Positions 1-64,000 of a stretch of 64,000 nucleotides of DNA are shown one piece after another. Below the pieces are notes generated by a model that was given only the letters and a program-made list of their open reading frames with translations, ran no database searches and had not been told where the DNA came from. This DNA is from an uncultured Eubacteriales bacterium (lineage in GTDB: Bacteria; Bacillota; Clostridia; Christensenellales; Aristaeellaceae). Position numbers and translations under genes: made by a program. Position 1 is the stretch's first letter, and every line of letters begins with the position of its first letter. Location: NCBI GenBank assembly GCA_902774025.1, contig CACYGY010000004.1, positions 1-64,000 on the forward strand. Direction: 5' to 3'.

Positions 1-118
1 ACGTTTCCACCTGAATAACGTTGCCATCTGGTTGTGTGATTTCTATGACACACTTTATGCGGACGCCGGACTGGTCCGGTGATTCTTCATTGACCCTGTT
101 CGCATTCTGCTTATCCAT
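1..118 (-). CDS. Start of an unidentified protein, cut by the window edge
   Basis: A reading frame begins at an ATG at 118-116 and runs off the left edge of the window, giving 39 visible residues (MDKQNANRVNEESPDQ...). Its ATG lies inside the last codons of the upstream 79-residue frame: the sequence ATGGATAA holds both the start of this gene and the stop of the previous one. The overlap suggests coupled translation of two parts of one element. The visible part is hydrophilic and matches no family I recognise. From position it could be the second protein of an insertion sequence, but that is inference. Confidence 0.45.
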   Translation of the reverse strand, partial: MDKQNANRVNEESPDQSGVRIKCVIEITQPDGNVIQVET

Positions 119-350
119 CTTCTTGCTCCTTTCGCCGTTCTTCTAACCTACGCTTTTCGTCAGCCAGAATGGTTTCAGGATCGCCACGGTTGAAAGCTGC
201 CTTCAGATAGGGCACGCGTTCAGATGCTATGAATCCGAACGAAAGGATGATCTTATGCGTTGGTTTTCCATTGAATCTGGATGATTCAACCAGCGAACAG
301 AAAAAACCATCCTTTTTACCCCGGTTATCTGGTACAGCATGAATAAACAC
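111..350 (-). CDS. Short IS-type protein resembling a transposase N-terminus (IS1634/IS4-like)
   Basis: The 79-residue product has a pattern (FCSLVESSRFNGKPTHKIIL, then SFGFI) like the N-terminal domain of IS1634-type DDE transposases, in which a beta-rich 'LVES..R.NGK..H' segment precedes the catalytic domain. It ends in a charged helix (ADEKRRLEERRKEQ). At 79 residues it is far shorter than the usual transposase of about 450-600 residues, so it is either the first frame of a two-frame element or a truncated copy. The next frame overlaps its stop. No DDE residues are visible here. The assignment rests on remembered family pattern and is tentative. Confidence 0.45.
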   Translation of the reverse strand: MFIHAVPDNRGKKDGFFCSLVESSRFNGKPTHKIILSFGFIASERVPYLKAAFNRGDPETILADEKRRLEERRKEQEDG

Positions 351-643
351 ACGAAAACCCTCCTGACTAACCTATATCCAGATGATTATAGTCTTAATCA
401 GTGGATTTTACAACGCGACTTCTAACCTACATTTTGATAACGGAAATCCCATGCCCAACTTGAGGAGTCCGACTGATTAATATAGGCAGCGGTTTTCAAC
501 CGCACAGGTCGAAAATTCTGTGTCCACTTTTCGGGGTACAGTTTAGTTCACATACAGCATGACCAAAATGTTTCACGTGAAACATTTTGAAATACAAAAA
601 AAGCAATGCAGAAGAACCAAATTTAAATTTTGATTCGTCTGCA
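351..643. other. Intergenic stretch between IS-like frame and recF; no gene seen
   Basis: This 293-base stretch has no open frame with a ribosome site on either strand. It is AT-rich and holds an IS-end-like motif (listed separately) and, at about 571-588, two close GTTTCAC/GTGAAAC-type words forming a short palindrome. Since recF ends at 644 on the minus strand, part of this is its 3-prime flank, but no convincing T-tailed hairpin was found. Confidence 0.4.
519..548. mobile_element. Solo insertion-sequence end (IS3/IS150-like inverted-repeat motif)
   Basis: The motif TGTCCACTTTTCGGGGTACA at 521-540, followed by GTTTAGTTC, resembles the terminal inverted repeats of IS3-family (IS150-type) elements, which often read 'gaactg-accccgaaa-gtggaca' on the other strand. 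No matching second end or orfA/orfB pair is present nearby, so this would be a relic. The call rests on motif resemblance only. Confidence 0.3.
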
Positions 644-1801
644 TTACAGAAACAATGGATCTTCAACTGTCTTATTATCTAATTCAATACTGTTTTCAAT
701 TTCCGCTATGCCATCCTGATTTTTGACTAATACCGGATGAAAAGCAACTTTTTTGTCGTAATCTTCCAAATCCGTGCAGGTAATAAATGTCTGAACACCA
801 CTAATGGATTCAAGAAGAAACTTTCTTCTTAAATAATCCAATTCACTCAATACATCATCCAATAACAGAACGGGCTTCTCCCCAACCTCACTCTCCATGA
901 TACTGATTTGACTCATCTTCATACATAAAGCAGCGGTTCTTATCTGTCCCTGAGATCCATATGTGCGAATCAAATGATTGTTCAGATTGATCTCTATATC
1001 ATCCCGATGAATGCCAACGCTTGTTACACCATTTATAATATCGTGTTCTCTGGATGATTCATACTTTTTCCGAAGGTCATCTGAAATTCTCTCATATTGA
1101 ATCAATGGACCACAATACTGAATATCAAGAATTTCATTGCTCTTCTGACTGATTTTCTGATAAAGAAATCGGACATTTTCCCTGATTTTTTCGATATATC
1201 TCATTCTGATTGGGATAAGAACGGCCTGGCTTTGCACAATCTGTTCTTCCATTATTTCCAGAAGAATTGTCTGTTCTTTTTCATTTTTCCTGATCTGTTT
1301 AAGAAGCGCATTCCTTTGATTAATCAGTCTGTTGTATTTTTGAAGCTCAATAAAGTAAGCTGTGTTGATTTGACTGATAAACATATCAAGGTATCTTCTT
1401 CTGAGACTGGGACCCTCCTTTATAATCAAAATATCCTCAGGCGAAAACATAACACATCGAAGTTTTCCCATCAGATCAGACATCCTGCTTATACATTTCC
1501 CATTAATCTCAACGTTCTTTTTCTTGATACCAAATGGAGTCAGTGTGATCTTGATCTGATTCATCCCATGATTGCTTCTCACGGATAAGGAACATACACC
1601 GACCCTCTCATTCTTCCTTATTACCTCACGGTCGTATCCTGTCCTGTGACTTCTTCCCAGGGCACAGTAATGAATAGCTTCAAGTATGTTCGTTTTTCCT
1701 GAACCATTGTTTCCGTAGATCAGATTTACGGCATCAGATGGACAAAAAACAGCCTCTTCGTAGTTTCTGAAACTGTGAAGATGAATCCTCTCAATAGTCA
1801 T
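644..1801 (-). CDS. recF: DNA replication and repair protein RecF
   Basis: RecF is an SMC-like ATPase that loads RecA at single-stranded gaps with RecO and RecR. The product has 385 residues, near the family norm of 360-390. The P-loop GNNGSGKT lies at residues 30-37, an ABC-type signature region (GSQGQIRTAALCMKMSQ) in the C-terminal third, and Walker B PVLLLDDVLSELD shortly after. The gene starts 18 bp after the dnaN stop on the same strand, with GAGGAAG upstream of its ATG, so dnaN and recF are very likely co-transcribed. gyrB, the usual next gene, is absent; IS-like debris follows instead. Base composition is AT-rich compared with most of the window. Confidence 0.95.
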   Translation of the reverse strand: MTIERIHLHSFRNYEEAVFCPSDAVNLIYGNNGSGKTNILEAIHYCALGRSHRTGYDREVIRKNERVGVCSLSVRSNHGMNQIKITLTPFGIKKKNVEINGKCISRMSDLMGKLRCVMFSPEDILIIKEGPSLRRRYLDMFISQINTAYFIELQKYNRLINQRNALLKQIRKNEKEQTILLEIMEEQIVQSQAVLIPIRMRYIEKIRENVRFLYQKISQKSNEILDIQYCGPLIQYERISDDLRKKYESSREHDIINGVTSVGIHRDDIEINLNNHLIRTYGSQGQIRTAALCMKMSQISIMESEVGEKPVLLLDDVLSELDYLRRKFLLESISGVQTFITCTDLEDYDKKVAFHPVLVKNQDGIAEIENSIELDNKTVEDPLFL

Positions 1802-1819
1802 TTCTGCTTCCTCTTTCCA

Positions 1820-2938
1820 TTATACACGGATTGGAAGAATCAGATACAAATACAGCTGGTTTTCCTCATCCCTGATGATCATAGGATTCATGTTCGATCT
1901 GAAATTCATCTGTACATCTGAATTATCATCGTCATCGATGTTTTTGATTGCGTCAATCACATATTTTGGGTTGAAAGCGATTTCGATAGGTTCTCCGGAT
2001 AATTCGACAGGTATATCCTCAAGGAAATTCCCCTGTTCAGCTTTTGAACTGACAACAAGCGTATCGTCTTTGATTTTAAACCTTACAACGTTATTTCTTC
2101 CTTCCCTTGCAAGAAGGCTGGCTCTTTCCATGGAATCCAGCAGCTGTTGCTTGTTTATAACCACCTTCGTGAAGAATTCATTTTTAATGATTCTTCGATA
2201 ATCCATGAAACTTCCGTTCAGCAGAGTGGATGTAATAATGGTTCTTCCCGTAAAAATCCTCATACAGTTTGAATCAAAACAGATTTTCGCTGACTCTTCT
2301 GTTTCTGTTATGATTTTTGATATTTCACCAATCGTTTTTGTAGGAATAATACAGCGGAATGCCTTTCCGGGGTTACTTGATTCATGATGATCTCTGTCCA
2401 TCTGAATAGCCAATCTGAAGCCATCAAGAGCCACCATCCTGATATCTTCGTTTGTCTGTTCAAACAGCACACCAGCGACGATCTGTTTTGATTCTGTCGT
2501 GGCAGCAGAAAAAATGACTTTACTGATCATTTTTTTCAGAGTGTTCTCCTGAACAGAGATTGAGATTAAATCGGTTACTTCATTGATTTCCGGAAAATCC
2601 GCAGGATTCAAACCGGAAATGTTACTTCTGGATTTCCCGCATCGGATGGAAGCCATAAAGTTTTGATTGATGCTGAAAAGAATTGTTTCGTCCGGAAGTT
2701 TTCTTACAAAGTCAGCCAGGAGGCGTCCTGGCATAAGGCAGTTTCCTGGTTCTTCAATCTCTGCACTGACAATTGTCTGAATTGTTAATGAGCCATCTGT
2801 ACAGGTCATGGTCAGGGAATCGGAGTCAGTTTCAAACAGTACATACTCGGTTGCTTTATTGATCGATCTTACAGGAAGTGCGCGGGTAACAATATTCAGG
2901 CCTTCCAGGAGATTTGATGCGGTCGCTTTAAAGATCAT
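1820..2938 (-). CDS. dnaN: DNA polymerase III beta subunit (sliding clamp)
   Basis: DnaN forms the ring clamp that tethers DNA polymerase III and many repair proteins to DNA. At 372 residues it has the usual length and three-domain clamp pattern: the N-terminus MIFKATASNLLEGLNIVTRAL, the middle segment LKKMISKVIFSAATTESKQI, and the C-terminal hydrophobic end ending in LILPIRV, which forms part of the partner-binding groove. GAGAGG lies 8 bases before the ATG. It is normally preceded by dnaA, but here the upstream gap carries DnaA-box-like words and the next gene is smc. It is followed closely by recF, with which it forms an operon. Confidence 0.96.
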   Translation of the reverse strand: MIFKATASNLLEGLNIVTRALPVRSINKATEYVLFETDSDSLTMTCTDGSLTIQTIVSAEIEEPGNCLMPGRLLADFVRKLPDETILFSINQNFMASIRCGKSRSNISGLNPADFPEINEVTDLISISVQENTLKKMISKVIFSAATTESKQIVAGVLFEQTNEDIRMVALDGFRLAIQMDRDHHESSNPGKAFRCIIPTKTIGEISKIITETEESAKICFDSNCMRIFTGRTIITSTLLNGSFMDYRRIIKNEFFTKVVINKQQLLDSMERASLLAREGRNNVVRFKIKDDTLVVSSKAEQGNFLEDIPVELSGEPIEIAFNPKYVIDAIKNIDDDDNSDVQMNFRSNMNPMIIRDEENQLYLYLILPIRV

Positions 2939-2979
2939 GCTTCATACCTCTCAAAATAGATAAAATAGTCTTAATAGTC

Positions 2980-3320
2980 TTAGAGCTGTGGATCATGTTG
3001 AAAACCTGGCCGAACTGCGGAAAATGAAAGAAGAAGGATGTTCAGGACCTGTGTAAAATCAGGATATGGTTTTCCACAATATAAACCGGAAACGGATCAG
3101 GAAGAGAAAACGAGGAGGAAATGAAAACCATAGCGAACATATGGCTTTCTCAATGTATATACGGATCAGCGGGAAAGAAGAATGAAAACCATGAAAAATG
3201 AAAACGGTTAATAAATAATTCACATTTTCCACAGATTGTGAATAAAAAATGTGAAAAATTTAACAGAAGTGAAATCAGTGATCCGGTGAAAATAATCCAC
3301 AGCACATGTCCCATTTTTCC
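2980..3320. other. Candidate replication origin: cluster of near-consensus DnaA boxes
   Basis: This AT-rich gap between smc and dnaN contains several 9-base words within one mismatch of the DnaA box TTATNCACA. They are TGTGGATCA at 2987-2995, TTTTCCACA at 3070-3078 and again at 3225-3233, TAATTCACA at 3216-3224, TGTGAATAA (reverse TTATTCACA, a full match) at 3237-3245, TGTGAAAAA at 3250-3258 and TAATCCACA at 3293-3301. Four lie within about 45 bases. Bacterial origins usually lie beside dnaA or dnaN, so the position fits oriC. No dnaA gene is present. GC skew or replication data would be needed to decide. Confidence 0.5.
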
Positions 3321-3321
3321 A

Positions 3322-6300
3322 CTATTCGTCATAATCCTGGAGACTGACGGAAACCATTTTTGAAACACCCTGTTCTTCCATTGCAACACCATAGAGAACA
3401 TTGCATCTTTCCATGGTGCCTTTTCTGTGTGTGATGACAATAAACTGGGTGTTTTCACTGTATTCTTTCAGATAATCTGCATAATAACCGATATTGGCGT
3501 CATCCAAAGCAGCTTCAATTTCATCCAATATGCAGAATGGTGTAGGCTTCAGTTTCAGCATGGCAAACAAAATGGCGATAGCGGTTAATGCCCGTTCTCC
3601 ACCGGAGAGAAGAGACAAAAGCTGAAGTTTTTTTCCAGGTGGCTGGGCGTTGATTTCAATTCCGCAATTCAGAGGATCTGAGGGATCTGTCAGAAGAAGT
3701 TCAGCATGACCTCCGCCAAAGAGTCTTACGAAAGTTTCAGTGAAATATTTCTTCATGATCTCGAAATTGACTTCAAAGGTTTTTTTCATTTGTTCGAGAA
3801 GCTGCTCAATCAGTTCTTTCAAATCCTGCTCAGCTTTTGTCAGATCATTCTTCTGTTCTGTGAGTGTGGTAAATCTTTCCTTGGTAGCAGCGTATTCTTC
3901 CATGGCATTCACATTTACCGGGCCAAGATTTCGAATATTGGAATTCAGTTCCCTGACTCTGCTGTCTGCTTTTGCCTCATTGATGCTTTCAGGGGTACGG
4001 AATTCTTCGGCTCCACCATAGGTCAGTTCATAAGTATTCCATATTCTTTCTTCCAGATATTTCAAATCATTTTCCTGTTTTGAATACTGGATTTCAAGAC
4101 GATGTTTTCTTTCCTGATCCTGATTGAGTGAGACATGCATACGGTCGATGTCTTCCAGATATAACTTCAGAGTGGACTGGTGATCATGTCTGTCATTCTC
4201 AAGATTCAGAATCGAATCTTCCAGGAGGGACATTTCCTTCTGTTTTTCATCCGAAAGTCTTTTCAGTTCAAGAAGCTGTTCCTGATTCTGCTGTGTGAGA
4301 AGGAGAAACTGTTGAATTTTCTCCCTTCTGTTTTCATTTTCTTTCAGAAGAGAAGAACAGTCCTGCTCATTTCTGGTTTTCTCTCTGTGAAGGGTTTCCA
4401 TCTGATGATCCAGATCAGAAAGAAGCAGTTTCTTTTCTGTAATCTGATTTGTCAGAGACTGAACATCGTTTCGGATTACGGCCAGTTGATCCTGATACTC
4501 ACGGGTTTTCTGATCCATTTCCTCCTGATCAAAATCAGCATCATCCCCGGGAATTGAGGTTTCGTGCATCTGCTGCTGGATGGAGGAAAGTGATTCGTCA
4601 AGCTGTGCAATGGCCTCTTCCGTTTCAAGAATTCTGTCGTTCAGATCCTTCATATCCGCCTTCAGGGATTCAAGACGTTCATTCTCTCTTGCAACGGATA
4701 TTTCCTGTTGATGAAACTGTTCTGTTACATCTGAAAGAGAACTCCTGGCACCTGCTTTTTTGTTCTGATAGTCTTCCAGCAGATTACGGGTCTTTTCATA
4801 TTCAATATCCAGTTGATCCAGCAGTGCCTTCAGATTCTTGATTTCTCTTTCCTTTCCGAGAAGACTGTTATACCGGGAATGTACGGAACCGCCTGTCATG
4901 GATCCGCCGGAATGCATAACATCTCCCTTCAGCGTAACCAGACGGAAAGACTGGTTTCCGGCGCGCATGATTGAAATTCCGTGTTCCAGTTCGTCGGCAA
5001 TCACTGTCCGACCAAGAAGATTCTCCACGATGGACCGATAGGCAGGCTGGTAATGGATCAGGTCCGAAGCAATTCCAATGCACCCGGGCATCTGAAGAAC
5101 CAGTCTTTCCTCCTGAGAAAGATGTTTTGAGTGAATCGAGGATATGGGAAGAAAGGTGGCTCTGCCAAGCTGGTGGCTGCGAAGATAATCGATCAGCGTT
5201 TTAGCCGTGTGCTCGTTGTCCGTCACAATATTCTGAAGAGCGCCTCCCAGGGCCATGTCGATGGCTGTTTCATACTGTTCCGGTACTGAAAGGAGCTGGG
5301 CGAGAACGCCGTGAACACCCTGAATGGACTGATCTTTCGAGTATCGTATGGCTTTTTTTACGGATTGCTGATATCCGTCCAGTTCCTGACTCATTTCAAC
5401 CAGTAGCTGATACTGGCTTCTGGTTGCCTGGATTCTGGATGTCAGCGTATCCATTTTTCCATAGGTGTCCGAAACGAGGAAAGTGTACTGATCCAGTTCT
5501 CCCTGGATCCTTGTCTGTTCAGCCTGTATGGATTCCAGAGCCTGAACTTCCGTTTTCAGTTTTTCGGAAGCTTCCATCAGGATTGATTCTGAATGCTCCT
5601 TTTTTTCAGCCTGCTGATTCCGAAGGCGATCCATCTCTTCTCTGCGGCTGACAATCTGTGAGAGAAGCGTTTCCAGTCGGGTACGGTCATTCTGGAATAC
5701 AGACCGCCGGTTGATAGCATCCAGGATTCTGTCTTTGTGTTTTTCCAGCCGGTCAGAACATTCCTGTTCTCTGACTGTCGTTTCGTTCAGTCTGGACTGG
5801 AGAGACAGAAGCTGCTGGTTTTCATCCTCCAGAGTTTTTTTGATTTCCAGGGCGGATTCATCCTGGAGGCGCTGATGTTCAGCCAGTTTCCGGATGCGTT
5901 CTTCGTACGCTGAGATGTCGGACAGAAGCTGCTGTCTGTTTTCTTCCCGGGTGTCAATCTGGGTCTGTATGTTCCGGTTTTCGCTTTCATACTCATGAAA
6001 GACTGTGGAAAGTTTCAGGAGCTGGTCTTTTTTTCTGTCAATTTCATCCGTAAGCAGTTCGATTTTTTTCTGGCTTTCATCCCGTTTTTCGTTTTTCTCC
6101 TGAAGAAGTGAGTCATAGTCAGAAATGACCTGCGTAAGATTATCGATATCTTCCTTCAGCTTTTTGATTTTCTGCTTCATCCGGTCTGAACGGATCAGGA
6201 AGAGATTCAGCTCCAGTTTTTTCAGCTCTTCCGACCATTCCAGGAACTGGCGGGCTGCCCTGGACTGTTCCTCCAGAGGTTCGAGCTGGCGAGCAAGCTC

Positions 6301-6888
6301 ATCAATGATATCTGTGATCCGTTCCTCATTCTGGATTGTTTTCTCCAGTTTTCGGTCGGCTTCTTCCTTCCTGGACTTGAACTTGACAATACCGGCCGCT
6401 TCTTCAAAGATCATGCGGCGGTCTTCGCTTTTCCGGGAGAGGATTTCATCAATACGCCCCTGCCCGATGATGGAATAACCTTCTTTTCCGATGCCTGTAT
6501 CCCGGAAAAGATCAATGACGTCCTTCAGACGGCACGATGACTGATTGATATAATACTCACTTTCACCATTTCTGAAAACCCGTCGGGTAATCTGTATGTC
6601 TGAGTAATCGGAAGAAAGCGTATGATCGCTGTTATCAAAAGCAAGGGAGACTTCACAGTAATTCAGCGGTTTCTTTTTCTGGGTGCCGTTGAAAATCACA
6701 TCGGCCATATTGGTGCCGCGGAGCATTTTTGCGCTCTGTTCCCCCAGGACCCACCGGACAGCATCACCGATGTTGCTTTTGCCTGATCCGTTCGGACCGA
6801 CAATGCCGGTGATTCCCTCTCCGAAAACGATTTCTGTTTTCTGAGCGAAGGATTTGAATCCGTACAGGTCAATCTTCTTAAGACGCAT
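3322..6888 (-). CDS. smc: Chromosome segregation/condensin ATPase SMC
   Basis: SMC forms the condensin core with ScpA and ScpB and compacts and separates chromosomes. The 1188-residue product has the usual build: N-terminal P-loop GPNGSGKSN at about residues 31-39, long coiled coil, a hinge near residues 500-650 (GVHGVLAQLLSVPEQYETAI... MHSGGSMTGGS), a second coiled coil, and the C-terminal signature LLSGGERALTAIAILFA followed by Walker B FCILDEIEAALDDAN. The frame stays open far upstream, opposite gpmI, but the ATG at 6888 is chosen because it begins the conserved MRLKKIDLYGFKSF and has GGGAGG at good spacing. An extended -10 (TGGTATAAT on the minus strand, ATTATA at 6917-6922) lies just upstream. 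Its partners scpA, scpB and ftsY are not in the window. Confidence 0.97.
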   Translation of the reverse strand: MRLKKIDLYGFKSFAQKTEIVFGEGITGIVGPNGSGKSNIGDAVRWVLGEQSAKMLRGTNMADVIFNGTQKKKPLNYCEVSLAFDNSDHTLSSDYSDIQITRRVFRNGESEYYINQSSCRLKDVIDLFRDTGIGKEGYSIIGQGRIDEILSRKSEDRRMIFEEAAGIVKFKSRKEEADRKLEKTIQNEERITDIIDELARQLEPLEEQSRAARQFLEWSEELKKLELNLFLIRSDRMKQKIKKLKEDIDNLTQVISDYDSLLQEKNEKRDESQKKIELLTDEIDRKKDQLLKLSTVFHEYESENRNIQTQIDTREENRQQLLSDISAYEERIRKLAEHQRLQDESALEIKKTLEDENQQLLSLQSRLNETTVREQECSDRLEKHKDRILDAINRRSVFQNDRTRLETLLSQIVSRREEMDRLRNQQAEKKEHSESILMEASEKLKTEVQALESIQAEQTRIQGELDQYTFLVSDTYGKMDTLTSRIQATRSQYQLLVEMSQELDGYQQSVKKAIRYSKDQSIQGVHGVLAQLLSVPEQYETAIDMALGGALQNIVTDNEHTAKTLIDYLRSHQLGRATFLPISSIHSKHLSQEERLVLQMPGCIGIASDLIHYQPAYRSIVENLLGRTVIADELEHGISIMRAGNQSFRLVTLKGDVMHSGGSMTGGSVHSRYNSLLGKEREIKNLKALLDQLDIEYEKTRNLLEDYQNKKAGARSSLSDVTEQFHQQEISVARENERLESLKADMKDLNDRILETEEAIAQLDESLSSIQQQMHETSIPGDDADFDQEEMDQKTREYQDQLAVIRNDVQSLTNQITEKKLLLSDLDHQMETLHREKTRNEQDCSSLLKENENRREKIQQFLLLTQQNQEQLLELKRLSDEKQKEMSLLEDSILNLENDRHDHQSTLKLYLEDIDRMHVSLNQDQERKHRLEIQYSKQENDLKYLEERIWNTYELTYGGAEEFRTPESINEAKADSRVRELNSNIRNLGPVNVNAMEEYAATKERFTTLTEQKNDLTKAEQDLKELIEQLLEQMKKTFEVNFEIMKKYFTETFVRLFGGGHAELLLTDPSDPLNCGIEINAQPPGKKLQLLSLLSGGERALTAIAILFAMLKLKPTPFCILDEIEAALDDANIGYYADYLKEYSENTQFIVITHRKGTMERCNVLYGVAMEEQGVSKMVSVSLQDYDE

Positions 6889-6972
6889 ACAGGCCTCCCA
6901 TAAGTCAATCCCCATCATTATACCACAGTCTGTCCATACAGAAACGGGAGAATCCGCCGGTCTGAGATTTCG

Positions 6973-7001
6973 TTGACAATGGAAGGGGGAAGAATTAAGA
7001 T
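6973..7001 (+). promoter_or_regulatory. Promoter of gpmI
   Basis: TTGACA at 6973-6978 and TAAGAT at 6996-7001 are separated by 17 bases. The gpmI start follows about 50 bases after the predicted transcription start, with GAGGAGG before it. Confidence 0.6.
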
Positions 7002-7059
7002 ATCGCCTGAGAATGAATTCAAGAGGGTTCATGATCCAGTGAGGAGGTAACAAGTAAGT

Positions 7060-8634
7060 ATGAAAAAACCGGTTGTACTGGTCGTCATGGATGGTGTGGG
7101 TGAAACGCCTGAAGAACTTGGCAACATGGTAAAAAAAGCCACAACCCCTACCCTGGACAGTCTGAAGGAAAATCATCCGTGGATGACCATCAAAGCTCAC
7201 GGAACTGCTGTGGGCCTGCCTTCTGATGACGATATGGGAAACAGTGAGGTGGGTCATAATGCCATCGGCTGTGGACAGATCTATTCTCAGGGTGCCAAGC
7301 TGGTGAATGAATCCATTGAGAGCGGAAAAATCTATGAGTCCGAAACGTGGAAGCAGATTATCGAAAGGGTAAAGGGAAACCACAGCACCCTTCATTTTCT
7401 GGGACTCCTTTCCGACGGCAACGTGCATTCCAATATCAGTCATCTGATCGCCATGCTGAAGGAAGCCAAGAAGGAAGGAATCAGCCGGGTAAGGTGTCAT
7501 ATCCTTCTGGACGGGCGGGATGTACCCGCGACTTCCGCGCTTGAGTATGTGAAGCAGCTGGAAGATACGCTTGCTTCCCTGAACGATGATTCCTTTGACG
7601 GCAGGATTGCCAGCGGCGGCGGACGCATGAAGATCACCATGGACAGATACCAGGCAAACTGGCAGATGGTCAGGGAAGGCTGGGATGTACATGTTCATGG
7701 TGAGGGAAGACAGTTTGCCACAGCTGCCGAGGCCATTGAAACCTATCGGAAGGAACTGGAAGTGGTGGATCAGGATCTTCCCGCCTTTGTCATCGCGGAG
7801 GGCGGAAAACCTGTGGGAACCATCCAGGACGGAGACAGCGTCATTCTCTACAATTTCCGCGGCGACAGGGCCCAGGAGATTTCCATGGCCTTTGACGGAG
7901 ACGCCTCCTTTGCTCATTTTGACCGGGGTGCTGTGCCGGACGTTCTGTACGCGGGCATGCTTGAATATGACGGAGATCTGAAAATTCCTCACCGTTATCT
8001 GGTGAATCCTCCTCAGATCCGCAATACCCTGACAGAGCTGCTGGTGGAGAACGGAATCCGTGAGTATGCCTGCTCCGAGACGCAGAAGTATGGTCATGTC
8101 ACTTATTTCTGGAATGGAAACCGGTCCGAAAAGTTCTCTGAGGAACTTGAAGACTACTTTGAAATTCCTTCCGATGTCCGGTCCTTTGATGAATGTCCGT
8201 GGATGAAGGCCACCGAAATCGCGGACGCGGTGATTCAGGCAATTGACAGTGGAAAGTATGGATTCATCCGCTGTAATTTCCCCAATGGCGACATGGTGGG
8301 ACATACCGGCAACCTTCTGGCTACCGAGATTGCCGTGGAGAGCGTTGATCTGCAGCTTGCCCGGATTCTCAAGGTCTGTGAGGAAAAGAACTGCATTCTC
8401 CTTGTGACAGCGGATCATGGAAATTCCGATCAGATGCTGGAGAAGAACAAGAAGGGCAAAGTACAGGTGCGTACGGCTCACAGCCTGAATCCGGTTCCCT
8501 TCATCGTTTACGATCCGGAGAAGAAGCATGAACTGAAAGAAGGGTCCTTCGGCCTGGCAAACATCGCAGCCACGGTCGCTGAGCTTATGGAACTGAAGCC
8601 CTTTGAATCCTGGGAACCTTCCATGCTGAAATAA
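7060..8634 (+). CDS. gpmI: 2,3-bisphosphoglycerate-independent phosphoglycerate mutase
   Basis: GpmI interconverts 3- and 2-phosphoglycerate in glycolysis and gluconeogenesis using two metal ions (usually manganese) and a phosphoserine intermediate. The 524-residue length is normal for the family. Visible motifs are VMDGVGE (metal Asp at 11), GNSEVGHN with the nucleophile Ser at about 62, the LLDGRDVPATSA segment, YNFRGDRAQEI, and the C-terminal metal site TADHGNSDQM with following TAHS. GAGGAGG precedes the ATG. It stands alone, diverging from smc, and ends in a strong bidirectional terminator. Confidence 0.97.
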   Translation: MKKPVVLVVMDGVGETPEELGNMVKKATTPTLDSLKENHPWMTIKAHGTAVGLPSDDDMGNSEVGHNAIGCGQIYSQGAKLVNESIESGKIYESETWKQIIERVKGNHSTLHFLGLLSDGNVHSNISHLIAMLKEAKKEGISRVRCHILLDGRDVPATSALEYVKQLEDTLASLNDDSFDGRIASGGGRMKITMDRYQANWQMVREGWDVHVHGEGRQFATAAEAIETYRKELEVVDQDLPAFVIAEGGKPVGTIQDGDSVILYNFRGDRAQEISMAFDGDASFAHFDRGAVPDVLYAGMLEYDGDLKIPHRYLVNPPQIRNTLTELLVENGIREYACSETQKYGHVTYFWNGNRSEKFSEELEDYFEIPSDVRSFDECPWMKATEIADAVIQAIDSGKYGFIRCNFPNGDMVGHTGNLLATEIAVESVDLQLARILKVCEEKNCILLVTADHGNSDQMLEKNKKGKVQVRTAHSLNPVPFIVYDPEKKHELKEGSFGLANIAATVAELMELKPFESWEPSMLK

Positions 8635-8639
8635 AAAAT

Positions 8640-8678
8640 GCGCGGTCTGGAAAGATGGACCGCGCTCTATTTTATTTC
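8640..8678. terminator. Bidirectional terminator between gpmI and cas6e
   Basis: An 8-bp perfect stem, GCGCGGTC (8640-8647) with GACCGCGC (8658-8665), is followed by TCTATTTTATTT on the plus strand and by ATTTTTTATTT on the minus strand. It can end both gpmI and the convergent cas6e operon. Confidence 0.8.
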
Positions 8679-8756
8679 GGGGAACCGGCGATATCACGGG
8701 ACCCGGTCAGAATTCCGTGAGCGGGCTAGATGCTTTGGGCGTTCAGCAGATCCTGG

Positions 8757-9347
8757 TCAGTCAATGGTGATCAGTCCGGCTCCCAGGTCCCTGCACGGAC
8801 CGATTCCGTCGGAGGTGCACTGGCTGAACTGCTCCTCATCGATGATACGGAGTTTTCCCTCCCATCTTCCGTAAAGAAGATAGTGAGATTCCACATGGAC
8901 CCATCTTCCGGTAATGCTGTCCAGGGACACAATTTCAAACCCGCAGTCCGGTGCGTGCTGCTTCAGCCAGTGAAACAGCATGCGGGGATCCGGATACAGA
9001 GAGTCCGGTTTTCTGACTTCTCCGGAGGGAGATGCGCAGAGAATGAAAGGATGAACGCTGTCCTGAATCGCGTCATAGAGAACCGTATCGTAATCCAGAA
9101 TATGCCATGACGGGAAAACGCCCTGAAAGCCGCACATCTGATGAAGCGCGTCCAGTGTCGGACGAATCGGACTGAGAATCACCAGCCAGATGCGTCCGCT
9201 GATGGAATCAATGCGCCACAGGATATGCAGTTTTTCACCGGGAAAGGAATCCAGGATCAGGCGGTGCTGAAGTGTGGGAGAAAGAAGAAAGGAATGAGTT
9301 TCTTTCATGGTCAGATCCAGCGCCATGTGCGTGAGAAACACAGCCAT
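8757..9347 (-). CDS. cas6e: Orphan Cas6e/CasE-type CRISPR RNA endonuclease
   Basis: Cas6e cuts type I-E CRISPR transcripts at repeat hairpins and stays bound to the crRNA 3-prime end in Cascade. The 196-residue length matches the family (about 200). Visible landmarks are the N-terminal strand and turn MAVFLTHMALDLT, the LLSPTLQHRLILDSFPGE segment with a His at residue 28 where Cas6e enzymes carry the catalytic His, then LWRID and WLVILSP strands, and near the C-terminus the glycine-rich loop GIGPCRDLGAGL typical of RAMP-fold Cas6e. It starts 25 bp after lysA in the same operon. No cas1, cas2, cas3, cas5, cas7, cse1, cse2 or repeat array is in the window, so its role here is unknown. Family call is from motif order; function in CRISPR processing is inference. 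Confidence 0.8.
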   Translation of the reverse strand: MAVFLTHMALDLTMKETHSFLLSPTLQHRLILDSFPGEKLHILWRIDSISGRIWLVILSPIRPTLDALHQMCGFQGVFPSWHILDYDTVLYDAIQDSVHPFILCASPSGEVRKPDSLYPDPRMLFHWLKQHAPDCGFEIVSLDSITGRWVHVESHYLLYGRWEGKLRIIDEEQFSQCTSDGIGPCRDLGAGLITID

Positions 9348-9371
9348 TCCTCCCCCTTTCCCTACAGATTC

Positions 9372-10640
9372 CTACTCCAGAAGACGTGCATAACAGGGAT
9401 CCATATCCAGTGTCGCAAAATAATCTTTCGGCGTTTCAGCGCGCCGGATCAGTCTGAAATCATGGTCGCAGGTATACAGTATTTCCGCGCTTCTCAGCCG
9501 TCCGTTGTAGTTGTAACCCATGGAAAAGCCGTGGGCGCCGGTGTCATGGATGATCAGGAGATCCCCATCCCTGATTTCAGGAAGAGGCCGGTCAATGGCG
9601 AATTTGTCATTGTTTTCACACAGACTGCCCGTGACATCATAGATATGATCCAGGGGCAGATTTCTTTTACCACAGACCGTAATGTGATGATAGGCGCCGT
9701 ACATGGCCGGCCTCATCAGATTGGCCGCACAGGCATCCACGCCGATATAGTGTTTGTAGATTTCCTTATGGTGCGTGGCATGGGTGACCAGCCATCCCTC
9801 CGGACCCGTGACCCAGCGTCCAAGCTCTGTTTTGATGGAAGGACCGCCGACAGGAAAATGCTTCCTGTATATTTCGCGTACTTCCCTGCCGATCTGAAAG
9901 ATATCCGGTGCTTCCTGTTCGGGTTGATAGGGAATGCCGATACCTCCGGAAAGATTGATGAAAGCGAAAGCCAGCCCCGTTTTCCGTGAAAGCCGGATGC
10001 CCAGATTCAGAAGGATGTCCGCCAGAAGAGGATAATAGGATGAATCAATGGTATTGGAAGAGAGGAAGGAATGAAGGCCGAAGGAGGTGGATCCCAGCGC
10101 CTTCAGCTGCATCAGCCCTTCTTCCAGCTGAGATTCCGTAAATCCGAACTTGGCATCTCCGGGATTGCCCATGACGAAGTTTCCGATGGAAAACTCTCCG
10201 CCCGGATTGTAACGACAGCAGATACATTCAGGAATACCGCCATGGGTCCGGAGAATCTCAATATGGGAAATATCATCCAGATTGACCTGGGCTCCCAGGC
10301 TTCTTGCGCAGGTCAGTTCATCGTCCGGCATGGCATTGGCGGAAAACATGATGTGATGTCCGGAAAATCCCAGGGCTTTGGCCAGCATGAGTTCCGTCAT
10401 GCTTGAGCAGTCCAGACCGCACCCCTCTTCCTGAATCACCCGCAGAATGGAGGGATTCGGAAGGGCCTTGACGGCAAAGTATTCCTCAAAGTCATCGCAC
10501 CAGGAAAAAGCGGCTTTCAGATTTCTGAGCCGGGTGCGGATGCCTTCTTCGGAATAAAGATGAAAAGGCGTGGGAAAAAGCCGGGCAGCTTTTTCAAACA
10601 CATCATCTTGCAGTGTAAAATTCGGCATAACAGTATCCAC
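9372..10640 (-). CDS. lysA: Diaminopimelate decarboxylase
   Basis: LysA removes CO2 from meso-diaminopimelate to give lysine, using PLP on a fold-type III barrel. The 422-residue product shows the PLP lysine in FAVKALPNPS (about residue 58), HSFLSSN, a glycine-rich phosphate loop LSGGIGIPY, ELGRWVTGPEGWL, the active-site Cys region GSLCENNDKFA, and DTGAHGFSMGYNYNGRLR near the end. The frame opens with a GTG at 10640; an ATG at 10628 (MPNFTL) with GGGTGG upstream is an equally good start. It follows the ROK kinase by 3 bases and is followed by cas6e, suggesting one transcript. Confidence 0.92.
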   Translation of the reverse strand: MDTVMPNFTLQDDVFEKAARLFPTPFHLYSEEGIRTRLRNLKAAFSWCDDFEEYFAVKALPNPSILRVIQEEGCGLDCSSMTELMLAKALGFSGHHIMFSANAMPDDELTCARSLGAQVNLDDISHIEILRTHGGIPECICCRYNPGGEFSIGNFVMGNPGDAKFGFTESQLEEGLMQLKALGSTSFGLHSFLSSNTIDSSYYPLLADILLNLGIRLSRKTGLAFAFINLSGGIGIPYQPEQEAPDIFQIGREVREIYRKHFPVGGPSIKTELGRWVTGPEGWLVTHATHHKEIYKHYIGVDACAANLMRPAMYGAYHHITVCGKRNLPLDHIYDVTGSLCENNDKFAIDRPLPEIRDGDLLIIHDTGAHGFSMGYNYNGRLRSAEILYTCDHDFRLIRRAETPKDYFATLDMDPCYARLLE

Positions 10641-10643
10641 CCA

Positions 10644-11531
10644 TCAGTCAGATTTTTCACAGGCCCTTCTGGCCAGCAGATAGGAACCCATGACGCCACT
10701 GTGGATATCCAGTCCCGGGGGCACAATGTAGTTTTCAAGACCTTCATCCACACACGGACTCGCGACATAACCACCCAGAAGTTCCAGAGTCTTCTTCCGG
10801 ATCAGGGGATACAGAAAGGTCTGCTGCATGACGCCTCCTCCCAGAATGATTTTTTCGGGAGAGAAGGACATGATGGCATTGTGACACATCTGGGCCAGAT
10901 AGCTCACTTCCATGCGCCAGCCCGGGTGATCATGGGGCAGGTCCCTGGCGGACACATGCCATCTCTTCTCCATGGCCGGGCCGCTGGCCAGTCCTTCCAG
11001 GCAGGATCGGTGAGAGGGGCAGAATCCTTCAGGGCAGGGATCGTCCTTCTCAGGAAGGATGAGCTGGTGTCCCAGTTCAGGATGCACCAGACCATGGACC
11101 GGCTGATGGTGAATGATGAGTCCGCCCCCCACCCCGGTGCCCACGGTTACATAAAGACAGCTGGAAAGCCCCCGGGCGGCCCCCAGAACACTTTCAGCCA
11201 GAGCGGCGGCGTTCACATCCGTGTCCAGGCCTACGGGAATCTGCAGACTGTCCTGAAAAATCCTGAGGATCGGAGTATTCCGCCAGGCCAGCTTCGGCGT
11301 CCGGGTAATCATGCCGAAGTTTTCGGAGGAAGGATTCAGGTCCAGAGGACCGAAGCATCCGATGCCCAGGGAATGAATGCTGCGTTCTGAGAAAAAACGA
11401 ATCATGTCGGGGATGGTTTCATCCGGGGTACGGGTGGGAATGACTTCCCGCTCGCAGATTTTTCCGGAATCATCCAGTATGCTCATGACCATTTTTGTTC
11501 CGCCGGCTTCCAGCGCACCATATGTTTTCAT
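10644..11531 (-). CDS. ROK-family sugar kinase (fructokinase-like)
   Basis: ROK kinases phosphorylate hexoses with ATP. The 295-residue product begins YGALEAGGTKM (ATP phosphate loop), has GIGCFGPLDLNP, the sugar-binding DTDVNAAALAE with catalytic Asp, VTVGTGVGGGLI, HPELGH, and the ROK zinc site CPEGFCPSHRSCLEG. The TTPDET/FGPLDLNP and HGLVHPELGH patterns are those of the fructokinase branch, but substrate is not proven. AGAAAGGAT precedes the ATG. It is the first gene of an operon with lysA and cas6e, an unusual mixture without obvious pathway logic. Confidence 0.88.
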   Translation of the reverse strand: MKTYGALEAGGTKMVMSILDDSGKICEREVIPTRTPDETIPDMIRFFSERSIHSLGIGCFGPLDLNPSSENFGMITRTPKLAWRNTPILRIFQDSLQIPVGLDTDVNAAALAESVLGAARGLSSCLYVTVGTGVGGGLIIHHQPVHGLVHPELGHQLILPEKDDPCPEGFCPSHRSCLEGLASGPAMEKRWHVSARDLPHDHPGWRMEVSYLAQMCHNAIMSFSPEKIILGGGVMQQTFLYPLIRKKTLELLGGYVASPCVDEGLENYIVPPGLDIHSGVMGSYLLARRACEKSD

Positions 11532-11568
11532 AAATAAGATCCTTTCTGAACTATGTAGTCCGAGGGAA

Positions 11569-11597
11569 AGTCTAGCCCATATTCAGGTGAAAGTCAA
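11569..11597 (-). promoter_or_regulatory. Promoter of the ROK-lysA-cas6e operon
   Basis: Read on the minus strand, TTGACT (11597-11592) and TAGACT (11574-11569) are 17 bases apart, with the kinase start about 30 bases downstream of the predicted transcription start. Confidence 0.6.
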
Positions 11598-11615
11598 TTC
11601 GGAAAGACAGGTGAT

Positions 11616-11644
11616 TTGCTATTTCTGACGGGCAAGAGTACAAT
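11616..11644 (+). promoter_or_regulatory. Promoter of the serine hydrolase gene
   Basis: TTGCTA (11616-11621) and TACAAT (11639-11644) have a 17-base spacer. The promoter overlaps the upstream TTG/ATG codons of the open frame, which argues that translation starts later, at the GTG at 11676. Confidence 0.6.
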
Positions 11645-11675
11645 GCCTGCGAAGGAAAGAGAGGAGGCGGAAGCT

Positions 11676-12818
11676 GTGGAAAATGAGCGAATCGGGAAAA
11701 TCTGCCGACAGGCCGTGGAAAGCGGGGAGCTGGCGGGATGCAGTCTGCTGGTGAAACAGAGCGGAGAGGAAAAACTGTTTGTCACATCTGGCTACGCCTG
11801 CATGGAGACACAGGAAAGGATCCGCAGGGATCATATTTTTCGTCTGTACAGTCAGACCAAGCCTGTGATCAGCGCGGCGGTTGCTCTCCTGATTGACCGG
11901 GGAGAACTGGACGCTTTTGAGGAGGTCAGAACATTTCTCGGCGGGTTTGTAAATCAGAAGGTCTGGGTCGGCGGTGAAAAGGTGCCGGTGAAGAGAAACT
12001 GCCGGGTTATGGATCTCCTGGGCATGATGTCCGGCCTGGTTTATCCCAGGGAGGACGAAGCAGGCCGGGAAATGGCGGAACTGTTTGAAGAAAATGAACG
12101 GGCAATGGACGAAGGCGGGGGCATGTGCACCGTGGACTTTGTTAACGCCATGGGACAAAGAGGCCTGGCTTTTCATCCGGGACAGTCTTTCCGCTATGGT
12201 GTCAGCGCGGATGTGCTGGGCGCCATTGTGGAGATTGTGAGCGGGAAGAAGCTGGGACAGTTTCTGAAGGAAGAATTCTTTGATCCCCTGGGGATGAAAG
12301 ACACTGCCTTCTTTGTGCCGGAAGAAAAACAGAACCGTCTTGTGCACTGCTACCAGCGTACGGGGGAAGGCGTGAGGCCGTATAAGGTGCGCCATCTGTG
12401 CGTGCGGGATCATACATCTTCCCCGGCTTTTGAGTCCGGAGGCGCCGGGCTCTATTCCACGGTGGATGACTATGCGGCTTTTGCGGAAATGCTGATGAAC
12501 CGGGGCGTGTACCGGGGAAGGCGGATACTCTCCCGGGCGGCTGTGGATTTCATGACCAGTCCCCAGACAGAACCGGAGGGATGGGAGAACCTGGCCGGAT
12601 ACAGTTACGGTAAACTGATGCGGATCTGTACATGTCCCGGAAAGGCGCTTCTGTTTTCGGAAATGGGAGAATATGGCTGGGATGGCTGGCTGGGCACCTA
12701 TTTTGCCAATCTTCCCCATCGTGAAATGACCATCCTGTTTTTCCAGAACACAAAGGATACAGGTACGGGACCGGCGCTGAGAAAGGTCCGCAACGCCTGC
12801 CTCGGCCTGGAGGAATGA
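11676..12818 (+). CDS. Serine hydrolase of the beta-lactamase/esterase (class C-like) family
   Basis: Members of this fold acylate an active-site serine; many are esterases or D-aminopeptidases rather than true beta-lactamases. The SxxK motif is SQTK (Ser at about residue 59 from this start), and the Tyr-x-x motif is probably YGVS in FRYGVSADVLG. C-terminal features include GGAGLYSTVDDYAAFAEML, typical of the family. The third HTG-like motif may be reduced to WDGWLG. The start chosen is a GTG with GAGGAGG 8 bases upstream; earlier in-frame codons sit inside the promoter. There is no signal peptide, so it is probably cytoplasmic. Substrate unknown. Confidence 0.82.
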   Translation: MENERIGKICRQAVESGELAGCSLLVKQSGEEKLFVTSGYACMETQERIRRDHIFRLYSQTKPVISAAVALLIDRGELDAFEEVRTFLGGFVNQKVWVGGEKVPVKRNCRVMDLLGMMSGLVYPREDEAGREMAELFEENERAMDEGGGMCTVDFVNAMGQRGLAFHPGQSFRYGVSADVLGAIVEIVSGKKLGQFLKEEFFDPLGMKDTAFFVPEEKQNRLVHCYQRTGEGVRPYKVRHLCVRDHTSSPAFESGGAGLYSTVDDYAAFAEMLMNRGVYRGRRILSRAAVDFMTSPQTEPEGWENLAGYSYGKLMRICTCPGKALLFSEMGEYGWDGWLGTYFANLPHREMTILFFQNTKDTGTGPALRKVRNACLGLEE

Positions 12819-12853
12819 ATGAACCCCGGAAAGGAAGAGAGAGGAGGAGCCGC

Positions 12854-12892
12854 ATGAACATATTGCACGCAATATGGCGGGCTGTGAAATGA
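12854..12892 (+). CDS. Possible 12-residue leader peptide over a palindrome, before the vanY-like gene
   Basis: An ATG at 12854, 4 bases after GAGGAGGAG, opens a 12-codon frame (MNILHAIWRAVK). Its stop overlaps the ATG of the carboxypeptidase gene at 12889 (ATGA), which itself lacks a good ribosome site. This looks like a coupling peptide. Inside the frame lies a palindrome, ATATTGC-AC-GCAATAT (12860-12875), that could be an operator or RNA hairpin. Small size makes this tentative. Confidence 0.4.
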   Translation: MNILHAIWRAVK

Positions 12893-14013
12893 ACAGAATC
12901 CGGAAAACGGTATTTATCCTGATTCCCATACTGCTCTGCGGGCTTCTTGTGTGGCTTGGAACAGATTATTTCAGAGTGCACGGAGAACTGGAAGTGGAAC
13001 GTAAAGCGACACCCACACCCCGTCCCGTGTATGGAAATGTCCTGTCTGTAACCCGTGACCCCTCCGCTCCCACGGATGTGCCGGTTCTGAAAAACGGTTC
13101 TGTGGGCCTGGCGGTTCTGCGCCTGCAGGAAAAGCTTACGGAACTGGGTTACTTTCAGGACGAATGCGACGGCAGCTTCGGCCCGAAGACGGAAAGTGCC
13201 CTGCGGGAATTCCAGTCGAGGAACGGATTGAGCGTTGACGGGATTGCCGGGGCCCGGACGCACGAGTGTCTTTACAGCGAGGGAGCGATTCCCTGGTCAG
13301 CGACGCCTGTACCCACCATGCTGCCCTCCCCTACCCCCGTGCCAACGGATTCCGGCGCCGTGGTGATGAGTGAGGAAACCCGGGAAACAGCCCGGAAAAT
13401 GTATGTGACAGGGAACGGGTATCCTCTTCTGGTGAACAGAACGCATCTTCTGCCGGATGACTATGAGCCCTATGACCTGGTGGTCATGAATGACGTGTGT
13501 GACCCGGATCTGGTGAAGATCAAGTACAGGAACACCAGGGCAGAGCGGGAGGCCGTGGACGCCCTCCTGGTCATGCTGAGCGCGGCCAGGGAGGAAGGCA
13601 TCGGGGACTGGCAGGTCAGCGCGGCCTACCGCACCCTTAAGGAGCAGCAGAATCTGTTTGACAACAAAGTCAGCAGTTATATGAAATCCAACAACATGAG
13701 CCGGAAGCAGGCCACCAGTGCGACCCGGAAAACCGTGGCGGACCCGGGCAGTTCCGAGCATCATCTCGGTACATGCTTTGACATCACGGTCCCGGGGAAA
13801 AGTTTTGCCGGCACAAAACAGGCGGCGTGGCTGAAAAAAAACTGCTGGGACTACGGGTTCATACTCCGTTATGCCGAGGATAAGGAAAAAATCACCGGAT
13901 TCCTGGCGGAAGCCTGGCATTATCGGTATGTGGGCACAGAGCACGCGAGGATTATGCGGGACGGGGGACTGTGCCTGGAAGAGTATCTGGCCGTATACGC
14001 GGGGATTCTGTAA
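12889..14013 (+). CDS. Membrane-anchored VanY-like D,D-carboxypeptidase with peptidoglycan-binding domain
   Basis: This enzyme class trims the terminal D-Ala from peptidoglycan stem peptides. From the N-terminus it shows a transmembrane anchor (VFILIPILLCGLLVWLG), a Thr/Pro-rich linker, a PG_binding_1 domain (LRLQEKLTELGYFQDECDG... ALREFQSRNGLSVDGIAG), a second Pro-rich linker, and the VanY (peptidase M15) domain. Zinc-site motifs are SEHHLGTCFDI and EAWHYRYVG; the upstream SAAYRTLKEQQNLF is also typical. An ATG at 12874 is in frame but lacks a ribosome site, while 12889 overlaps the stop of a short leader frame. It probably acts outside the membrane in wall remodelling. Confidence 0.88.
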   Translation: MNRIRKTVFILIPILLCGLLVWLGTDYFRVHGELEVERKATPTPRPVYGNVLSVTRDPSAPTDVPVLKNGSVGLAVLRLQEKLTELGYFQDECDGSFGPKTESALREFQSRNGLSVDGIAGARTHECLYSEGAIPWSATPVPTMLPSPTPVPTDSGAVVMSEETRETARKMYVTGNGYPLLVNRTHLLPDDYEPYDLVVMNDVCDPDLVKIKYRNTRAEREAVDALLVMLSAAREEGIGDWQVSAAYRTLKEQQNLFDNKVSSYMKSNNMSRKQATSATRKTVADPGSSEHHLGTCFDITVPGKSFAGTKQAAWLKKNCWDYGFILRYAEDKEKITGFLAEAWHYRYVGTEHARIMRDGGLCLEEYLAVYAGIL

Positions 14014-14016
14014 CGG

Positions 14017-14045
14017 TTGTACGTGAAGAGAGAGAATGATATAAT
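14017..14045 (+). promoter_or_regulatory. Promoter of argS
   Basis: TTGTAC (14017-14022) and a perfect TATAAT (14040-14045) are 17 bases apart. It starts 4 bases after the stop of the vanY-like gene, so argS has its own promoter. Confidence 0.75.
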
Positions 14046-14079
14046 CCCCCCATTGTCTCGGAAGGAGTGTGGAAAGGCA

Positions 14080-15801
14080 ATGGATATGATGACGCAGCTT
14101 TCGGTTCGGATTGAGGAAAGCATGCACAGACTTTGGCCTGACCGGGAAGGCCTGCCCGGAAAGGATGAGATCCGGGGTTTCCTGGAGGTACCCCCGAACA
14201 GCACGCTGGGTGACTATGCCTTTCCCTGCTTCCGCCTGTCCAGGGCGCTGAGGATGGCCCCTCCCATGATTGCCGAAGCACTGTCCGGGGACTGGAATCA
14301 TTTTGACCTGGCGGAAGCAAAGGCTGTCAGCGGGTATGTCAACTTTTTCCTGAACCGGGAGAATTTTGCCCGCAGGACCCTGGAGACGATCCTTGCTCAG
14401 GGAGAAGAATATGGCAGTTCCCGGGAAGGCATGGGGAAAACCATCTGCCTGGACTATTCCTCCATCAATATCGCCAAGAGATTCCACATCGGACATCTCA
14501 GCACCACCATGATCGGAAACAGTCTGAAGCGCATCTACAGTTTCCTGGGCTATCAGACGGTGGGTATCAATCACCTGGGGGACTGGGGAACCCAGTTCGG
14601 CAAGATGATCTGCGCCTATAAGAAGTGGGGAAGCCGGGAAGAGGTGGAAAAGGGCGGCGTCAATGAACTGACCCGCCTGTATGTGCGCTTCCATGAGGAG
14701 GCGGAAAAGGATCCCGCTCTGGAGGATGAAGGCAGGGCCTGGTTCCGCAGGATCGAGGAGGGCGACGCGGAAGCTCTGGAAATCTTCAACTGGTTCAAGG
14801 AACTGACCCTCCGGGATACGGCCAGGGTATATGAGCTTCTGGGGGTTACCTTCGACAGCTATGCCGGAGAAAGTTTTTACAACGACAAGATGGATCGGGT
14901 CATTGAAGAACTGAGGGAAAAGAATCTCCTGACCGTGTCGGAGGGTGCCACCATTGTGGACCTGGAGGAGGACGGCATGCCTCCCTGTCTGATCCTGAAA
15001 AAGGACGGGGCTACACTGTATGCCACCCGGGACCTGGCTGCTGCCATCTACCGGCAGGAAACCTATCACTTTGCCAAGTGCCTCTATGTGGTGGCCTACC
15101 AGCAGGATCTGCATTTCCGGCAGGTGTTCAGGGTTCTGGAGAAGATGGGTTATGCCTGGGCAAAGGACTGCGTCCATGTGTCCTTCGGCATGGTGTCCTA
15201 TGAGGGAGAAGCGCTTGCCACACGCAAGGGCAACGTGGTCTTCCTTGAGGATCTGCTGCAGCAGGCTGTGGATAAGGCCAGGTCCATCATTGAGGAGAAA
15301 ACCCCGGATCTGGAAAACAAGGAGGAGGTGTCCCGGCAGGTGGGGATCGGCGCGGTCATTTACGCGGATCTCAGCAACAGTCGGATCAAGGATATGGATT
15401 TCCACTGGGACCGTGCCCTGAACTTTGACGGAGAGAGCGGCCCCTATGTCCAGTATACCCATGCCCGGTGCTGCAGTGTTCTGCGCAAGGCCGGGGATAC
15501 AGACTGGAATGAACCGGCAGACTACGGGGCCCTGACCGATGATGAGGCCCAGGCTCTGCTGCTCCTTCTGAGCCGGTTCCCGGACGTGATCCGGGAAGCT
15601 GCCGACCGTTATGAACCTTCCATGATTACCCGGGCAGTGACGGATATTGCCCAGGCCTACAACAAATTCTACTATGAACACAGAATTCTGGATGAAAACA
15701 GCGGTGTGACCATGGCCCGGCTCATGCTGACCCGGGCGGCCCGGGATACGATCCGCACAGGTCTGTCCCTGATCGGTGTGGAAGCCCCGGAGAGAATGTG
15801 A
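14080..15801 (+). CDS. argS: Arginine-tRNA ligase
   Basis: ArgS charges tRNA-Arg with arginine. The 573-residue product has an N-terminal tRNA-elbow domain (NSTLGDYAFPCFRLSRAL), the class I HIGH motif in KRFHIGHLSTTMIG, and the arginine-specific HLGDWGTQFG. As in many ArgS enzymes there is no canonical KMSKS; the equivalent region is ALATRKGNVVFLEDLL. The C-terminal anticodon-binding helices include QAYNKFYYEHRIL. The ATG at 14080 has GGAAGGAG upstream and follows the mapped promoter; earlier in-frame codons lie in the promoter and are rejected. Confidence 0.96.
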   Translation: MDMMTQLSVRIEESMHRLWPDREGLPGKDEIRGFLEVPPNSTLGDYAFPCFRLSRALRMAPPMIAEALSGDWNHFDLAEAKAVSGYVNFFLNRENFARRTLETILAQGEEYGSSREGMGKTICLDYSSINIAKRFHIGHLSTTMIGNSLKRIYSFLGYQTVGINHLGDWGTQFGKMICAYKKWGSREEVEKGGVNELTRLYVRFHEEAEKDPALEDEGRAWFRRIEEGDAEALEIFNWFKELTLRDTARVYELLGVTFDSYAGESFYNDKMDRVIEELREKNLLTVSEGATIVDLEEDGMPPCLILKKDGATLYATRDLAAAIYRQETYHFAKCLYVVAYQQDLHFRQVFRVLEKMGYAWAKDCVHVSFGMVSYEGEALATRKGNVVFLEDLLQQAVDKARSIIEEKTPDLENKEEVSRQVGIGAVIYADLSNSRIKDMDFHWDRALNFDGESGPYVQYTHARCCSVLRKAGDTDWNEPADYGALTDDEAQALLLLLSRFPDVIREAADRYEPSMITRAVTDIAQAYNKFYYEHRILDENSGVTMARLMLTRAARDTIRTGLSLIGVEAPERM

Positions 15802-15855
15802 AGGACGAAAAAGCAAAGAACACACGTATTTTTTTCTTCCGGGACCTGAAAGAAC
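15802..15855 (+). other. Short gap after argS
   Basis: A short run of T at 15830-15836 follows argS, but no clear stem precedes it. I see no strong terminator. Confidence 0.3.
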
Positions 15856-15884
15856 TTGCAAATATTCGGATATAAAGCTATAAT
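15856..15884 (+). promoter_or_regulatory. Promoter of xpt
   Basis: TTGCAA (15856-15861), a 17-base spacer and perfect TATAAT (15879-15884). The leader to the ATG is only about 50 bases, too short for a purine riboswitch, which controls xpt in many relatives. Confidence 0.75.
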
Positions 15885-15940
15885 TCTCCCTGAATACGGG
15901 CGGAATGTTCGTGTTTGAAACCACGGGAGGGTGGAGAAGG

Positions 15941-16519
15941 ATGAAGGCGCTGAAGGAAGCGATTCTGAAGGAAAGCGTTGTGGTCAACGGGAACGCTGTT
16001 CAGCTGAACACCTTTCTCAATCATCGCGTGGATGTGGATCTTGTGACCCGTATGGGCAGGGAAATCCACAGTGCCTTCCGGGATGAGGAGGTGGATGCCA
16101 TTCTGGCCATTGAGGCCAGTGGAATCGCCACTGCATTTACAACCGCGCAGGCCTTTGGGAACGTTCCCCTGATTTATGCGAAGAAGGGCCACAGTCTGAC
16201 AGAGGATCCGGACATGTTCTCCGCGCAGGTGTTTTCCGTGAGCAGCCGGGAGGTGAACACCATCCATATCATCCGTTCCATCCTTCCGGAAGGAATGCGG
16301 GTGCTCATCGTGGATGATTTCCTGGGCGAGGGAGAGGCTGTGGAGGGCCTGATCAGCATCGCGCGCCAGGCAAGGTGCGACGTGGCGGGTGTGGCCGTCT
16401 GCGTGGAAAAAGCCTTTGCCGCCGGGGGCAGACGCCTGCGGGCTGAGGGCATCCGGGTGGTATCCCTGGCAACCATAGAGTCTGTTCAGGACGGAAAGAT
16501 CGTCCTGGGCGAGGACTGA
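15941..16519 (+). CDS. xpt: Xanthine phosphoribosyltransferase
   Basis: Xpt salvages xanthine to XMP using PRPP. The 192-residue product shows the family N-terminus MKALKEAILKESVVVNGNAVQLNTFLNHRVD (only key parts quoted: LKEAIL, LNTFLNHRVD), the IEASGIA segment, and the PRPP-binding loop VLIVDDFLGEGEAVEGL. The ATG at 15941 is preceded by GGAGAAGG; an upstream in-frame ATG at 15905 has no ribosome site. It is a single-gene unit with its own promoter and terminator. Confidence 0.93.
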   Translation: MKALKEAILKESVVVNGNAVQLNTFLNHRVDVDLVTRMGREIHSAFRDEEVDAILAIEASGIATAFTTAQAFGNVPLIYAKKGHSLTEDPDMFSAQVFSVSSREVNTIHIIRSILPEGMRVLIVDDFLGEGEAVEGLISIARQARCDVAGVAVCVEKAFAAGGRRLRAEGIRVVSLATIESVQDGKIVLGED

Positions 16520-16597
16520 TTTTCAGCGTGACCCGCAGCGACCTTGCCGGCATCGTTCGAAGAGATCGGGCGAGCGGTGACTGGAACTGCGTCACAT

Positions 16598-16634
16598 ACC
16601 CCGCCGGGGCTCAGAGCCCTGACGGGGTTTTTCT
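16598..16634 (+). terminator. Terminator of xpt
   Basis: A compound stem built from CCCCG/CGGGG outside and GGGCT/AGCCC inside is followed by TTTTTCTT. Confidence 0.75.
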
Positions 16635-16674
16635 TAAGGAAAAAGCGGTTCCGCACAAAAACGCGGAACCGCCT
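16635..16674 (-). terminator. Terminator of the AraC-family regulator gene
   Basis: A perfect 10-bp stem, GCGGTTCCGC (16645-16654) with GCGGAACCGC (16663-16672), is followed on the minus strand by TTTTTCC. It lies just past the stop of the regulator gene. Confidence 0.8.
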
Positions 16675-16684
16675 TCATTTTCCT

Positions 16685-17569
16685 TCAGACCTGTTTCTTT
16701 TTTCCCTCCCGCACCTGTTTGATGAAAGTGGACGGACTGATGCCCACGATATTCTTAAACTGCTTGGAAAAATGGTATGGGTCTTTCATACCCACGGCAA
16801 ACCCGGCTTCCCGAACGGTATAGTTTTCAGAGCGCAGAAGTTCCTTGGCGTATTCCATCTTGCAGTACAGCACATAGCTCAGAGGAGGCATACCCACCTC
16901 GTTGACAAAACGCTTGCGGAAGGTTTCCATGGGAATCCTGGAAATATCCGCCATCTGCTGCAGGGAGAAATTGTCCTTATAGTGACTGGCCTGCAGTACG
17001 TCCACCACCTTGCCGATCTCATGGCTGAGCATGGCGTTCATGGCCACGGGCTGGCCCCAGCGGCTGGCCAGAATCCCCCACATGATCTGCTGGAGCTGGT
17101 AACTGGCGTTGTCCGTGCCTGAATGACGCACCATCACCTGAACCGTCTGTCGGGTGAGGTTGATCTGGCTGGGCAGGGCTTTCTGACGGATGGGAGAATG
17201 CAGAAGCGCCCCCAGCTGCCGGATGAAGGAGGGAGCCAGAGGTCCGTCAAAGGCAATCCAGAACAGAACGGACTGGGAGTGTACCTCCAGGAAGGCGGAA
17301 CTGGTTTCCGACGGAAGGACACAGGCGTCGCCCTTGAGAAAACCAATGGACAGGCTGTTCCACTGCAGCGTCATGCTCCCGCTTTCCAGGCACAGCCAGA
17401 CATAGCGTCCGACGGGTACAAGGTCGTACCTGCCGGAGTCCAGCATGGCCGAGCCGGCATGCCCCATCCAGATACCGCCGGATACCACAAGACTGTCAGG
17501 CTCATTGGAGCCTTCCATCAGAACACTGTCGGGCAGAATTTCCATTCCCTGGAACAGATAAGATGTCAC
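16685..17569 (-). CDS. AraC-family transcriptional regulator
   Basis: The product is a 294-residue regulator with an N-terminal cupin-like sensing domain (GRYDLVPVGRYVWLCLESGSM) and a C-terminal double helix-turn-helix (FSLQQMADISRIPMETFRKRF, then YTVREAGFAVGMKDPYHFSKQFKNIVG), the pattern of AraC/XylS activators of sugar genes. The start is taken as the GTG at 17569 with GGGGGGA upstream, because the promoter lies at 17606-17634; the open frame extends further but that part cannot be transcribed from it. An ATG at 17545 is the alternative. No target operon is adjacent. Ligand unknown. Confidence 0.85.
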   Translation of the reverse strand: MTSYLFQGMEILPDSVLMEGSNEPDSLVVSGGIWMGHAGSAMLDSGRYDLVPVGRYVWLCLESGSMTLQWNSLSIGFLKGDACVLPSETSSAFLEVHSQSVLFWIAFDGPLAPSFIRQLGALLHSPIRQKALPSQINLTRQTVQVMVRHSGTDNASYQLQQIMWGILASRWGQPVAMNAMLSHEIGKVVDVLQASHYKDNFSLQQMADISRIPMETFRKRFVNEVGMPPLSYVLYCKMEYAKELLRSENYTVREAGFAVGMKDPYHFSKQFKNIVGISPSTFIKQVREGKKKQV

Positions 17570-17605
17570 AGCGATCCCCCCAGCGAAAAATCCGTTATTC
17601 CGGAA

Positions 17606-17634
17606 AGTATATTTGCCAGAACAGACAGTGTCAA
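17606..17634 (-). promoter_or_regulatory. Promoter of the AraC-family regulator
   Basis: On the minus strand, TTGACA (17634-17629) and TATACT (17611-17606) are separated by 17 bases, a near-perfect vegetative promoter. Confidence 0.8.
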
Positions 17635-17734
17635 GAGTGACGGAGCGTCCTATTTTGGACCATAAGACGCCGGTGCTGCCTGACAGACCCCTGAAAAGGG
17701 AGCATACGGTCCCGGGTGGGAAAAAAGAAATCAC

Positions 17735-17768
17735 GAAAAAAGCAGGGAACCCCCCCGGGGATTCCCTG
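17735..17768 (-). terminator. Terminator after the AAA ATPase gene
   Basis: The stem CAGGGAA/TTCCCTG (17743-17749 with 17762-17768) is followed on the minus strand by CTTTTTT. Confidence 0.7.
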
Positions 17769-17771
17769 TTG

Positions 17772-18629
17772 TTATTCATGAAATTCCTCTGCGTGATTGA
17801 GAAAAAAGTCAAAGTAAACTCTTATGTTTTTCAAGTGCGTCCAGCTTTCCGCCACGCGGGAATGGTCATCCAGGTTGATGATCTTCGCTCCGGGGAGCGA
17901 AAGCAGAAAGGGTGAATGTGTGCTGATGACCAGCTGATTGCCGCCATAGCGGACGCATTCTGTCAGAAAATCCGCCAGGAGAAGCTGGTTTTCCGGGCTC
18001 AGGCTGTTCTCCGGCTCATCCAGCAGGCAGAGGGTGTCCATCTCCATCCTGTTCTGGAAATAGAGCAGCGCGCTTTCACCGTTGGACCGCTCTCTCAGGC
18101 TGTTTACGGATTCACCGGCCACAAAGCGGCTCAGGGTTTTGCTCCGGGCCTGATTGATTCTGCGAAGGTGGTCCAGGTCCTGAAGGGATCGGATCTGAAA
18201 CTTCTCCCGTTTCAGATCAAAGTAATCCTCCACCAGCTTTTCCCGCTTCCGGTCAATGCCCTCATTCATGCAGCGGATATCCAGCATCATGTCGAAAACA
18301 TCATCACTGGTGATGATCCGGCTTCCGCCTGGAACGGCTTCCTCCAGGGAGACCCGGCAGCGGTCCACATAATCCTGGAAAAAGCGGGAATGGTTCCAGG
18401 CACTGCTTCGTTCCAGACGCAGTTTTTCGGCGATCACGTTCAGCGCCGTGCTTTTGCCGCTGCCGTTTCCCCCATAAAGAATGGTCAGCGGGCGGAAGAA
18501 AATCTCATTCAGGCCGACCCTGGGAAGAATACCGTAAGGATAAACGGACTGGTCATAGGTTGTTTTCAGGCCGAAGAGAAAATCAGATTCCGCCTCTTCC
18601 CCCGGGAAATAAAACGCATCCAGATACAA
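17772..18629 (-). CDS. AAA-type ATP-binding protein (ABC/SMC-like ATPase)
   Basis: The 285-residue protein has a P-loop GGNGSGKST at about residues 53-61, a Walker B with catalytic Glu in CLLDEPENSLSP, and the H-loop-like VISTHSPFLLSLPGAKIINLD. These features match the AAA_21 group of predicted ATPases with an ABC-like head and a helical insertion (residues about 110-170, rich in Arg and Lys). Related proteins occur in defence systems such as OLD or retron-like modules, but no partner gene is present here, so no such role is claimed. It follows a secreted-protein gene by 31 bp and ends in a terminator. Function unknown. Confidence 0.75.
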   Translation of the reverse strand: MYLDAFYFPGEEAESDFLFGLKTTYDQSVYPYGILPRVGLNEIFFRPLTILYGGNGSGKSTALNVIAEKLRLERSSAWNHSRFFQDYVDRCRVSLEEAVPGGSRIITSDDVFDMMLDIRCMNEGIDRKREKLVEDYFDLKREKFQIRSLQDLDHLRRINQARSKTLSRFVAGESVNSLRERSNGESALLYFQNRMEMDTLCLLDEPENSLSPENQLLLADFLTECVRYGGNQLVISTHSPFLLSLPGAKIINLDDHSRVAESWTHLKNIRVYFDFFLNHAEEFHE

Positions 18630-18660
18630 GGCTTCTTCCCTTCCCTTCCGGGGTGTATTC

Positions 18661-19488
18661 TCAGCCGTTGCTTTCCTGTTCGGTGTAGTTCTGCATATTC
18701 CGGTAGATTTCCTCCTGCCCCGGCAGGAATACCTGGGGACTGCCGGGCAGATGGGAAGGCGCGTATGACACAGTCAGGGACAGGAAAACCGCCGCGTAGG
18801 GCGCGTCCCCCACCCAGACCCCTTCGGACAGGGTGCCGCTGAGGCCGTGGAAATGTTTCGTGCCCAGGGAGGAAACGTCCACGGCGGTCAGGGCCACCTG
18901 CAGGGATGCGCGGGAAAGGGTGAGATCCGAGGCGGGGTCCGGCAGAAGGGTGGCGGAAAGGTAACCGTCCCGGAGGGAAAAGGTAACCTGGCCCAGGGTG
19001 TGGGCGTTGCTGGCGTGGACGTCCACCGTCATGCTCCCGCCTGTCAGCTGCCTCAGATCCAGAAAAGTTACGGACATCCAGGAAGAGGAACCGTTGAGAG
19101 ACCGCAGAGGATAGCCTGTGCTGCAGGCCCGGTTGTCGTACAGCCTCTGCATGCCCCGGTGGACGGTCAGAGGCAGGGTTGTCTCCCCTGCCTGCACATA
19201 GACCTGATAGGTGCAGGACTGTCCGCTCAGACGCAGATAGATGCTTTCGGAGCAGAAGTAGCCTTCACACACGCCGTAGGCCCGCTGATACACCAGCTGG
19301 CCGTTTTCATCCGTCACCCACAGGGTGACATTTTCGGGTCCGTCCAGAGGCAGGGATACCTGAAGATAGTTTTCCTGCATGTCGGTTTCCCCGCAGGAAA
19401 GCATATCCACCATCAGGGTGTCATGGGCCAGAGCGGGAAAGGTCAGGGAAAGACACAAGAGGAGAAGAAGCAGAAACCGTTTCACCAT
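18661..19488 (-). CDS. Secreted protein of unknown function
   Basis: The 275-residue product starts with a clear signal peptide (MVKRFLLLLLLCLSLTFPALA, cleavage probably after ALA). The rest is rich in beta-type segments (ENVTLWVTDENGQLVYQRAYG, TYQVYVQAGETTLPLTVH) suggestive of an Ig-like or carbohydrate-binding fold, and has paired cysteines (CEGYFCSES). No catalytic motif is recognised. It starts 43 bp after the leuS stop on the same strand and precedes the ATPase gene. It is probably exported or surface-bound; its role is unknown. Confidence 0.65.
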   Translation of the reverse strand: MVKRFLLLLLLCLSLTFPALAHDTLMVDMLSCGETDMQENYLQVSLPLDGPENVTLWVTDENGQLVYQRAYGVCEGYFCSESIYLRLSGQSCTYQVYVQAGETTLPLTVHRGMQRLYDNRACSTGYPLRSLNGSSSWMSVTFLDLRQLTGGSMTVDVHASNAHTLGQVTFSLRDGYLSATLLPDPASDLTLSRASLQVALTAVDVSSLGTKHFHGLSGTLSEGVWVGDAPYAAVFLSLTVSYAPSHLPGSPQVFLPGQEEIYRNMQNYTEQESNG

Positions 19489-19531
19489 ACATCAGAACCT
19501 CCTGCTGATACAACGAGGGAATGCCCTGATG

Positions 19532-21949
19532 TCATCCCCGGATCACGAGATTCAGCAGACGGCCGGGGACATAGACCTTTTTCACAAGGGTTCTGTTCTC
19601 CAGAAGCTTCTGTACTTCAGGCCGGAGAATCAGTGTTTCCTCGCCTTCCTCCTTACTCATGTCTGCGGGCACCATGAGACGCGCCCTGACCTTGCCGTTG
19701 ACCTGAACGGCGATTTCGATTTCCTGCCGCTTCAGAGCTTCCTCATCCCACTGGGGCCAGGGCTGATGATGAATCGCTTCCTTATGGCCCAGGTTTTCCC
19801 AGATTTCCTCACAGATATGCGGCGCCACGGGGCTGAGAATTTTCACCAGGGTTTCCAGTTCGCCCCTTGTCACCGATCCCCGGGCAACCATTTCGTTCAC
19901 CAGGGTCATCATGGCGGCAATGGCGGTGTTGAACTTCATTTTTTCGAAGTCCTCGGAAACCTTCTTCACCGTTTCGTGCATCAGGGAAGACAGAGCTTCG
20001 GAGTACCCGGATTCCTCTGTCATGTTATCCTGGAGGCGCCATACCCGGTCCAGGAACTTCCGGCAGCCTCTGGCGCCGTTGGTGGACCACGGAATCGCCT
20101 GGTCAAAGGCGCCCATGAACATTTCATAGCACCGGAAGGCGTCGGCGCCGATCTCGTCAATGACCTCGTCGGGATTCACCACATTGCCCCGGCTTTTGGA
20201 CATCTTTTCATTGTCCGAACCCAGGATCATGCCCTGTGCCGTGCGCTTGGCATAGGGTTCCGGACAGCCCACCTCACCGATGTCGTACAGGAACTGATGC
20301 CAGAAGCGGGAGTACAGAAGATGGCGGGTGACATGCTCCATGCCGCCGTTGTACCAGTCCACGGGCATCCAGTAATCCAGTTCCTTCCGGTCGGCAAAGG
20401 CCGAGGCGTTGTGAGGATCGCAGTAGCGCAGGAAATACCAGCTTGAACCGGCCCACTGAGGCATGGTGTCCGTTTCCCGCTGAGCGGGGCGGCCGCAGCG
20501 GGGGCAGGTGCAGTTGACAAAGGACTCGATCCGGGCCAGCGGGCTCTTGCCGTCCGTGCCGGGTTCAAAATCCTCCACCTCCGGCAGGCGCAGGGGCAGT
20601 TCCTCATAGGGTACCGGCACGACGCCACAGTGAGGGCAGTGAATGAGCGGGATGGGTTCACCCCAGTACCGCTGGCGGTTGAAGGCCCAGTCCTTCATTT
20701 TGTACTGAACGCCCCTGCGGCCGATCCCCCGCTTCTCGATTTCGGCAAGCACTTTTTCAATGGATTCCTTTTTGTTCGTGCAGCCGTTGAGAAAATCGGA
20801 ATTCACCATTTCGCCGTCTCCGGTGTAGGCTTCCTTCCCAATATCCCCGCCCCTGATTACCTCAATAATGTCAATGCCGAACTTGCGGGCAAACTCCCAG
20901 TCTCTCTGGTCATGGGCGGGCACGGCCATGATGGCTCCCGTGCCGTATCCCATCATGACATAGTCGGAGATATAGATGGGCACCGGTTTTCCTGTGAGGG
21001 GATTGACGGCACGCAGACCCTGCAGGCAGACGCCGGTCTTGTCCTTGACCAGCTGGGTGCGCTCGAATTCCGTCTTTTTGGCGCAGGTTTCCCGGTAATC
21101 CAGGACCTCCTGCATGTTGGCGATCTGTCCGGCGTAACGGTCAATCAGGGGATGCTCCGGGGCCATGACCATGAAGGTCACGCCGAAAAGGGTGTCGGGA
21201 CGGGTGGTATAGATTTCAATGGTCTCCTCCGTGCCTTCCAGGGGGAAGCGGACGAAGGCACCCGTGCTTCTGCCGATCCAGTTGACCTGCTGCTGGGCGA
21301 TGTTTTCCGGATAATCCACCGTCTGAAGACCTTCCAGCAGACGGTCGGCATAGGCGGTGATGCGCAGATACCAGACATCCTTGGGCAGCTGGACGACATC
21401 GCTGTGGCAGATGTCGCATTTGCCCCCCTGGCTGTCCTCATTGGACAGAACCACCTTGCAGAAGGGGCAGTAGTTCACCAGGGTCTTGTCCCGGAAAACC
21501 AGACCGTGCTCGAAGAGCTTGAGGAAAATCCACTGGGTCCAGCGGAAATAATCCGGATCCGTGGTGTCCACTTCCCTGCTGTAATCAAAGGAAAAGCCGA
21601 TCATCTTCAGCTGCTGACGGAAGTGATCAATGTTTTCCCGGGTGACCACGGCGGGATGCACGTGGTTTTTGATGGCGTAGTTCTCCGTGGGCAGGCCGAA
21701 GGCATCCCATCCGATGGGGAACAGCACGTTGTAGCCCTGCATCCGGCGCTTTCTGGCGATGATATCCATGGCGGTGTTGGACCGGGGATGTCCCACGTGC
21801 AGTCCGTGGCCCGAGGGATAGGGAAATTCGATCAGGCCGTAAAACTTCGGTTTTTCGTGACTGCTTTCCGCCTCAAAGGCGTGGGTTTCCTCCCAGATCT
21901 TCTGCCACTTGGGCTCAATGCGTTTCGGATCATACAATACGGTTCTCAT
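19532..21949 (-). CDS. leuS: Leucine-tRNA ligase
   Basis: LeuS charges and proofreads tRNA-Leu. The 805-residue product carries the HIGH-like motif HVGH in FPYPSGHGLHVGHPRS, zinc-type cysteine pairs (CPFCKVVLSNED... CDICHSD and CPHCG... CPRCG), the CP1 editing domain (TTRPDTLFGVTFMVMAPEHPL), WAGSSWYFLRYCDP and KMSKSRGNVVNP. The ATG at 21949 has AGGGGAG upstream. Further in-frame codons reach into the T-box terminator and are rejected. Transcription is controlled by the T-box leader upstream. Confidence 0.97.
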   Translation of the reverse strand: MRTVLYDPKRIEPKWQKIWEETHAFEAESSHEKPKFYGLIEFPYPSGHGLHVGHPRSNTAMDIIARKRRMQGYNVLFPIGWDAFGLPTENYAIKNHVHPAVVTRENIDHFRQQLKMIGFSFDYSREVDTTDPDYFRWTQWIFLKLFEHGLVFRDKTLVNYCPFCKVVLSNEDSQGGKCDICHSDVVQLPKDVWYLRITAYADRLLEGLQTVDYPENIAQQQVNWIGRSTGAFVRFPLEGTEETIEIYTTRPDTLFGVTFMVMAPEHPLIDRYAGQIANMQEVLDYRETCAKKTEFERTQLVKDKTGVCLQGLRAVNPLTGKPVPIYISDYVMMGYGTGAIMAVPAHDQRDWEFARKFGIDIIEVIRGGDIGKEAYTGDGEMVNSDFLNGCTNKKESIEKVLAEIEKRGIGRRGVQYKMKDWAFNRQRYWGEPIPLIHCPHCGVVPVPYEELPLRLPEVEDFEPGTDGKSPLARIESFVNCTCPRCGRPAQRETDTMPQWAGSSWYFLRYCDPHNASAFADRKELDYWMPVDWYNGGMEHVTRHLLYSRFWHQFLYDIGEVGCPEPYAKRTAQGMILGSDNEKMSKSRGNVVNPDEVIDEIGADAFRCYEMFMGAFDQAIPWSTNGARGCRKFLDRVWRLQDNMTEESGYSEALSSLMHETVKKVSEDFEKMKFNTAIAAMMTLVNEMVARGSVTRGELETLVKILSPVAPHICEEIWENLGHKEAIHHQPWPQWDEEALKRQEIEIAVQVNGKVRARLMVPADMSKEEGEETLILRPEVQKLLENRTLVKKVYVPGRLLNLVIRG

Positions 21950-21961
21950 GCTGCTCCCCTT

Positions 21962-22197
21962 TCCTTTCGTAAAAGAAAAACCGTCTCCTCCCTGCCTGTG
22001 CAAAGACGAAACGGATGTTCCGCGGTACCACTCTGCTTGACCGCCCCGGCGGTCCTCTTGTCATGCAGGATAACGGCTGCTTCCGTCCCCGGAGGGAAAC
22101 ACTCCCGGGCGAGCGGCCAGTCCCGGCCCCGCTGCGTCACACCGGCCCGCAGCTCTCTTCAGGCAGCCATGGAAAAGCGTTCCCGTTCTCTGTGTCC
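21962..22197 (-). ncRNA. T-box riboswitch controlling leuS
   Basis: On the minus strand the T-box sequence AGAGTGGTACCGCGGAA lies near 22015-22035. The TGGT of the bulge would pair with the ACCA end of tRNA-Leu, whose discriminator base is A. Upstream lie AGAGAGCTGCGG and GGTGTGACGCAGC, typical of the stem I AG-bulge and distal loop. Downstream, CCGTTTC pairs with GAGACGG before TTTTTCTTTT, forming the terminator (about 21966-22014). Uncharged tRNA-Leu should favour the antiterminator. A CTC in the stem I 3-prime part may be the specifier codon, but I could not fold it with certainty. Confidence 0.88.
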
Positions 22198-22203
22198 GGC
22201 GGC

Positions 22204-22232
22204 AGTATAGCATGGGGATGGGGAAAAGTCAA
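22204..22232 (-). promoter_or_regulatory. Promoter of the T-box-leuS transcript
   Basis: Minus-strand TTGACT (22232-22227) and TATACT (22209-22204) with a 17-base spacer, just upstream of the T-box leader. Confidence 0.75.
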
Positions 22233-22289
22233 AGCGGGATGCGGCGTTATCAGGATCTGTATTTTTCATGCATTTTGCGGCGGGAGGGA

Positions 22290-22333
22290 TTTACAGGAAC
22301 AGGAGAAACTGTATACTTGTATACATGTACACA
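22290..22333 (+). promoter_or_regulatory. Promoter with triple 8-bp operator for the synthase-gntR-dehydrogenase operon
   Basis: TTTACA (22290-22295) and TATACT (22312-22317) form a promoter with 16-base spacer. Three tandem 8-base words, TGTATACT, TGTATACA and TGTACACA (22310-22333), cover the -10 and the transcription start. They resemble GntR-family sites (palindromic GT-N-AC cores). The likely binder is the GntR regulator encoded in the operon, giving autoregulation. Confidence 0.6.
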
Positions 22334-22350
22334 GGAAGGAGCTGAATGAC

Positions 22351-23727
22351 ATGCTTGAGCTGTCACAGAAAACCAATCTTCTGGAGGAGCGGAATCTGCA
22401 TTATCCGCTTCAGGATGTGGAGGATCCGAACCTGTATCGGGAAATCTATGATTACGAGAGCGTTCCCAAGATTATGTTCAACCACCGCCGGGTGCCCATC
22501 GGGATGCCCAGTGAGATCTGGATTACAGATACATCCTTCCGGGACGGGCAGCAGTCCCAGGATCCCTACACCCCCGAGCAGATCCGGGACCTGTTCAGGC
22601 TGATGAGCCGTCTGGGCGGGCCCTGGGGCATCATCCGCCAGACGGAATTCTTCGTCTACAGTGAAAAGGACCGGAAGGCGGTGGAACTCTGCCGGGATCT
22701 GGGCCTCAGGTTTCCGGAGATCACCACGTGGATCCGGGCCAACAGGAATGACTTTCAGCTGGTGAAGGATCTGGGCATCCGGGAGACGGGCATTCTGGTG
22801 AGCTGTTCGGATTACCACATTTTCAAGAAAATGAAGAAAACCCGCTCCGAGGCCATGAAAATGTACCTGGACGCCGTGTCCCTGGCCTTTGAGTCCGGGG
22901 TTATGCCCAGATGCCACCTGGAGGACATTACCCGGGCGGATTTCTACGGTTTTGTGGTTCCCTTCGTCAATGCCCTGATGAACATGTCAAGGGACGCGGG
23001 GATTCCGGTGAAAATCCGCGCCTGCGACACCATGGGTTACGGTGTGCCCTATCCGGAGGTGGCTCTGCCCCGGTCCGTGCCGGGCATCATTTACGGCCTG
23101 CAGCATTATTCGGATGTGGAGAGCGAGTATCTGGAATGGCACGGGCACAATGATTTCTACAAGGCCGTGACCAACGCGGCCACCGCATGGCTGTACGGGG
23201 CCTGCGCGGTGAACTGTTCTCTGCTGGGCATCGGAGAGCGCACCGGAAACATCCCCCTGGAGGCCATGTGTTTTGAGTACGCGGCCATGCGGGGATCCCT
23301 GGACGGCATGGACACCACGGCCATTACGGATATCGCGCGGTATTTCAGGGATGAGATCGGGTACAGCATTCCGCCCATGACGCCCTTTGTGGGGCGTTCC
23401 TTCAACATGACCCGGGCGGGGATTCACGCCGACGGTCTGATGAAGGATGAGGAAATCTACTCCATCTTCAATACCCGCAAGCTTCTGAACCGGCCGGCTT
23501 CCGTGATGATCGGTCCCAATTCCGGTCTGGCGGGCATCGCCTACTGGATCAATCAGAACTATCAGCTTGCCCCGGAGGAAATGCTGGACAAGCAGTCGCC
23601 TCTGGTGGTGGCCATGAAGGAATGGATTGACGCCCAGTTCGCCGGAGGCCGGCAGTCCAGCCTGAGTGTCAACGAACTGGAGAAAAGGATTGAAGAACTG
23701 AGCCAGGGCCGCCTGGGCAGGCTGTAG
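22351..23727 (+). CDS. DRE-TIM acyltransferase (candidate Re-citrate synthase / isopropylmalate synthase-like)
   Basis: DRE-TIM enzymes join acetyl-CoA to a 2-oxo acid; members make isopropylmalate, homocitrate, citramalate or (Re)-citrate. The 458-residue product has the metal and substrate motif DTSFRDGQQ, RCHLEDITRADFYG, RACDTMGYGVPYPE, LEWHGHNDFYKAV (metal histidines) and GIGERTGN. It lacks the long C-terminal LeuA regulatory domain. The particular FRDGQQ...IRQTEFF...WIRANRNDF pattern is that of an anaerobe group often annotated as LeuA but linked to Re-citrate synthesis. Its partner is an isocitrate-type dehydrogenase, which favours citrate as product. AGGAAGGAG precedes the ATG at 22351. 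Product specificity is inference. Confidence 0.8.
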   Translation: MLELSQKTNLLEERNLHYPLQDVEDPNLYREIYDYESVPKIMFNHRRVPIGMPSEIWITDTSFRDGQQSQDPYTPEQIRDLFRLMSRLGGPWGIIRQTEFFVYSEKDRKAVELCRDLGLRFPEITTWIRANRNDFQLVKDLGIRETGILVSCSDYHIFKKMKKTRSEAMKMYLDAVSLAFESGVMPRCHLEDITRADFYGFVVPFVNALMNMSRDAGIPVKIRACDTMGYGVPYPEVALPRSVPGIIYGLQHYSDVESEYLEWHGHNDFYKAVTNAATAWLYGACAVNCSLLGIGERTGNIPLEAMCFEYAAMRGSLDGMDTTAITDIARYFRDEIGYSIPPMTPFVGRSFNMTRAGIHADGLMKDEEIYSIFNTRKLLNRPASVMIGPNSGLAGIAYWINQNYQLAPEEMLDKQSPLVVAMKEWIDAQFAGGRQSSLSVNELEKRIEELSQGRLGRL

Positions 23728-23737
23728 GAGGCAGTAT

Positions 23738-24382
23738 ATGGATCACAGAGTCGTATCCCTCGCGGATCAGGTGTTTGAAAAGCTGGAAAAGGATATTCTG
23801 ACGGAAGTCTATGCCCCGGGAGAGATTCTCTCGGAAAGCCGGCTGAGCGAGGACATGAAGGTAAGCCGTACCCCCATCCGTGACGCTCTGGTGCGCCTTG
23901 AGGAGGAACATCTCCTGGATGTGACCTCCAAGGGCGCGAGGGTTGTGGGCATGAACATGCAGGATATCGATGACATATATGATATCCGGATGCATATTGA
24001 GGGTCTGGCGGCCCGGAAGGCGGCGGAGCTTGCCACGGAGGAGGGTCTGCAGGCCATGCGGAAGTGCCTGGACGAGCAGGAATTCCACATCTCCCGTCAG
24101 GATCATGAGGGCGTGCAGGCCATGGACAGCCGTTTTCATTCCATTCTCTATGAAATCTGCGGCAGTCCGATTCTCCGCTATACCCTGGAGCCCCTGCACC
24201 GTAAGCTGATCAAGTACAGACAGGTGAGCATCACCGTGCCTAACCGCGCCGAAAGATCCCTGAAGGAGCACAGAGGTGTTTATGAAGCCATTGCCCGGCG
24301 GAATCCGGATGAATCGGAAAAGAGAATGGTGGAGCATATCCGCAGCGCCTGGGACAATATCAGGCAGAGCACCAGAAAGTAA
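23738..24382 (+). CDS. GntR-family regulator with FCD domain
   Basis: The 214-residue protein has an N-terminal winged helix (GEILSESRLSEDMKVSRTPIRDALVRLEEE, key part SRTPIRDALVRLE) and a C-terminal all-helical FCD ligand domain (IRMHIEGLAARKAAEL, DSRFHSILYE, EHRGVYEAI) in which Asp and His residues usually hold a metal and an acid ligand. It sits between the synthase and the dehydrogenase in one operon, 10 bp after the first gene, with TAGGAGG as ribosome site. It probably binds the triple operator at 22310-22333 and responds to an organic acid of the pathway; ligand unknown. Confidence 0.9.
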   Translation: MDHRVVSLADQVFEKLEKDILTEVYAPGEILSESRLSEDMKVSRTPIRDALVRLEEEHLLDVTSKGARVVGMNMQDIDDIYDIRMHIEGLAARKAAELATEEGLQAMRKCLDEQEFHISRQDHEGVQAMDSRFHSILYEICGSPILRYTLEPLHRKLIKYRQVSITVPNRAERSLKEHRGVYEAIARRNPDESEKRMVEHIRSAWDNIRQSTRK

Positions 24383-24395
24383 GGAGGCGTGAGCG

Positions 24396-25514
24396 ATGCG
24401 GGCAGAGGAAGCGGCGGAAGCGTTCCGGAAGCTGTTTGAGGAGCAGGCGGCAAGGGCGGAGAGAATCGGGAAGGAAGAGCCCAGGGACTGGAGCGCACGG
24501 CCCCTGAACATCGGGCTGATTCCCGGGGACGGCATCGGGCCCATGATCATGCAGGTGGCGGAGGCGGTTCTTCGTCATCTTCTCAGGGATGAGATGGAGG
24601 CGGGCAGGATCTGTCTTCTGCCCATTGAGGGCCTGACCCTTCAGAGACGTCTGGAAAGGCAGGAGAGTGTTCCCCGGGATGTGCTGGAGCAGATCCGCTC
24701 CTGTCCCGTGCTCCTGAAGGGACCCACCACCACCCCCGGGGGCGGGACGATGACCAGCGCCAATGTCACGCTGCGCAGGGAACTGGATCTGTATGCCAAT
24801 GTAAGACCGGTCCAGGTGATGGAGGAAGGGATTGACTGGACCTTTTTCCGGGAGAACACGGAGGGTGAGTACACCCTGGGCAGTCTGGGCGTGGAGGGGG
24901 ACGGACTGGCCTTCGATTTCAGAGTGATCACCGTTCCGGGATGCCGCCGCATTGCCCGCTCTGCCTTTGAGTATGCCCGGAAAACCGGGAAGCACCGGGT
25001 GACCCTTGTCACCAAGGCCAATATCCTGAAAAAAACCGACGGCATGTTCTCCCGGGTGTGCAGGGAGGTGGCCGGGGAATATCCGGACATTCAGACGGAT
25101 GAATACTATGTGGACATCATGGCGGCCAATCTGGTGAATCCCGCAGTCCGCTCCGGTTTCCAGGTGATTCTCACCCCCAATCTCTACGGGGATATTCTCA
25201 CGGATGAAGCAGCCCAGATCCAGGGGGGCGTGGGCACGGCGGGCTCCGCCAATCTGGGGGACCGCTATGCCATGTTTGAGGCCATTCACGGATCGGCTCC
25301 AAGACTCATGGAGCAGGGACTGGGAGAATATGCCAGTCCCGAGAGCATTCTCATGGCATCGGTCATGCTCCTGGAGCATATCGGGCTCGCCTCCCTGGGC
25401 GCCCGTCTCCGGGAAGCCCTGAGAAAGGTCCGGGAAGCGGGCCTGTACGCGGACGGAACAAAAAACGGCATGACAGGACATGCCTTCGGGCAGGCAGTCA
25501 TGGCCCGGCTCTGA
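24396..25514 (+). CDS. Isocitrate/isopropylmalate-type dehydrogenase, probably NAD-dependent isocitrate dehydrogenase
   Basis: This beta-decarboxylating dehydrogenase oxidises a 2-hydroxy-3-carboxy acid to a 2-oxo acid. Visible are LIPGDGIGP, the substrate loop TSANVTLRRELDLYANVRPV (Ser and three Arg, as in isocitrate enzymes), RENTEGEY, KANILKKTDG with catalytic Lys, DIMAANLV, NLYGDILTDEAAQ with metal Asp, and the cofactor loop IHGSAPR. The Ser and the DLYANVRP string favour isocitrate over isopropylmalate. The N-terminus has an extra ~40-residue charged stretch compared with short family members. GGAGG precedes the ATG. It is the last gene of the operon; aconitase is not in view. Confidence 0.85.
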   Translation: MRAEEAAEAFRKLFEEQAARAERIGKEEPRDWSARPLNIGLIPGDGIGPMIMQVAEAVLRHLLRDEMEAGRICLLPIEGLTLQRRLERQESVPRDVLEQIRSCPVLLKGPTTTPGGGTMTSANVTLRRELDLYANVRPVQVMEEGIDWTFFRENTEGEYTLGSLGVEGDGLAFDFRVITVPGCRRIARSAFEYARKTGKHRVTLVTKANILKKTDGMFSRVCREVAGEYPDIQTDEYYVDIMAANLVNPAVRSGFQVILTPNLYGDILTDEAAQIQGGVGTAGSANLGDRYAMFEAIHGSAPRLMEQGLGEYASPESILMASVMLLEHIGLASLGARLREALRKVREAGLYADGTKNGMTGHAFGQAVMARL

Positions 25515-25521
25515 GGATGAG

Positions 25522-25548
25522 GGCGGGAGAAGCGCGGCTTCTCCCGCC
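25522..25548. terminator. Hairpin after the dehydrogenase gene (weak terminator)
   Basis: A perfect 12-bp stem, GGCGGGAGAAGC with GCTTCTCCCGCC around GCG, directly follows the operon. It lacks a proper T run on either side, so factor-independent termination may be weak. Confidence 0.5.
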
Positions 25549-25577
25549 TTGCGCATTCCGGAAGGAACTTTTATAAT
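25549..25577 (+). promoter_or_regulatory. Promoter of the phosphoesterase-like gene
   Basis: TTGCGC (25549-25554), 17-base spacer, perfect TATAAT (25572-25577). The -35 starts immediately after the hairpin stem. Confidence 0.7.
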
Positions 25578-25595
25578 GAAGACGGAGGTGATGGC

Positions 25596-26669
25596 GTGGG
25601 CAGGCGGAATCCCGAATATATTTTTGTTTACCGGGAAAAAAAGGGCGGAAGGGTCCTGCGGATCTTCCTGATCATGCTGCTGCTTGTGGCGGCCACCTTT
25701 TTTCTTCTCAACTATATCTCATGCCATCACACGGAATATCAGAGAAGGGATATCACCATTCCCAATCTGCCGGAGGCACTGGAGGGCTTTTCCATTCTGC
25801 ACATCAGTGACCTGCACGGATGGAAGGATGCGGGACTGGCCCAGCGCATTGCGTCCCTGATCTCGGGAAAGGAATACTCCTGCGTGGTCTTTACGGGGGA
25901 TATGCTGGGCCGGGGGAGCGAGGAGACGCTTCTGGAGATTGCGGACCTTTTTCCCCCGGATCTTCCCAGGCTTCTGATTCCCGGGGATGAGGACCCCCCG
26001 GTCATGGACGCCGCGCCTCATGCCAGCCTTTCAGCCTATTCGGACTGGGCAGTGCGCCTGCAGGAGCACGGGATTGTCATTCTGGACGAGCCTTTCCTTT
26101 TTGAGCGGGGCATAAACGGCCAGGCCCGGCTCTGGATCGTGCCGGAGGAACTGTACACGCTGGATCTGGACGGATACGAGCGGGTTTACCGGACACAGCT
26201 TCAGACATCCGGCGGGGAGGACATGTCTTCTCAGCAGGCCGCCAGGCAGCGCCACGCCCGCTATCAGGTGGAAAGAATCGGCAGAATCCGGGAAAAAGTG
26301 GCCGGCATGCGGGAGGGGGATATTCAGATTGCCCTGACCCATATTCCCCTGACAGAGGAATATGTCCGGACCTGGCTGTCGGATCAGTCCAGGGACAGTG
26401 CGCTGTCCATGCGCCGGATTTCACTGGTCCTGGCGGGACACTATACCGGAGGCGCCTGGCGGTTGCCCTGGGGAGGCGCCCTGTACGTGCCGGACATGGG
26501 ATGGTTCCCGGAGGATGTGCGGATTCAGGGCATGGGATATCCCGGGGGCATCCGGCAGTACATCAGCCCCGGGCTGGGAAAGAGCAGCATCTACGGATGG
26601 ATGTGGGGGCGCATGTTCAATCCTCAGACCGTTACCAGTCTCGAACTGACCCGGAAAATGAAAGAATAA
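25596..26669 (+). CDS. Membrane-anchored metallophosphoesterase-like protein with degenerate metal motifs
   Basis: The fold is that of calcineurin-like phosphoesterases of the YkuE/YaeI type. After an N-terminal anchor (IFLIMLLLVAATFFLLNYI) come ISDLHGW (motif I, intact), FTGDMLGR (motif II, intact), IPGDEDPP where GNHE/GNHD is expected, ALTHIPL, and LAGHYTGG where GHTHGG is expected. Loss of the motif III Asn and His and the second His of the last motif suggests altered metal binding or no activity. The GTG at 25596 has GGAGGTG upstream. It lies 18 bp before the MATE gene. Confidence 0.8.
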   Translation: MGRRNPEYIFVYREKKGGRVLRIFLIMLLLVAATFFLLNYISCHHTEYQRRDITIPNLPEALEGFSILHISDLHGWKDAGLAQRIASLISGKEYSCVVFTGDMLGRGSEETLLEIADLFPPDLPRLLIPGDEDPPVMDAAPHASLSAYSDWAVRLQEHGIVILDEPFLFERGINGQARLWIVPEELYTLDLDGYERVYRTQLQTSGGEDMSSQQAARQRHARYQVERIGRIREKVAGMREGDIQIALTHIPLTEEYVRTWLSDQSRDSALSMRRISLVLAGHYTGGAWRLPWGGALYVPDMGWFPEDVRIQGMGYPGGIRQYISPGLGKSSIYGWMWGRMFNPQTVTSLELTRKMKE

Positions 26670-26687
26670 GCACGGAGCCTTCAAGCC

Positions 26688-28052
26688 ATGAAAAAGAACA
26701 GACGCTATGAAATGGACATGACCCAGGGGCCTCTGCTCAAGGAAATCCTGGTTTTCTCCGGACCTCTGATGCTCACGGGCATTCTGCAGCTTCTGTACAA
26801 CGCGGCGGATATTGTGGTGGTGGGGCAGTTCGCCGGAGCCACGGCCCTGGCAGCGGTGGGTTCCACGGCCTCCCTCATCAACCTGATCGTGAATGTCTTT
26901 CTGGGCCTGAGCGTGGGAGCCAGCGTCATGGTGGCGCGGCATTTCGGCGCGGGAAACCAGGAAAGGGTGCAGGAGGGAGTGCATACCGCGGTGACCCTGG
27001 GCCTGGTGGCGGGCATCGCGGTGGGTGTTTTCGGCTTTCTCATGGCCAAACCCCTTCTGCAGCTCATGGACAGCCCGCCGGATGTCATTGACAGCGCTGC
27101 CCTGTATGTGCGCATTTATTTCCTGGGCATGCCGGTGAACATGCTCTACAATTTCGGCTCCGCCATTCTGCGGGCCGTGGGGGATACCCGGAGACCTCTG
27201 TACTACCTGTCCATCGCCGGTGTGGTGAATGTACTGCTGAATCTTCTGCTGGTGATTGTGTTCCGCATGGATGTGGCGGGGGTGGCCATCGCCACGGTGG
27301 CCAGCCAGCTGATCAGCTGCGTTCTGGTGATTCTCTGCCTGATCCATTCCGACAGCAGCATTCATCTGAACGTGCGCAGGCTCAGGATCCACCGGGAGAG
27401 CCTGAAGGAGATTGCCCGGGTGGGCCTTCCCGCCGGTGTGCAGGGAACGCTGTTTTCCATCTCCAATGTCATGATTCAGGCTTCCGTCAATTCCTTCCAG
27501 TCCGTGGCCATGGCGGGCAACGCGGCGGCCAGCAATCTGGAGGGGTTTGTCTACACATCCATGAACAGCATCCACCAGGCAGCGGTGACCTTTGCGAGCC
27601 AGAACTACGGGGCGAAGCAATACCAGCGGGTGGAGCGGGTCATGTGGACCTGTCTGGGCACCGTTGCCCTTGTGGGCCTGTCCCTGGGCATGCTGGTCTT
27701 TGCCTTTGGTGCGCCGCTTCTGTCCATCTACAACGCGGACCCGGAAGTGATCGCCTATGGTCTGAAAAGGATGCAGATCATTCTGCCCACCTACTTTACC
27801 TGCGGGCTCATGGACGTGATGGTGGGACAGCTGCGGGGCATCGGGTATTCGGTCATGCCCATGATTGTGAGCCTTACCGGCGCATGTCTTTTCCGGGTGA
27901 TCTGGATTCTGACCATCTTTTCATGGCCGCAGTATCACACGCTGACGGTTCTGTATATTTCCTATCCGGTTTCGTGGATTCTCACCTTTGCCATTCATCT
28001 CCTGTGCTATTTCCTGGTGCGGGGAAAAAGACTCCGGCTGAATCAGACCTGA
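26688..28052 (+). CDS. MATE-family multidrug/solute efflux transporter
   Basis: MATE proteins export drugs or metabolites by Na+ or H+ antiport. The 454-residue product has twelve predicted membrane helices in two halves, the N-terminal signature DMTQGPLLKEILVFSGPLM and LQLLYNAADIVVVGQFAG, and in the second half the repeat-like NAAASNLEGFVYTSMNSI and QNYGAKQYQRV. This is the DinF/NorM-like branch common in gut Bacillota. Substrate is not predictable. It may share the promoter upstream of the phosphoesterase-like gene. Confidence 0.92.
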   Translation: MKKNRRYEMDMTQGPLLKEILVFSGPLMLTGILQLLYNAADIVVVGQFAGATALAAVGSTASLINLIVNVFLGLSVGASVMVARHFGAGNQERVQEGVHTAVTLGLVAGIAVGVFGFLMAKPLLQLMDSPPDVIDSAALYVRIYFLGMPVNMLYNFGSAILRAVGDTRRPLYYLSIAGVVNVLLNLLLVIVFRMDVAGVAIATVASQLISCVLVILCLIHSDSSIHLNVRRLRIHRESLKEIARVGLPAGVQGTLFSISNVMIQASVNSFQSVAMAGNAAASNLEGFVYTSMNSIHQAAVTFASQNYGAKQYQRVERVMWTCLGTVALVGLSLGMLVFAFGAPLLSIYNADPEVIAYGLKRMQIILPTYFTCGLMDVMVGQLRGIGYSVMPMIVSLTGACLFRVIWILTIFSWPQYHTLTVLYISYPVSWILTFAIHLLCYFLVRGKRLRLNQT

Positions 28053-28068
28053 AAGGGGTTGGAAGAAC

Positions 28069-28917
28069 GTGGTGAAAAAGATCTGGAATCAGACGAGGAG
28101 CGTATGCCGCGGCAGGGGCGGAGAACTGCTGGACACCATGCTGCTGCAGATCATGATCCGTCTGCTGGCTTTGTCTCCCCTGCTGTTCCTGCTCAGCGGA
28201 AAACTGAAGATCCTGGCCTGTCTTTCGGCGTTGTTCTACCTCACGCTGATTCCCCAGCTGCGCAGAAACAGCGCCGGGGCCATGCAGCGCATGATCCGGG
28301 GCGGTCCCCTGTTCTCCGCATCTCTGGTGAGCTTCCGGTACTGGGGGAGGCATTTTCTGGAAAGTGCCAGGACCGGTGCATGCCTTTTCCTGTGGGCGCT
28401 CCCCTTTATCGGATCCACAGCCTGGATTCTCCGGGTGATTTACGGAAAGGCCATTGTGGGACAGACGGATGTGTTTTCCGTGATGACTGCCCTTCAGAAC
28501 CTGGGAGGCGGGGACGTGATGCGGGGCACGGCCTGGTTTCTCTTTTTCTACGCCCTCACCCTGATTCCCCTGGTGCTGGGCATTTCCTTCCATTCGGGAA
28601 GAAGGCACGAACAGGAACTGGGGGAAAAACGATTTCTGAAGGGGTACCGGAGCCGGGTCCTGAAGGTCTGGTGGTGCGGGATTCTGCTGCTGATTCCCTT
28701 CCTGGGCGCAGTGGGCTTCTCTGCCTTCCGCTATGCCAGGGCCATCATGGGGGCTGTGAACAATATGGCCACGGAAGGGCTGCGTCTGCCCGCACCGGAC
28801 CAGAGCATTTATCTGGCTCTTGCCGCCTTCCTGGTGCTGTATCTGCCCTTTCAGCCCTTCCGTTCCCTCCTCAGCGCCTGCTGTGTGCATGATCTGTGGG
28901 AAGGCAGGGAATCATGA
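28069..28917 (+). CDS. Multi-pass membrane protein of unknown function
   Basis: The 282-residue product has about five to six hydrophobic helices (IRLLALSPLLFLLSG, ACLSALFYLTLIP, TGACLFLWALPFIGSTAW, AWFLFFYALTLIPLVLGI, IYLALAAFLVLYLPF) with basic loops such as RRHEQELGEKRFLKGYRSR. No family is recognised. The start is one of two adjacent GTG codons (28069 or 28072) after AAAGGGG. Its stop overlaps the start of the next gene (ATGA), so it is translated with the pseudouridine synthase gene. Function unknown. Confidence 0.65.
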   Translation: MVKKIWNQTRSVCRGRGGELLDTMLLQIMIRLLALSPLLFLLSGKLKILACLSALFYLTLIPQLRRNSAGAMQRMIRGGPLFSASLVSFRYWGRHFLESARTGACLFLWALPFIGSTAWILRVIYGKAIVGQTDVFSVMTALQNLGGGDVMRGTAWFLFFYALTLIPLVLGISFHSGRRHEQELGEKRFLKGYRSRVLKVWWCGILLLIPFLGAVGFSAFRYARAIMGAVNNMATEGLRLPAPDQSIYLALAAFLVLYLPFQPFRSLLSACCVHDLWEGRES

Positions 28918-29639
28918 GACTGGACCGATATCTTGTCGCTCTGGGCGAGGGCAGCCGGACGGAGGTGCAGGACAGGATCCGGCGGGGTCAGGTATGCCTT
29001 CAGGGGCATGTCATGACACGGCCGGAAACGGAATGCGGGAGGAACCCGGAGATTACCCTGGAGGGACGGAGACTGGATACCCGGCTGATCCGGCATGTCA
29101 TGCTGCACAAGCCTGAACATGTGCTCACGGCGGCCCGGGACCGGAAGCAAAAGACCGTCATGGATCTCCTGCCGGGGGTGTATGCTTCCCTGGGCTGCAT
29201 GCCCGTGGGCCGGCTGGACCGGGATACCACGGGCCTTCTGCTGCTCACCTGTGACGGAGAACTGAACCACCGGCTTCTCTCCCCCCGCCGCCATGTGGAC
29301 AAGGTCTATGAGGCGGAGGTGGAGGGAACGCCCGGGGCGGAGGAGATCCGCAGGTTTGGGGAAGGCCTTTTTCTGGGGGATTTCACCGCCGCCCCCGCCC
29401 TGCTGGAGATTCTGGAAACCGGAGAACACAGCCTGGCCAGGGTGACGATTCACGAGGGCAAATTCCATCAGGTCCGGCGCATGTTCGAAGCGGTGGGCCA
29501 TCCTGTCAGGAGGCTTCACAGAAGCGCCTTCGGGCCCCTGATCCTCCCGGAGGATCTTCTCCCGGGAACTTTCAGGGAACTGACGGAGACGGAGGAAAAC
29601 GCGGTGTATGCGGCGGCGGGAATGGAGAGGAAACAATGA
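28914..29639 (+). CDS. RsuA/RluB-family pseudouridine synthase
   Basis: These enzymes convert a uridine in rRNA to pseudouridine; RsuA acts on 16S rRNA. The 241-residue product has an N-terminal S4-like RNA-binding domain (MRLDRYLVALGEGSRTEVQDRIRRGQV), then VMLHKPEHVLTA and the catalytic motif PVGRLDRDTTGLLLLT with Asp, followed by KVYEAEVEG and EGKFHQVRRMFEAVGHPVRRLHR. The ATG overlaps the preceding stop. Length and DxDT pattern fit RsuA; the exact target site is not shown by the sequence. Confidence 0.9.
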   Translation: MRLDRYLVALGEGSRTEVQDRIRRGQVCLQGHVMTRPETECGRNPEITLEGRRLDTRLIRHVMLHKPEHVLTAARDRKQKTVMDLLPGVYASLGCMPVGRLDRDTTGLLLLTCDGELNHRLLSPRRHVDKVYEAEVEGTPGAEEIRRFGEGLFLGDFTAAPALLEILETGEHSLARVTIHEGKFHQVRRMFEAVGHPVRRLHRSAFGPLILPEDLLPGTFRELTETEENAVYAAAGMERKQ

Positions 29640-30247
29640 CGCAGCAGTATTTCAGCCGGGAACCGGAAAGCGTTTCCCGGCCCTGCACATGCCATTACAC
29701 TTATCAGGGAAGGGAATACCGGTTTCTCACCGACAGCGGTGTGTTTTCCCGGGGTGAGATGGATCCGGGATCGGGTCTTCTGCTCTCCTGCCTCAGGGAC
29801 GTGTCAGGCTCTGTCCTGGACCTGGGCTGCGGATGGGGGGCTCTGGGGATCTGTGTGAAGGGCGCCTGGCCGCAGACGGAGATGACCATGGTGGACGTGA
29901 ATCTGAGGGCGCTGGAATTGTGCAGACAGAACCTGGAGACCATGTCCCTTCAGGCGGAGGTGCTGGAAAGTGATGGATTTTCCGCCCTGCGGGGCCGCAG
30001 GTTTCACCGGATCATCACCAATCCGCCCATCCGTGCCGGAAAGCAGAAAGTCTATGAACTGCTCAGGGACGCGTCCCTTGCCCTGGAGACAGGGGGCAGG
30101 CTGGATCTGGTGATCCGGAAACAGCAGGGTGGAGACAGCTGTATCCGCTTTCTCGGAACCTGCTTCCGTCATGTGGAAAAAATCGGCCGTTCCGGGGGTT
30201 ACTGGGTCCTGGAAGCGGCGGAACCGACAGGAGAGGAAATGCGATGA
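29636..30247 (+). CDS. RsmC-like class I methyltransferase
   Basis: The 203-residue SAM-dependent enzyme matches the small RsmC/YbxB-type methylases that act on guanine N2 in 16S rRNA. Motifs are YFSREPESVSRP at the start, FLTDSGVFSRGEMDPGS, SAM-binding LDLGCGWGALG, and the NPPY-type catalytic TNPPIRAGK. It overlaps the pseudouridine synthase stop (ATGA) and is itself overlapped by the next gene, so rRNA modification genes sit together here. Target assignment is by family. Confidence 0.88.
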   Translation: MTQQYFSREPESVSRPCTCHYTYQGREYRFLTDSGVFSRGEMDPGSGLLLSCLRDVSGSVLDLGCGWGALGICVKGAWPQTEMTMVDVNLRALELCRQNLETMSLQAEVLESDGFSALRGRRFHRIITNPPIRAGKQKVYELLRDASLALETGGRLDLVIRKQQGGDSCIRFLGTCFRHVEKIGRSGGYWVLEAAEPTGEEMR

Positions 30248-31404
30248 GACTGGATAAGACCTATTTTGATCAGAAGATCAGCCGGCTGGGCACGGACAGT
30301 TTCAAGTGGGACGTGTGCCGGCGGGAAAACGGCAGGGACGCGATCCCCATGTTTGTGGCGGATATGGACTTTCCGTCCCCGCCCGGCGTGCAGGAGGCAC
30401 TTTTGATGCGTGCCGCCCATCCATTCTACGGGTATACGGAGGTGAGCGAGGCTTTTAACCTTGCCCTGTGCGATTTCTGGAAACGCCACCACCAGGTGGA
30501 TATGATCCCCGAATCCATTCTGTCTCTGCCCTGTGTGGTGTCGGGTCTGAAGATTGCCATTCAGGCCCTGACGGAGCCGGGGGATGGAGTGATCCTTCAG
30601 AAGCCCGTGTATGGCCCCTTCATGGAGTCTGTGAGGCTCAGCGGACGGCGGGAGATGAACGCCTCCCTGATCCGGGATGCCCAGGGCCGGTATACCATGG
30701 ATCTGGAGAAAATCGAGACCTTCTGCCGTGAAGGCGCCAGACTCATGCTGCTGTGCAATCCGCACAATCCGGTGGGCCGCGCCTGGACATGGGAGGAAAT
30801 GAACGGACTTGCCCGGATCCTGGACAGGTACGGGGTTCCCCTGGTGTCGGACGAAATCCACGCGGACTTTGTTTTTCACCCGCATGTCTTCCAATCCGCC
30901 CTGAAGCTGGACATGGAAAAGAAGATGGTTCTCTGTGCCGCCAGCAAGACCTTTAATCTGGCGGGCCTGCAGATGGCCAGCGCCGTCTGCCCCGGGGAGG
31001 ATATGCGTACCCGGATCCGGAAAAAGATGGAAGAGAATGGTGTGGTCAGCGGCAATATCTTCGGGCTGACGGCCTCCAGAGCGGCCTATGAAACCGGGGA
31101 CGAATGGCTTTCAATGCTGAAGAAGCGTCTGAAGAGAAATATTGAATGGTTTGACGATCTGCTCTCGGAAAAAGTTCCGTGTATCCGGATGACACCCATG
31201 GAAGCCACCTATCTGGCGTGGCTGGACATGCGCGCCTTCGGACTGAGCACGAAGGAGATTGTGGACAGACTGAAGGGCGGGAATATCATTGTCAGCCCGG
31301 GAACCTTCTTCGGAGAGGAAGGGTTTATCCGGGTCAACCTTGCCTGCAGTGACAGCAATCTTGTGGTTACCGCCCTGAAGCTGGAAGAGCTGTTCCGGTC
31401 ATGA
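30244..31404 (+). CDS. PatB/MalY-type PLP-dependent C-S lyase/aminotransferase
   Basis: Fold-type I PLP enzymes of this group cleave cystathionine (beta-lyase) and related C-S bonds. The 386-residue product has the hallmark start KWDVCRRENGRDAIPMFVADMDF (key part PMFVADMDF), HPFYGYTE, CNPHNPVGRAW, SDEIHADFV and the PLP lysine in AASKTFNLAGLQ, with the C-terminal RVNLAC arginine. Start overlaps the previous stop and the end overlaps the acyltransferase gene. It may supply homocysteine for methionine or release H2S; the sequence does not decide. Confidence 0.9.
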   Translation: MRLDKTYFDQKISRLGTDSFKWDVCRRENGRDAIPMFVADMDFPSPPGVQEALLMRAAHPFYGYTEVSEAFNLALCDFWKRHHQVDMIPESILSLPCVVSGLKIAIQALTEPGDGVILQKPVYGPFMESVRLSGRREMNASLIRDAQGRYTMDLEKIETFCREGARLMLLCNPHNPVGRAWTWEEMNGLARILDRYGVPLVSDEIHADFVFHPHVFQSALKLDMEKKMVLCAASKTFNLAGLQMASAVCPGEDMRTRIRKKMEENGVVSGNIFGLTASRAAYETGDEWLSMLKKRLKRNIEWFDDLLSEKVPCIRMTPMEATYLAWLDMRAFGLSTKEIVDRLKGGNIIVSPGTFFGEEGFIRVNLACSDSNLVVTALKLEELFRS

Positions 31405-32600
31405 GAAGGGAAAGAGACGGATGGATTCCGGAGATGGACGGTTTCCGGGTTCTGATGATTCTGGTGGTGGCGTGGTTTCATCTCTGGCAGCAGAGCTGGC
31501 TTACGCCGCATCTGGGCGGCTATTCTCTGGACTACCTGGTGCGAAGCGGATACATGTGGGTGGACGGGACCATTCTGCTCAGCGGGTTCCTCCTGTTTCT
31601 CCCCTATGCCAGGGCCCATGCGGAACAGGAAGGACTTCCGGACACCCTGTCCTTCTACAAGCGGCGTTACCGGAGGATTGTACCCAGTTATCTTCTCACC
31701 GTCCTTCTGCATCTCTTTGTCATCGTCCTGCCCTACAGGCTGTACAGCTCCCGCCGGGAGCTGGGGTACGATCTGTTCATGCATGTTCTGATGATTTTCA
31801 ACTGGGACAGCCGCACCTATCTCGGAACACAGCTGGGAGGCGCGGCATGGACCATTGCGGTGGAGATGCAGATGTATGCTCTGTTCCCGTTCCTGGCCCG
31901 GCTGGCCGTGCGAAAACCCGGTGCCGTCTTTTTCGGCATGGCAGCTCTGGCTGCCTACTTCCGCGGAACCTGTCTGTTCGTCATGCAGGATTATTCCATG
32001 GTGGTCAATCAGCTCCCCTCCTTTCTGGACATATATGCCCTGGGCATGGCCCTGGCCCTGGCCTATGTCCGCCTTCGGAAGCGGATCCGGGAAAAGGGAG
32101 CCTGGAAGGGCATGCCATGGGCCGCTACGGGTCTGATCATCCTGGGTTTTTTCCTGGCGGTCCTGCTCCTGCGCGCTCAGGCCGTGTCCCCGGATTACCC
32201 CGCCATTCAGTCCGGACAGATGATCCGACGTCCTCTGTGGGGGCTGATCCTGGGGATGATTCTCATCGCTCTCCCCTTTTCCATCCGGCCGGTACGCTTT
32301 CTTTTCGGAAATCCCGTGATGCGTTTTCTGTCCGGGATTTCCATGAACTTCTATCTTCTGCATCAGAGTGTGGCCGTACACCTGAAACGCCTGGGCATCC
32401 CCCATTCCGCCTATGATCTGCCGAATCAGGCGGGAGACAGCGCGTGGCAGATACGCTACACCTGGCTGAGCATCGGCATCAGCCTGGCACTGGCCGCCCT
32501 GATGACCTACCTGGTGGAGAAACCATGTTCCAGGCTTCTGGAAAAAGGATTCCGGGCATGGGACACCAGGAGAAAGCCCGGGAAGGGAAATCTTTCCTGA
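31401..32600 (+). CDS. Acyltransferase 3 family membrane protein
   Basis: Integral membrane acyltransferases of this family (OatA/WecH-like) add acetyl or other acyl groups to surface glycans. The 399-residue product has about ten membrane helices, an N-terminal catalytic-His region MDGFRVLMILVVAWFHLWQQSW, the RRYRRIVPSYLLTVLLHL arginine-rich loop and a C-terminal helix ending LVEKPCSRLLEKGF, all typical. There is no extracellular SGNH domain. It overlaps the preceding gene by 4 bases and ends the long plus-strand run. Substrate unknown. Confidence 0.85.
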   Translation: MRRERDGWIPEMDGFRVLMILVVAWFHLWQQSWLTPHLGGYSLDYLVRSGYMWVDGTILLSGFLLFLPYARAHAEQEGLPDTLSFYKRRYRRIVPSYLLTVLLHLFVIVLPYRLYSSRRELGYDLFMHVLMIFNWDSRTYLGTQLGGAAWTIAVEMQMYALFPFLARLAVRKPGAVFFGMAALAAYFRGTCLFVMQDYSMVVNQLPSFLDIYALGMALALAYVRLRKRIREKGAWKGMPWAATGLIILGFFLAVLLLRAQAVSPDYPAIQSGQMIRRPLWGLILGMILIALPFSIRPVRFLFGNPVMRFLSGISMNFYLLHQSVAVHLKRLGIPHSAYDLPNQAGDSAWQIRYTWLSIGISLALAALMTYLVEKPCSRLLEKGFRAWDTRRKPGKGNLS

Positions 32601-33006
32601 ATATTGGAAACAGGAAGCGGAATGGATTTTCTGTCCGTAATGCGCGGAAGGCTTTGACCGTTTTCGCCCGGGACTTTAAAAATCAATTCGGAAAGCAGGG
32701 AATGAGACCGGTCAGCAGGGAGAAAACTGAAAACAGAAAAAAAGCCCGCCTGACGCATCCGGACAGGATAGCGCGTCATCAGGCGGGTTTTCTTCTCCGG
32801 ACAAACCACCGTAGCGAAAAGCCCGGAAAGCACAGGAGAAAAGCCGTGCTCACAGCATCCAGTGTGATCCCGGATCTGAAGTGGTCTGAATATGCTCCTT
32901 GTGCGTGGTTTCCGCGTTCCGAGGAAAGGACCGTGTGCGGTTCAGGCATCCTTTGACCACCGTTCTGAAAAAGGCAGAGGTTCCCCTTTCCATTTCCTTC
33001 CGGGAT
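32601..33006. other. Gene-free stretch between acyltransferase and aroQ
   Basis: About 400 bases lie between two convergent genes. Apart from the hairpin at 32741-32792 I see no gene with a ribosome site or family pattern. Frames on either strand here are short and low-complexity in character. Confidence 0.5.
32741..32792. terminator. Bidirectional terminator
   Basis: CCCGCCTGA (32745-32753) pairs with TCAGGCGGG (32779-32787), with an alternative inner pairing TGACGC/GCGTCA. TTTTCTT follows on the plus strand and CTTTTTTTCTG on the minus strand, so it can serve both convergent transcripts. Confidence 0.75.
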
Positions 33007-33462
33007 TCAGAGGCCGGCATTCGTCTGACTGCTCTGCCCGAGAAGTGCTTCAATCGCCAGGAGATAGGAACGGAAACCGAAGCCGGCAATGGTGCCGAGG
33101 CACGCCCCGGCGGTCAGAGAGGTCCGGCGGAAGGATTCCCGGTTGTCAATATTGGTCATATGCACCTCCACCGTAGGCAGAGGAACGCTGGAAATCGCGT
33201 CCCTCAGGGCTACGGAGGTGTGAGCATAGCCTCCCGGATTGAAGACAATGCCGTCCATGTTTTCCTTCCAGGCCATCTGAATGGCGTCAATGAGGGATCC
33301 CTCGGAGTTGCTCTGGAGGAAGGTCAGACTGCAGCCCCTGCTTTTTCCAAAGTCCCGGATGTCCTCCATGAGTTCCGCATAGGTTTTTGTCCCGTAGATT
33401 TCGGGCTCCCGGATGCCGGTGAGATTGATATTGGGTCCGTTGAGAATCAGAATTCTTTTCAA
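33007..33462 (-). CDS. aroQ: 3-dehydroquinate dehydratase, type II
   Basis: AroQ makes 3-dehydroshikimate in the shikimate pathway. From the TTG start at 33462 the product has 151 residues, the normal size. Motifs are LILNGPNINLTGIREPEIYG (catalytic Tyr), FLQSNSEGSLIDAIQ, FNPGGYAHTSVALRDAI with the catalytic His, and EVHMTNIDNRESFRRTS. GGCGGTGG lies upstream of the TTG; a GTG at 33480 overlapping the aroE stop is an alternative that adds six residues. It follows aroE directly. Other aro genes are elsewhere. Confidence 0.94.
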   Translation of the reverse strand: MKRILILNGPNINLTGIREPEIYGTKTYAELMEDIRDFGKSRGCSLTFLQSNSEGSLIDAIQMAWKENMDGIVFNPGGYAHTSVALRDAISSVPLPTVEVHMTNIDNRESFRRTSLTAGACLGTIAGFGFRSYLLAIEALLGQSSQTNAGL

Positions 33463-33476
33463 GGGTCCACCGCCTT

Positions 33477-34250
33477 TCACGGAAGGTTCAGTGCCCGGAA
33501 AACAGCCGGGATGATGCCGGGATCCAGGGAGCGGCCCTGCCAGATTTCCTGGGCAGCCACCGCCTGGGCGATGAGCATGGTCAGCCCGTTGCAGCAGGGT
33601 ATACCCCTCAGACGGGCGGACCGGAGGAGCACGGTTTCCGGGGGATTGTAAATCAGGTCCACCACGCCCTGAACACGGGACAGACAAAGGGAAAGGTCCG
33701 GTGCCGGGATCGGGCAGCCTTCCGTATCCGGGGCCATGCCGGAGGGTGTCGCGTTGATGAGAAAGCCGCGCAGGCAGACCGGGAGCTGCGGGTATCCGGT
33801 CTGGCCGGGAAGAGGATGGCGGGATACCAGGGTCACGGAGGCAGCGCGCATTTTCCGCAGCGCGCAGGCCGCGGCCCGGGCAGCCCCGCCGGTCCCAAGA
33901 ACAAAGCAGGGCTGGTTCTCCACATCCATGCCGGCACTGCGGAGCATTGTCATGAATCCTGTCACGTCCGTGTTTGTGCCCCGTCCCTGAAAGACCGTAT
34001 TGACGGCCATGGTATCCCTGGCCGGGCCGTCCAGATCAGAGAGCAGGGGAATGATTTCCTTCTTGTAGGGAATAGTGACATTCAGCCCGTCCAGTTCCCT
34101 CAGAAGGGAAGTGCATTTTTCGCGGAAAAGAGGTCGGGGGATTTCCACCAGTTCATAGGTGTCCCGAAGGCCAAGAAGGCGGAAAATGGCCATATGGACG
34201 GGTACAGACAGGCTGTGGCCCAGTTTTTCGCCAATCAGGGCAAAATGCAC
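33477..34250 (-). CDS. aroE: Shikimate dehydrogenase
   Basis: AroE reduces 3-dehydroshikimate to shikimate with NADPH. The 257-residue product starts MHFALIGEKLGHSLSVPVH (substrate motif GHSLS), then GLNVTIPYKKEI with the catalytic Lys, NTDVTGF, and the nucleotide loop VLGTGGAARAAACAL. The Arg of the common NRT/K cofactor motif is represented by SRH. The GTG at 34250 with GGAGGG 6 bases upstream is preferred over the GTG at 34277. It precedes aroQ by 14 bp and follows recA by 62 bp on the same strand. Confidence 0.93.
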   Translation of the reverse strand: MHFALIGEKLGHSLSVPVHMAIFRLLGLRDTYELVEIPRPLFREKCTSLLRELDGLNVTIPYKKEIIPLLSDLDGPARDTMAVNTVFQGRGTNTDVTGFMTMLRSAGMDVENQPCFVLGTGGAARAAACALRKMRAASVTLVSRHPLPGQTGYPQLPVCLRGFLINATPSGMAPDTEGCPIPAPDLSLCLSRVQGVVDLIYNPPETVLLRSARLRGIPCCNGLTMLIAQAVAAQEIWQGRSLDPGIIPAVFRALNLP

Positions 34251-34312
34251 AGGTTTCCCTCCCCTTCCGGTAAACACAGGAAGAGAGGCAGATTGCTCTG
34301 CCTCTCCGAATG

Positions 34313-35458
34313 TCAGGTGTCTTCCTCCAGATCCTCCAGCATGTCCAGAAGATCATCTTCCTGTTCCTCCTCCGGCACTTCACCGGAGGGTGAAGGGGCG
34401 GTAACGCCGGCGGGTTCGGAGAAGAGCTTCTCACGGACCTGGGTTTCCACTGCGGCGAACACGTCGGGATGCTCCTTCAGGAAGATCCGGACATTGTCCC
34501 GGCCCTGGCCGATGCGCTCACCCTCATAGGAGAACCAGGCACCACTCTTGTGGATGATGTCCATTTCCACGGCCATGTCCAGCAGCGTGCCTTCCCTGCT
34601 GATGCCCTCTCCGAAGAGAATGTCGAACTCGGCGGTGCGGAAGGGCGGGGCCACCTTGTTCTTGACCACTTTTACCTTGGTACGGGCGCCGATGACTTCT
34701 GACCCGTTCTTCAGGGTTTCCCCCTTGCGCACATCCAGACGGACGGAGGAATAGAACTTCAGGGCGCGTCCGCCGGGGGTGGTCTCCGGGTTGCCGTACA
34801 TGACCCCCACCTTTTCGCGCAGCTGGTTAATGAAAATGGCCACACATCCGGTCTTGTTGATAATCCCCGTGAGCTTGCGCAGGGCCTGGGACATGAGACG
34901 GGCCTGGAGTCCCACAAAGCTGTCTCCCATGACCCCCTCGATTTCCTGTCTGGGCACCAGGGCGGCCACGGAGTCGATCACCACCACGTCGATGGCACCG
35001 GAGCGCACCAGAGCCTCGGTGACTTCCAGGGCCTGCTCGCCGGTATCCGGCTGAGAAATATACAGGTCCTGGATATTGACCCCCAGGAGCTGAGCATAGT
35101 TGGGATCCAGGGCGTGCTCGGCGTCCACAAAGGCGCAGAAGCCGCCGGCTTTCTGGGCCTGAGCCACGATATGCAGGGCGACGGTGGTCTTGCCGGAGGA
35201 TTCGGGACCATAGATCTCCACAATGCGTCCCCGGGGAACGCCGCCGATGCCCAGGGCGTGGTCCAGAGTCAGGATTCCCGTGGGGATGGAGGAGATATTC
35301 TGCTGGACGGCGGAATCCCCCAGCTTCATAACGGTGCCGGCACCGAACTGCTTGTCAAGTTCAGCCATGGCGCGCTCCAGCGCCTTGAGCTTTTCTTCAC
35401 GGGCGGACTCCTGTCCCACCACGGGCTTTTCCGTCTTTTCGGGTTTCTTGGAAGCCAT
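34313..35458 (-). CDS. recA: Recombinase RecA
   Basis: RecA coats single-stranded DNA, drives homologous recombination and triggers SOS self-cleavage of LexA. The 381-residue product has Walker [10 protein letters not shown], Walker [19 protein letters not shown], loop L1/L2 segments ([42 protein letters not shown]) and an acidic C-terminal tail ([19 protein letters not shown]). An upstream lysine/glutamate-rich stretch extends the N-terminus by a few residues. No GAAC-N4-GTTC SOS box of the Bacillus type was found upstream. Confidence 0.97.
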
Positions 35459-35490
35459 GCAAGGACACTTCCTTTCGGTTTGATGGGCCC

Positions 35491-35519
35491 ATCATAGCAT
35501 GGGCTTCACGTTCCCGCAA
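35491..35519 (-). promoter_or_regulatory. Promoter of recA
   Basis: Minus-strand TTGCGG (35519-35514) and TATGAT (35496-35491) separated by 17 bases, just upstream of the recA ribosome site AAAGGAAG. Confidence 0.6.
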
Positions 35520-35558
35520 GGCGGGAGCGGTCCGGAATTGCGGCAAAAACGCCGCGTT

Positions 35559-38549
<2,991 letters not shown>

Positions 38550-38570
38550 TCAGAAATGGGGACATGAGGT

Positions 38571-38600
38571 ATTATACCCCGGTTTCCTTTTCCTTTTCAA
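38571..38600 (-). promoter_or_regulatory. Promoter of lacZ
   Basis: Minus-strand TTGAAA (38600-38595) and perfect TATAAT (38576-38571) with 18-base spacer. The divergent pepC promoter has an extended -10 (TGCTATAAT) at 38627-38635. The two units share a ~160-bp regulatory gap. Confidence 0.7.
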
Positions 38601-38688
38601 CGGGCCTTTCCCGGGGCGGGGAAGGTTGCTATAATGGATGAGGCGGCCCGGAAAGGGCAGACCGACAAAGCGGATGAGGAGTGAGAAT

Positions 38689-40020
38689 ATGACAGTAGGT
38701 GAACAGGAACTGCAGGCGTGGTCGGAAGCGTATCAGGCAAGTCCCCGGCATCGGATCGCGACGCTTGCCCTGTCCCGCACGGAACTGCAGGATGTGTGCT
38801 GTGATCCCGCAAGAGCCGCGGAGATGCGGCATCAGTTTTCCCTGGAGCTGGAAACGCTCCCGGTGACCAATCAGATGAAGTCCGGACGCTGCTGGCTGTT
38901 CGCGGCGGCCAATGTACTCAGGGAGCGCATTGCCAGGGAACTGAACCTGGAGCAGTTTGAACTGTCCCAGAGCTATCTGGCCTTCTGGGACAAGCTGGAA
39001 CGTGCCCACTATTTCCTCAACGCCATGCTGGAAACGGCGGAACTGCCCGCGGATGACCGTACCGTATCCTTCCTTCTCCAGACCGGCGTGCATGACGGGG
39101 GACAGTGGGGCATGTTCACCAATATCGTCAGGAAGTACGGCGTGGTTCCGAAAGACGTCTATGACGAAACCTATCAGAGCAGCCACACCCAGAGCATGAA
39201 CAGGGTGCTGAACCGGAACCTGAAGGTATCCGCCATCCGCCTGCGGAAAATGAAGCGGGAAAACGCCGGGGAGGAGGCCATTGAAGCAGAGGTCAGGGCC
39301 ATCATGGGCAGGGTTTACGCCTTCCTGTGCGCCTGCTACGGCGGGGAGCCACCCAGGACCTTTGATTTCGAGTATGTGGACAGGGACAGGAAGTATCACC
39401 GGGAGGAGAACATGACGCCCCGTTCCTTTGCGGACAGGTATGTGCGGGGCACGCTGGATGACCTGGTGAGCCTGATCCACGCCCCGACAAAGGACAAGCC
39501 CTATTATGAGAACTATACCATCCGTTTCCTGGGGAACGTGGTGGGCATGCCCGGAGTGCGGCATCTCAATCTGCCCATGCAGGAGCTGAAGGAGGCCATT
39601 ATCCGGCAGATGCAGGACGGACGGGTGGTCTGGTTCGGCAGCGATGTGGGCAAGGGAGGAGACCGGGAAAAGGGCTTCTGGGACGAGGACACCTTCCGGA
39701 CGGAGGAGTTTTCGGGACTGGATCTGGCCATTTCCAAAGAGGATGCCCTGGACTATGGTTTCTCTGCCATGAATCATGCCATGGTGCTCACCGGCGTGAA
39801 TCTGGTCAACGGAAAGCCGGACAGATGGCGGATTGAGAATTCATGGGGAGACGAGAAGGGAAAGAAGGGCTACTATGTGTGCTCCGATGCCTGGTTTGAC
39901 CAGTATGTGTTCCAGGCGGCGGTGGACAGGAAGTATCTGGGAGACCTGGCCGGATGTCTGGATAAGGAACCCCGGGAGCTGAATCCCTGGGATCCCATGG
40001 GCACCCTGGCGGACGAATAA
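38689..40020 (+). CDS. pepC: Aminopeptidase C (bleomycin hydrolase family, peptidase C1B)
   Basis: PepC is a cytoplasmic cysteine aminopeptidase that releases N-terminal residues from peptides. The 443-residue product shows the catalytic Cys in NQMKSGRCWLFAA (about residue 68), the His in FSAMNHAMVLTGV and the Asn in RIENSWGDEKGKKGYY. The C-terminus is normal in length, where it plugs the active site in the hexamer. The start ATG at 38689 has GAGGAG upstream; earlier in-frame codons precede it but lie in the promoter. C1B peptidases are typical of Bacillota and some gut anaerobes. Confidence 0.94.
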   Translation: MTVGEQELQAWSEAYQASPRHRIATLALSRTELQDVCCDPARAAEMRHQFSLELETLPVTNQMKSGRCWLFAAANVLRERIARELNLEQFELSQSYLAFWDKLERAHYFLNAMLETAELPADDRTVSFLLQTGVHDGGQWGMFTNIVRKYGVVPKDVYDETYQSSHTQSMNRVLNRNLKVSAIRLRKMKRENAGEEAIEAEVRAIMGRVYAFLCACYGGEPPRTFDFEYVDRDRKYHREENMTPRSFADRYVRGTLDDLVSLIHAPTKDKPYYENYTIRFLGNVVGMPGVRHLNLPMQELKEAIIRQMQDGRVVWFGSDVGKGGDREKGFWDEDTFRTEEFSGLDLAISKEDALDYGFSAMNHAMVLTGVNLVNGKPDRWRIENSWGDEKGKKGYYVCSDAWFDQYVFQAAVDRKYLGDLAGCLDKEPRELNPWDPMGTLADE

Positions 40021-40032
40021 CGGGAGGCGGGC

Positions 40033-40870
40033 ATGAGCAGGACCAGGGAGAGAATCCGGGACAGTGCGCTTCAGTACCAGAAGGGGCTGGGACAGAATTT
40101 CATCTATGACACGGACCTTCTGGAGGAACTGGCGGAGCTGAGCGGCGTAACGGAGGAGGATGATGTCCTGGAGATCGGGGCCGGTTCCGGAACGCTCACC
40201 CGGGTTCTGTGTGCCCGCGCCCGGCGTGTCCTGTCCATGGAACTGGACGGGCGGCTGCTGCCCCTGATCCGGGCAGGCACGGAAGGATTCGGGAATCTGG
40301 AGCTGGTGCAGGGGGACGTCATGGCCGCGGATCTGAAAGCGGTCACATCTTCGCTTCGCCCTCCCTTTTCCGTGGTGGCGAACCTTCCCTACTACATTAC
40401 GACCCCGGTGCTTCTGCGCTTTCTCACCGAAGGGCTGCCGCTGAAGCGCCTGGCGGTGATGGTGCAGAAGGAGGCGGCTGACAGGATTCTCTCCGGGCCC
40501 GGGGAGGAGGGCTGGGGCATGCTTCCTCTGCAGCGGGCGCTCCGGTGCCGGTGCGAACAGATGCGTCCGGTGCCCAGGGAATGCTTTACCCCGGTGCCCG
40601 GGGTGGACTCCGCCTTTATCACCCTGACCTTTCTGGACAGGCCCATGGTTACGCCCCTGTCCATGGAGGATTTTCAGCGCGTGGCCGCCGCGGGGTTTGC
40701 TCTGCGCCGCAAGACCATGGCCAATGCCCTCATGGCTGCCTTCCGCCTGAAAAAGGAGGAGGCGGTGGAGTGGATGCGGCGTGCGGGACTGGATGAAAAG
40801 GCACGGGGAGAAAAGCTCACCCTGGAGGAGCTGAAAAGGCTGTCGGACCTGTGGACGGAGGGAGTCATCC

Positions 40871-40893
<23 letters not shown>
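40033..40893 (+). CDS. ksgA: 16S rRNA (adenine-N6,N6)-dimethyltransferase KsgA/RsmA
   Basis: KsgA dimethylates two adjacent adenines near the 16S rRNA 3-prime end during 30S assembly. The 286-residue product has QKGLGQNFIYD at the N-terminus, SAM motif LEIGAGSGTLTRVL, acidic VLSMELDGRLL, the catalytic NLPYYITTPVLLRF, and FTPVPGVDSAFI. GGGAGGCGGGC precedes the ATG. It starts 12 bp after pepC and overlaps dut by 23 bases, so the three form one plus-strand unit. Confidence 0.95.
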
Positions 40894-42782
<1,889 letters not shown>

Positions 42783-42795
42783 TCCTCTGAATCCT

Positions 42796-42825
42796 GCGCA
42801 GCAGGGAAACCTGCTGCGCTTTTTC
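42796..42825 (+). terminator. Terminator of gdhA
   Basis: A perfect 10-bp stem GCGCAGCAGG/CCTGCTGCGC with a GAAA tetraloop (42796-42819) is followed by TTTTTCT. Confidence 0.92.
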
Positions 42826-42840
42826 TGACTGGAGGACGGA

Positions 42841-43917
42841 ATGGAAGCTGTACTCAGGACTTTCGCCCGGAAGTATCCGGGCATGCAGCCTGTTGACGTG
42901 ATCAAGCTCCTGTACCAGCGTGAGATGGGAGGCGGCCACCTGGTCCGGGACCGGGAGGAGAGCCTGAAGCGGATTCTGGAGGAATGCCGTCCGGATCTGA
43001 TTGTGGAAACGGAGCCTGAGGCCCTGGGGGGAAACATGTTCCGGGTTCATCTTTCCTCCCTGCCCGCCCTGGAAACGCCGGAGCAGCTGAATGTGGACTT
43101 TGTCCGTTCCTCCGCCCGGCACAGGGGAAGGATTTCCCAACTGGAAAAGGACCTGACGGAGGCGGAGGCCATGGCGGATGCCGGGCTGTTTCCCGCCTTT
43201 GACGGAAATGCCATGCGCAGGGCCCATGCGGATTTCAGGGAGAAGGGGTATCCCATTCCCTCCCATTCTCCGGAATACCGGAGACTCTACCGTCCCGCCT
43301 ACCGGGTGGTGGACAGATGCTGCAGCTTTCCCCTCATGATCCGGGAAGCCCTGGAGAGAAGCCGGGAAAATCTGACAATCCTGGCTCTGGACGGGCGGTG
43401 CGGATCCGGTAAATCCACCCTGGCCCGCGCCCTTTCCCGGAAGTACGGCTGGACTGTGGTGTCCATGGACGATTTTTTCCTCCGCCCGGAACAGCGCACG
43501 GAGACGAGGTATGCCATGGCCGGGGGAAACGTGGATGCGGAAAGGGTGCTGGAGGAAGTGCTGAAGCCTCTGCGGGAGGGCGGGGAAGTGAAATACCGGC
43601 CCTTTGACTGCCGCACCATGGGTTTTCAGGAGGAGAGGCCTGTTCCGGTGACGTCTGTGGTCATCCTGGAGGGAACCTATGCCTGCCATCCCATGCTGTG
43701 GTCCTTTTCAGACCTGCATGTCTTCCTGGACATTGATCCCGTGCGGCAGATGGAGAGGATTCTCCGGAGGAACGGGGAGAGAGCGGAGGACTTCCGCACC
43801 CGCTGGATTCCCCTGGAGGAGCATTATTTCCGGGAGACCGGGGTGGAGTATCTGTGCGAATACGCCCTGGAGCCTGCTGAGGCGGAGCATGGGGAAAAGA
43901 GGGAAGAGAATTCATGA
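42841..43917 (+). CDS. Uridine-kinase-like P-loop protein with an unknown N-terminal domain
   Basis: The 358-residue product joins two parts. Residues about 1-170 (YPGMQPVDVIKLLYQREMGGGHLVRD..., RRLYRPAYRVVDRCC) form a domain I do not recognise. Residues about 175-345 are a nucleoside/uridine-kinase-like P-loop domain: Walker A LDGRCGSGKST, VVSMDDFFLRPEQR, KYRPFDCRTMG, VVILEGTYACHPML and a lid-like RRNGERAEDFRTRWIPLEEHYF. The kinase half resembles small uridine or phosphoribulokinase-type enzymes, but substrate is not known. Its stop overlaps the rimM start (ATGA), linking it to ribosome maturation genes. Confidence 0.78.
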   Translation: MEAVLRTFARKYPGMQPVDVIKLLYQREMGGGHLVRDREESLKRILEECRPDLIVETEPEALGGNMFRVHLSSLPALETPEQLNVDFVRSSARHRGRISQLEKDLTEAEAMADAGLFPAFDGNAMRRAHADFREKGYPIPSHSPEYRRLYRPAYRVVDRCCSFPLMIREALERSRENLTILALDGRCGSGKSTLARALSRKYGWTVVSMDDFFLRPEQRTETRYAMAGGNVDAERVLEEVLKPLREGGEVKYRPFDCRTMGFQEERPVPVTSVVILEGTYACHPMLWSFSDLHVFLDIDPVRQMERILRRNGERAEDFRTRWIPLEEHYFRETGVEYLCEYALEPAEAEHGEKREENS

Positions 43918-44435
43918 CAGCCTATTTTCAGGTGGGGGAGGTTCTGCGTCCCCAGGGAATCCGGGGGGAGGCCAAAGTGCGTTCCTTTGCCTCGGATGCG
44001 GAGAACTTCAGGCGGTGGAAAACCCTGTATGTGCGCAGCGGGGAGGAATACCGGGGCCTGAAGGTGACTTTTTCCAGGGTCCGGGACGGGTTTGTCTACC
44101 TGACTCTGGAGGGCTGCGGAAATCCGGAGGATGTGGAAAAATACCGGGGACAGGGCCTGTATGTGAGCCGGGAAGATGCCGGGGAGCCGGAGGAAGGCCA
44201 GGTATACATTTCGGACCTGATCGGCTGCAGTCTGGTGAGTGAGACGGGAGAGGTTCTGGGAAGGGTCACGGATGTGCTGCAGTACGGCCCCGTGGACACC
44301 TATGTGTTTGAAACGCCCCGGGGGCAGATGATGGCGCCGGCGCTGAAGAGCGTGTTTCCGGAAACAGACGTGAAAGGGCGCGTCCTGTCGGTCCTCCGGG
44401 AGCGGCTGAATGAGGTGGCCGTCTTTGAAAATTGA
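43914..44435 (+). CDS. rimM: Ribosome maturation factor RimM
   Basis: RimM binds ribosomal protein S19 in the 30S head and helps late 16S processing. The 173-residue product has the family start YFQVGEVLRPQGIRGEAKVRSFASD, then the RimM N-domain and the PRC-barrel C-domain (YISDLIGCSLVSETGEVLGRVTDVLQYGPVDTYVF, then the key string MMAPALKSVF). It overlaps the kinase-like gene upstream and trmD downstream. In many Bacillota rimM-trmD directly follows rpsP-khpA, but here that cluster is 10 kb away on the other strand. Confidence 0.95.
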   Translation: MTAYFQVGEVLRPQGIRGEAKVRSFASDAENFRRWKTLYVRSGEEYRGLKVTFSRVRDGFVYLTLEGCGNPEDVEKYRGQGLYVSREDAGEPEEGQVYISDLIGCSLVSETGEVLGRVTDVLQYGPVDTYVFETPRGQMMAPALKSVFPETDVKGRVLSVLRERLNEVAVFEN

Positions 44436-45156
44436 TATTCTGACACTGTTCCCCGAAATGTTTCCCCAGGTCTTCGGTGCCAGTATTCTGGGCAGGGCCT
44501 GCGGAGCGGGGATTCTGGAAATACACCTGACCAATATCCGGGATTTTGCGCAGAACAGGCACAGGAACACGGATGACTACCCCTTCGGGGGCGGGGCGGG
44601 CATGGTGATGCTGGCCCAGCCCATCCGGGATGCCATGCGGCATGTGACGGGGGACGCCTTCCGGGGAAGGAGAATCTACCTGGGCCCCGGAGGCCGGCAG
44701 CTGTCCACGCCCCTGGCCCGGGAACTGGCCCGGGAGGAGCACCTGGTGCTGCTGTGCGGCCACTATGAGGGCGTGGACCAGCGGGCACTGGATACATGCG
44801 TGGATGAGGAGATCAGCATCGGGGATTATATCCTCACCGGCGGGGAGCTGGCGGCCATGGTGCTGGTGGACTGCGTGTCCCGCTTCATTCCCGGTGTTCT
44901 GGGGAGTGAGGAGAGCCCGGAGGAGGAGTCCTTTACCCACGGGCTTCTGGAGTATCCCCAGTATACCCGGCCCAGGACATGGGAGGGCATGGAGGTGCCG
45001 GAAGTGCTGCTCAACGGCAATCATGCCCTTATCCGGGCATGGCGCCGCGCCATGGCGGTGGAAAGAACCGCCCGGAGGCGGCCGGATCTTCTGAAGGCGG
45101 CGGAGCTGACGGAGGCGGAAAAAGAAGCTTTGAGGGAGACGGGGACATGTTTCTGA
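44410..45156 (+). CDS. trmD: tRNA (guanine-N1)-methyltransferase
   Basis: TrmD methylates G37 of several tRNAs, preventing frameshifts. The 248-residue SPOUT enzyme has KIDILTLFPEMF at the start, NRHRNTDDYPFGGGAGMVM, LCGHYEGVDQRAL, SIGDYILTGGELAAM and PQYTRPRTWEG. The frame opens with an ATG at 44410 (GGAG upstream) inside rimM; a TTG at 44425, giving the more usual MKIDIL start and preceded by GAGGTGG, is an alternative. The stop overlaps the next small gene. The usual following gene, rplS for L19, is absent. Confidence 0.95.
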   Translation: MRWPSLKIDILTLFPEMFPQVFGASILGRACGAGILEIHLTNIRDFAQNRHRNTDDYPFGGGAGMVMLAQPIRDAMRHVTGDAFRGRRIYLGPGGRQLSTPLARELAREEHLVLLCGHYEGVDQRALDTCVDEEISIGDYILTGGELAAMVLVDCVSRFIPGVLGSEESPEEESFTHGLLEYPQYTRPRTWEGMEVPEVLLNGNHALIRAWRRAMAVERTARRRPDLLKAAELTEAEKEALRETGTCF

Positions 45157-45503
45157 GAAAACTGTGTGTCACACTTTTGCCGCTCATGATGCTGGCGCTC
45201 CTGTGTCTGCTCCTGCCCCTGATTCAGGGGCTGGGGTTCTGGGACAATGTGATCAAGGGTGCGTGCCTGGGAATTCTGCTGGCCCTTGTCCTGCCCCTGT
45301 CCGGTGCCACGAGGCGGCGGGAGGCTTTTGCAGGGCTGCTGTGGATTCCGGCTCTGCTGACCCTTCTGGTCATTCTGTACCAGTCCGTGGACACCGCCTG
45401 GCCGGTTCTGAGTCTCCTGAAGACCACGGACGGACAGGTCGTCTTTATGGAGAGCGCCTTTGCAGGCTTTCTCATGACGGAATGCCTGAGAACCCGGCGC
45501 TGA
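45147..45503 (+). CDS. Small membrane protein of unknown function after trmD
   Basis: The 118-residue product has four hydrophobic segments (LCVTLLPLMMLALLCLLLPLI, GACLGILLALVLPLSG, FAGLLWIPALLTLLVILYQ, and a weaker C-terminal one) separated by short basic loops (SGATRRREA). It begins at an ATG overlapping the trmD stop region, after GGGAGACGGGG. No family is recognised. It occupies the place where rplS usually lies. Confidence is from overlap, ribosome site and codon structure, not homology. Confidence 0.6.
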   Translation: MFLRKLCVTLLPLMMLALLCLLLPLIQGLGFWDNVIKGACLGILLALVLPLSGATRRREAFAGLLWIPALLTLLVILYQSVDTAWPVLSLLKTTDGQVVFMESAFAGFLMTECLRTRR

Positions 45504-45521
45504 AAAATCCCCCGGCAAACG

Positions 45522-45646
45522 GGTTCCGTAATCAGGGACATATTTTGACAATTGACCTCATTTTGCAGGGAGATCCGGTGCGGTACCGGGTCTCCCCTTT
45601 TTTCATTCCCGCATTCCTTTGCTGCCATTCCGTGCTCTCCGGCCAT
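45522..45646 (+). repeat. Intergenic repeat copy A with terminator hairpin
   Basis: This ~125-base stretch is about 80-85% identical by eye to 48506-48633 in the same orientation. It begins with GGTTCC, has TCAGGGACATATT and TTGACCTCATTT, then a 12-bp stem (45568-45579 with 45585-45596) plus TTTTTT, then a shared CATTCCCGCATTCC tail. It lies 18 bp after the small membrane gene and can terminate it. Between the copies, pair A73:T91 here is replaced by C:G in copy B, a compensatory change that supports a real RNA stem. Confidence 0.8.
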
Positions 45647-46514
45647 GGCAGTGATCGGACCCGTTTTCTTTCATTGCCGCAGGGTATCCATCCGGAGCCG
45701 GAATTCTGCACCGTATTTCTCCGGCCTGAATCCACCGGATATGGCAGTCAGTCTGTGAAATGTGCCGTTCATCCCGTTTGCCGCTGCAATGTCATCCATA
45801 GGCTGCCTGGGAGGCCGTCATGGAACAGAAACCCGTTGAGCAGGCAGGAAGAACCGACCTTGCCCGATTCATGCAGACATATCACCCGGATGGGATTCGG
45901 GTCTCATCCGGCTGTGTCCGACTGAAACGGGATTCCGGCCTGTATGCCGGAACCGGCGACTCAGGAGGTACTCGCTCTTCCACCGCGGAAACAGGAAATC
46001 CCATTGATTTTCCCGTAAACATCCAGCGGTTGGTCACGAGATTCAGAAGGATTCCTGTTCTCTGAACCCTTTGGTCTTCCCGGCCCTCTTTTTACGACTT
46101 CTCTTTGCGGGAGCTGATGAACAGGATGGACCTGGCCGCCCTGCAGAGGGCTGACCGGAAAACGCGGGCAGCGATGCAGGAGGCTCTGATCAGCGCAGGC
46201 TCTCACGGCAGACCTGCGGAAGTTCATGAGAAAACCGGTTTCTGCCGCTGATGATCTGCGTCGGAAATGACGGGGAACGGCTGGCTTTGGCGGCAAAAAG
46301 GGAAGAAACCGTCCGTTTCAGACATCGCAGATGTGCTCTTCTTCCGGTTGCTGACCGGGAAAAATATGGATCCATGATGGATCAGAGCTACCCTGAAAAG
46401 TGAAAAATATGGCAGTTCCGGAATGTTCATCCGTCCGGAAGTATGGTAGAATGAGTCAAACAGGGAGAAGAGGATTCAGGGATAACCCGAAACACACAGA
46501 ACAGGATAGGAGGT
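45647..46514. other. Gene-free, apparently decayed stretch before the sulfatase gene
   Basis: About 870 bases between repeat A and the sulfatase gene hold only short frames. One on the plus strand near 46093-46250 reads FYDFSLRELMNRMDLAALQR then ADRKTRAAMQEALI before a stop, looking like the remains of an alpha-helical protein, but no family is recognised and no ribosome site is seen. I treat the whole as noncoding or decayed DNA. A TAGAAT -10-like word at 46445-46450 may belong to the sulfatase promoter. Confidence 0.5.
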
Positions 46515-46520
46515 ATGCCC

Positions 46521-48497
46521 ATGAAACGTTTTCTTTGTGTCCTGCTGACGGTGATGCTGTGCGCCGGACTTTGCTCTGCAGCGGCGGAAAACAAGGCAGC
46601 GACCCAGTACACCATTGACGCCAACAAGGCATGGTATGAAAAACTGGATTTTACGGATGAACGGGAGAAGGAGAATGCGCTGCGGGGCGTGATCGAAGCG
46701 CCTGAAAGCGTGGTCATCTACCGGGAAGACGGAACCGTGGCCTGGAGCCGGGATGCTTTTGACTTTGTGCGGGATACGGAAGCACCGGACACCGTGAATC
46801 CCAGCCTCTGGCGTCACACTCAGCTGAATACCTACGCGGGACTGTTTGAAGTCTGCGAAGGGATCTATCAGGTGCGCGGGTACGACATGGCCAACGCGAC
46901 GTTCATCCGGACGGACAACGGATGGATCGTTTTCGATGTGCTGATGTGCCAGGAGGACATGGCGGCGGCCAGGGCCCTGATGGAAAAACACTTTGGGGAG
47001 ATTGACGTGAAGGCTGTGCTGTACAGCCACTCCCACATCGATCATTACGGCGGTATTTACGGCCTGATTCAGGCGGAGGACGCAGCGGATGCCAGCCTGT
47101 CCCTGGAAGAACAGCTGGCTTCGGGGAAGACGGTGGTGCTGGCGCCGGAAGGTTTCCTGGAACACGCGGTGAGCGAAAACCTGTACTGCGGACCCGCCAT
47201 GGGACGCAGAGCCCAATACCAGTACGGCGCCATTATGTCCCCGGGAACGACGGGCAGGATGGCGATCGGGATCGGCCTGGGACAGAGCGTGGGCACGGTA
47301 GGCCTGCTGGCACCCACCTATGAGATCTGCAGCAACGAAACCATCGTGATTGACGGACTGGAAATTCAGTTCCAGCTGACACCGGGAACGGAAGCCCCGG
47401 CGGAAATGAATGCCTGGTTCCCGAAATACAGGGGTCTGTGGCTGGCGGAGAACTGTACGGGAACAATGCACAACATCTATACGCTCCGGGGCGCTCAGGT
47501 TCGGGATGCGCTGAACTGGGCACACTATATCCTGGAAGCGGAAAACCTGTTCGGCAAAGATGTGGAAGTTGTTTTCCAGAGCCATAACTGGCCGCACTGG
47601 GGAAATGAGAACATCCACGAATACATGCAGGACACGGCGGCGGTTTATCAGTACATCAACAACCAGACGCTGCACTATATCAACCAGGGCATGACGGCGG
47701 CGGAGATTTCCAGAACGCTGGAGCTTCCGGAAAGACTCGGAAAGGTGTGGTATTGCCGGCAGTACTACGGGACGCTGTCTCACAACATCAAGGCGGTTTA
47801 TCAGCGGTATATGGGATGGTATGACGCAAACCCGGTCAACCTGAATCCGCTTGAGCCGGAAGCAACAGCCAGGAAGTGGGTGGAATACCTGGGAGACGTT
47901 TCAGCCGTGCTGGAAAAAGCCCGGGCGGATTTTGAGAAGGGCGAATACCAGTGGGTGGCCCAGGTGACGAAGGAACTTGTGTATGCGGATCCGGCCAACC
48001 GGGAAGCGCGGGAGCTGTGTGCGGACGCGCTGGAACAGATGGGATACCAGGCGGAGAGCGGACCGTGGCGCTGCGCCTACCTGATGGGCGCATGGGAACT
48101 GCGGGAAGGGAACCAGGCGGACAAGGAAGGCACGGTCAAGGGACGGGAAACCATGCTGGCTCAGATGACGGTGCCGATGGTGCTGGACTACATCGATATC
48201 ATGACGGATGCGCTGGCAGCCCAGAAGGACAACCTGACGATCAGGCTGAAGATTGCAGATACGGGAGAAGTATTCCGCATCCTGCGGCGTGACGGGATTC
48301 TGCTGAGTTATGCGGGAGACACGGAGGAAGAGGCGGAGTGCACCGTGACCTGCAAACGGCTGCAGCTGCTGGCGCTGATGAATGGAAACACGGATGTGCT
48401 GGACAAGATGCAGATTGAGGGGGACGCCACGGCACCGCTGCGGCTGGTGAAATACATGTCGCCCATCAACCGGAACTTCAACATCATCGAACCGTGA
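46521..48497 (+). CDS. Secreted alkylsulfatase-type metallo-beta-lactamase-fold hydrolase (SdsA1/BDS1-like)
   Basis: Enzymes of this family release sulfate from alkyl sulfates such as SDS with two zinc ions. The 658-residue length and three-part build match: signal peptide (MKRFLCVLLTVMLCAGLCSA), the long N-terminal part with NPSLWRHTQLNTYAGLFEV and IYQVRGYDMANATFI, zinc motif SHSHIDHYGG, AENCTGTMHNIYTLRG, FQSHNWPHWG, then the dimerisation domain (RYMGWYDANPVNLNPLEPEATA) and a C-terminal SCP2-like lipid-binding domain (from about residue 530). The ATG at 46521 has AGGAGG 7 bases upstream, better placed than 46515. It is flanked by direct repeats and may be acquired. Confidence 0.9.
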   Translation: MKRFLCVLLTVMLCAGLCSAAAENKAATQYTIDANKAWYEKLDFTDEREKENALRGVIEAPESVVIYREDGTVAWSRDAFDFVRDTEAPDTVNPSLWRHTQLNTYAGLFEVCEGIYQVRGYDMANATFIRTDNGWIVFDVLMCQEDMAAARALMEKHFGEIDVKAVLYSHSHIDHYGGIYGLIQAEDAADASLSLEEQLASGKTVVLAPEGFLEHAVSENLYCGPAMGRRAQYQYGAIMSPGTTGRMAIGIGLGQSVGTVGLLAPTYEICSNETIVIDGLEIQFQLTPGTEAPAEMNAWFPKYRGLWLAENCTGTMHNIYTLRGAQVRDALNWAHYILEAENLFGKDVEVVFQSHNWPHWGNENIHEYMQDTAAVYQYINNQTLHYINQGMTAAEISRTLELPERLGKVWYCRQYYGTLSHNIKAVYQRYMGWYDANPVNLNPLEPEATARKWVEYLGDVSAVLEKARADFEKGEYQWVAQVTKELVYADPANREARELCADALEQMGYQAESGPWRCAYLMGAWELREGNQADKEGTVKGRETMLAQMTVPMVLDYIDIMTDALAAQKDNLTIRLKIADTGEVFRILRRDGILLSYAGDTEEEAECTVTCKRLQLLALMNGNTDVLDKMQIEGDATAPLRLVKYMSPINRNFNIIEP

Positions 48498-48505
48498 TTG
48501 AAACC

Positions 48506-48633
48506 GGTTCCATAGTCAGGGACATATTCTGACATTTGACCTCATTTCACAGGGAGCCCCGGTGTGGTACCGGGGCTCCCTTCTTTTTTTCATTCCCGCA
48601 TTCCCCTGCTGCCATTTCACACACTCCGGTCAT
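48506..48633 (+). repeat. Intergenic repeat copy B with terminator hairpin
   Basis: Second copy of the repeat at 45522-45646, beginning 9 bp after the sulfatase stop. Its stem is perfect: GGGAGCCCCGGT (48552-48563) with ACCGGGGCTCCC (48569-48580), loop GTGGT, then TTCTTTTTTT. It should terminate the sulfatase transcript. Confidence 0.82.
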
Positions 48634-48657
48634 ATCATCTCCGGAGCTTTTTCCGTG

Positions 48658-49533
48658 TCAGACAAAGCTTTCCGGCTGGTTGAAGAGGGGAACAAAGGAT
48701 TCATCGGAGGCTGTGGGTCCCTGATAAAAGCCCTTCAGCCCCAGGGTGAGCATGCCCTGCCGGACCCGGTCGTATTCCCGGCGGGTGATGGACCGCTGGA
48801 AACCGGGGATGTCCACCTGGTTCATGGGGGTGTACTGCTGCATGAGGGAAACGGGGACGGAGGGCACATGGTCCGCAATCCACCGGAGGACCGCGAGACT
48901 GTCGGAGGTGCAGCCCGGGAGAATCAGATGCCGGATCAGTACCCCTCTCCGGAGGATGCCCTGCTCATCCAGGACAGGGTCCCCTTTCTGCCGTACCATC
49001 TCCAGAATCGCTTCCGAGGCGACGGGGAAATAGTCCTCCCGCCCCGTGCACAGCCGGGCAAGGGAAGGGGAAAAATGTTTCAGGTCCGGCAGATATACAT
49101 CCATAAAGGGTTCAAGGCGCCGGAGGGTTTCCGGGGACTCATAGCCGGATGTGTTGTACACCAGGGGCACCGGGGGACGATAGAGGCCGAGGGTTTCCAG
49201 AATGGCCTCCACATAGGGGGCGGCGGTGATGAAGGAGATGGTATGCACGCCCATGTCCACCAGGCGCCGCAGGCTGTCCGCCAGCTCCCGGCAGGTCATG
49301 GCCTTTCCCTCGTTCCGGTGGCTGATCGGGGCGTTCTGGCAGAAGCGGCACCGCAGGGTGCAGCCGGAAAAGAAGACAGCTCCGGTGCCCCGTGTTCCGG
49401 AGACGGGAGGTTCTTCCCAGAGATGGGGAGCAATCCTGGCGATGCGCATGGTGGAGGGCAGACCGCAGAAGCCGCGGCCCTCATCCGGCGTGCGCAGGGC
49501 ATGGCAGGCGCGTGGACAGAGGGAACAGATCAC
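48658..49533 (-). CDS. Radical SAM protein of the PflA-like/PflX type
   Basis: The 291-residue protein has an N-terminal cysteine cluster (CSLCPRACHA, then GRGFCG), the radical SAM motif CTLRCRFCQN binding a 4Fe-4S cluster, and downstream YLPDLKHF and HLILPGCTSDS typical of the PflX group (COG1313), related to pyruvate-formate-lyase activators but of unproven substrate. The start is the GTG at 49533 overlapping the alpha-glucosidase stop (GTGA), with GGGGAGG upstream. Translation is coupled to the glycosidase gene. Function of this family is not established. Confidence 0.85.
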   Translation of the reverse strand: MICSLCPRACHALRTPDEGRGFCGLPSTMRIARIAPHLWEEPPVSGTRGTGAVFFSGCTLRCRFCQNAPISHRNEGKAMTCRELADSLRRLVDMGVHTISFITAAPYVEAILETLGLYRPPVPLVYNTSGYESPETLRRLEPFMDVYLPDLKHFSPSLARLCTGREDYFPVASEAILEMVRQKGDPVLDEQGILRRGVLIRHLILPGCTSDSLAVLRWIADHVPSVPVSLMQQYTPMNQVDIPGFQRSITRREYDRVRQGMLTLGLKGFYQGPTASDESFVPLFNQPESFV

Positions 49534-51611
49534 GCCTTCACCTCCCCTGAAATCAGATGGGAAAGATCCAGGTGAAGGTCGGACTCGGCCCTGAAGCCGC
49601 AGGGCGCGGAAAAAACGCGGATCCCGTGCCATATGCCCTGAAGGGGCAGGGACAGGCCGTCATCGGTGAACAGGCGGAAGGAAGCCTCCTCTTCCACCCA
49701 GCCTTCCAGGCGGAAGGCGGTCATGACGAGCTGATCCGTGGATTCCGCTCCGGGCAGGGCCAGGGGAAGAACGGTGTTCTTCTTCAGGAACAGGACCGCC
49801 TCCTCCGTTTTCAGGGACAGGTCGTGGAGGCCCCGCTTCATGGGGATCCGGTCCAGGTCCGTGTCCGAGCGGAAGCGGAGGCAGAGCATATCCTCCGGAA
49901 GATAGACATACCTGCCCTCCGCGTTCTGTTCCACCACCGGAGCCAGCATACCCTCGCCCAGCATCACCTGATCCTCGCAGCGTCTTGCCAGGGGATCCCC
50001 CGGGTAGTCAAAGGCCAGGGGACGGAACATGAGATCATGGTTCAGAGCGCAGTCCACCAGGAGGGAATAAAGATAGGGGATGAGGGCGTAGCGGATGGTG
50101 AGAAGACTGCGCATTTTTTTCCAGGCGGGGAAGCGGTAGATTTCCTGATCCCTTGTGTTCAGGGAGGAATGGTTCCGCATCAGGGGGGTGAAAATAGCCA
50201 GCCCCAGCCAGCGCAGCAGAAGGTCTTCCGTGGTGTCACAGGAAAAGCCCCCCACATCCGCGCCGCAGTACAGGTACCCGCACATGTTCAGGGCGGGCAT
50301 CATTTTCAGGTTCAGGAGGAGGTGGGACCACCAGGAGGCGTTGTCACCCTGCCAGAGACCGCCGTACCGGTGGGACCCGATGGATCCGGAGCGGGCGAAG
50401 AGCAGAAAGCGCCGGTTGGGGTCATACTGATGAAACCCTTCCTGGGTGGCCATGACCATGCCGGTGCCGTAGAGATTGTGCACCTCCAGGTGGGAAACTT
50501 CGCGCTCCCCGTCTTTCTGGCGTAGGCCTTCCAGGTCCTTTTCCCGGCCCATGAGGGAGGAAAAGGCGTTGAGAAGCTTCCAGGTATCCTCCAGGCAGGG
50601 ACGGGTGTTCCTGTACCGGTCCGTGATCTCATAGGCTTCCTGAAGACCGGCGTCCGTGTAGAAAACGGAGGGTTCGTTCATATCGTTCCAGAAGCCCTCA
50701 AACCCCGCTTCCAGAAGTTTCCGGTACAGAGAGCCGAACCAGGACCGGGCCGGGGGCTGGAGGAAATCCGTAAACAGGCAGAGGCCGGGCCAGACGGCCC
50801 CTTCAAAGGGTGCCCCGCTCTCCGTTGTGATCATATATCCCCTCTTTACACCTTCCTCTGCGATCTCCGGCGTCTGCTCCAGGCTGATGCCCGCGTCCAT
50901 GATGGGAATGAGCCGGACATGAAGCGCCTTCATGTCCCGGTTCAGACCGGCAGGGTCCGGAAAGGCATCAGGATTCCAGGTGAAGGAGGCAAAATGGTCC
51001 ATATAGTCAATATCCAGGCATACGCCGTCCAGGGGAATATGCCGCTCCCGGTGTTCCCGGACAATTGTCCGCACCGCTGTGTCCGAGGCATAGCCCCAGC
51101 GGCTCTGAATGTAGCCCAGGCCGAAGAGGGGTGGGATATAGCTCCGGCCGATGAGGGCGCGGAAGGAGCGGCACAGTGTCCGGGGGTCCTCCTCCCGCAG
51201 GATGTACAGATGCATGCCGAAGGCGGCTCTGACGCTGAGCCGGTCATGCTCCGTAAAGCCGATGTCAAACAGCACCTCTCCGGCGCTGTCGGCAAAAATC
51301 CCGAGGCACTCTCCCCTTTCCGGCAGGATCAGGAGGAAGTTGTGGGTGCAGTAAAGGCTCCGGACGTCCTCGGTGTGGGGAAAGTGATCCACATTGAAGG
51401 ACCGGTACAGGTGTCCCCGCTTGTTCATGCCCCGGACCTGTTCCCCCAGTCCGAAGACCTGGTCCCGGGGCTGAAGGGGCAGGGTGAGGACAGCCGCCCT
51501 CCCTTCCTGCGAGACAGCAAGGGGCGGATCCGGAGGCAGGGGGGACATGGGAGGCGCACAGGGAACGGCCGGGGTGGCGGCGGGAGTGCCAAGGATATAA
51601 TGACGGATCAT
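49530..51611 (-). CDS. Alpha-glucosidase/alpha-xylosidase, GH31 family
   Basis: GH31 enzymes release alpha-linked glucose or xylose from oligosaccharides. The 693-residue product shows VFGLGEQVRGMNKRG, the PPLFGLGYIQSRWGY start of the barrel, LDIDYMDHFASFTWN, the nucleophile Asp in FWNDMNEPSVFY, and the acid/base region FLLFARSGSIGSHRYGGLWQGDN, with HSSLNTRDQEIYRF after it. The ATG at 51611 has GAAGGAGG upstream; upstream in-frame codons lie toward the map promoter and are rejected. No signal peptide. Exact substrate is not predictable. Confidence 0.92.
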   Translation of the reverse strand: MIRHYILGTPAATPAVPCAPPMSPLPPDPPLAVSQEGRAAVLTLPLQPRDQVFGLGEQVRGMNKRGHLYRSFNVDHFPHTEDVRSLYCTHNFLLILPERGECLGIFADSAGEVLFDIGFTEHDRLSVRAAFGMHLYILREEDPRTLCRSFRALIGRSYIPPLFGLGYIQSRWGYASDTAVRTIVREHRERHIPLDGVCLDIDYMDHFASFTWNPDAFPDPAGLNRDMKALHVRLIPIMDAGISLEQTPEIAEEGVKRGYMITTESGAPFEGAVWPGLCLFTDFLQPPARSWFGSLYRKLLEAGFEGFWNDMNEPSVFYTDAGLQEAYEITDRYRNTRPCLEDTWKLLNAFSSLMGREKDLEGLRQKDGEREVSHLEVHNLYGTGMVMATQEGFHQYDPNRRFLLFARSGSIGSHRYGGLWQGDNASWWSHLLLNLKMMPALNMCGYLYCGADVGGFSCDTTEDLLLRWLGLAIFTPLMRNHSSLNTRDQEIYRFPAWKKMRSLLTIRYALIPYLYSLLVDCALNHDLMFRPLAFDYPGDPLARRCEDQVMLGEGMLAPVVEQNAEGRYVYLPEDMLCLRFRSDTDLDRIPMKRGLHDLSLKTEEAVLFLKKNTVLPLALPGAESTDQLVMTAFRLEGWVEEEASFRLFTDDGLSLPLQGIWHGIRVFSAPCGFRAESDLHLDLSHLISGEVKA

Positions 51612-51633
51612 GGTCTGCCTCCTTCCGCGGACT

Positions 51634-51662
51634 TTGCGTGTCAGGCGGGTTTGTGATATAGT
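51634..51662 (+). promoter_or_regulatory. Promoter of map
   Basis: TTGCGT (51634-51639), 17-base spacer, TATAGT (51657-51662). Confidence 0.65.
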
Positions 51663-51697
51663 GGCTGGGCTGATCAAGCGACAGAAAGGACTCAGTT

Positions 51698-52573
51698 ATG
51701 CTGGAAAAGATGGGCAGGAATCTTCCCTGCTGGTGCGGCAGCGGAAAGAAATACAAGAACTGTCACGCGGCCTTTGACAGCCGTGTCCGGGAATTCCGGG
51801 AACAGGGGTATGAGGTGCCTTCCCGGAAACTGATCAAGAACGGGGAGCAGATTCAAAAAATCCGGGAAAGCTCCCGGATCAATATGGCGGTCCTGGATGC
51901 GGTGACCCGTGAAATCGGCGAGGGCATGCCCTGTTCCCGGATCAATGAGATTGTCAATGACGTGACCTATTCCATGGGGGGCATCCCGGCACCCCTGCAC
52001 TATGAGGGCTATCCCTACAGTGTGTGCACCTCGGTGAACGAGGAGGTTTGCCACGGTTTTCCGGACAGGGATACGGTCCTGCGCAGCGGAGATATTGTGA
52101 ATGTGGATGTCTCCACCATTCTGGACGGGTTTTATTCCGATTCTTCCCGCATGTTCCTCATCGGAGAGGTGAGTGAGGAAAAGCAGAAACTGGTCAGGGT
52201 CTGCAGGGAATGCGTGGACAGGGGCCTTGAGCAGGTCAGGCCCTGGGGATTCCTGGGAGACATGGGCCAGGCGGTGCACGACCATGCCCTGAAAAACGGC
52301 ATGAGCGTGGTGTCCACCATTGGCGGACACGGATGCGGTCTGGAGTTTCATGAGGATCCCTACGTCAGTTACGTCTCCCGGAGAGGTACCGGCATGCTCA
52401 TGGTGCCCGGGATGATCTTCACCATCGAGCCCATGGTGAATCTGGGCGGACCGGAGGTCACCGTGGACGCGGAGAACGGGTGGGAGGTGCGCACCCGGGA
52501 CGGGCTGCCCTCCGCCCAGTGGGAAATCATGGTCCTGGTGACGGAGGAAGGGCATGAGGTGCTCACCTGGTAA
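51698..52573 (+). CDS. map: Methionine aminopeptidase, type I, with N-terminal SEC-C zinc motif
   Basis: MetAP removes the initiator methionine from new proteins. The 291-residue product starts with a SEC-C zinc knuckle (NLPCWCGSGKKYKNCHAAF), like the one ending SecA, then the pita-bread peptidase: YPYSVCTSVNEEVCHG, metal ligands in DIVNVDVSTILDGFYSDSSRMF (two Asp), GHGCGLEFHEDPYV (His), FTIEPMV (Glu) and SAQWEIMVLVTEEG (final Glu). AGAAAGGA precedes the ATG. SEC-C-tagged MetAPs are known from Clostridia and are thought to help ribosome docking. Confidence 0.95.
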   Translation: MLEKMGRNLPCWCGSGKKYKNCHAAFDSRVREFREQGYEVPSRKLIKNGEQIQKIRESSRINMAVLDAVTREIGEGMPCSRINEIVNDVTYSMGGIPAPLHYEGYPYSVCTSVNEEVCHGFPDRDTVLRSGDIVNVDVSTILDGFYSDSSRMFLIGEVSEEKQKLVRVCRECVDRGLEQVRPWGFLGDMGQAVHDHALKNGMSVVSTIGGHGCGLEFHEDPYVSYVSRRGTGMLMVPGMIFTIEPMVNLGGPEVTVDAENGWEVRTRDGLPSAQWEIMVLVTEEGHEVLTW

Positions 52574-52578
52574 GAGAC

Positions 52579-53379
52579 TCATTCACTCCGGGATTCGTCA
52601 TAGGCGTTCATCTGCCGGATTTTTTCCAGCATGTCCGGGGATACCTGAGAGGCTTGAGAGGCCTGCGGGGCCCTGCGGCTTCTGCGGGGTTCCTTCTTTT
52701 CCGTTGCCGTCAGTTCTCCGGGTTTCCGGACCTTCTTCTTTCTGCCCAGCTTTTCCCGGATCATCTCAAGGACGTCGGGATAGGTGAAGGGGGTGCAGGG
52801 CAGGGGCAGACGGAGCCACCAGGCCGGGGCGTAGAGAAGCACCATGGTTTTTTCCGGCCACAGCTGCACCCGTCTGACCTGACTCCAGGGGATCTCGAAA
52901 AGGGCGAGCTCCACCATGTCGTCGGCGCATTTCTCCATGAGGGAGGGGGAGCGCAGGCGGCAGAGCAGTTTCAGGGGTGTGGGGGAGGGCAGAAAGACCC
53001 GCACATGGCAGCCGCGGCTGTCCACCACACAGTCCAGAACGTCACTGCCCTGCAGGAGAAAGAGAAGATAGACCAGAAAGCAGACCACCAGCAGGATAGC
53101 CAGCATGGTGAGAAGAAAACTGCCCCGGAGCAGGGCCTCCACGGCGGGGGTGCCGCCGGTGAGGGTTTCCAGGGTAAGAACCAGGAAGAGCACAAGAAAC
53201 ATGACCGGCAGAATGATCCGCATGGCGGCGTTCCAACACATCCAGTCCCTTACGGGATGGTGGTCCACGCACCAGGCGGAACGCCGGGAGGAAGGCGCCA
53301 GAGGCGAGCCGCAGGCGGCGCAGACCTGCCCGGCCGGTACATCCATTTTGCATTTTTTACAGTAACAGCTCAGGGCCAT
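52579..53379 (-). CDS. Zinc-ribbon membrane protein of unknown function
   Basis: The 266-residue product starts with a four-cysteine zinc ribbon (CYCKKCKMDVPAGQVCAACGSPL), followed by two membrane helices (IILPVMFLVLFLVLTLETL and FLLTMLAILLVVCFLVYLLFLL), a beta-rich cytoplasmic domain that could be PH-like (VVDSRGCHVRVFLPSPTPL ... RRVQLWPEKTMVLLYAP), and a charged C-terminal tail rich in Arg, Lys and Gln. The ATG at 53379 has GAGGTGAA upstream. It converges on map with a 5-bp gap. Function unknown. Confidence 0.65.
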   Translation of the reverse strand: MALSCYCKKCKMDVPAGQVCAACGSPLAPSSRRSAWCVDHHPVRDWMCWNAAMRIILPVMFLVLFLVLTLETLTGGTPAVEALLRGSFLLTMLAILLVVCFLVYLLFLLQGSDVLDCVVDSRGCHVRVFLPSPTPLKLLCRLRSPSLMEKCADDMVELALFEIPWSQVRRVQLWPEKTMVLLYAPAWWLRLPLPCTPFTYPDVLEMIREKLGRKKKVRKPGELTATEKKEPRRSRRAPQASQASQVSPDMLEKIRQMNAYDESRSE

Positions 53380-53450
53380 GGAAGATTCACCTCGCAGGGG
53401 GGATTGTAGCAAATGGGTCTGACAGGGTCAAGGGAAGAGAGGGAGAGGCT

Positions 53451-54020
53451 GTGCTTCGGATTCTGATGACGGGCTTTGAACCCTTCGGGGGAGAGACGGT
53501 CAACGCTTCCTGGGAAGCGGTGAAAAGAGTGGGGACAGTGGAAGACTGCGATGTGGAAAAGATGCGTCTTCCGGTGGAGTATGGGCGCAGCGGGGAGCTG
53601 CTGGAGGAACGGATGCGCGCCTTTGGGCCGGACGTGGTGATTTCCTGCGGTGTGGCCGGAACAAGAAAGGCGGTGACGCCGGAGCGGTACGCCCGGAATC
53701 TGAGAAAGGCGGAGATCCCGGACAATGCCGGACGCTCTTACAGCGGAGACCGAATTCAGGAGGGCCCGGACAGGCGGGAGGCAGGGATCTGTCCGGACAG
53801 GGTGTGCGAAGTGCTGTCAGAACGTGTGCCCGCCATGGTTTCCGAGGATGCAGGGGCCTATGTGTGCAATGATCTTTACTGGCATCTTCTCACCCTTACC
53901 GAAGGCGGGCCGCGGCGGGGTCTGTTCATTCATGTGCCGCCGGTGGGGGAGATTGCCCCGGAGCGCGTGGCGCTGGCCATGGAGGACGTGCTGAGGGCGC
54001 TGCGGGAGGGAAAACTGTAA
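53451..54020 (+). CDS. pcp: Pyroglutamyl-peptidase I
   Basis: Pcp removes N-terminal pyroglutamate from peptides. The 189-residue protein starts ILMTGFEPFGG as usual, has the glutamate in VTPERYARN, the catalytic Cys in GAYVCNDLYW and His in LFIHVPPVG. It is slightly shorter than the common 200-215 residues. The GTG start has GAGGGAGAGG upstream. It is monocistronic with its own terminator. Confidence 0.93.
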   Translation: MLRILMTGFEPFGGETVNASWEAVKRVGTVEDCDVEKMRLPVEYGRSGELLEERMRAFGPDVVISCGVAGTRKAVTPERYARNLRKAEIPDNAGRSYSGDRIQEGPDRREAGICPDRVCEVLSERVPAMVSEDAGAYVCNDLYWHLLTLTEGGPRRGLFIHVPPVGEIAPERVALAMEDVLRALREGKL

Positions 54021-54022
54021 AA

Positions 54023-54046
54023 CCGGGAATGCACTCCCGGTTTTTT
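54023..54046 (+). terminator. Terminator of pcp
   Basis: CCGGGA (54023-54028) pairs with TCCCGG (54035-54040), followed by six Ts. Confidence 0.82.
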
Positions 54047-54051
54047 GCATG

Positions 54052-54077
54052 AAAAAACTCCGGTGCACAGACCGGAG
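54052..54077 (-). terminator. Terminator of the ylxM-ffh-rpsP-khpA operon
   Basis: CTCCGGT (54058-54064) pairs with ACCGGAG (54071-54077); on the minus strand the stem is followed by TTTTTT. It ends the operon right after khpA, before the place where rimM would normally follow. Confidence 0.85.
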
Positions 54078-54082
54078 AAGAA

Positions 54083-54343
54083 TCAGTCGTCCTGATGGAC
54101 GTAGGAATCATAGGACTCGTGGATGTCCACATCCACATAGCGTCCATCCCTGGGGGCTGCGGCTTTCATGATGGTGCGGACGGACTTGGCGATACGGCCC
54201 TGCTTGCCGATGACCCTGCCCATGTCTTCCTGAGCCACTTCCAGCTCATACAGCACGGCCTCGGAGCTTTCAGTCTTGGTAACCTGCACCTGATCCGGAT
54301 GATCCACCAGGGACTTAGCCAGAAAGGTCAGTAGTTCCTGCAT
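54083..54343 (-). CDS. khpA: KH-domain RNA-binding protein KhpA
   Basis: KhpA is a small KH protein that binds RNA with KhpB and affects cell elongation and division in Gram-positives. The 86-residue product has MQELLTFLAKSLVDHPDQV at the start and the KH GxxG loop in GRVIGKQGRIAKSVRTIMKA. The ATG at 54343 has AAAGGAAAA upstream; an in-frame upstream extension overlaps rpsP and is rejected. It follows rpsP by 52 bp and is the last gene of the operon. Confidence 0.93.
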   Translation of the reverse strand: MQELLTFLAKSLVDHPDQVQVTKTESSEAVLYELEVAQEDMGRVIGKQGRIAKSVRTIMKAAAPRDGRYVDVDIHESYDSYVHQDD

Positions 54344-54395
54344 GGTTTTCCTTTCTACCCCATGCCTGGGGGACAGGGGTGAGACGGCGGAGTTT

Positions 54396-54644
54396 TTACT
54401 TTTCGATGACACCGGTCTTCTTCAGCAGAATGCGGACAGTGTCCGTGGGCTGAGCGCCAACGCCCACCCAGTATTTGGCGCGCTCTACATCCACCTTGAC
54501 CTCGGCAGGGTTCGTCATGGGATTGTAATAGCCGATTTCCTCAATGAAACGGCCGTCCCGGGGACTGCGCTCATCGGCGATGACGACACGGTAGAAGGGC
54601 TTTTTCTTCATACCCATTCTCTTGAGACGGATTTTGACTGCCAT
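54396..54644 (-). CDS. rpsP: 30S ribosomal protein S16
   Basis: S16 is an early 30S assembly protein. The 82-residue product has the family start [21 protein letters not shown] and [37 protein letters not shown]-like end ([19 protein letters not shown]). It lies between ffh and khpA, its common neighbours. Confidence 0.97.
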
Positions 54645-54704
54645 AATTCTTTCCTCCTGTTGACTGCAAGTGTGTCATATGGAAACCGCATAGGCGGGTA
54701 CCAT

Positions 54705-56027
54705 CTACTGCATACCTTTCATGAGCTGCCGCAGCTTGTGGCGCCCTGCGCCGGACTGCAGCTGCTTGATCATCTGCCGGCTCTGGTCGAACTGGCGGAT
54801 GAGCTGATTCACCTGCTGCACCGAGGTGCCGGACCCGCTGGCGATGCGGCGTCTGCGGCTGGCGTTGAGCAGATTGGGATTGCGCCTTTCCCTGGGCGTC
54901 ATGGAACGGATAATGGCCTCCGGCACCTTCAGGGCGTTTTCGTCCACTTCCTGCTCCAGCTTGACGCCGGGCAGCATGTTCAGCATCTTCTGGAGACCGC
55001 CCATCTTCTTCATGGACTGCATCTGTTCCAGGAAATCCTCCAGGGTGATGCCGTCCTTCTGAATGCGCTCCATCATCTGGACGCTCTTTTCCTCATCGAT
55101 GGCCTCGGAGGCCTGTTCAATGAGGGTCATGATATCGCCGTTGCCCAGAATGCGGCTGGCCATGCGGTCGGGGTAGAAGGGCTCGATCTCCGTCAGTTTT
55201 TCGCCCACACCGGAGAACTTGATGGGTTTGCCGGTGACCTCCCGGACGGAAAGGGCCGCGCCGCCCCGGGTATCGCCGTCCAGTTTGGTGAGGATGACGC
55301 CGTCCACATTCAGCTTCTCATTGAAGGTCTGGGCAACGTTCACCGCGTCCTGGCCGGTCATGGCGTCCACCACCAGGAGGATTTCCTGGGGATGCACCGC
55401 GTCCCGGATCCGCTCCAGCTCCTTCATGAGTTCCACGTCTATGTGGAGACGGCCGGCAGTATCGATGATCAGTACGTCCCGGCCGTAGTACCGGGCCTGC
55501 TCCACCGCCTCCAGAGCGGTGCGCACCGGATCCTGGGTGCCCTTCTCATAGACCATGGCCCCCACTTTTTCGCCCACCACCTGCAGCTGCCGGATGGCGG
55601 CGGGACGGTAAATGTCACAGGCGGCCAGCATGGGCTTCTTGCCCTGACGGGCGAGATATCCGGCCAGCTTGGCGCACATGGTGGTCTTGCCGGCACCCTG
55701 CAGACCGCAGAGCATGTAAATGGTGGGGGTGGAAGACGACCAGGTCAGTTTGGCCACCGTGCCGCCCATCAGCTCCACCAGCTCGTCATTGACGATCTTG
55801 ACGATCTGCTGTCCCGGTGTCAGGGAGTCGGTGACTTCCTGGCCTGTGCACTTTTCGGTGACCCGGCGGATGAAGCTCTTGGCCACCCCGTAGTTGACAT
55901 CGGCGTCCAGAAGGGCCATGCGAACTTCCCGCATGCCTTCCTTAACATCCTGCTCGGTGAGCTTGCCTTTGCCGGTGAGTTTCCGGAAGGCGCCCTGCAG
56001 TTTTTCTGTCAAGCCCTCAAAGGCCAT
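54705..56027 (-). CDS. ffh: Signal recognition particle protein Ffh
   Basis: Ffh with 4.5S/scRNA delivers nascent membrane proteins to the translocon via FtsY. The 440-residue product has the N-domain (MAFEGLTEKLQGAFRKLTG), the GTPase G-domain with GLQGAGKTT, DTAGRLHID, TKLDGDTRGGAALS and the GIGEKxxDLE-like GVGEKLTEIEPF, and the Met-rich M-domain (LEQMQSMKKMGGLQKMLNMLPG, RRRRIASGSGTSVQ). The ATG at 56027 has AGGAGG upstream. It overlaps ylxM by 11 bases. Confidence 0.97.
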   Translation of the reverse strand: MAFEGLTEKLQGAFRKLTGKGKLTEQDVKEGMREVRMALLDADVNYGVAKSFIRRVTEKCTGQEVTDSLTPGQQIVKIVNDELVELMGGTVAKLTWSSSTPTIYMLCGLQGAGKTTMCAKLAGYLARQGKKPMLAACDIYRPAAIRQLQVVGEKVGAMVYEKGTQDPVRTALEAVEQARYYGRDVLIIDTAGRLHIDVELMKELERIRDAVHPQEILLVVDAMTGQDAVNVAQTFNEKLNVDGVILTKLDGDTRGGAALSVREVTGKPIKFSGVGEKLTEIEPFYPDRMASRILGNGDIMTLIEQASEAIDEEKSVQMMERIQKDGITLEDFLEQMQSMKKMGGLQKMLNMLPGVKLEQEVDENALKVPEAIIRSMTPRERRNPNLLNASRRRRIASGSGTSVQQVNQLIRQFDQSRQMIKQLQSGAGRHKLRQLMKGMQ

Positions 56028-56370
56028 TTTGATCCTCCTGATGGATCCGGATGAGATCATCCAGAAGTTTTCGGGCCCGGTCCGTCTCCCCCGCCTCCAG
56101 AGCCGCGCGGCAGGCGACGAGCTGGCGCTCGGTGAGGCGGAACCGTTCGGCCAGGTGCAGTCTGGTTTCCAGACCGTACAGCTTGTCCGCGGTGCGGGTC
56201 ACGGTTTCATGCACGTTCTGCCGGCTGACGCCGGTTATTTCCGCGATCTCCGACAGCGACAGGTCTTCCTCGCAGTACAGACTGAGCACCCGGCGCTGTC
56301 TGTCCGTCAGAACGCCTGCGTAAAAGGCCATGAGCCAGGCCAGTTCCACACGGTCTTCCAGGCTGCGCAC
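56017..56370 (-). CDS. ylxM: YlxM/p13-like helix-turn-helix protein
   Basis: YlxM-type proteins pair with Ffh genes and are thought to tune the signal recognition particle. The 117-residue product has a sigma-4-like helix-turn-helix (LTDRQRRVLSLYCEEDLSLS, EIAEITGVSRQNVHETV) as in the family. The GTG start has GGGGTGAG upstream. It leads the operon and overlaps ffh. Confidence 0.93.
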   Translation of the reverse strand: MRSLEDRVELAWLMAFYAGVLTDRQRRVLSLYCEEDLSLSEIAEITGVSRQNVHETVTRTADKLYGLETRLHLAERFRLTERQLVACRAALEAGETDRARKLLDDLIRIHQEDQNGL

Positions 56371-56410
56371 CGACTCACCCCGCTGTCAAGGAATTCTGAT
56401 TGACAGGGGT

Positions 56411-56438
56411 ATTATACACGCGGAAGGCGGCCTGTCAA
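56411..56438 (-). promoter_or_regulatory. Promoter of the ylxM-ffh-rpsP-khpA operon
   Basis: Minus-strand TTGACA (56438-56433) and TATAAT (56416-56411), both perfect, with a 16-base spacer. Confidence 0.82.
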
Positions 56439-56444
56439 GAGGGC

Positions 56445-56473
56445 TTGCAAGAAATGGGGGGCGACGGTATACT
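56445..56473 (+). promoter_or_regulatory. Promoter of secA
   Basis: TTGCAA (56445-56450), 17-base spacer, TATACT (56468-56473); secA starts about 44 bases later. It stands back to back with the ylxM promoter. Confidence 0.72.
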
Positions 56474-56516
56474 GTTTCAGTGTCCAAGAGAACCATGATT
56501 ACTAGGAGTATCCTGC

Positions 56517-59282
56517 ATGTTTGAGTTTATCAGGAAGATCCTGGGCGGCAGCAATGACACCGCCCTGAAGAAGCTGGAAAAAACGGTCCAGGCCATTGAG
56601 GACCTGGAGGAACGATACAGGGGCATGACCGATGAGCAGCTGCGGAGTAAAACAGAGGAGCTGCGGGGAAGACTGAAAAACGGGGAAACAGAGGATGATA
56701 TCCTTCCGGAGGCCTTCGCGCTGGTGCGGGAGGCGGATGACCGGGTTCTGGGTCTGAGGCCCTACCGGGTTCAGCTCATCGGCGGCATTGTCCTGCATCA
56801 GGGACGCATTGCGGAGATGCGCACCGGTGAGGGCAAGACCCTTGTGGCCACCCTGCCGGCCTTTCTCAACGCACTGGGGGGCGAGGGCGTTCATATTGTG
56901 ACAGTGAACGACTACCTGGCCCGGCGTGACAGTGAGTGGATGGGCAAGGTCCACCGCTTTCTGGGCCTGAGCGTGGGTCTGATCGTTCATGACCTGTCTC
57001 CGGACGAAAGACGGAAGGCCTATGCCTGCGATATTACTTACGGAACCAACAATGAGCTGGGGTTTGACTATCTCAGGGACAACATGGCCATTCAGCGGGA
57101 AAGGCTGGTGCAGCGGGGCCATCATTACGCCATTGTGGACGAGGTGGACTCCATTCTCATCGATGAGGCCCGGACGCCCCTGATTATTTCCGGGCAGGGT
57201 GAAACCAGCACGGATCTTTACCAGCGGGTGGACCAGGTGGTGTGCGGTCTGCGGCGGGATGAGCACTATACCGTGGACGAGAAAAAGAAGTCCGTGGCCC
57301 TTACGGATGAAGGCGCCCAGAGGGTGGAAAGCGCCTTCCATATCACCAACATCAATGACTCCGACAATGCGGAGCTGAATCACCATGTGCACTGCGCTCT
57401 CAGAGCCCATGCCCTGATGAAGCGGGACGTGGACTATGTGGTGCAGCAGGGTCAGGTGGTCATTGTGGACGAGTTCACCGGCCGTCTCATGATCGGGCGG
57501 AGATACTCGGAGGGCCTGCATCAGGCCATTGAGGCCAAGGAACACGTGAAGGTGGAGCGGGAGAGCAAGACGCTGGCCACCATCACCTTCCAGAACTACT
57601 TCCGCATGTATGGCAAGCTGGCGGGCATGACTGGCACGGCCAAGACGGAAGAGGACGAGTTTGAGGCGATTTATCATCTTGACGTGGTGGAGATTCCCAC
57701 CAACCGGCCCAATATCCGCAGGGACCTGGACGATGTGGTCTACAAGAACAAGAAGGCCAAGTTCCAGGCAGTTCTGGACTCCATTGAGGAGCATCACCGG
57801 AAGGGGCAGCCGGTTCTGGTGGGCACCGTGACGGTGGAGACCTCGGAAATGCTCTCCGGCATGCTCATGCGCCGGGGCATTGAACATGAAGTGCTCAACG
57901 CGAAGAACCACGCCCGGGAAGCTGACATTGTGGCTCAGGCCGGACGGCTCAACACGGTGACCATCGCCACCAACATGGCCGGCCGCGGCACGGATATTCT
58001 TCTGGGCGGCAATCCCGAGTACATGGCTCGCCGGGCCATGCGCCAGGAGGAGATTCCCGAGGAACTGATTGAGGCGGCCACGGGGCACGCCGAGGAAGTC
58101 TCCGAGGAGGTGCGGCAGGCCCGGGAGCGGTATCGGGAGCTGTATGCCGCCTTTGAAAAGGAAACCCGGGCGGAGCACGAGGCGGTGCTGAAGACCGGCG
58201 GTCTGCACATTATCGGTACGGAACGGCATGAGTCCAGACGGATTGACAACCAGCTCCGCGGCCGCGCGGGACGTCAGGGTGATCCGGGCTCCACCCAGTT
58301 CTTCATCAGCCTGGAGGATGACCTGATGCGCCTGTTCGGTTCCGACCGTATCGGGTCCATGGTGGAACGGGTGGGCCTGGCGGACGATGAGCCGCTGACG
58401 GCGGGACTGCTCACCAAGCAGATCGAGAACGCCCAGAAGCGGATTGAGGGAAGGAACTTTGAGACCCGCAAGCACGTGCTGGAATATGACAATGTTATGA
58501 ACCGGCAGAGAGAGGTCATTTACGGGCAGCGCCGAAGGGTGCTGATGGGCGAGAATGTCCGTGATAACATCATCGGCATGGAGGACAGGCTCATTGATCA
58601 TGCCCTGGAGCAGTACTGCCAGAGTGAGGACAGCCGGGAGTGGGACGTGAAGGAAATGGCCCGCTGGCTGGAAAATCTCTGTCTGCATCACGGGTTCATG
58701 GACAGTCACGGATACCTGGTGGACAATGAAGACAGGTCCGGCCTTGCCGAAGCCATGAAGGCGGACGCCCATGCGTTCTACGGGGAAAAGGAAAAGGAAA
58801 TCACCGATCTCGGCCTGGACATGCGCGAGTTTGAACGGGTCATGCTCCTCAGGGCAGTGGACCGCAGATGGATGGATCATATTGACGCCATGGATCAGCT
58901 CCGGGACGGAATCGGATACAGGGCCTACAGCGGCAAGGATCCCGTGACGGAATATCAGATTGAGGCCGGCGGCATGTTCAATGAGCTGAACTATCTGATC
59001 CGGGAGGATGCTGTACGCGGGATCTGCCAGGCACACCTGGTCCGGGTACCGGAGCGGAGAAGTGTGGCGACGCCGGATGCTGAGTCCGCCTCCCCTGCCC
59101 GTCCCCGGGTCTTTCCCGGCGCCATGCCGGGTCCGGTGGCAAGACCCCTCCCCACAGGCGGACCCTCCGGCCCCAGGAAGGCTGCACCGGAAACCAGGAT
59201 CGGCCGCAACGACCCCTGCCCCTGCGGCTCGGGACTTAAGTACAAGAACTGCCATGGCAAAAGACAGACCCCCGAAGCGTGA
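56517..59282 (+). CDS. secA: Preprotein translocase ATPase SecA
   Basis: SecA drives export through SecYEG. The 921-residue protein begins [16 protein letters not shown], has Walker [26 protein letters not shown], the DEAD-like [46 protein letters not shown], the C-domain [22 protein letters not shown] (key part [11 protein letters not shown]) and a C-terminal proline-rich linker ending in a SEC-C zinc motif ([17 protein letters not shown]). Start ATG at 56517 after an AGGAG-like site. Confidence 0.97.
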
Positions 59283-59372
59283 AAGGATGGGCACATGAGG
59301 CGTGAGACGGGAGGATTCTTGTAACCGCATGGCCTGACAGGACCCGACACAACGAACAAGGGAGGTTCAGCC

Positions 59373-60473
59373 ATGATTGAACTGGAACAGTATCAGCAGG
59401 ATATTCAGAATATCCGGCGCAGCATCATCAGTGCCGGAGAAGCGCTGCATGTGGAGCATATGAGGGAACAGATCGCAGAGCTGGAACAGGAGATGAACCA
59501 GCCTGAGTTCTGGAATGACCTGGAGCGGTCCACCCGGGTCAATCAGAAGGTGGGCGGACTGAAAAACCGCCTGGGACACTACGAAAAACTGCTTTCCACC
59601 GCCGATGACATCGAAGTGATGATGGACCTGGCCAGGGAAGAGAACGATGAGGATATGGTCACGGAGGTGGGGGAGGAAATCCGATCTCTCCGGGAGGCTG
59701 CCGATGCGCTGGAGCTGGAGACGCTGATGCGGGGCAAGTATGACGATTCCAACGCGGTTCTGTCCCTGCATGCCGGAGCCGGCGGCACGGAAGCCCAGGA
59801 CTGGACACAGATGCTGTACCGCATGTACACCCGCTACTGTGAGCGCATGGGCTTCACCGTCCGCCTTCTGGATCTGCTGGAAGGGGACGAGGCGGGCATC
59901 AAGAGCGTGACCTTTGAGGTGGACGGGGATCATGTGTACGGCTATCTGCGGGGAGAGAAGGGCGTTCACCGTCTGGTGCGCATTTCTCCCTTTGATTCCA
60001 ACGCCCGGAGACATACATCCTTCTCCTCCCTTGACGTGGCTCCCATGCTGGAAGATGAGGATGACGACATCGAGATCAACATGAAGGATGTCCGTGTGGA
60101 TACCTATCATTCCAGCGGTGCCGGCGGACAGAACGTGAACAAGACCAGTTCCGCCGTGCGGATGACCCATTATCCCACCGGGATTGTGGTTTCCTGCCAG
60201 ACAGAGCGGGACCAGGTGCAGAACCGCGCCACCTGTATCAAGATGCTGAAGGCAAGACTCCTGGAACTGCGGGAGCGCGAGAAGGAACAGCAGATGGCGG
60301 ACATCAAGGGTGAGATGAAGAAGATCGAATGGGGGAGCCAGATCCGTTCCTATGTATTTCAACCCTATACCATGGTCAAGGATCACAGGACCGGATTTGA
60401 AGTGGGCAACATTGATGACGTGATGAACGGCAATCTGGAAGGTTTCGTGACCTCTTACCTGAAGATGCAGTAA
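59373..60473 (+). CDS. prfB: Peptide chain release factor 2
   Basis: RF2 ends translation at UGA and UAA. The 366-residue product has the SPF stop-codon motif (VRISPFDSNARRHTSF) and the catalytic GGQ (SSGAGGQNVNKTSSAVR). In many bacteria prfB has an in-frame UGA near codon 25 needing a +1 frameshift; here the N-terminus runs without break through MREQIAELEQEMNQPEFWND, so no programmed frameshift is visible. GGGAGGTTC precedes the ATG. It lies 90 bp after secA, a common Bacillota order. Confidence 0.96.
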   Translation: MIELEQYQQDIQNIRRSIISAGEALHVEHMREQIAELEQEMNQPEFWNDLERSTRVNQKVGGLKNRLGHYEKLLSTADDIEVMMDLAREENDEDMVTEVGEEIRSLREAADALELETLMRGKYDDSNAVLSLHAGAGGTEAQDWTQMLYRMYTRYCERMGFTVRLLDLLEGDEAGIKSVTFEVDGDHVYGYLRGEKGVHRLVRISPFDSNARRHTSFSSLDVAPMLEDEDDDIEINMKDVRVDTYHSSGAGGQNVNKTSSAVRMTHYPTGIVVSCQTERDQVQNRATCIKMLKARLLELREREKEQQMADIKGEMKKIEWGSQIRSYVFQPYTMVKDHRTGFEVGNIDDVMNGNLEGFVTSYLKMQ

Positions 60474-60484
60474 GAATGAACACT

Positions 60485-60508
60485 GCCTGCCGGATACGGC
60501 AGGCAGCG
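60485..60508 (+). terminator. Hairpin after prfB
   Basis: CTGCCTGCC pairs with GGCAGGCAG around GGATAC (60485-60508). Only CGCTTTG follows, so it is at best a weak terminator and may act as a 3-prime stabiliser. Confidence 0.5.
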
Positions 60509-60533
60509 CTTTGACGTGAAGAAGGGAAAGGGC

Positions 60534-61220
60534 ATGAAAAGGTTTTTTGCTTTTCTGTGCGGCGCCTTTCTGAGCGTGGCGCTGCTGGCCCTGATGCTCA
60601 GCGGTGCCCTGGAAGCAGCGGGAACGAATCCGGAGATCATGTTCTCCATGATGCGCCGGCACGCCCCGCCGGAAAAAACCGGTGTGGACGAAAGCGAATA
60701 CCCCGCTCTCTCCGGCATGGTTGCGGCCTATCTCTCCGGGGGTGTGGACGTGTTTCAGTACACGGACCGGGACGGTCATGCGCTGTTCAACGAAAGGGAA
60801 CAGACACACATGAGGGACGTCCGGGGTCTGTTTGTACTGGACCGGAAGGTGCTGATGATTTCGGCGGTGGTGACCCTTCTGATGGTTCTGCTTCTGGCTT
60901 TCCTGTCCCGTGACGCGGGGCGGAAGGGTGCTCTGTGGGGCGTCGCGGTCTCAGGTCTTGGGATTCTGGGGCTGACGATTGCGGGGGCTTTGGATTTCAG
61001 CCGCCTGTTCATCGCCTTTCATCGTCTGATGTTTACCAACGATCTGTGGATTCTGAACCCGGAGACGGACTGTCTGATCCGTCTGATGCCCTCGTCCTTT
61101 TTCATGGAGTACGCCCTGATTATTGCAGGAGTGGTGCTGATTCTTTTCGGAGCCTGGACCGTTTTTCTGGTGATTTGGGACCGGAGGGCAGGGGAGAGGA
61201 GGAAACATGGAGTATCATGA
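60534..61220 (+). CDS. DUF1461 / TIGR01906 integral membrane protein
   Basis: The 228-residue protein has a typical TIGR01906 pattern: N-terminal helix (FFAFLCGAFLSVALLALML), an extracytoplasmic part with VAAYLSGGVDVFQ and FNEREQTHMRDVRGLF, then more helices and FHRLMFTNDLWILNPETDCLIRLMPSSFF (key part NDLWILNPETDCL). Function of the family is unknown. The ATG at 60534 with AAGGG upstream is preferred over an in-frame GTG at 60516. It overlaps tsaD by 14 bases. Confidence 0.88.
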   Translation: MKRFFAFLCGAFLSVALLALMLSGALEAAGTNPEIMFSMMRRHAPPEKTGVDESEYPALSGMVAAYLSGGVDVFQYTDRDGHALFNEREQTHMRDVRGLFVLDRKVLMISAVVTLLMVLLLAFLSRDAGRKGALWGVAVSGLGILGLTIAGALDFSRLFIAFHRLMFTNDLWILNPETDCLIRLMPSSFFMEYALIIAGVVLILFGAWTVFLVIWDRRAGERRKHGVS

Positions 61221-62262
61221 GGAAATCATGAGGAAAGTCTCTCTGCTTCGGGAGCAGGAGCATGTCCGGATTCTCTCGCTGGAAACCTCCTGTGACGAGA
61301 CGGCTGCGGCCGTTGTGGAGGACGGCCGCCGGATACTGGCCAATGTGGTCTTCAGTCAGATTGATCTGCATGCTCTTTATGGCGGCGTGGTTCCGGAAAT
61401 TGCCAGCCGGGCGCATGTGGAAGCCTGTGACCGGGTGGTGGATGAGGCGCTGCGGCAGGCCGGTATGGAGCTGGGGGATGTGGATGCACTGGCTGTGACC
61501 TGTGGGCCCGGCCTGGTGGGGGCGCTGCTGACAGGTGTCAGCTGCATGAAAGGCCTTGCCTTTGCCCTGCGCAAACCCCTGATTCCCGTCAATCATATTG
61601 AGGGGCATATTTCCGCCAATTTCCTGACGCATTCGGATCTGAAACCTCCTTTTCTCTGTCTGGTGGTTTCCGGAGGGCATTCCCATCTGGTGAAGGTGCC
61701 GGACTATGGGGTTTATGAGCTGGTGGGACAGACCGTGGATGATGCCGCCGGAGAAGCCTTTGACAAGGCGGCCCGGGTTCTTGGGCTGCCCTATCCGGGA
61801 GGTCCGAGAATCGATGAACTGGCGGAGGAGGGAAACCCAGAATTCCTGCATCTGCCAAGACCTCATGTGAGTGGGTATGATTACAGCTTTTCCGGGATGA
61901 AGACGGCTTTTCTCAATGCAGTGAACAAAATGGAGATGAAGGGCGGACCTCTGCCGAAGGCAGACCTGGCCGCTTCCTTCCGGCATGCGGTGGTTTCCTT
62001 CCTGGTGGATAACGCCGTACGGGCAGCGGGGGATCTCCATGCCGGGGTTATGGCCATGGCAGGAGGTGTCAGCGCCAACCGCCTGCTGCGCCGTGAGATG
62101 CAGAAGGCATGCGACGCTTCCGGTCTTCTCCTGTACATGCCCCAGGTATCCCTGTGCACGGACAACGGGGCCATGATCGGTTCTGCCGCATACTACCAAC
62201 TGATGAAAAACGAGGTTGCCACGCTTGAACTGAACGCGGAGCCTTCACTCCGTCTGCTGTGA
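61207..62262 (+). CDS. tsaD: tRNA N6-threonylcarbamoyladenosine synthesis protein TsaD
   Basis: TsaD transfers threonylcarbamoyl to A37 of ANN-decoding tRNAs, with TsaB, TsaC and TsaE. The 351-residue product has LSLETSCDETAAAVV, VPEIASRAHVE with metal histidines (and HIEGH later), CGPGLVGALLTGV, LVVSGGHSHL, DDAAGEAFDKAARVL, YDYSFSGMKTAF and CTDNGAMIG. GGGGAGAGGAGG-like sequence precedes the ATG at 61207. An N-terminal extension of about 20 residues precedes the usual first strand. Its partners are not in view. Confidence 0.96.
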   Translation: MEYHEEIMRKVSLLREQEHVRILSLETSCDETAAAVVEDGRRILANVVFSQIDLHALYGGVVPEIASRAHVEACDRVVDEALRQAGMELGDVDALAVTCGPGLVGALLTGVSCMKGLAFALRKPLIPVNHIEGHISANFLTHSDLKPPFLCLVVSGGHSHLVKVPDYGVYELVGQTVDDAAGEAFDKAARVLGLPYPGGPRIDELAEEGNPEFLHLPRPHVSGYDYSFSGMKTAFLNAVNKMEMKGGPLPKADLAASFRHAVVSFLVDNAVRAAGDLHAGVMAMAGGVSANRLLRREMQKACDASGLLLYMPQVSLCTDNGAMIGSAAYYQLMKNEVATLELNAEPSLRLL

Positions 62263-62292
62263 AAAGGAGGGAGACACATATCCATTGTTGAT

Positions 62293-63606
62293 GTGATCAC
62301 CCGGAAAAAGCTGGGTTTTGAACTCAGCGAAGATGAGATCATGGAGTTTGTGAACGGTGCAGCGCACGGAAGCGTACCGGATTATCAGCTCAGCGCCATG
62401 CTGATGGCCATATGGTTCAAAGGTATGACGGACCTTGAGACGACCCGTCTGACCATGGCCATGGCTAGATCGGGAGACATAATGGATCTGAGCAGTATCC
62501 CCGGAATCAAGGTGGACAAGCATTCCACCGGCGGAGTGGGAGATACCACGACGCTGATTCTGGCGCCGCTGGTGGCTGCCTGCGGTGTACCCGTGGCCAA
62601 GATAAGCGGCCGCGGTCTGGGTCATACCGGAGGAACCCTGGATAAGCTGGAGAGCATTCATGGCATGAGCGTTTCCCTGACACGGGAGGATTTCTTCCGC
62701 CAGATCAACCGGATCGGACTGGCGGTTGTCGGTCAGACCAGCACTCTCGCGCCGGCGGACAAGACGCTTTATGCCCTGCGGGATGTGACCTCTACCGTGG
62801 ACAGTTTGCCCTTGATCGCGTCATCCATAATGAGCAAGAAACTGGCCAGCGGAGCGGATGCCATTGTGCTGGATGTGAAAACAGGCAGCGGTGCCATGAT
62901 GAGGACACTGGACAGCGCTATTGAACTGGCCAGAATCATGGTGCAGATCGGGGAAATGGCAGGGAAGCCCGTGGTTGCTCTGGTGACAAACATGGATCAG
63001 CCTCTGGGAACGCATGTGGGGAACGCACTGGAGGTAAAGGACGCCCTGGATGTGCTCAGCGGCAGGTCCGGAGGGGACCTGCTGGAGGTGTCCCTTGCTC
63101 TGGGTAGCCAGATGCTGGTTCTTGCCGACAGAGCGAAAACCGAGAAAGAGGGAAGGAAGATTCTGACGGAAATGCTGACCAGTGGAAGAGGTCTGGATAA
63201 ATTCAGGGAAATGATTTCCGCACAGGGCGGTGATCCAGCGGTCTGCGATGATCCTTGCCGTCTCCCTCAGGCTCCTGTGCGCAGGGAAGTCAGGTGTACC
63301 GGAGAAGGCTACGTCAAAATCATGAACACCAGCGCGCTTGGCCTTGCGGCTCAGGCCATGGGCGCGGGAAGAATCCTGAAAACGGATGTGCTGGATTATT
63401 CAGTGGGTTTTGTGATGCATGCCAGGATCGGAATGCATATGCAAAAGGGTGACCTGCTTTGTACTCTGCATGCCCGCAGCGAAGGGGACGCCGCGACGGC
63501 GGAGCGTGCCATACGTAACGCGGTTGTGTTCTCAGAGGAACCGGTCCGGGTGCCACCCCTGTGCTATGCTGTGGTGACCCGGGACGGTATCAGAAGAACG
63601 GATTAA
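62293..63606 (+). CDS. pdp: Pyrimidine-nucleoside (thymidine-type) phosphorylase
   Basis: The enzyme splits thymidine or uridine with phosphate to base and (deoxy)ribose 1-phosphate. It has KVDKHSTGGVGDTTTLILAP (phosphate site KHSTGGVGD), GRGLGHTGGTLDKLES, and the ALRDVTSTVDSLPLI, KKLASGADAIVLDVKTGSGAM segments. The first standard start is the GTG at 62293 (437 residues). However, conserved N-terminal residues (IVDVITRKK) begin earlier, and AGGAGG at 62265-62270 points to an ATA at 62278. Translation may begin there; see findings. Confidence 0.93.
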   Translation: MITRKKLGFELSEDEIMEFVNGAAHGSVPDYQLSAMLMAIWFKGMTDLETTRLTMAMARSGDIMDLSSIPGIKVDKHSTGGVGDTTTLILAPLVAACGVPVAKISGRGLGHTGGTLDKLESIHGMSVSLTREDFFRQINRIGLAVVGQTSTLAPADKTLYALRDVTSTVDSLPLIASSIMSKKLASGADAIVLDVKTGSGAMMRTLDSAIELARIMVQIGEMAGKPVVALVTNMDQPLGTHVGNALEVKDALDVLSGRSGGDLLEVSLALGSQMLVLADRAKTEKEGRKILTEMLTSGRGLDKFREMISAQGGDPAVCDDPCRLPQAPVRREVRCTGEGYVKIMNTSALGLAAQAMGAGRILKTDVLDYSVGFVMHARIGMHMQKGDLLCTLHARSEGDAATAERAIRNAVVFSEEPVRVPPLCYAVVTRDGIRRTD

Positions 63607-63620
63607 ATGGGGCTGAATTT

Positions 63621-64000
63621 GTGAATAAAGTGATCGTACTGACAGGCGGCGGAACCCTGGGACATGTGACGCCGCATCTGGCGCTGATTCCGAGGCTCAG
63701 GGAACTGGGGTATGAGATTCACTATATCGGAACAGCAACTGGCATGGAAGCCACCGCAATCCGGTCGATTCCGGATATCCACTATCACAGTGTCAGGACG
63801 GGGAAACTGCGGCGATACCATTCCTGGAAGAACTATACCGACCCGTTTCGTGTGGTGGGAGGTGCTTTTCAGGCGGCCGGACTGATGGGGAAAATCCGCC
63901 CCGATGTCGTGTTCAGTAAAGGCGGTTTCGTGGCTGTTCCCGTTGTCTTTGGCGCGTGGCTCCATCGGATTCCGGTCCTGTGTCACGAAAGTGATCTGAC
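63621..64000 (+). CDS. murG: UDP-GlcNAc:lipid I transferase MurG, cut by the window end
   Basis: MurG adds GlcNAc to lipid I on the inner membrane to make lipid II. About 126 residues are visible from a GTG at 63621: VIVLTGGGTLGHVTPHLAL (the GGTGGH-like loop reads GGGTLGHV), the long YIGTATGMEA segment, and FSKGGFVAVPVVFGAWLHRIPVLCHESD, which matches the family. GGGG lies upstream. The gene starts 14 bp after pdp. Only the N-terminal domain is in the window. Confidence 0.9.
   Translation, partial: MNKVIVLTGGGTLGHVTPHLALIPRLRELGYEIHYIGTATGMEATAIRSIPDIHYHSVRTGKLRRYHSWKNYTDPFRVVGGAFQAAGLMGKIRPDVVFSKGGFVAVPVVFGAWLHRIPVLCHESDL

Follow-up and report, generated by a model that had tools for sequence, protein, structure and literature searches.

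Cas6e (Cse3/CasE) is the pre-crRNA endoribonuclease of type I-E CRISPR systems. It grips the stem of the crRNA with a basic patch as well as with the beta6-beta7 groove loop, its residues 90-119 hold the major groove of the RNA, and on the side opposite to the RNA the thumb helix of Cas7.1 enters the cleft between the RRM sheets (PMC5965380). Other Cas6 proteins, for example Cas6 of P. furiosus and those of type III systems, stand alone and act in trans on arrays of the same genome. It is also known that CRISPR parts can be reused beyond adaptive immunity, the examples being the myxobacterial dev operon, the Streptomyces I-E system with a STAND NTPase, HRAMP and CAST (PMC8730458). These examples are multi-gene modules, mostly still RNA-guided or defensive, and the section of that review devoted to such cases mentions no Cas6 that resides singly in a metabolic operon. 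In the open-licence literature we found neither an orphan or domesticated Cas6e nor a Cas6 associated with lysA, nor any other single Cas6 residing in a metabolic operon.

Here we consider a single Cas6e-derived gene (below, the orphan gene) paired with a biosynthetic gene, lysA. It is located in a window of 64,000 nucleotides, that is, the whole stretch of DNA that was analysed. The features of the locus are listed in Table 1.

Table 1. The orphan gene and adjacent features (positions in the window)
Feature	Position	Strand	Evidence and context
gpmI, phosphoglycerate mutase	7060..8634	+	TIGR01307, 433 bits; convergent neighbour, outside the lysA unit
10-bp hairpin, T/A tracts on either side	8640..8665		in the convergent gap between gpmI and the cas6e-like gene
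Cas6e-derived orphan gene	8757..9347	-	196 aa, ATG start, TGA stop; frame intact
lysA, diaminopimelate decarboxylase	9372..10628	-	TIGR01048, 269.8 bits, slightly below the cut-off of 297.9
ROK-family sugar kinase	10644..11531	-	NF045550, 243 bits vs. the cut-off of 400; synteny
sigma-70-like promoter match, weak	11569..11597	-	upstream of the ROK gene, 9/12 consensus positions

As had been stated in the original prediction, the ROK gene, lysA and the cas6e-like gene follow each other on one strand, the last one closing the run after a gap of 24 nt, and this spacing and common orientation suggest that the three genes are co-transcribed. This lysA is the sole match to lysA in the whole genome; its probable start is the ATG at 10628 (the orthologues begin with MPNF), the open frame reaching 10640. 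The best model for the ROK protein is fructokinase ScrK, with the score below the cut-off of that model. The promoter match is one of four sigma-70-like sites, 2.1 being expected by chance. The hairpin was detected as a terminator of the plus strand and the A tract on its opposite side was read by eye; it is probably a terminator shared by gpmI and the cas6e-like gene. The ORF of 1791 aa at 3322-8697 is artefactual and owes its length to an open antisense frame: the SMC gene proper occupies approximately 3322-6840, and the remainder of the ORF runs antisense through gpmI. There is no repeat array in the window, again as predicted: exact 20-nt repeats form isolated pairs only, and the core of the I-E repeat of this genome does not occur there.

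The match to PF08798 (Pfam CRISPR_assoc) spans the whole protein (1.9e-17, 64.7 bits vs. the cut-off of 25), and the PADLOC models of Cas6/Cas6e match it at 1e-17 to 1e-5, whereas the cut-off of the NCBIfam Cas6e equivalog TIGR01907 is missed (23.7 vs. 45.2 bits). The AlphaFold2 model, for which a shallow alignment of 16 family sequences was the input, has pLDDT 91.6 and pTM 0.87. The closest solved structure is Cse3 of Thermus thermophilus (Tth; 3qrq, Z 21.1, rmsd 2.8, 185 residues aligned), followed by CasE of E. coli with Z about 16-18, and the top solved structures are all Cas6e. The model thus indicates that the double-RRM fold of Cas6e is retained, so that the protein passed the fold comparison proposed at the outset, and the C-terminal glycine-rich loop noticed at the same time is indeed present.

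Searches at the level of the genus, family, order and class yielded close relatives in 15 further genomes from three genera of one family. No additional member of the clade was recognised in the order- and class-wide searches, and the order-level matches with a readable ORF were basic Cas6e bearing the catalytic histidine. A scan of the genomes of 84,980 species for the conserved peptides of the clade recovered these 15 loci alone (the agreement being judged partly by coordinates); all of them are labelled as Clostridia or Clostridiales metagenome-assembled genomes (MAGs), and the source is the ruminant gut wherever it is given in the title. The plasmid search yielded ordinary Cas6e only, with 22-27% identity. 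Of the 12 g45 genomes, ten carry the orphan gene. One more weak g45 match, the eleventh, in G081, was rejected, as it is an ordinary Cas6e encoded within a full I-E locus. In four genus mates without the orphan gene, lysA and the SMC gene were likewise not detected at the thresholds used, hence the region may be missing from these assemblies; neither the orphan gene nor lysA was found in G081 and G206, the latter being 66% complete.

In the maximum-likelihood tree the sequences of the 16 species are monophyletic (support 100/100, branch length 1.82) and branch among the I-E Cas6e of the order; the tree is midpoint-rooted, and where the clade falls within canonical Cas6e is given as drawn. Thus, by phylogeny the clade is derived from a Cas protein. 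Inside the clade, the g1-type and g45 sequences separate. The window copy is 31-45% identical to the other orphans. It may be under relaxed constraint, since it forms the longest branch of its own sub-clade and stops (at 8757-8790) approximately six residues short of the C-terminal aromatic tail (F/I/V-W) found in most orthologues.

At 14 of the 16 loci lysA is immediately followed by the orphan gene on the same strand, the gap being some 12-112 nt, although many of these loci come from fragmented MAGs. In one more genome (G213), lysA and the orphan gene are located on two contigs, at the end of the first and the beginning of the second, respectively, and a short sequence (EFGIRN in one frame) is shared by the two contig ends, so that the adjacency is probable here as well, making 15 of 16; in the remaining genome (G124) the two genes are unlinked. 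A ROK gene precedes the pair at each of the six g1-type loci (at that of G006, a gap of some 430 nt intervenes) and at two of the g45 loci; the other lysA-cas6e pairs lack it. Thus, the constant unit across the genera is lysA-cas6e, with ROK outside it, and of the three-gene order, whose conservation in relatives was to be checked, only the last two genes are constant. Conservation extends farther around the g1-type loci, to ArgS, a peptidase, ROK and SMC, hence these loci represent few independent observations; in the g45 loci the flanking genes, named by eye, vary, and lysA is constant.

Several other features were observed at these loci. In five of the ten g45 loci (L041, L042, L043, L045, L046) the pair is directly followed by a HAD-type phosphatase-like gene, possibly a third member of the unit there; in others, as judged by eye, a different gene is located downstream. 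Two g45 genomes have a small conserved gene (MRIVIMDAQGGGLGKLL...) between ROK and lysA (L042:6111-6536 and L043:5997-6449). In G179, the intact lysA is preceded by a second, broken copy of its start, which continues into a methyltransferase-like frame (L050:10951-11979), reflecting either a duplication or an assembly fault.

We compared the 16 orphans with 22 canonical I-E Cas6e of the same order, the roles of residues being carried over by alignment from the Thermus and E. coli Cas6e. The catalytic histidine of the first helix is present in all 22 canonical proteins and in one of the 16 orphans, namely, as His28 of the window copy. The original prediction had placed His28 in the catalytic position, and it does align with the catalytic histidine, but it is missing from the 15 orthologues. 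As the latter have Q, R, K, C, Y or L at this position, His28, by the alignment, cannot explain why the gene is kept.

The other functional residues show a similar pattern. R41 (22/22 canonical proteins), R102 (21/22), N106 (21/22), R184 (22/22) and K186 (20/22) are each retained in less than 30% of orphans, K186 often being replaced by Arg. The segment that contains RG in 19 of the 22 canonical proteins, equated by alignment with the basic groove loop, is deleted in all 16 orphans. Moreover, all orphans are acidic (pI 4.6-6.1, net charge from -4 to -15), whereas the canonical proteins examined, two of which are fragments, are all basic (pI 8.9-10.6, net charge positive). Thus, to judge by the pI, the deletion and the loss of R41, R102 and R184, the clade lacks the basic crRNA-binding surface together with the groove loop. 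The frame of the glycine loop and the hydrophobic core are retained, and eight residues have been gained that are invariant in the clade (16/16): W54, R62, H69, G76, V77, F78, P79 and S80. The GVFPSW stretch is not wholly new, as Tth Cse3 has VFPPKP at the equivalent place.

Hence, the orphan resembles Cas6e in whole-length homology, double-RRM fold and glycine-rich loop, and differs from it in the residues and charge described above and in being encoded beside lysA, outside any cas locus. On these sequence features it is a derived homologue that fails the functional features of the family and would work unlike a crRNA nuclease. Of the initial assignment as a full-length Cas6e-type endonuclease, the homology part stands, and the endonuclease part is at variance with the clade-wide loss of nuclease features. 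The same holds for the suggestion that the gene was recruited to cut another hairpin RNA: recruitment is supported, whereas a role as an RNase disagrees with the loss of the catalytic histidine, groove segment, basic residues and positive charge. The orphan is probably not an RNase. By analogy, RNase activity could persist, as some active Cas6 enzymes have no catalytic histidine (PMC3727216) and the window copy has one.

A protein that does not cut could still bind RNA, for example the lysA transcript, and control its stability or translation. The retained Cas6 fold and glycine-rich loop, as well as the tight operon linkage to lysA, agree with such a regulator, and there is a precedent, the non-catalytic RNA-binding PhCas6nc of Pyrococcus horikoshii (PMC3727216), to which the orphan can be likened as a Cas6 fold that is probably without catalysis. 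However, PhCas6nc still binds RNA (PMC3727216), whereas the orphan clade has lost the conserved basic residues, the groove segment and the positive charge, all 16 proteins being acidic, and the window as a whole yielded no match to Rfam. We therefore regard an RNA-binding regulator as unlikely; RNA binding in another mode is possible, since the glycine-rich loop and the fold are kept.

The genome containing the window also has a complete type I-E locus on another contig (C6; L011:1-10349), comprising cas3, cas8e, cse2, cas7e, cas5e, its own cas6e, cas1 and cas2, and an array of 29-nt repeats with 61-nt spacing. The search of this genome for cas genes covered Cas6, Cas1 and Cas7e, and the other names were assigned by eye from sequence and gene order. 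The cas2 ORF (742-1887) extends into what by eye is a fused DnaQ-like exonuclease part. Cas6e of this locus is conventional, with the catalytic histidine and a basic surface, and is 29% identical to the window protein.

The presence of a complete locus with an array, together with His28 in the window copy, might indicate that the orphan is a second processing enzyme acting in trans on this array or another one, that is, an ordinary split locus; being encoded outside a complete cas operon is what it shares with the stand-alone Cas6. However, with a Cas6e of its own, the I-E locus has no need of the orphan, and an ordinary split locus is thus very improbable: the search did reveal I-E genes and an array, as had been considered, but they leave the orphan unexplained. 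Furthermore, stand-alone Cas6 serve arrays of the same genome, whereas most orphan carriers are without Cas1 and Cas7e. Cas7e was found in one of the 16 carriers (the genome of the window) and Cas1 in three, leaving 15 without Cas7e and 13 without Cas1; as the carrier genomes are 72-97% complete, each single absence is weak, but the overall pattern is not. Given also that the histidine is not conserved in the clade, processing of a distant array is very improbable.

For the closest pair of orphans (G142/G188) dN is 0.068, dS is 0.80 and dN/dS is 0.085; dN/dS is 0.17-0.40 within a five-species g45 group and about 0.17-0.72 for other unsaturated pairs, the more distant pairs being less reliable. 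All 16 frames are open, and 31 columns are invariant among the 16 proteins. Thus, the gene is conserved outside CRISPR and is under purifying selection, yet is fast-evolving. The fast evolution (with the window copy showing low identity to the other orphans and forming a long branch) and the loss of catalytic features could be expected if the gene were a functionless, drifting remnant of an I-E locus that was lost, a relic having been one of the initial options. The intact frames, the invariant columns, including the gained residues, the low dN/dS in the closest pair and in the g45 group, and the persistence of the gene beside lysA across genera speak against it, and for the clade as a whole this reading is disfavoured to the point of deserving very little credence. 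Hardly more plausible is a part in defence, whether as a mimic of Cas6e through which Cascade is blocked or regulated or as a sensor of phages that guards lysA; such a part would fit the descent from a defence system and the co-occurrence of the orphan and I-E cas6e genes in the genome of the window, but not the absence of I-E effector genes from nearly all carriers, the lack of any relative in 2.9 million viral contigs, or the inheritance within a housekeeping operon.

The homology to Cas6e, the predicted fold, the single origin of the clade, the loss of the histidine and basic residues, the acidity, the linkage to lysA, the independence from CRISPR and the purifying selection are best explained by a single exaptation: with a probability of approximately three in four, a Cas6e was exapted once and has been inherited vertically as a lysA-operon partner, a non-nuclease accessory protein tied to lysA, and it probably has a new job outside CRISPR. 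Under this exaptation scenario, a type I-E Cas6e would have left CRISPR once, in the ancestor of a few genera of gut and rumen Clostridia, settled behind lysA and then been passed on mainly vertically with it, keeping the double-RRM fold and shedding the catalytic and RNA-binding features.

What the exapted protein does can be suggested more tentatively. The residue losses indicate that it would no longer cut or tightly bind hairpin RNA, and we infer that it may take part, as a protein partner or a ligand-sensing accessory, in how diaminopimelate decarboxylase is expressed or in how active it is. That the Cas6e fold, stripped of RNA binding, became a partner or ligand sensor of this enzyme (LysA) itself is a possibility that we hold with reserve. 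We propose that the cleft receiving the Cas7 thumb in Cascade could have been reused for a protein partner, along with the invariant patch R62-H69-GVFPSW. In a structure prediction for LysA and the orphan joined through their natural in-frame read-through (with Gln for the TAG and a linker of nine residues), pTM was 0.60, and LysA itself was poorly modelled, its C-terminal part having largely pLDDT <50.

These observations carry a warning for annotation, as "Cas6e" labels of the PF08798 type can be attached to proteins whose role is unrelated to CRISPR. The CRISPR parts known to have been reused have mostly kept to nucleic-acid targeting or defence, and the orphan clade provides a testable case of a crRNA nuclease turning into something else. 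If the exaptation scenario is true, a single Cas protein has quit CRISPR altogether, lost its RNA interface and found a lasting place in a core metabolic operon.
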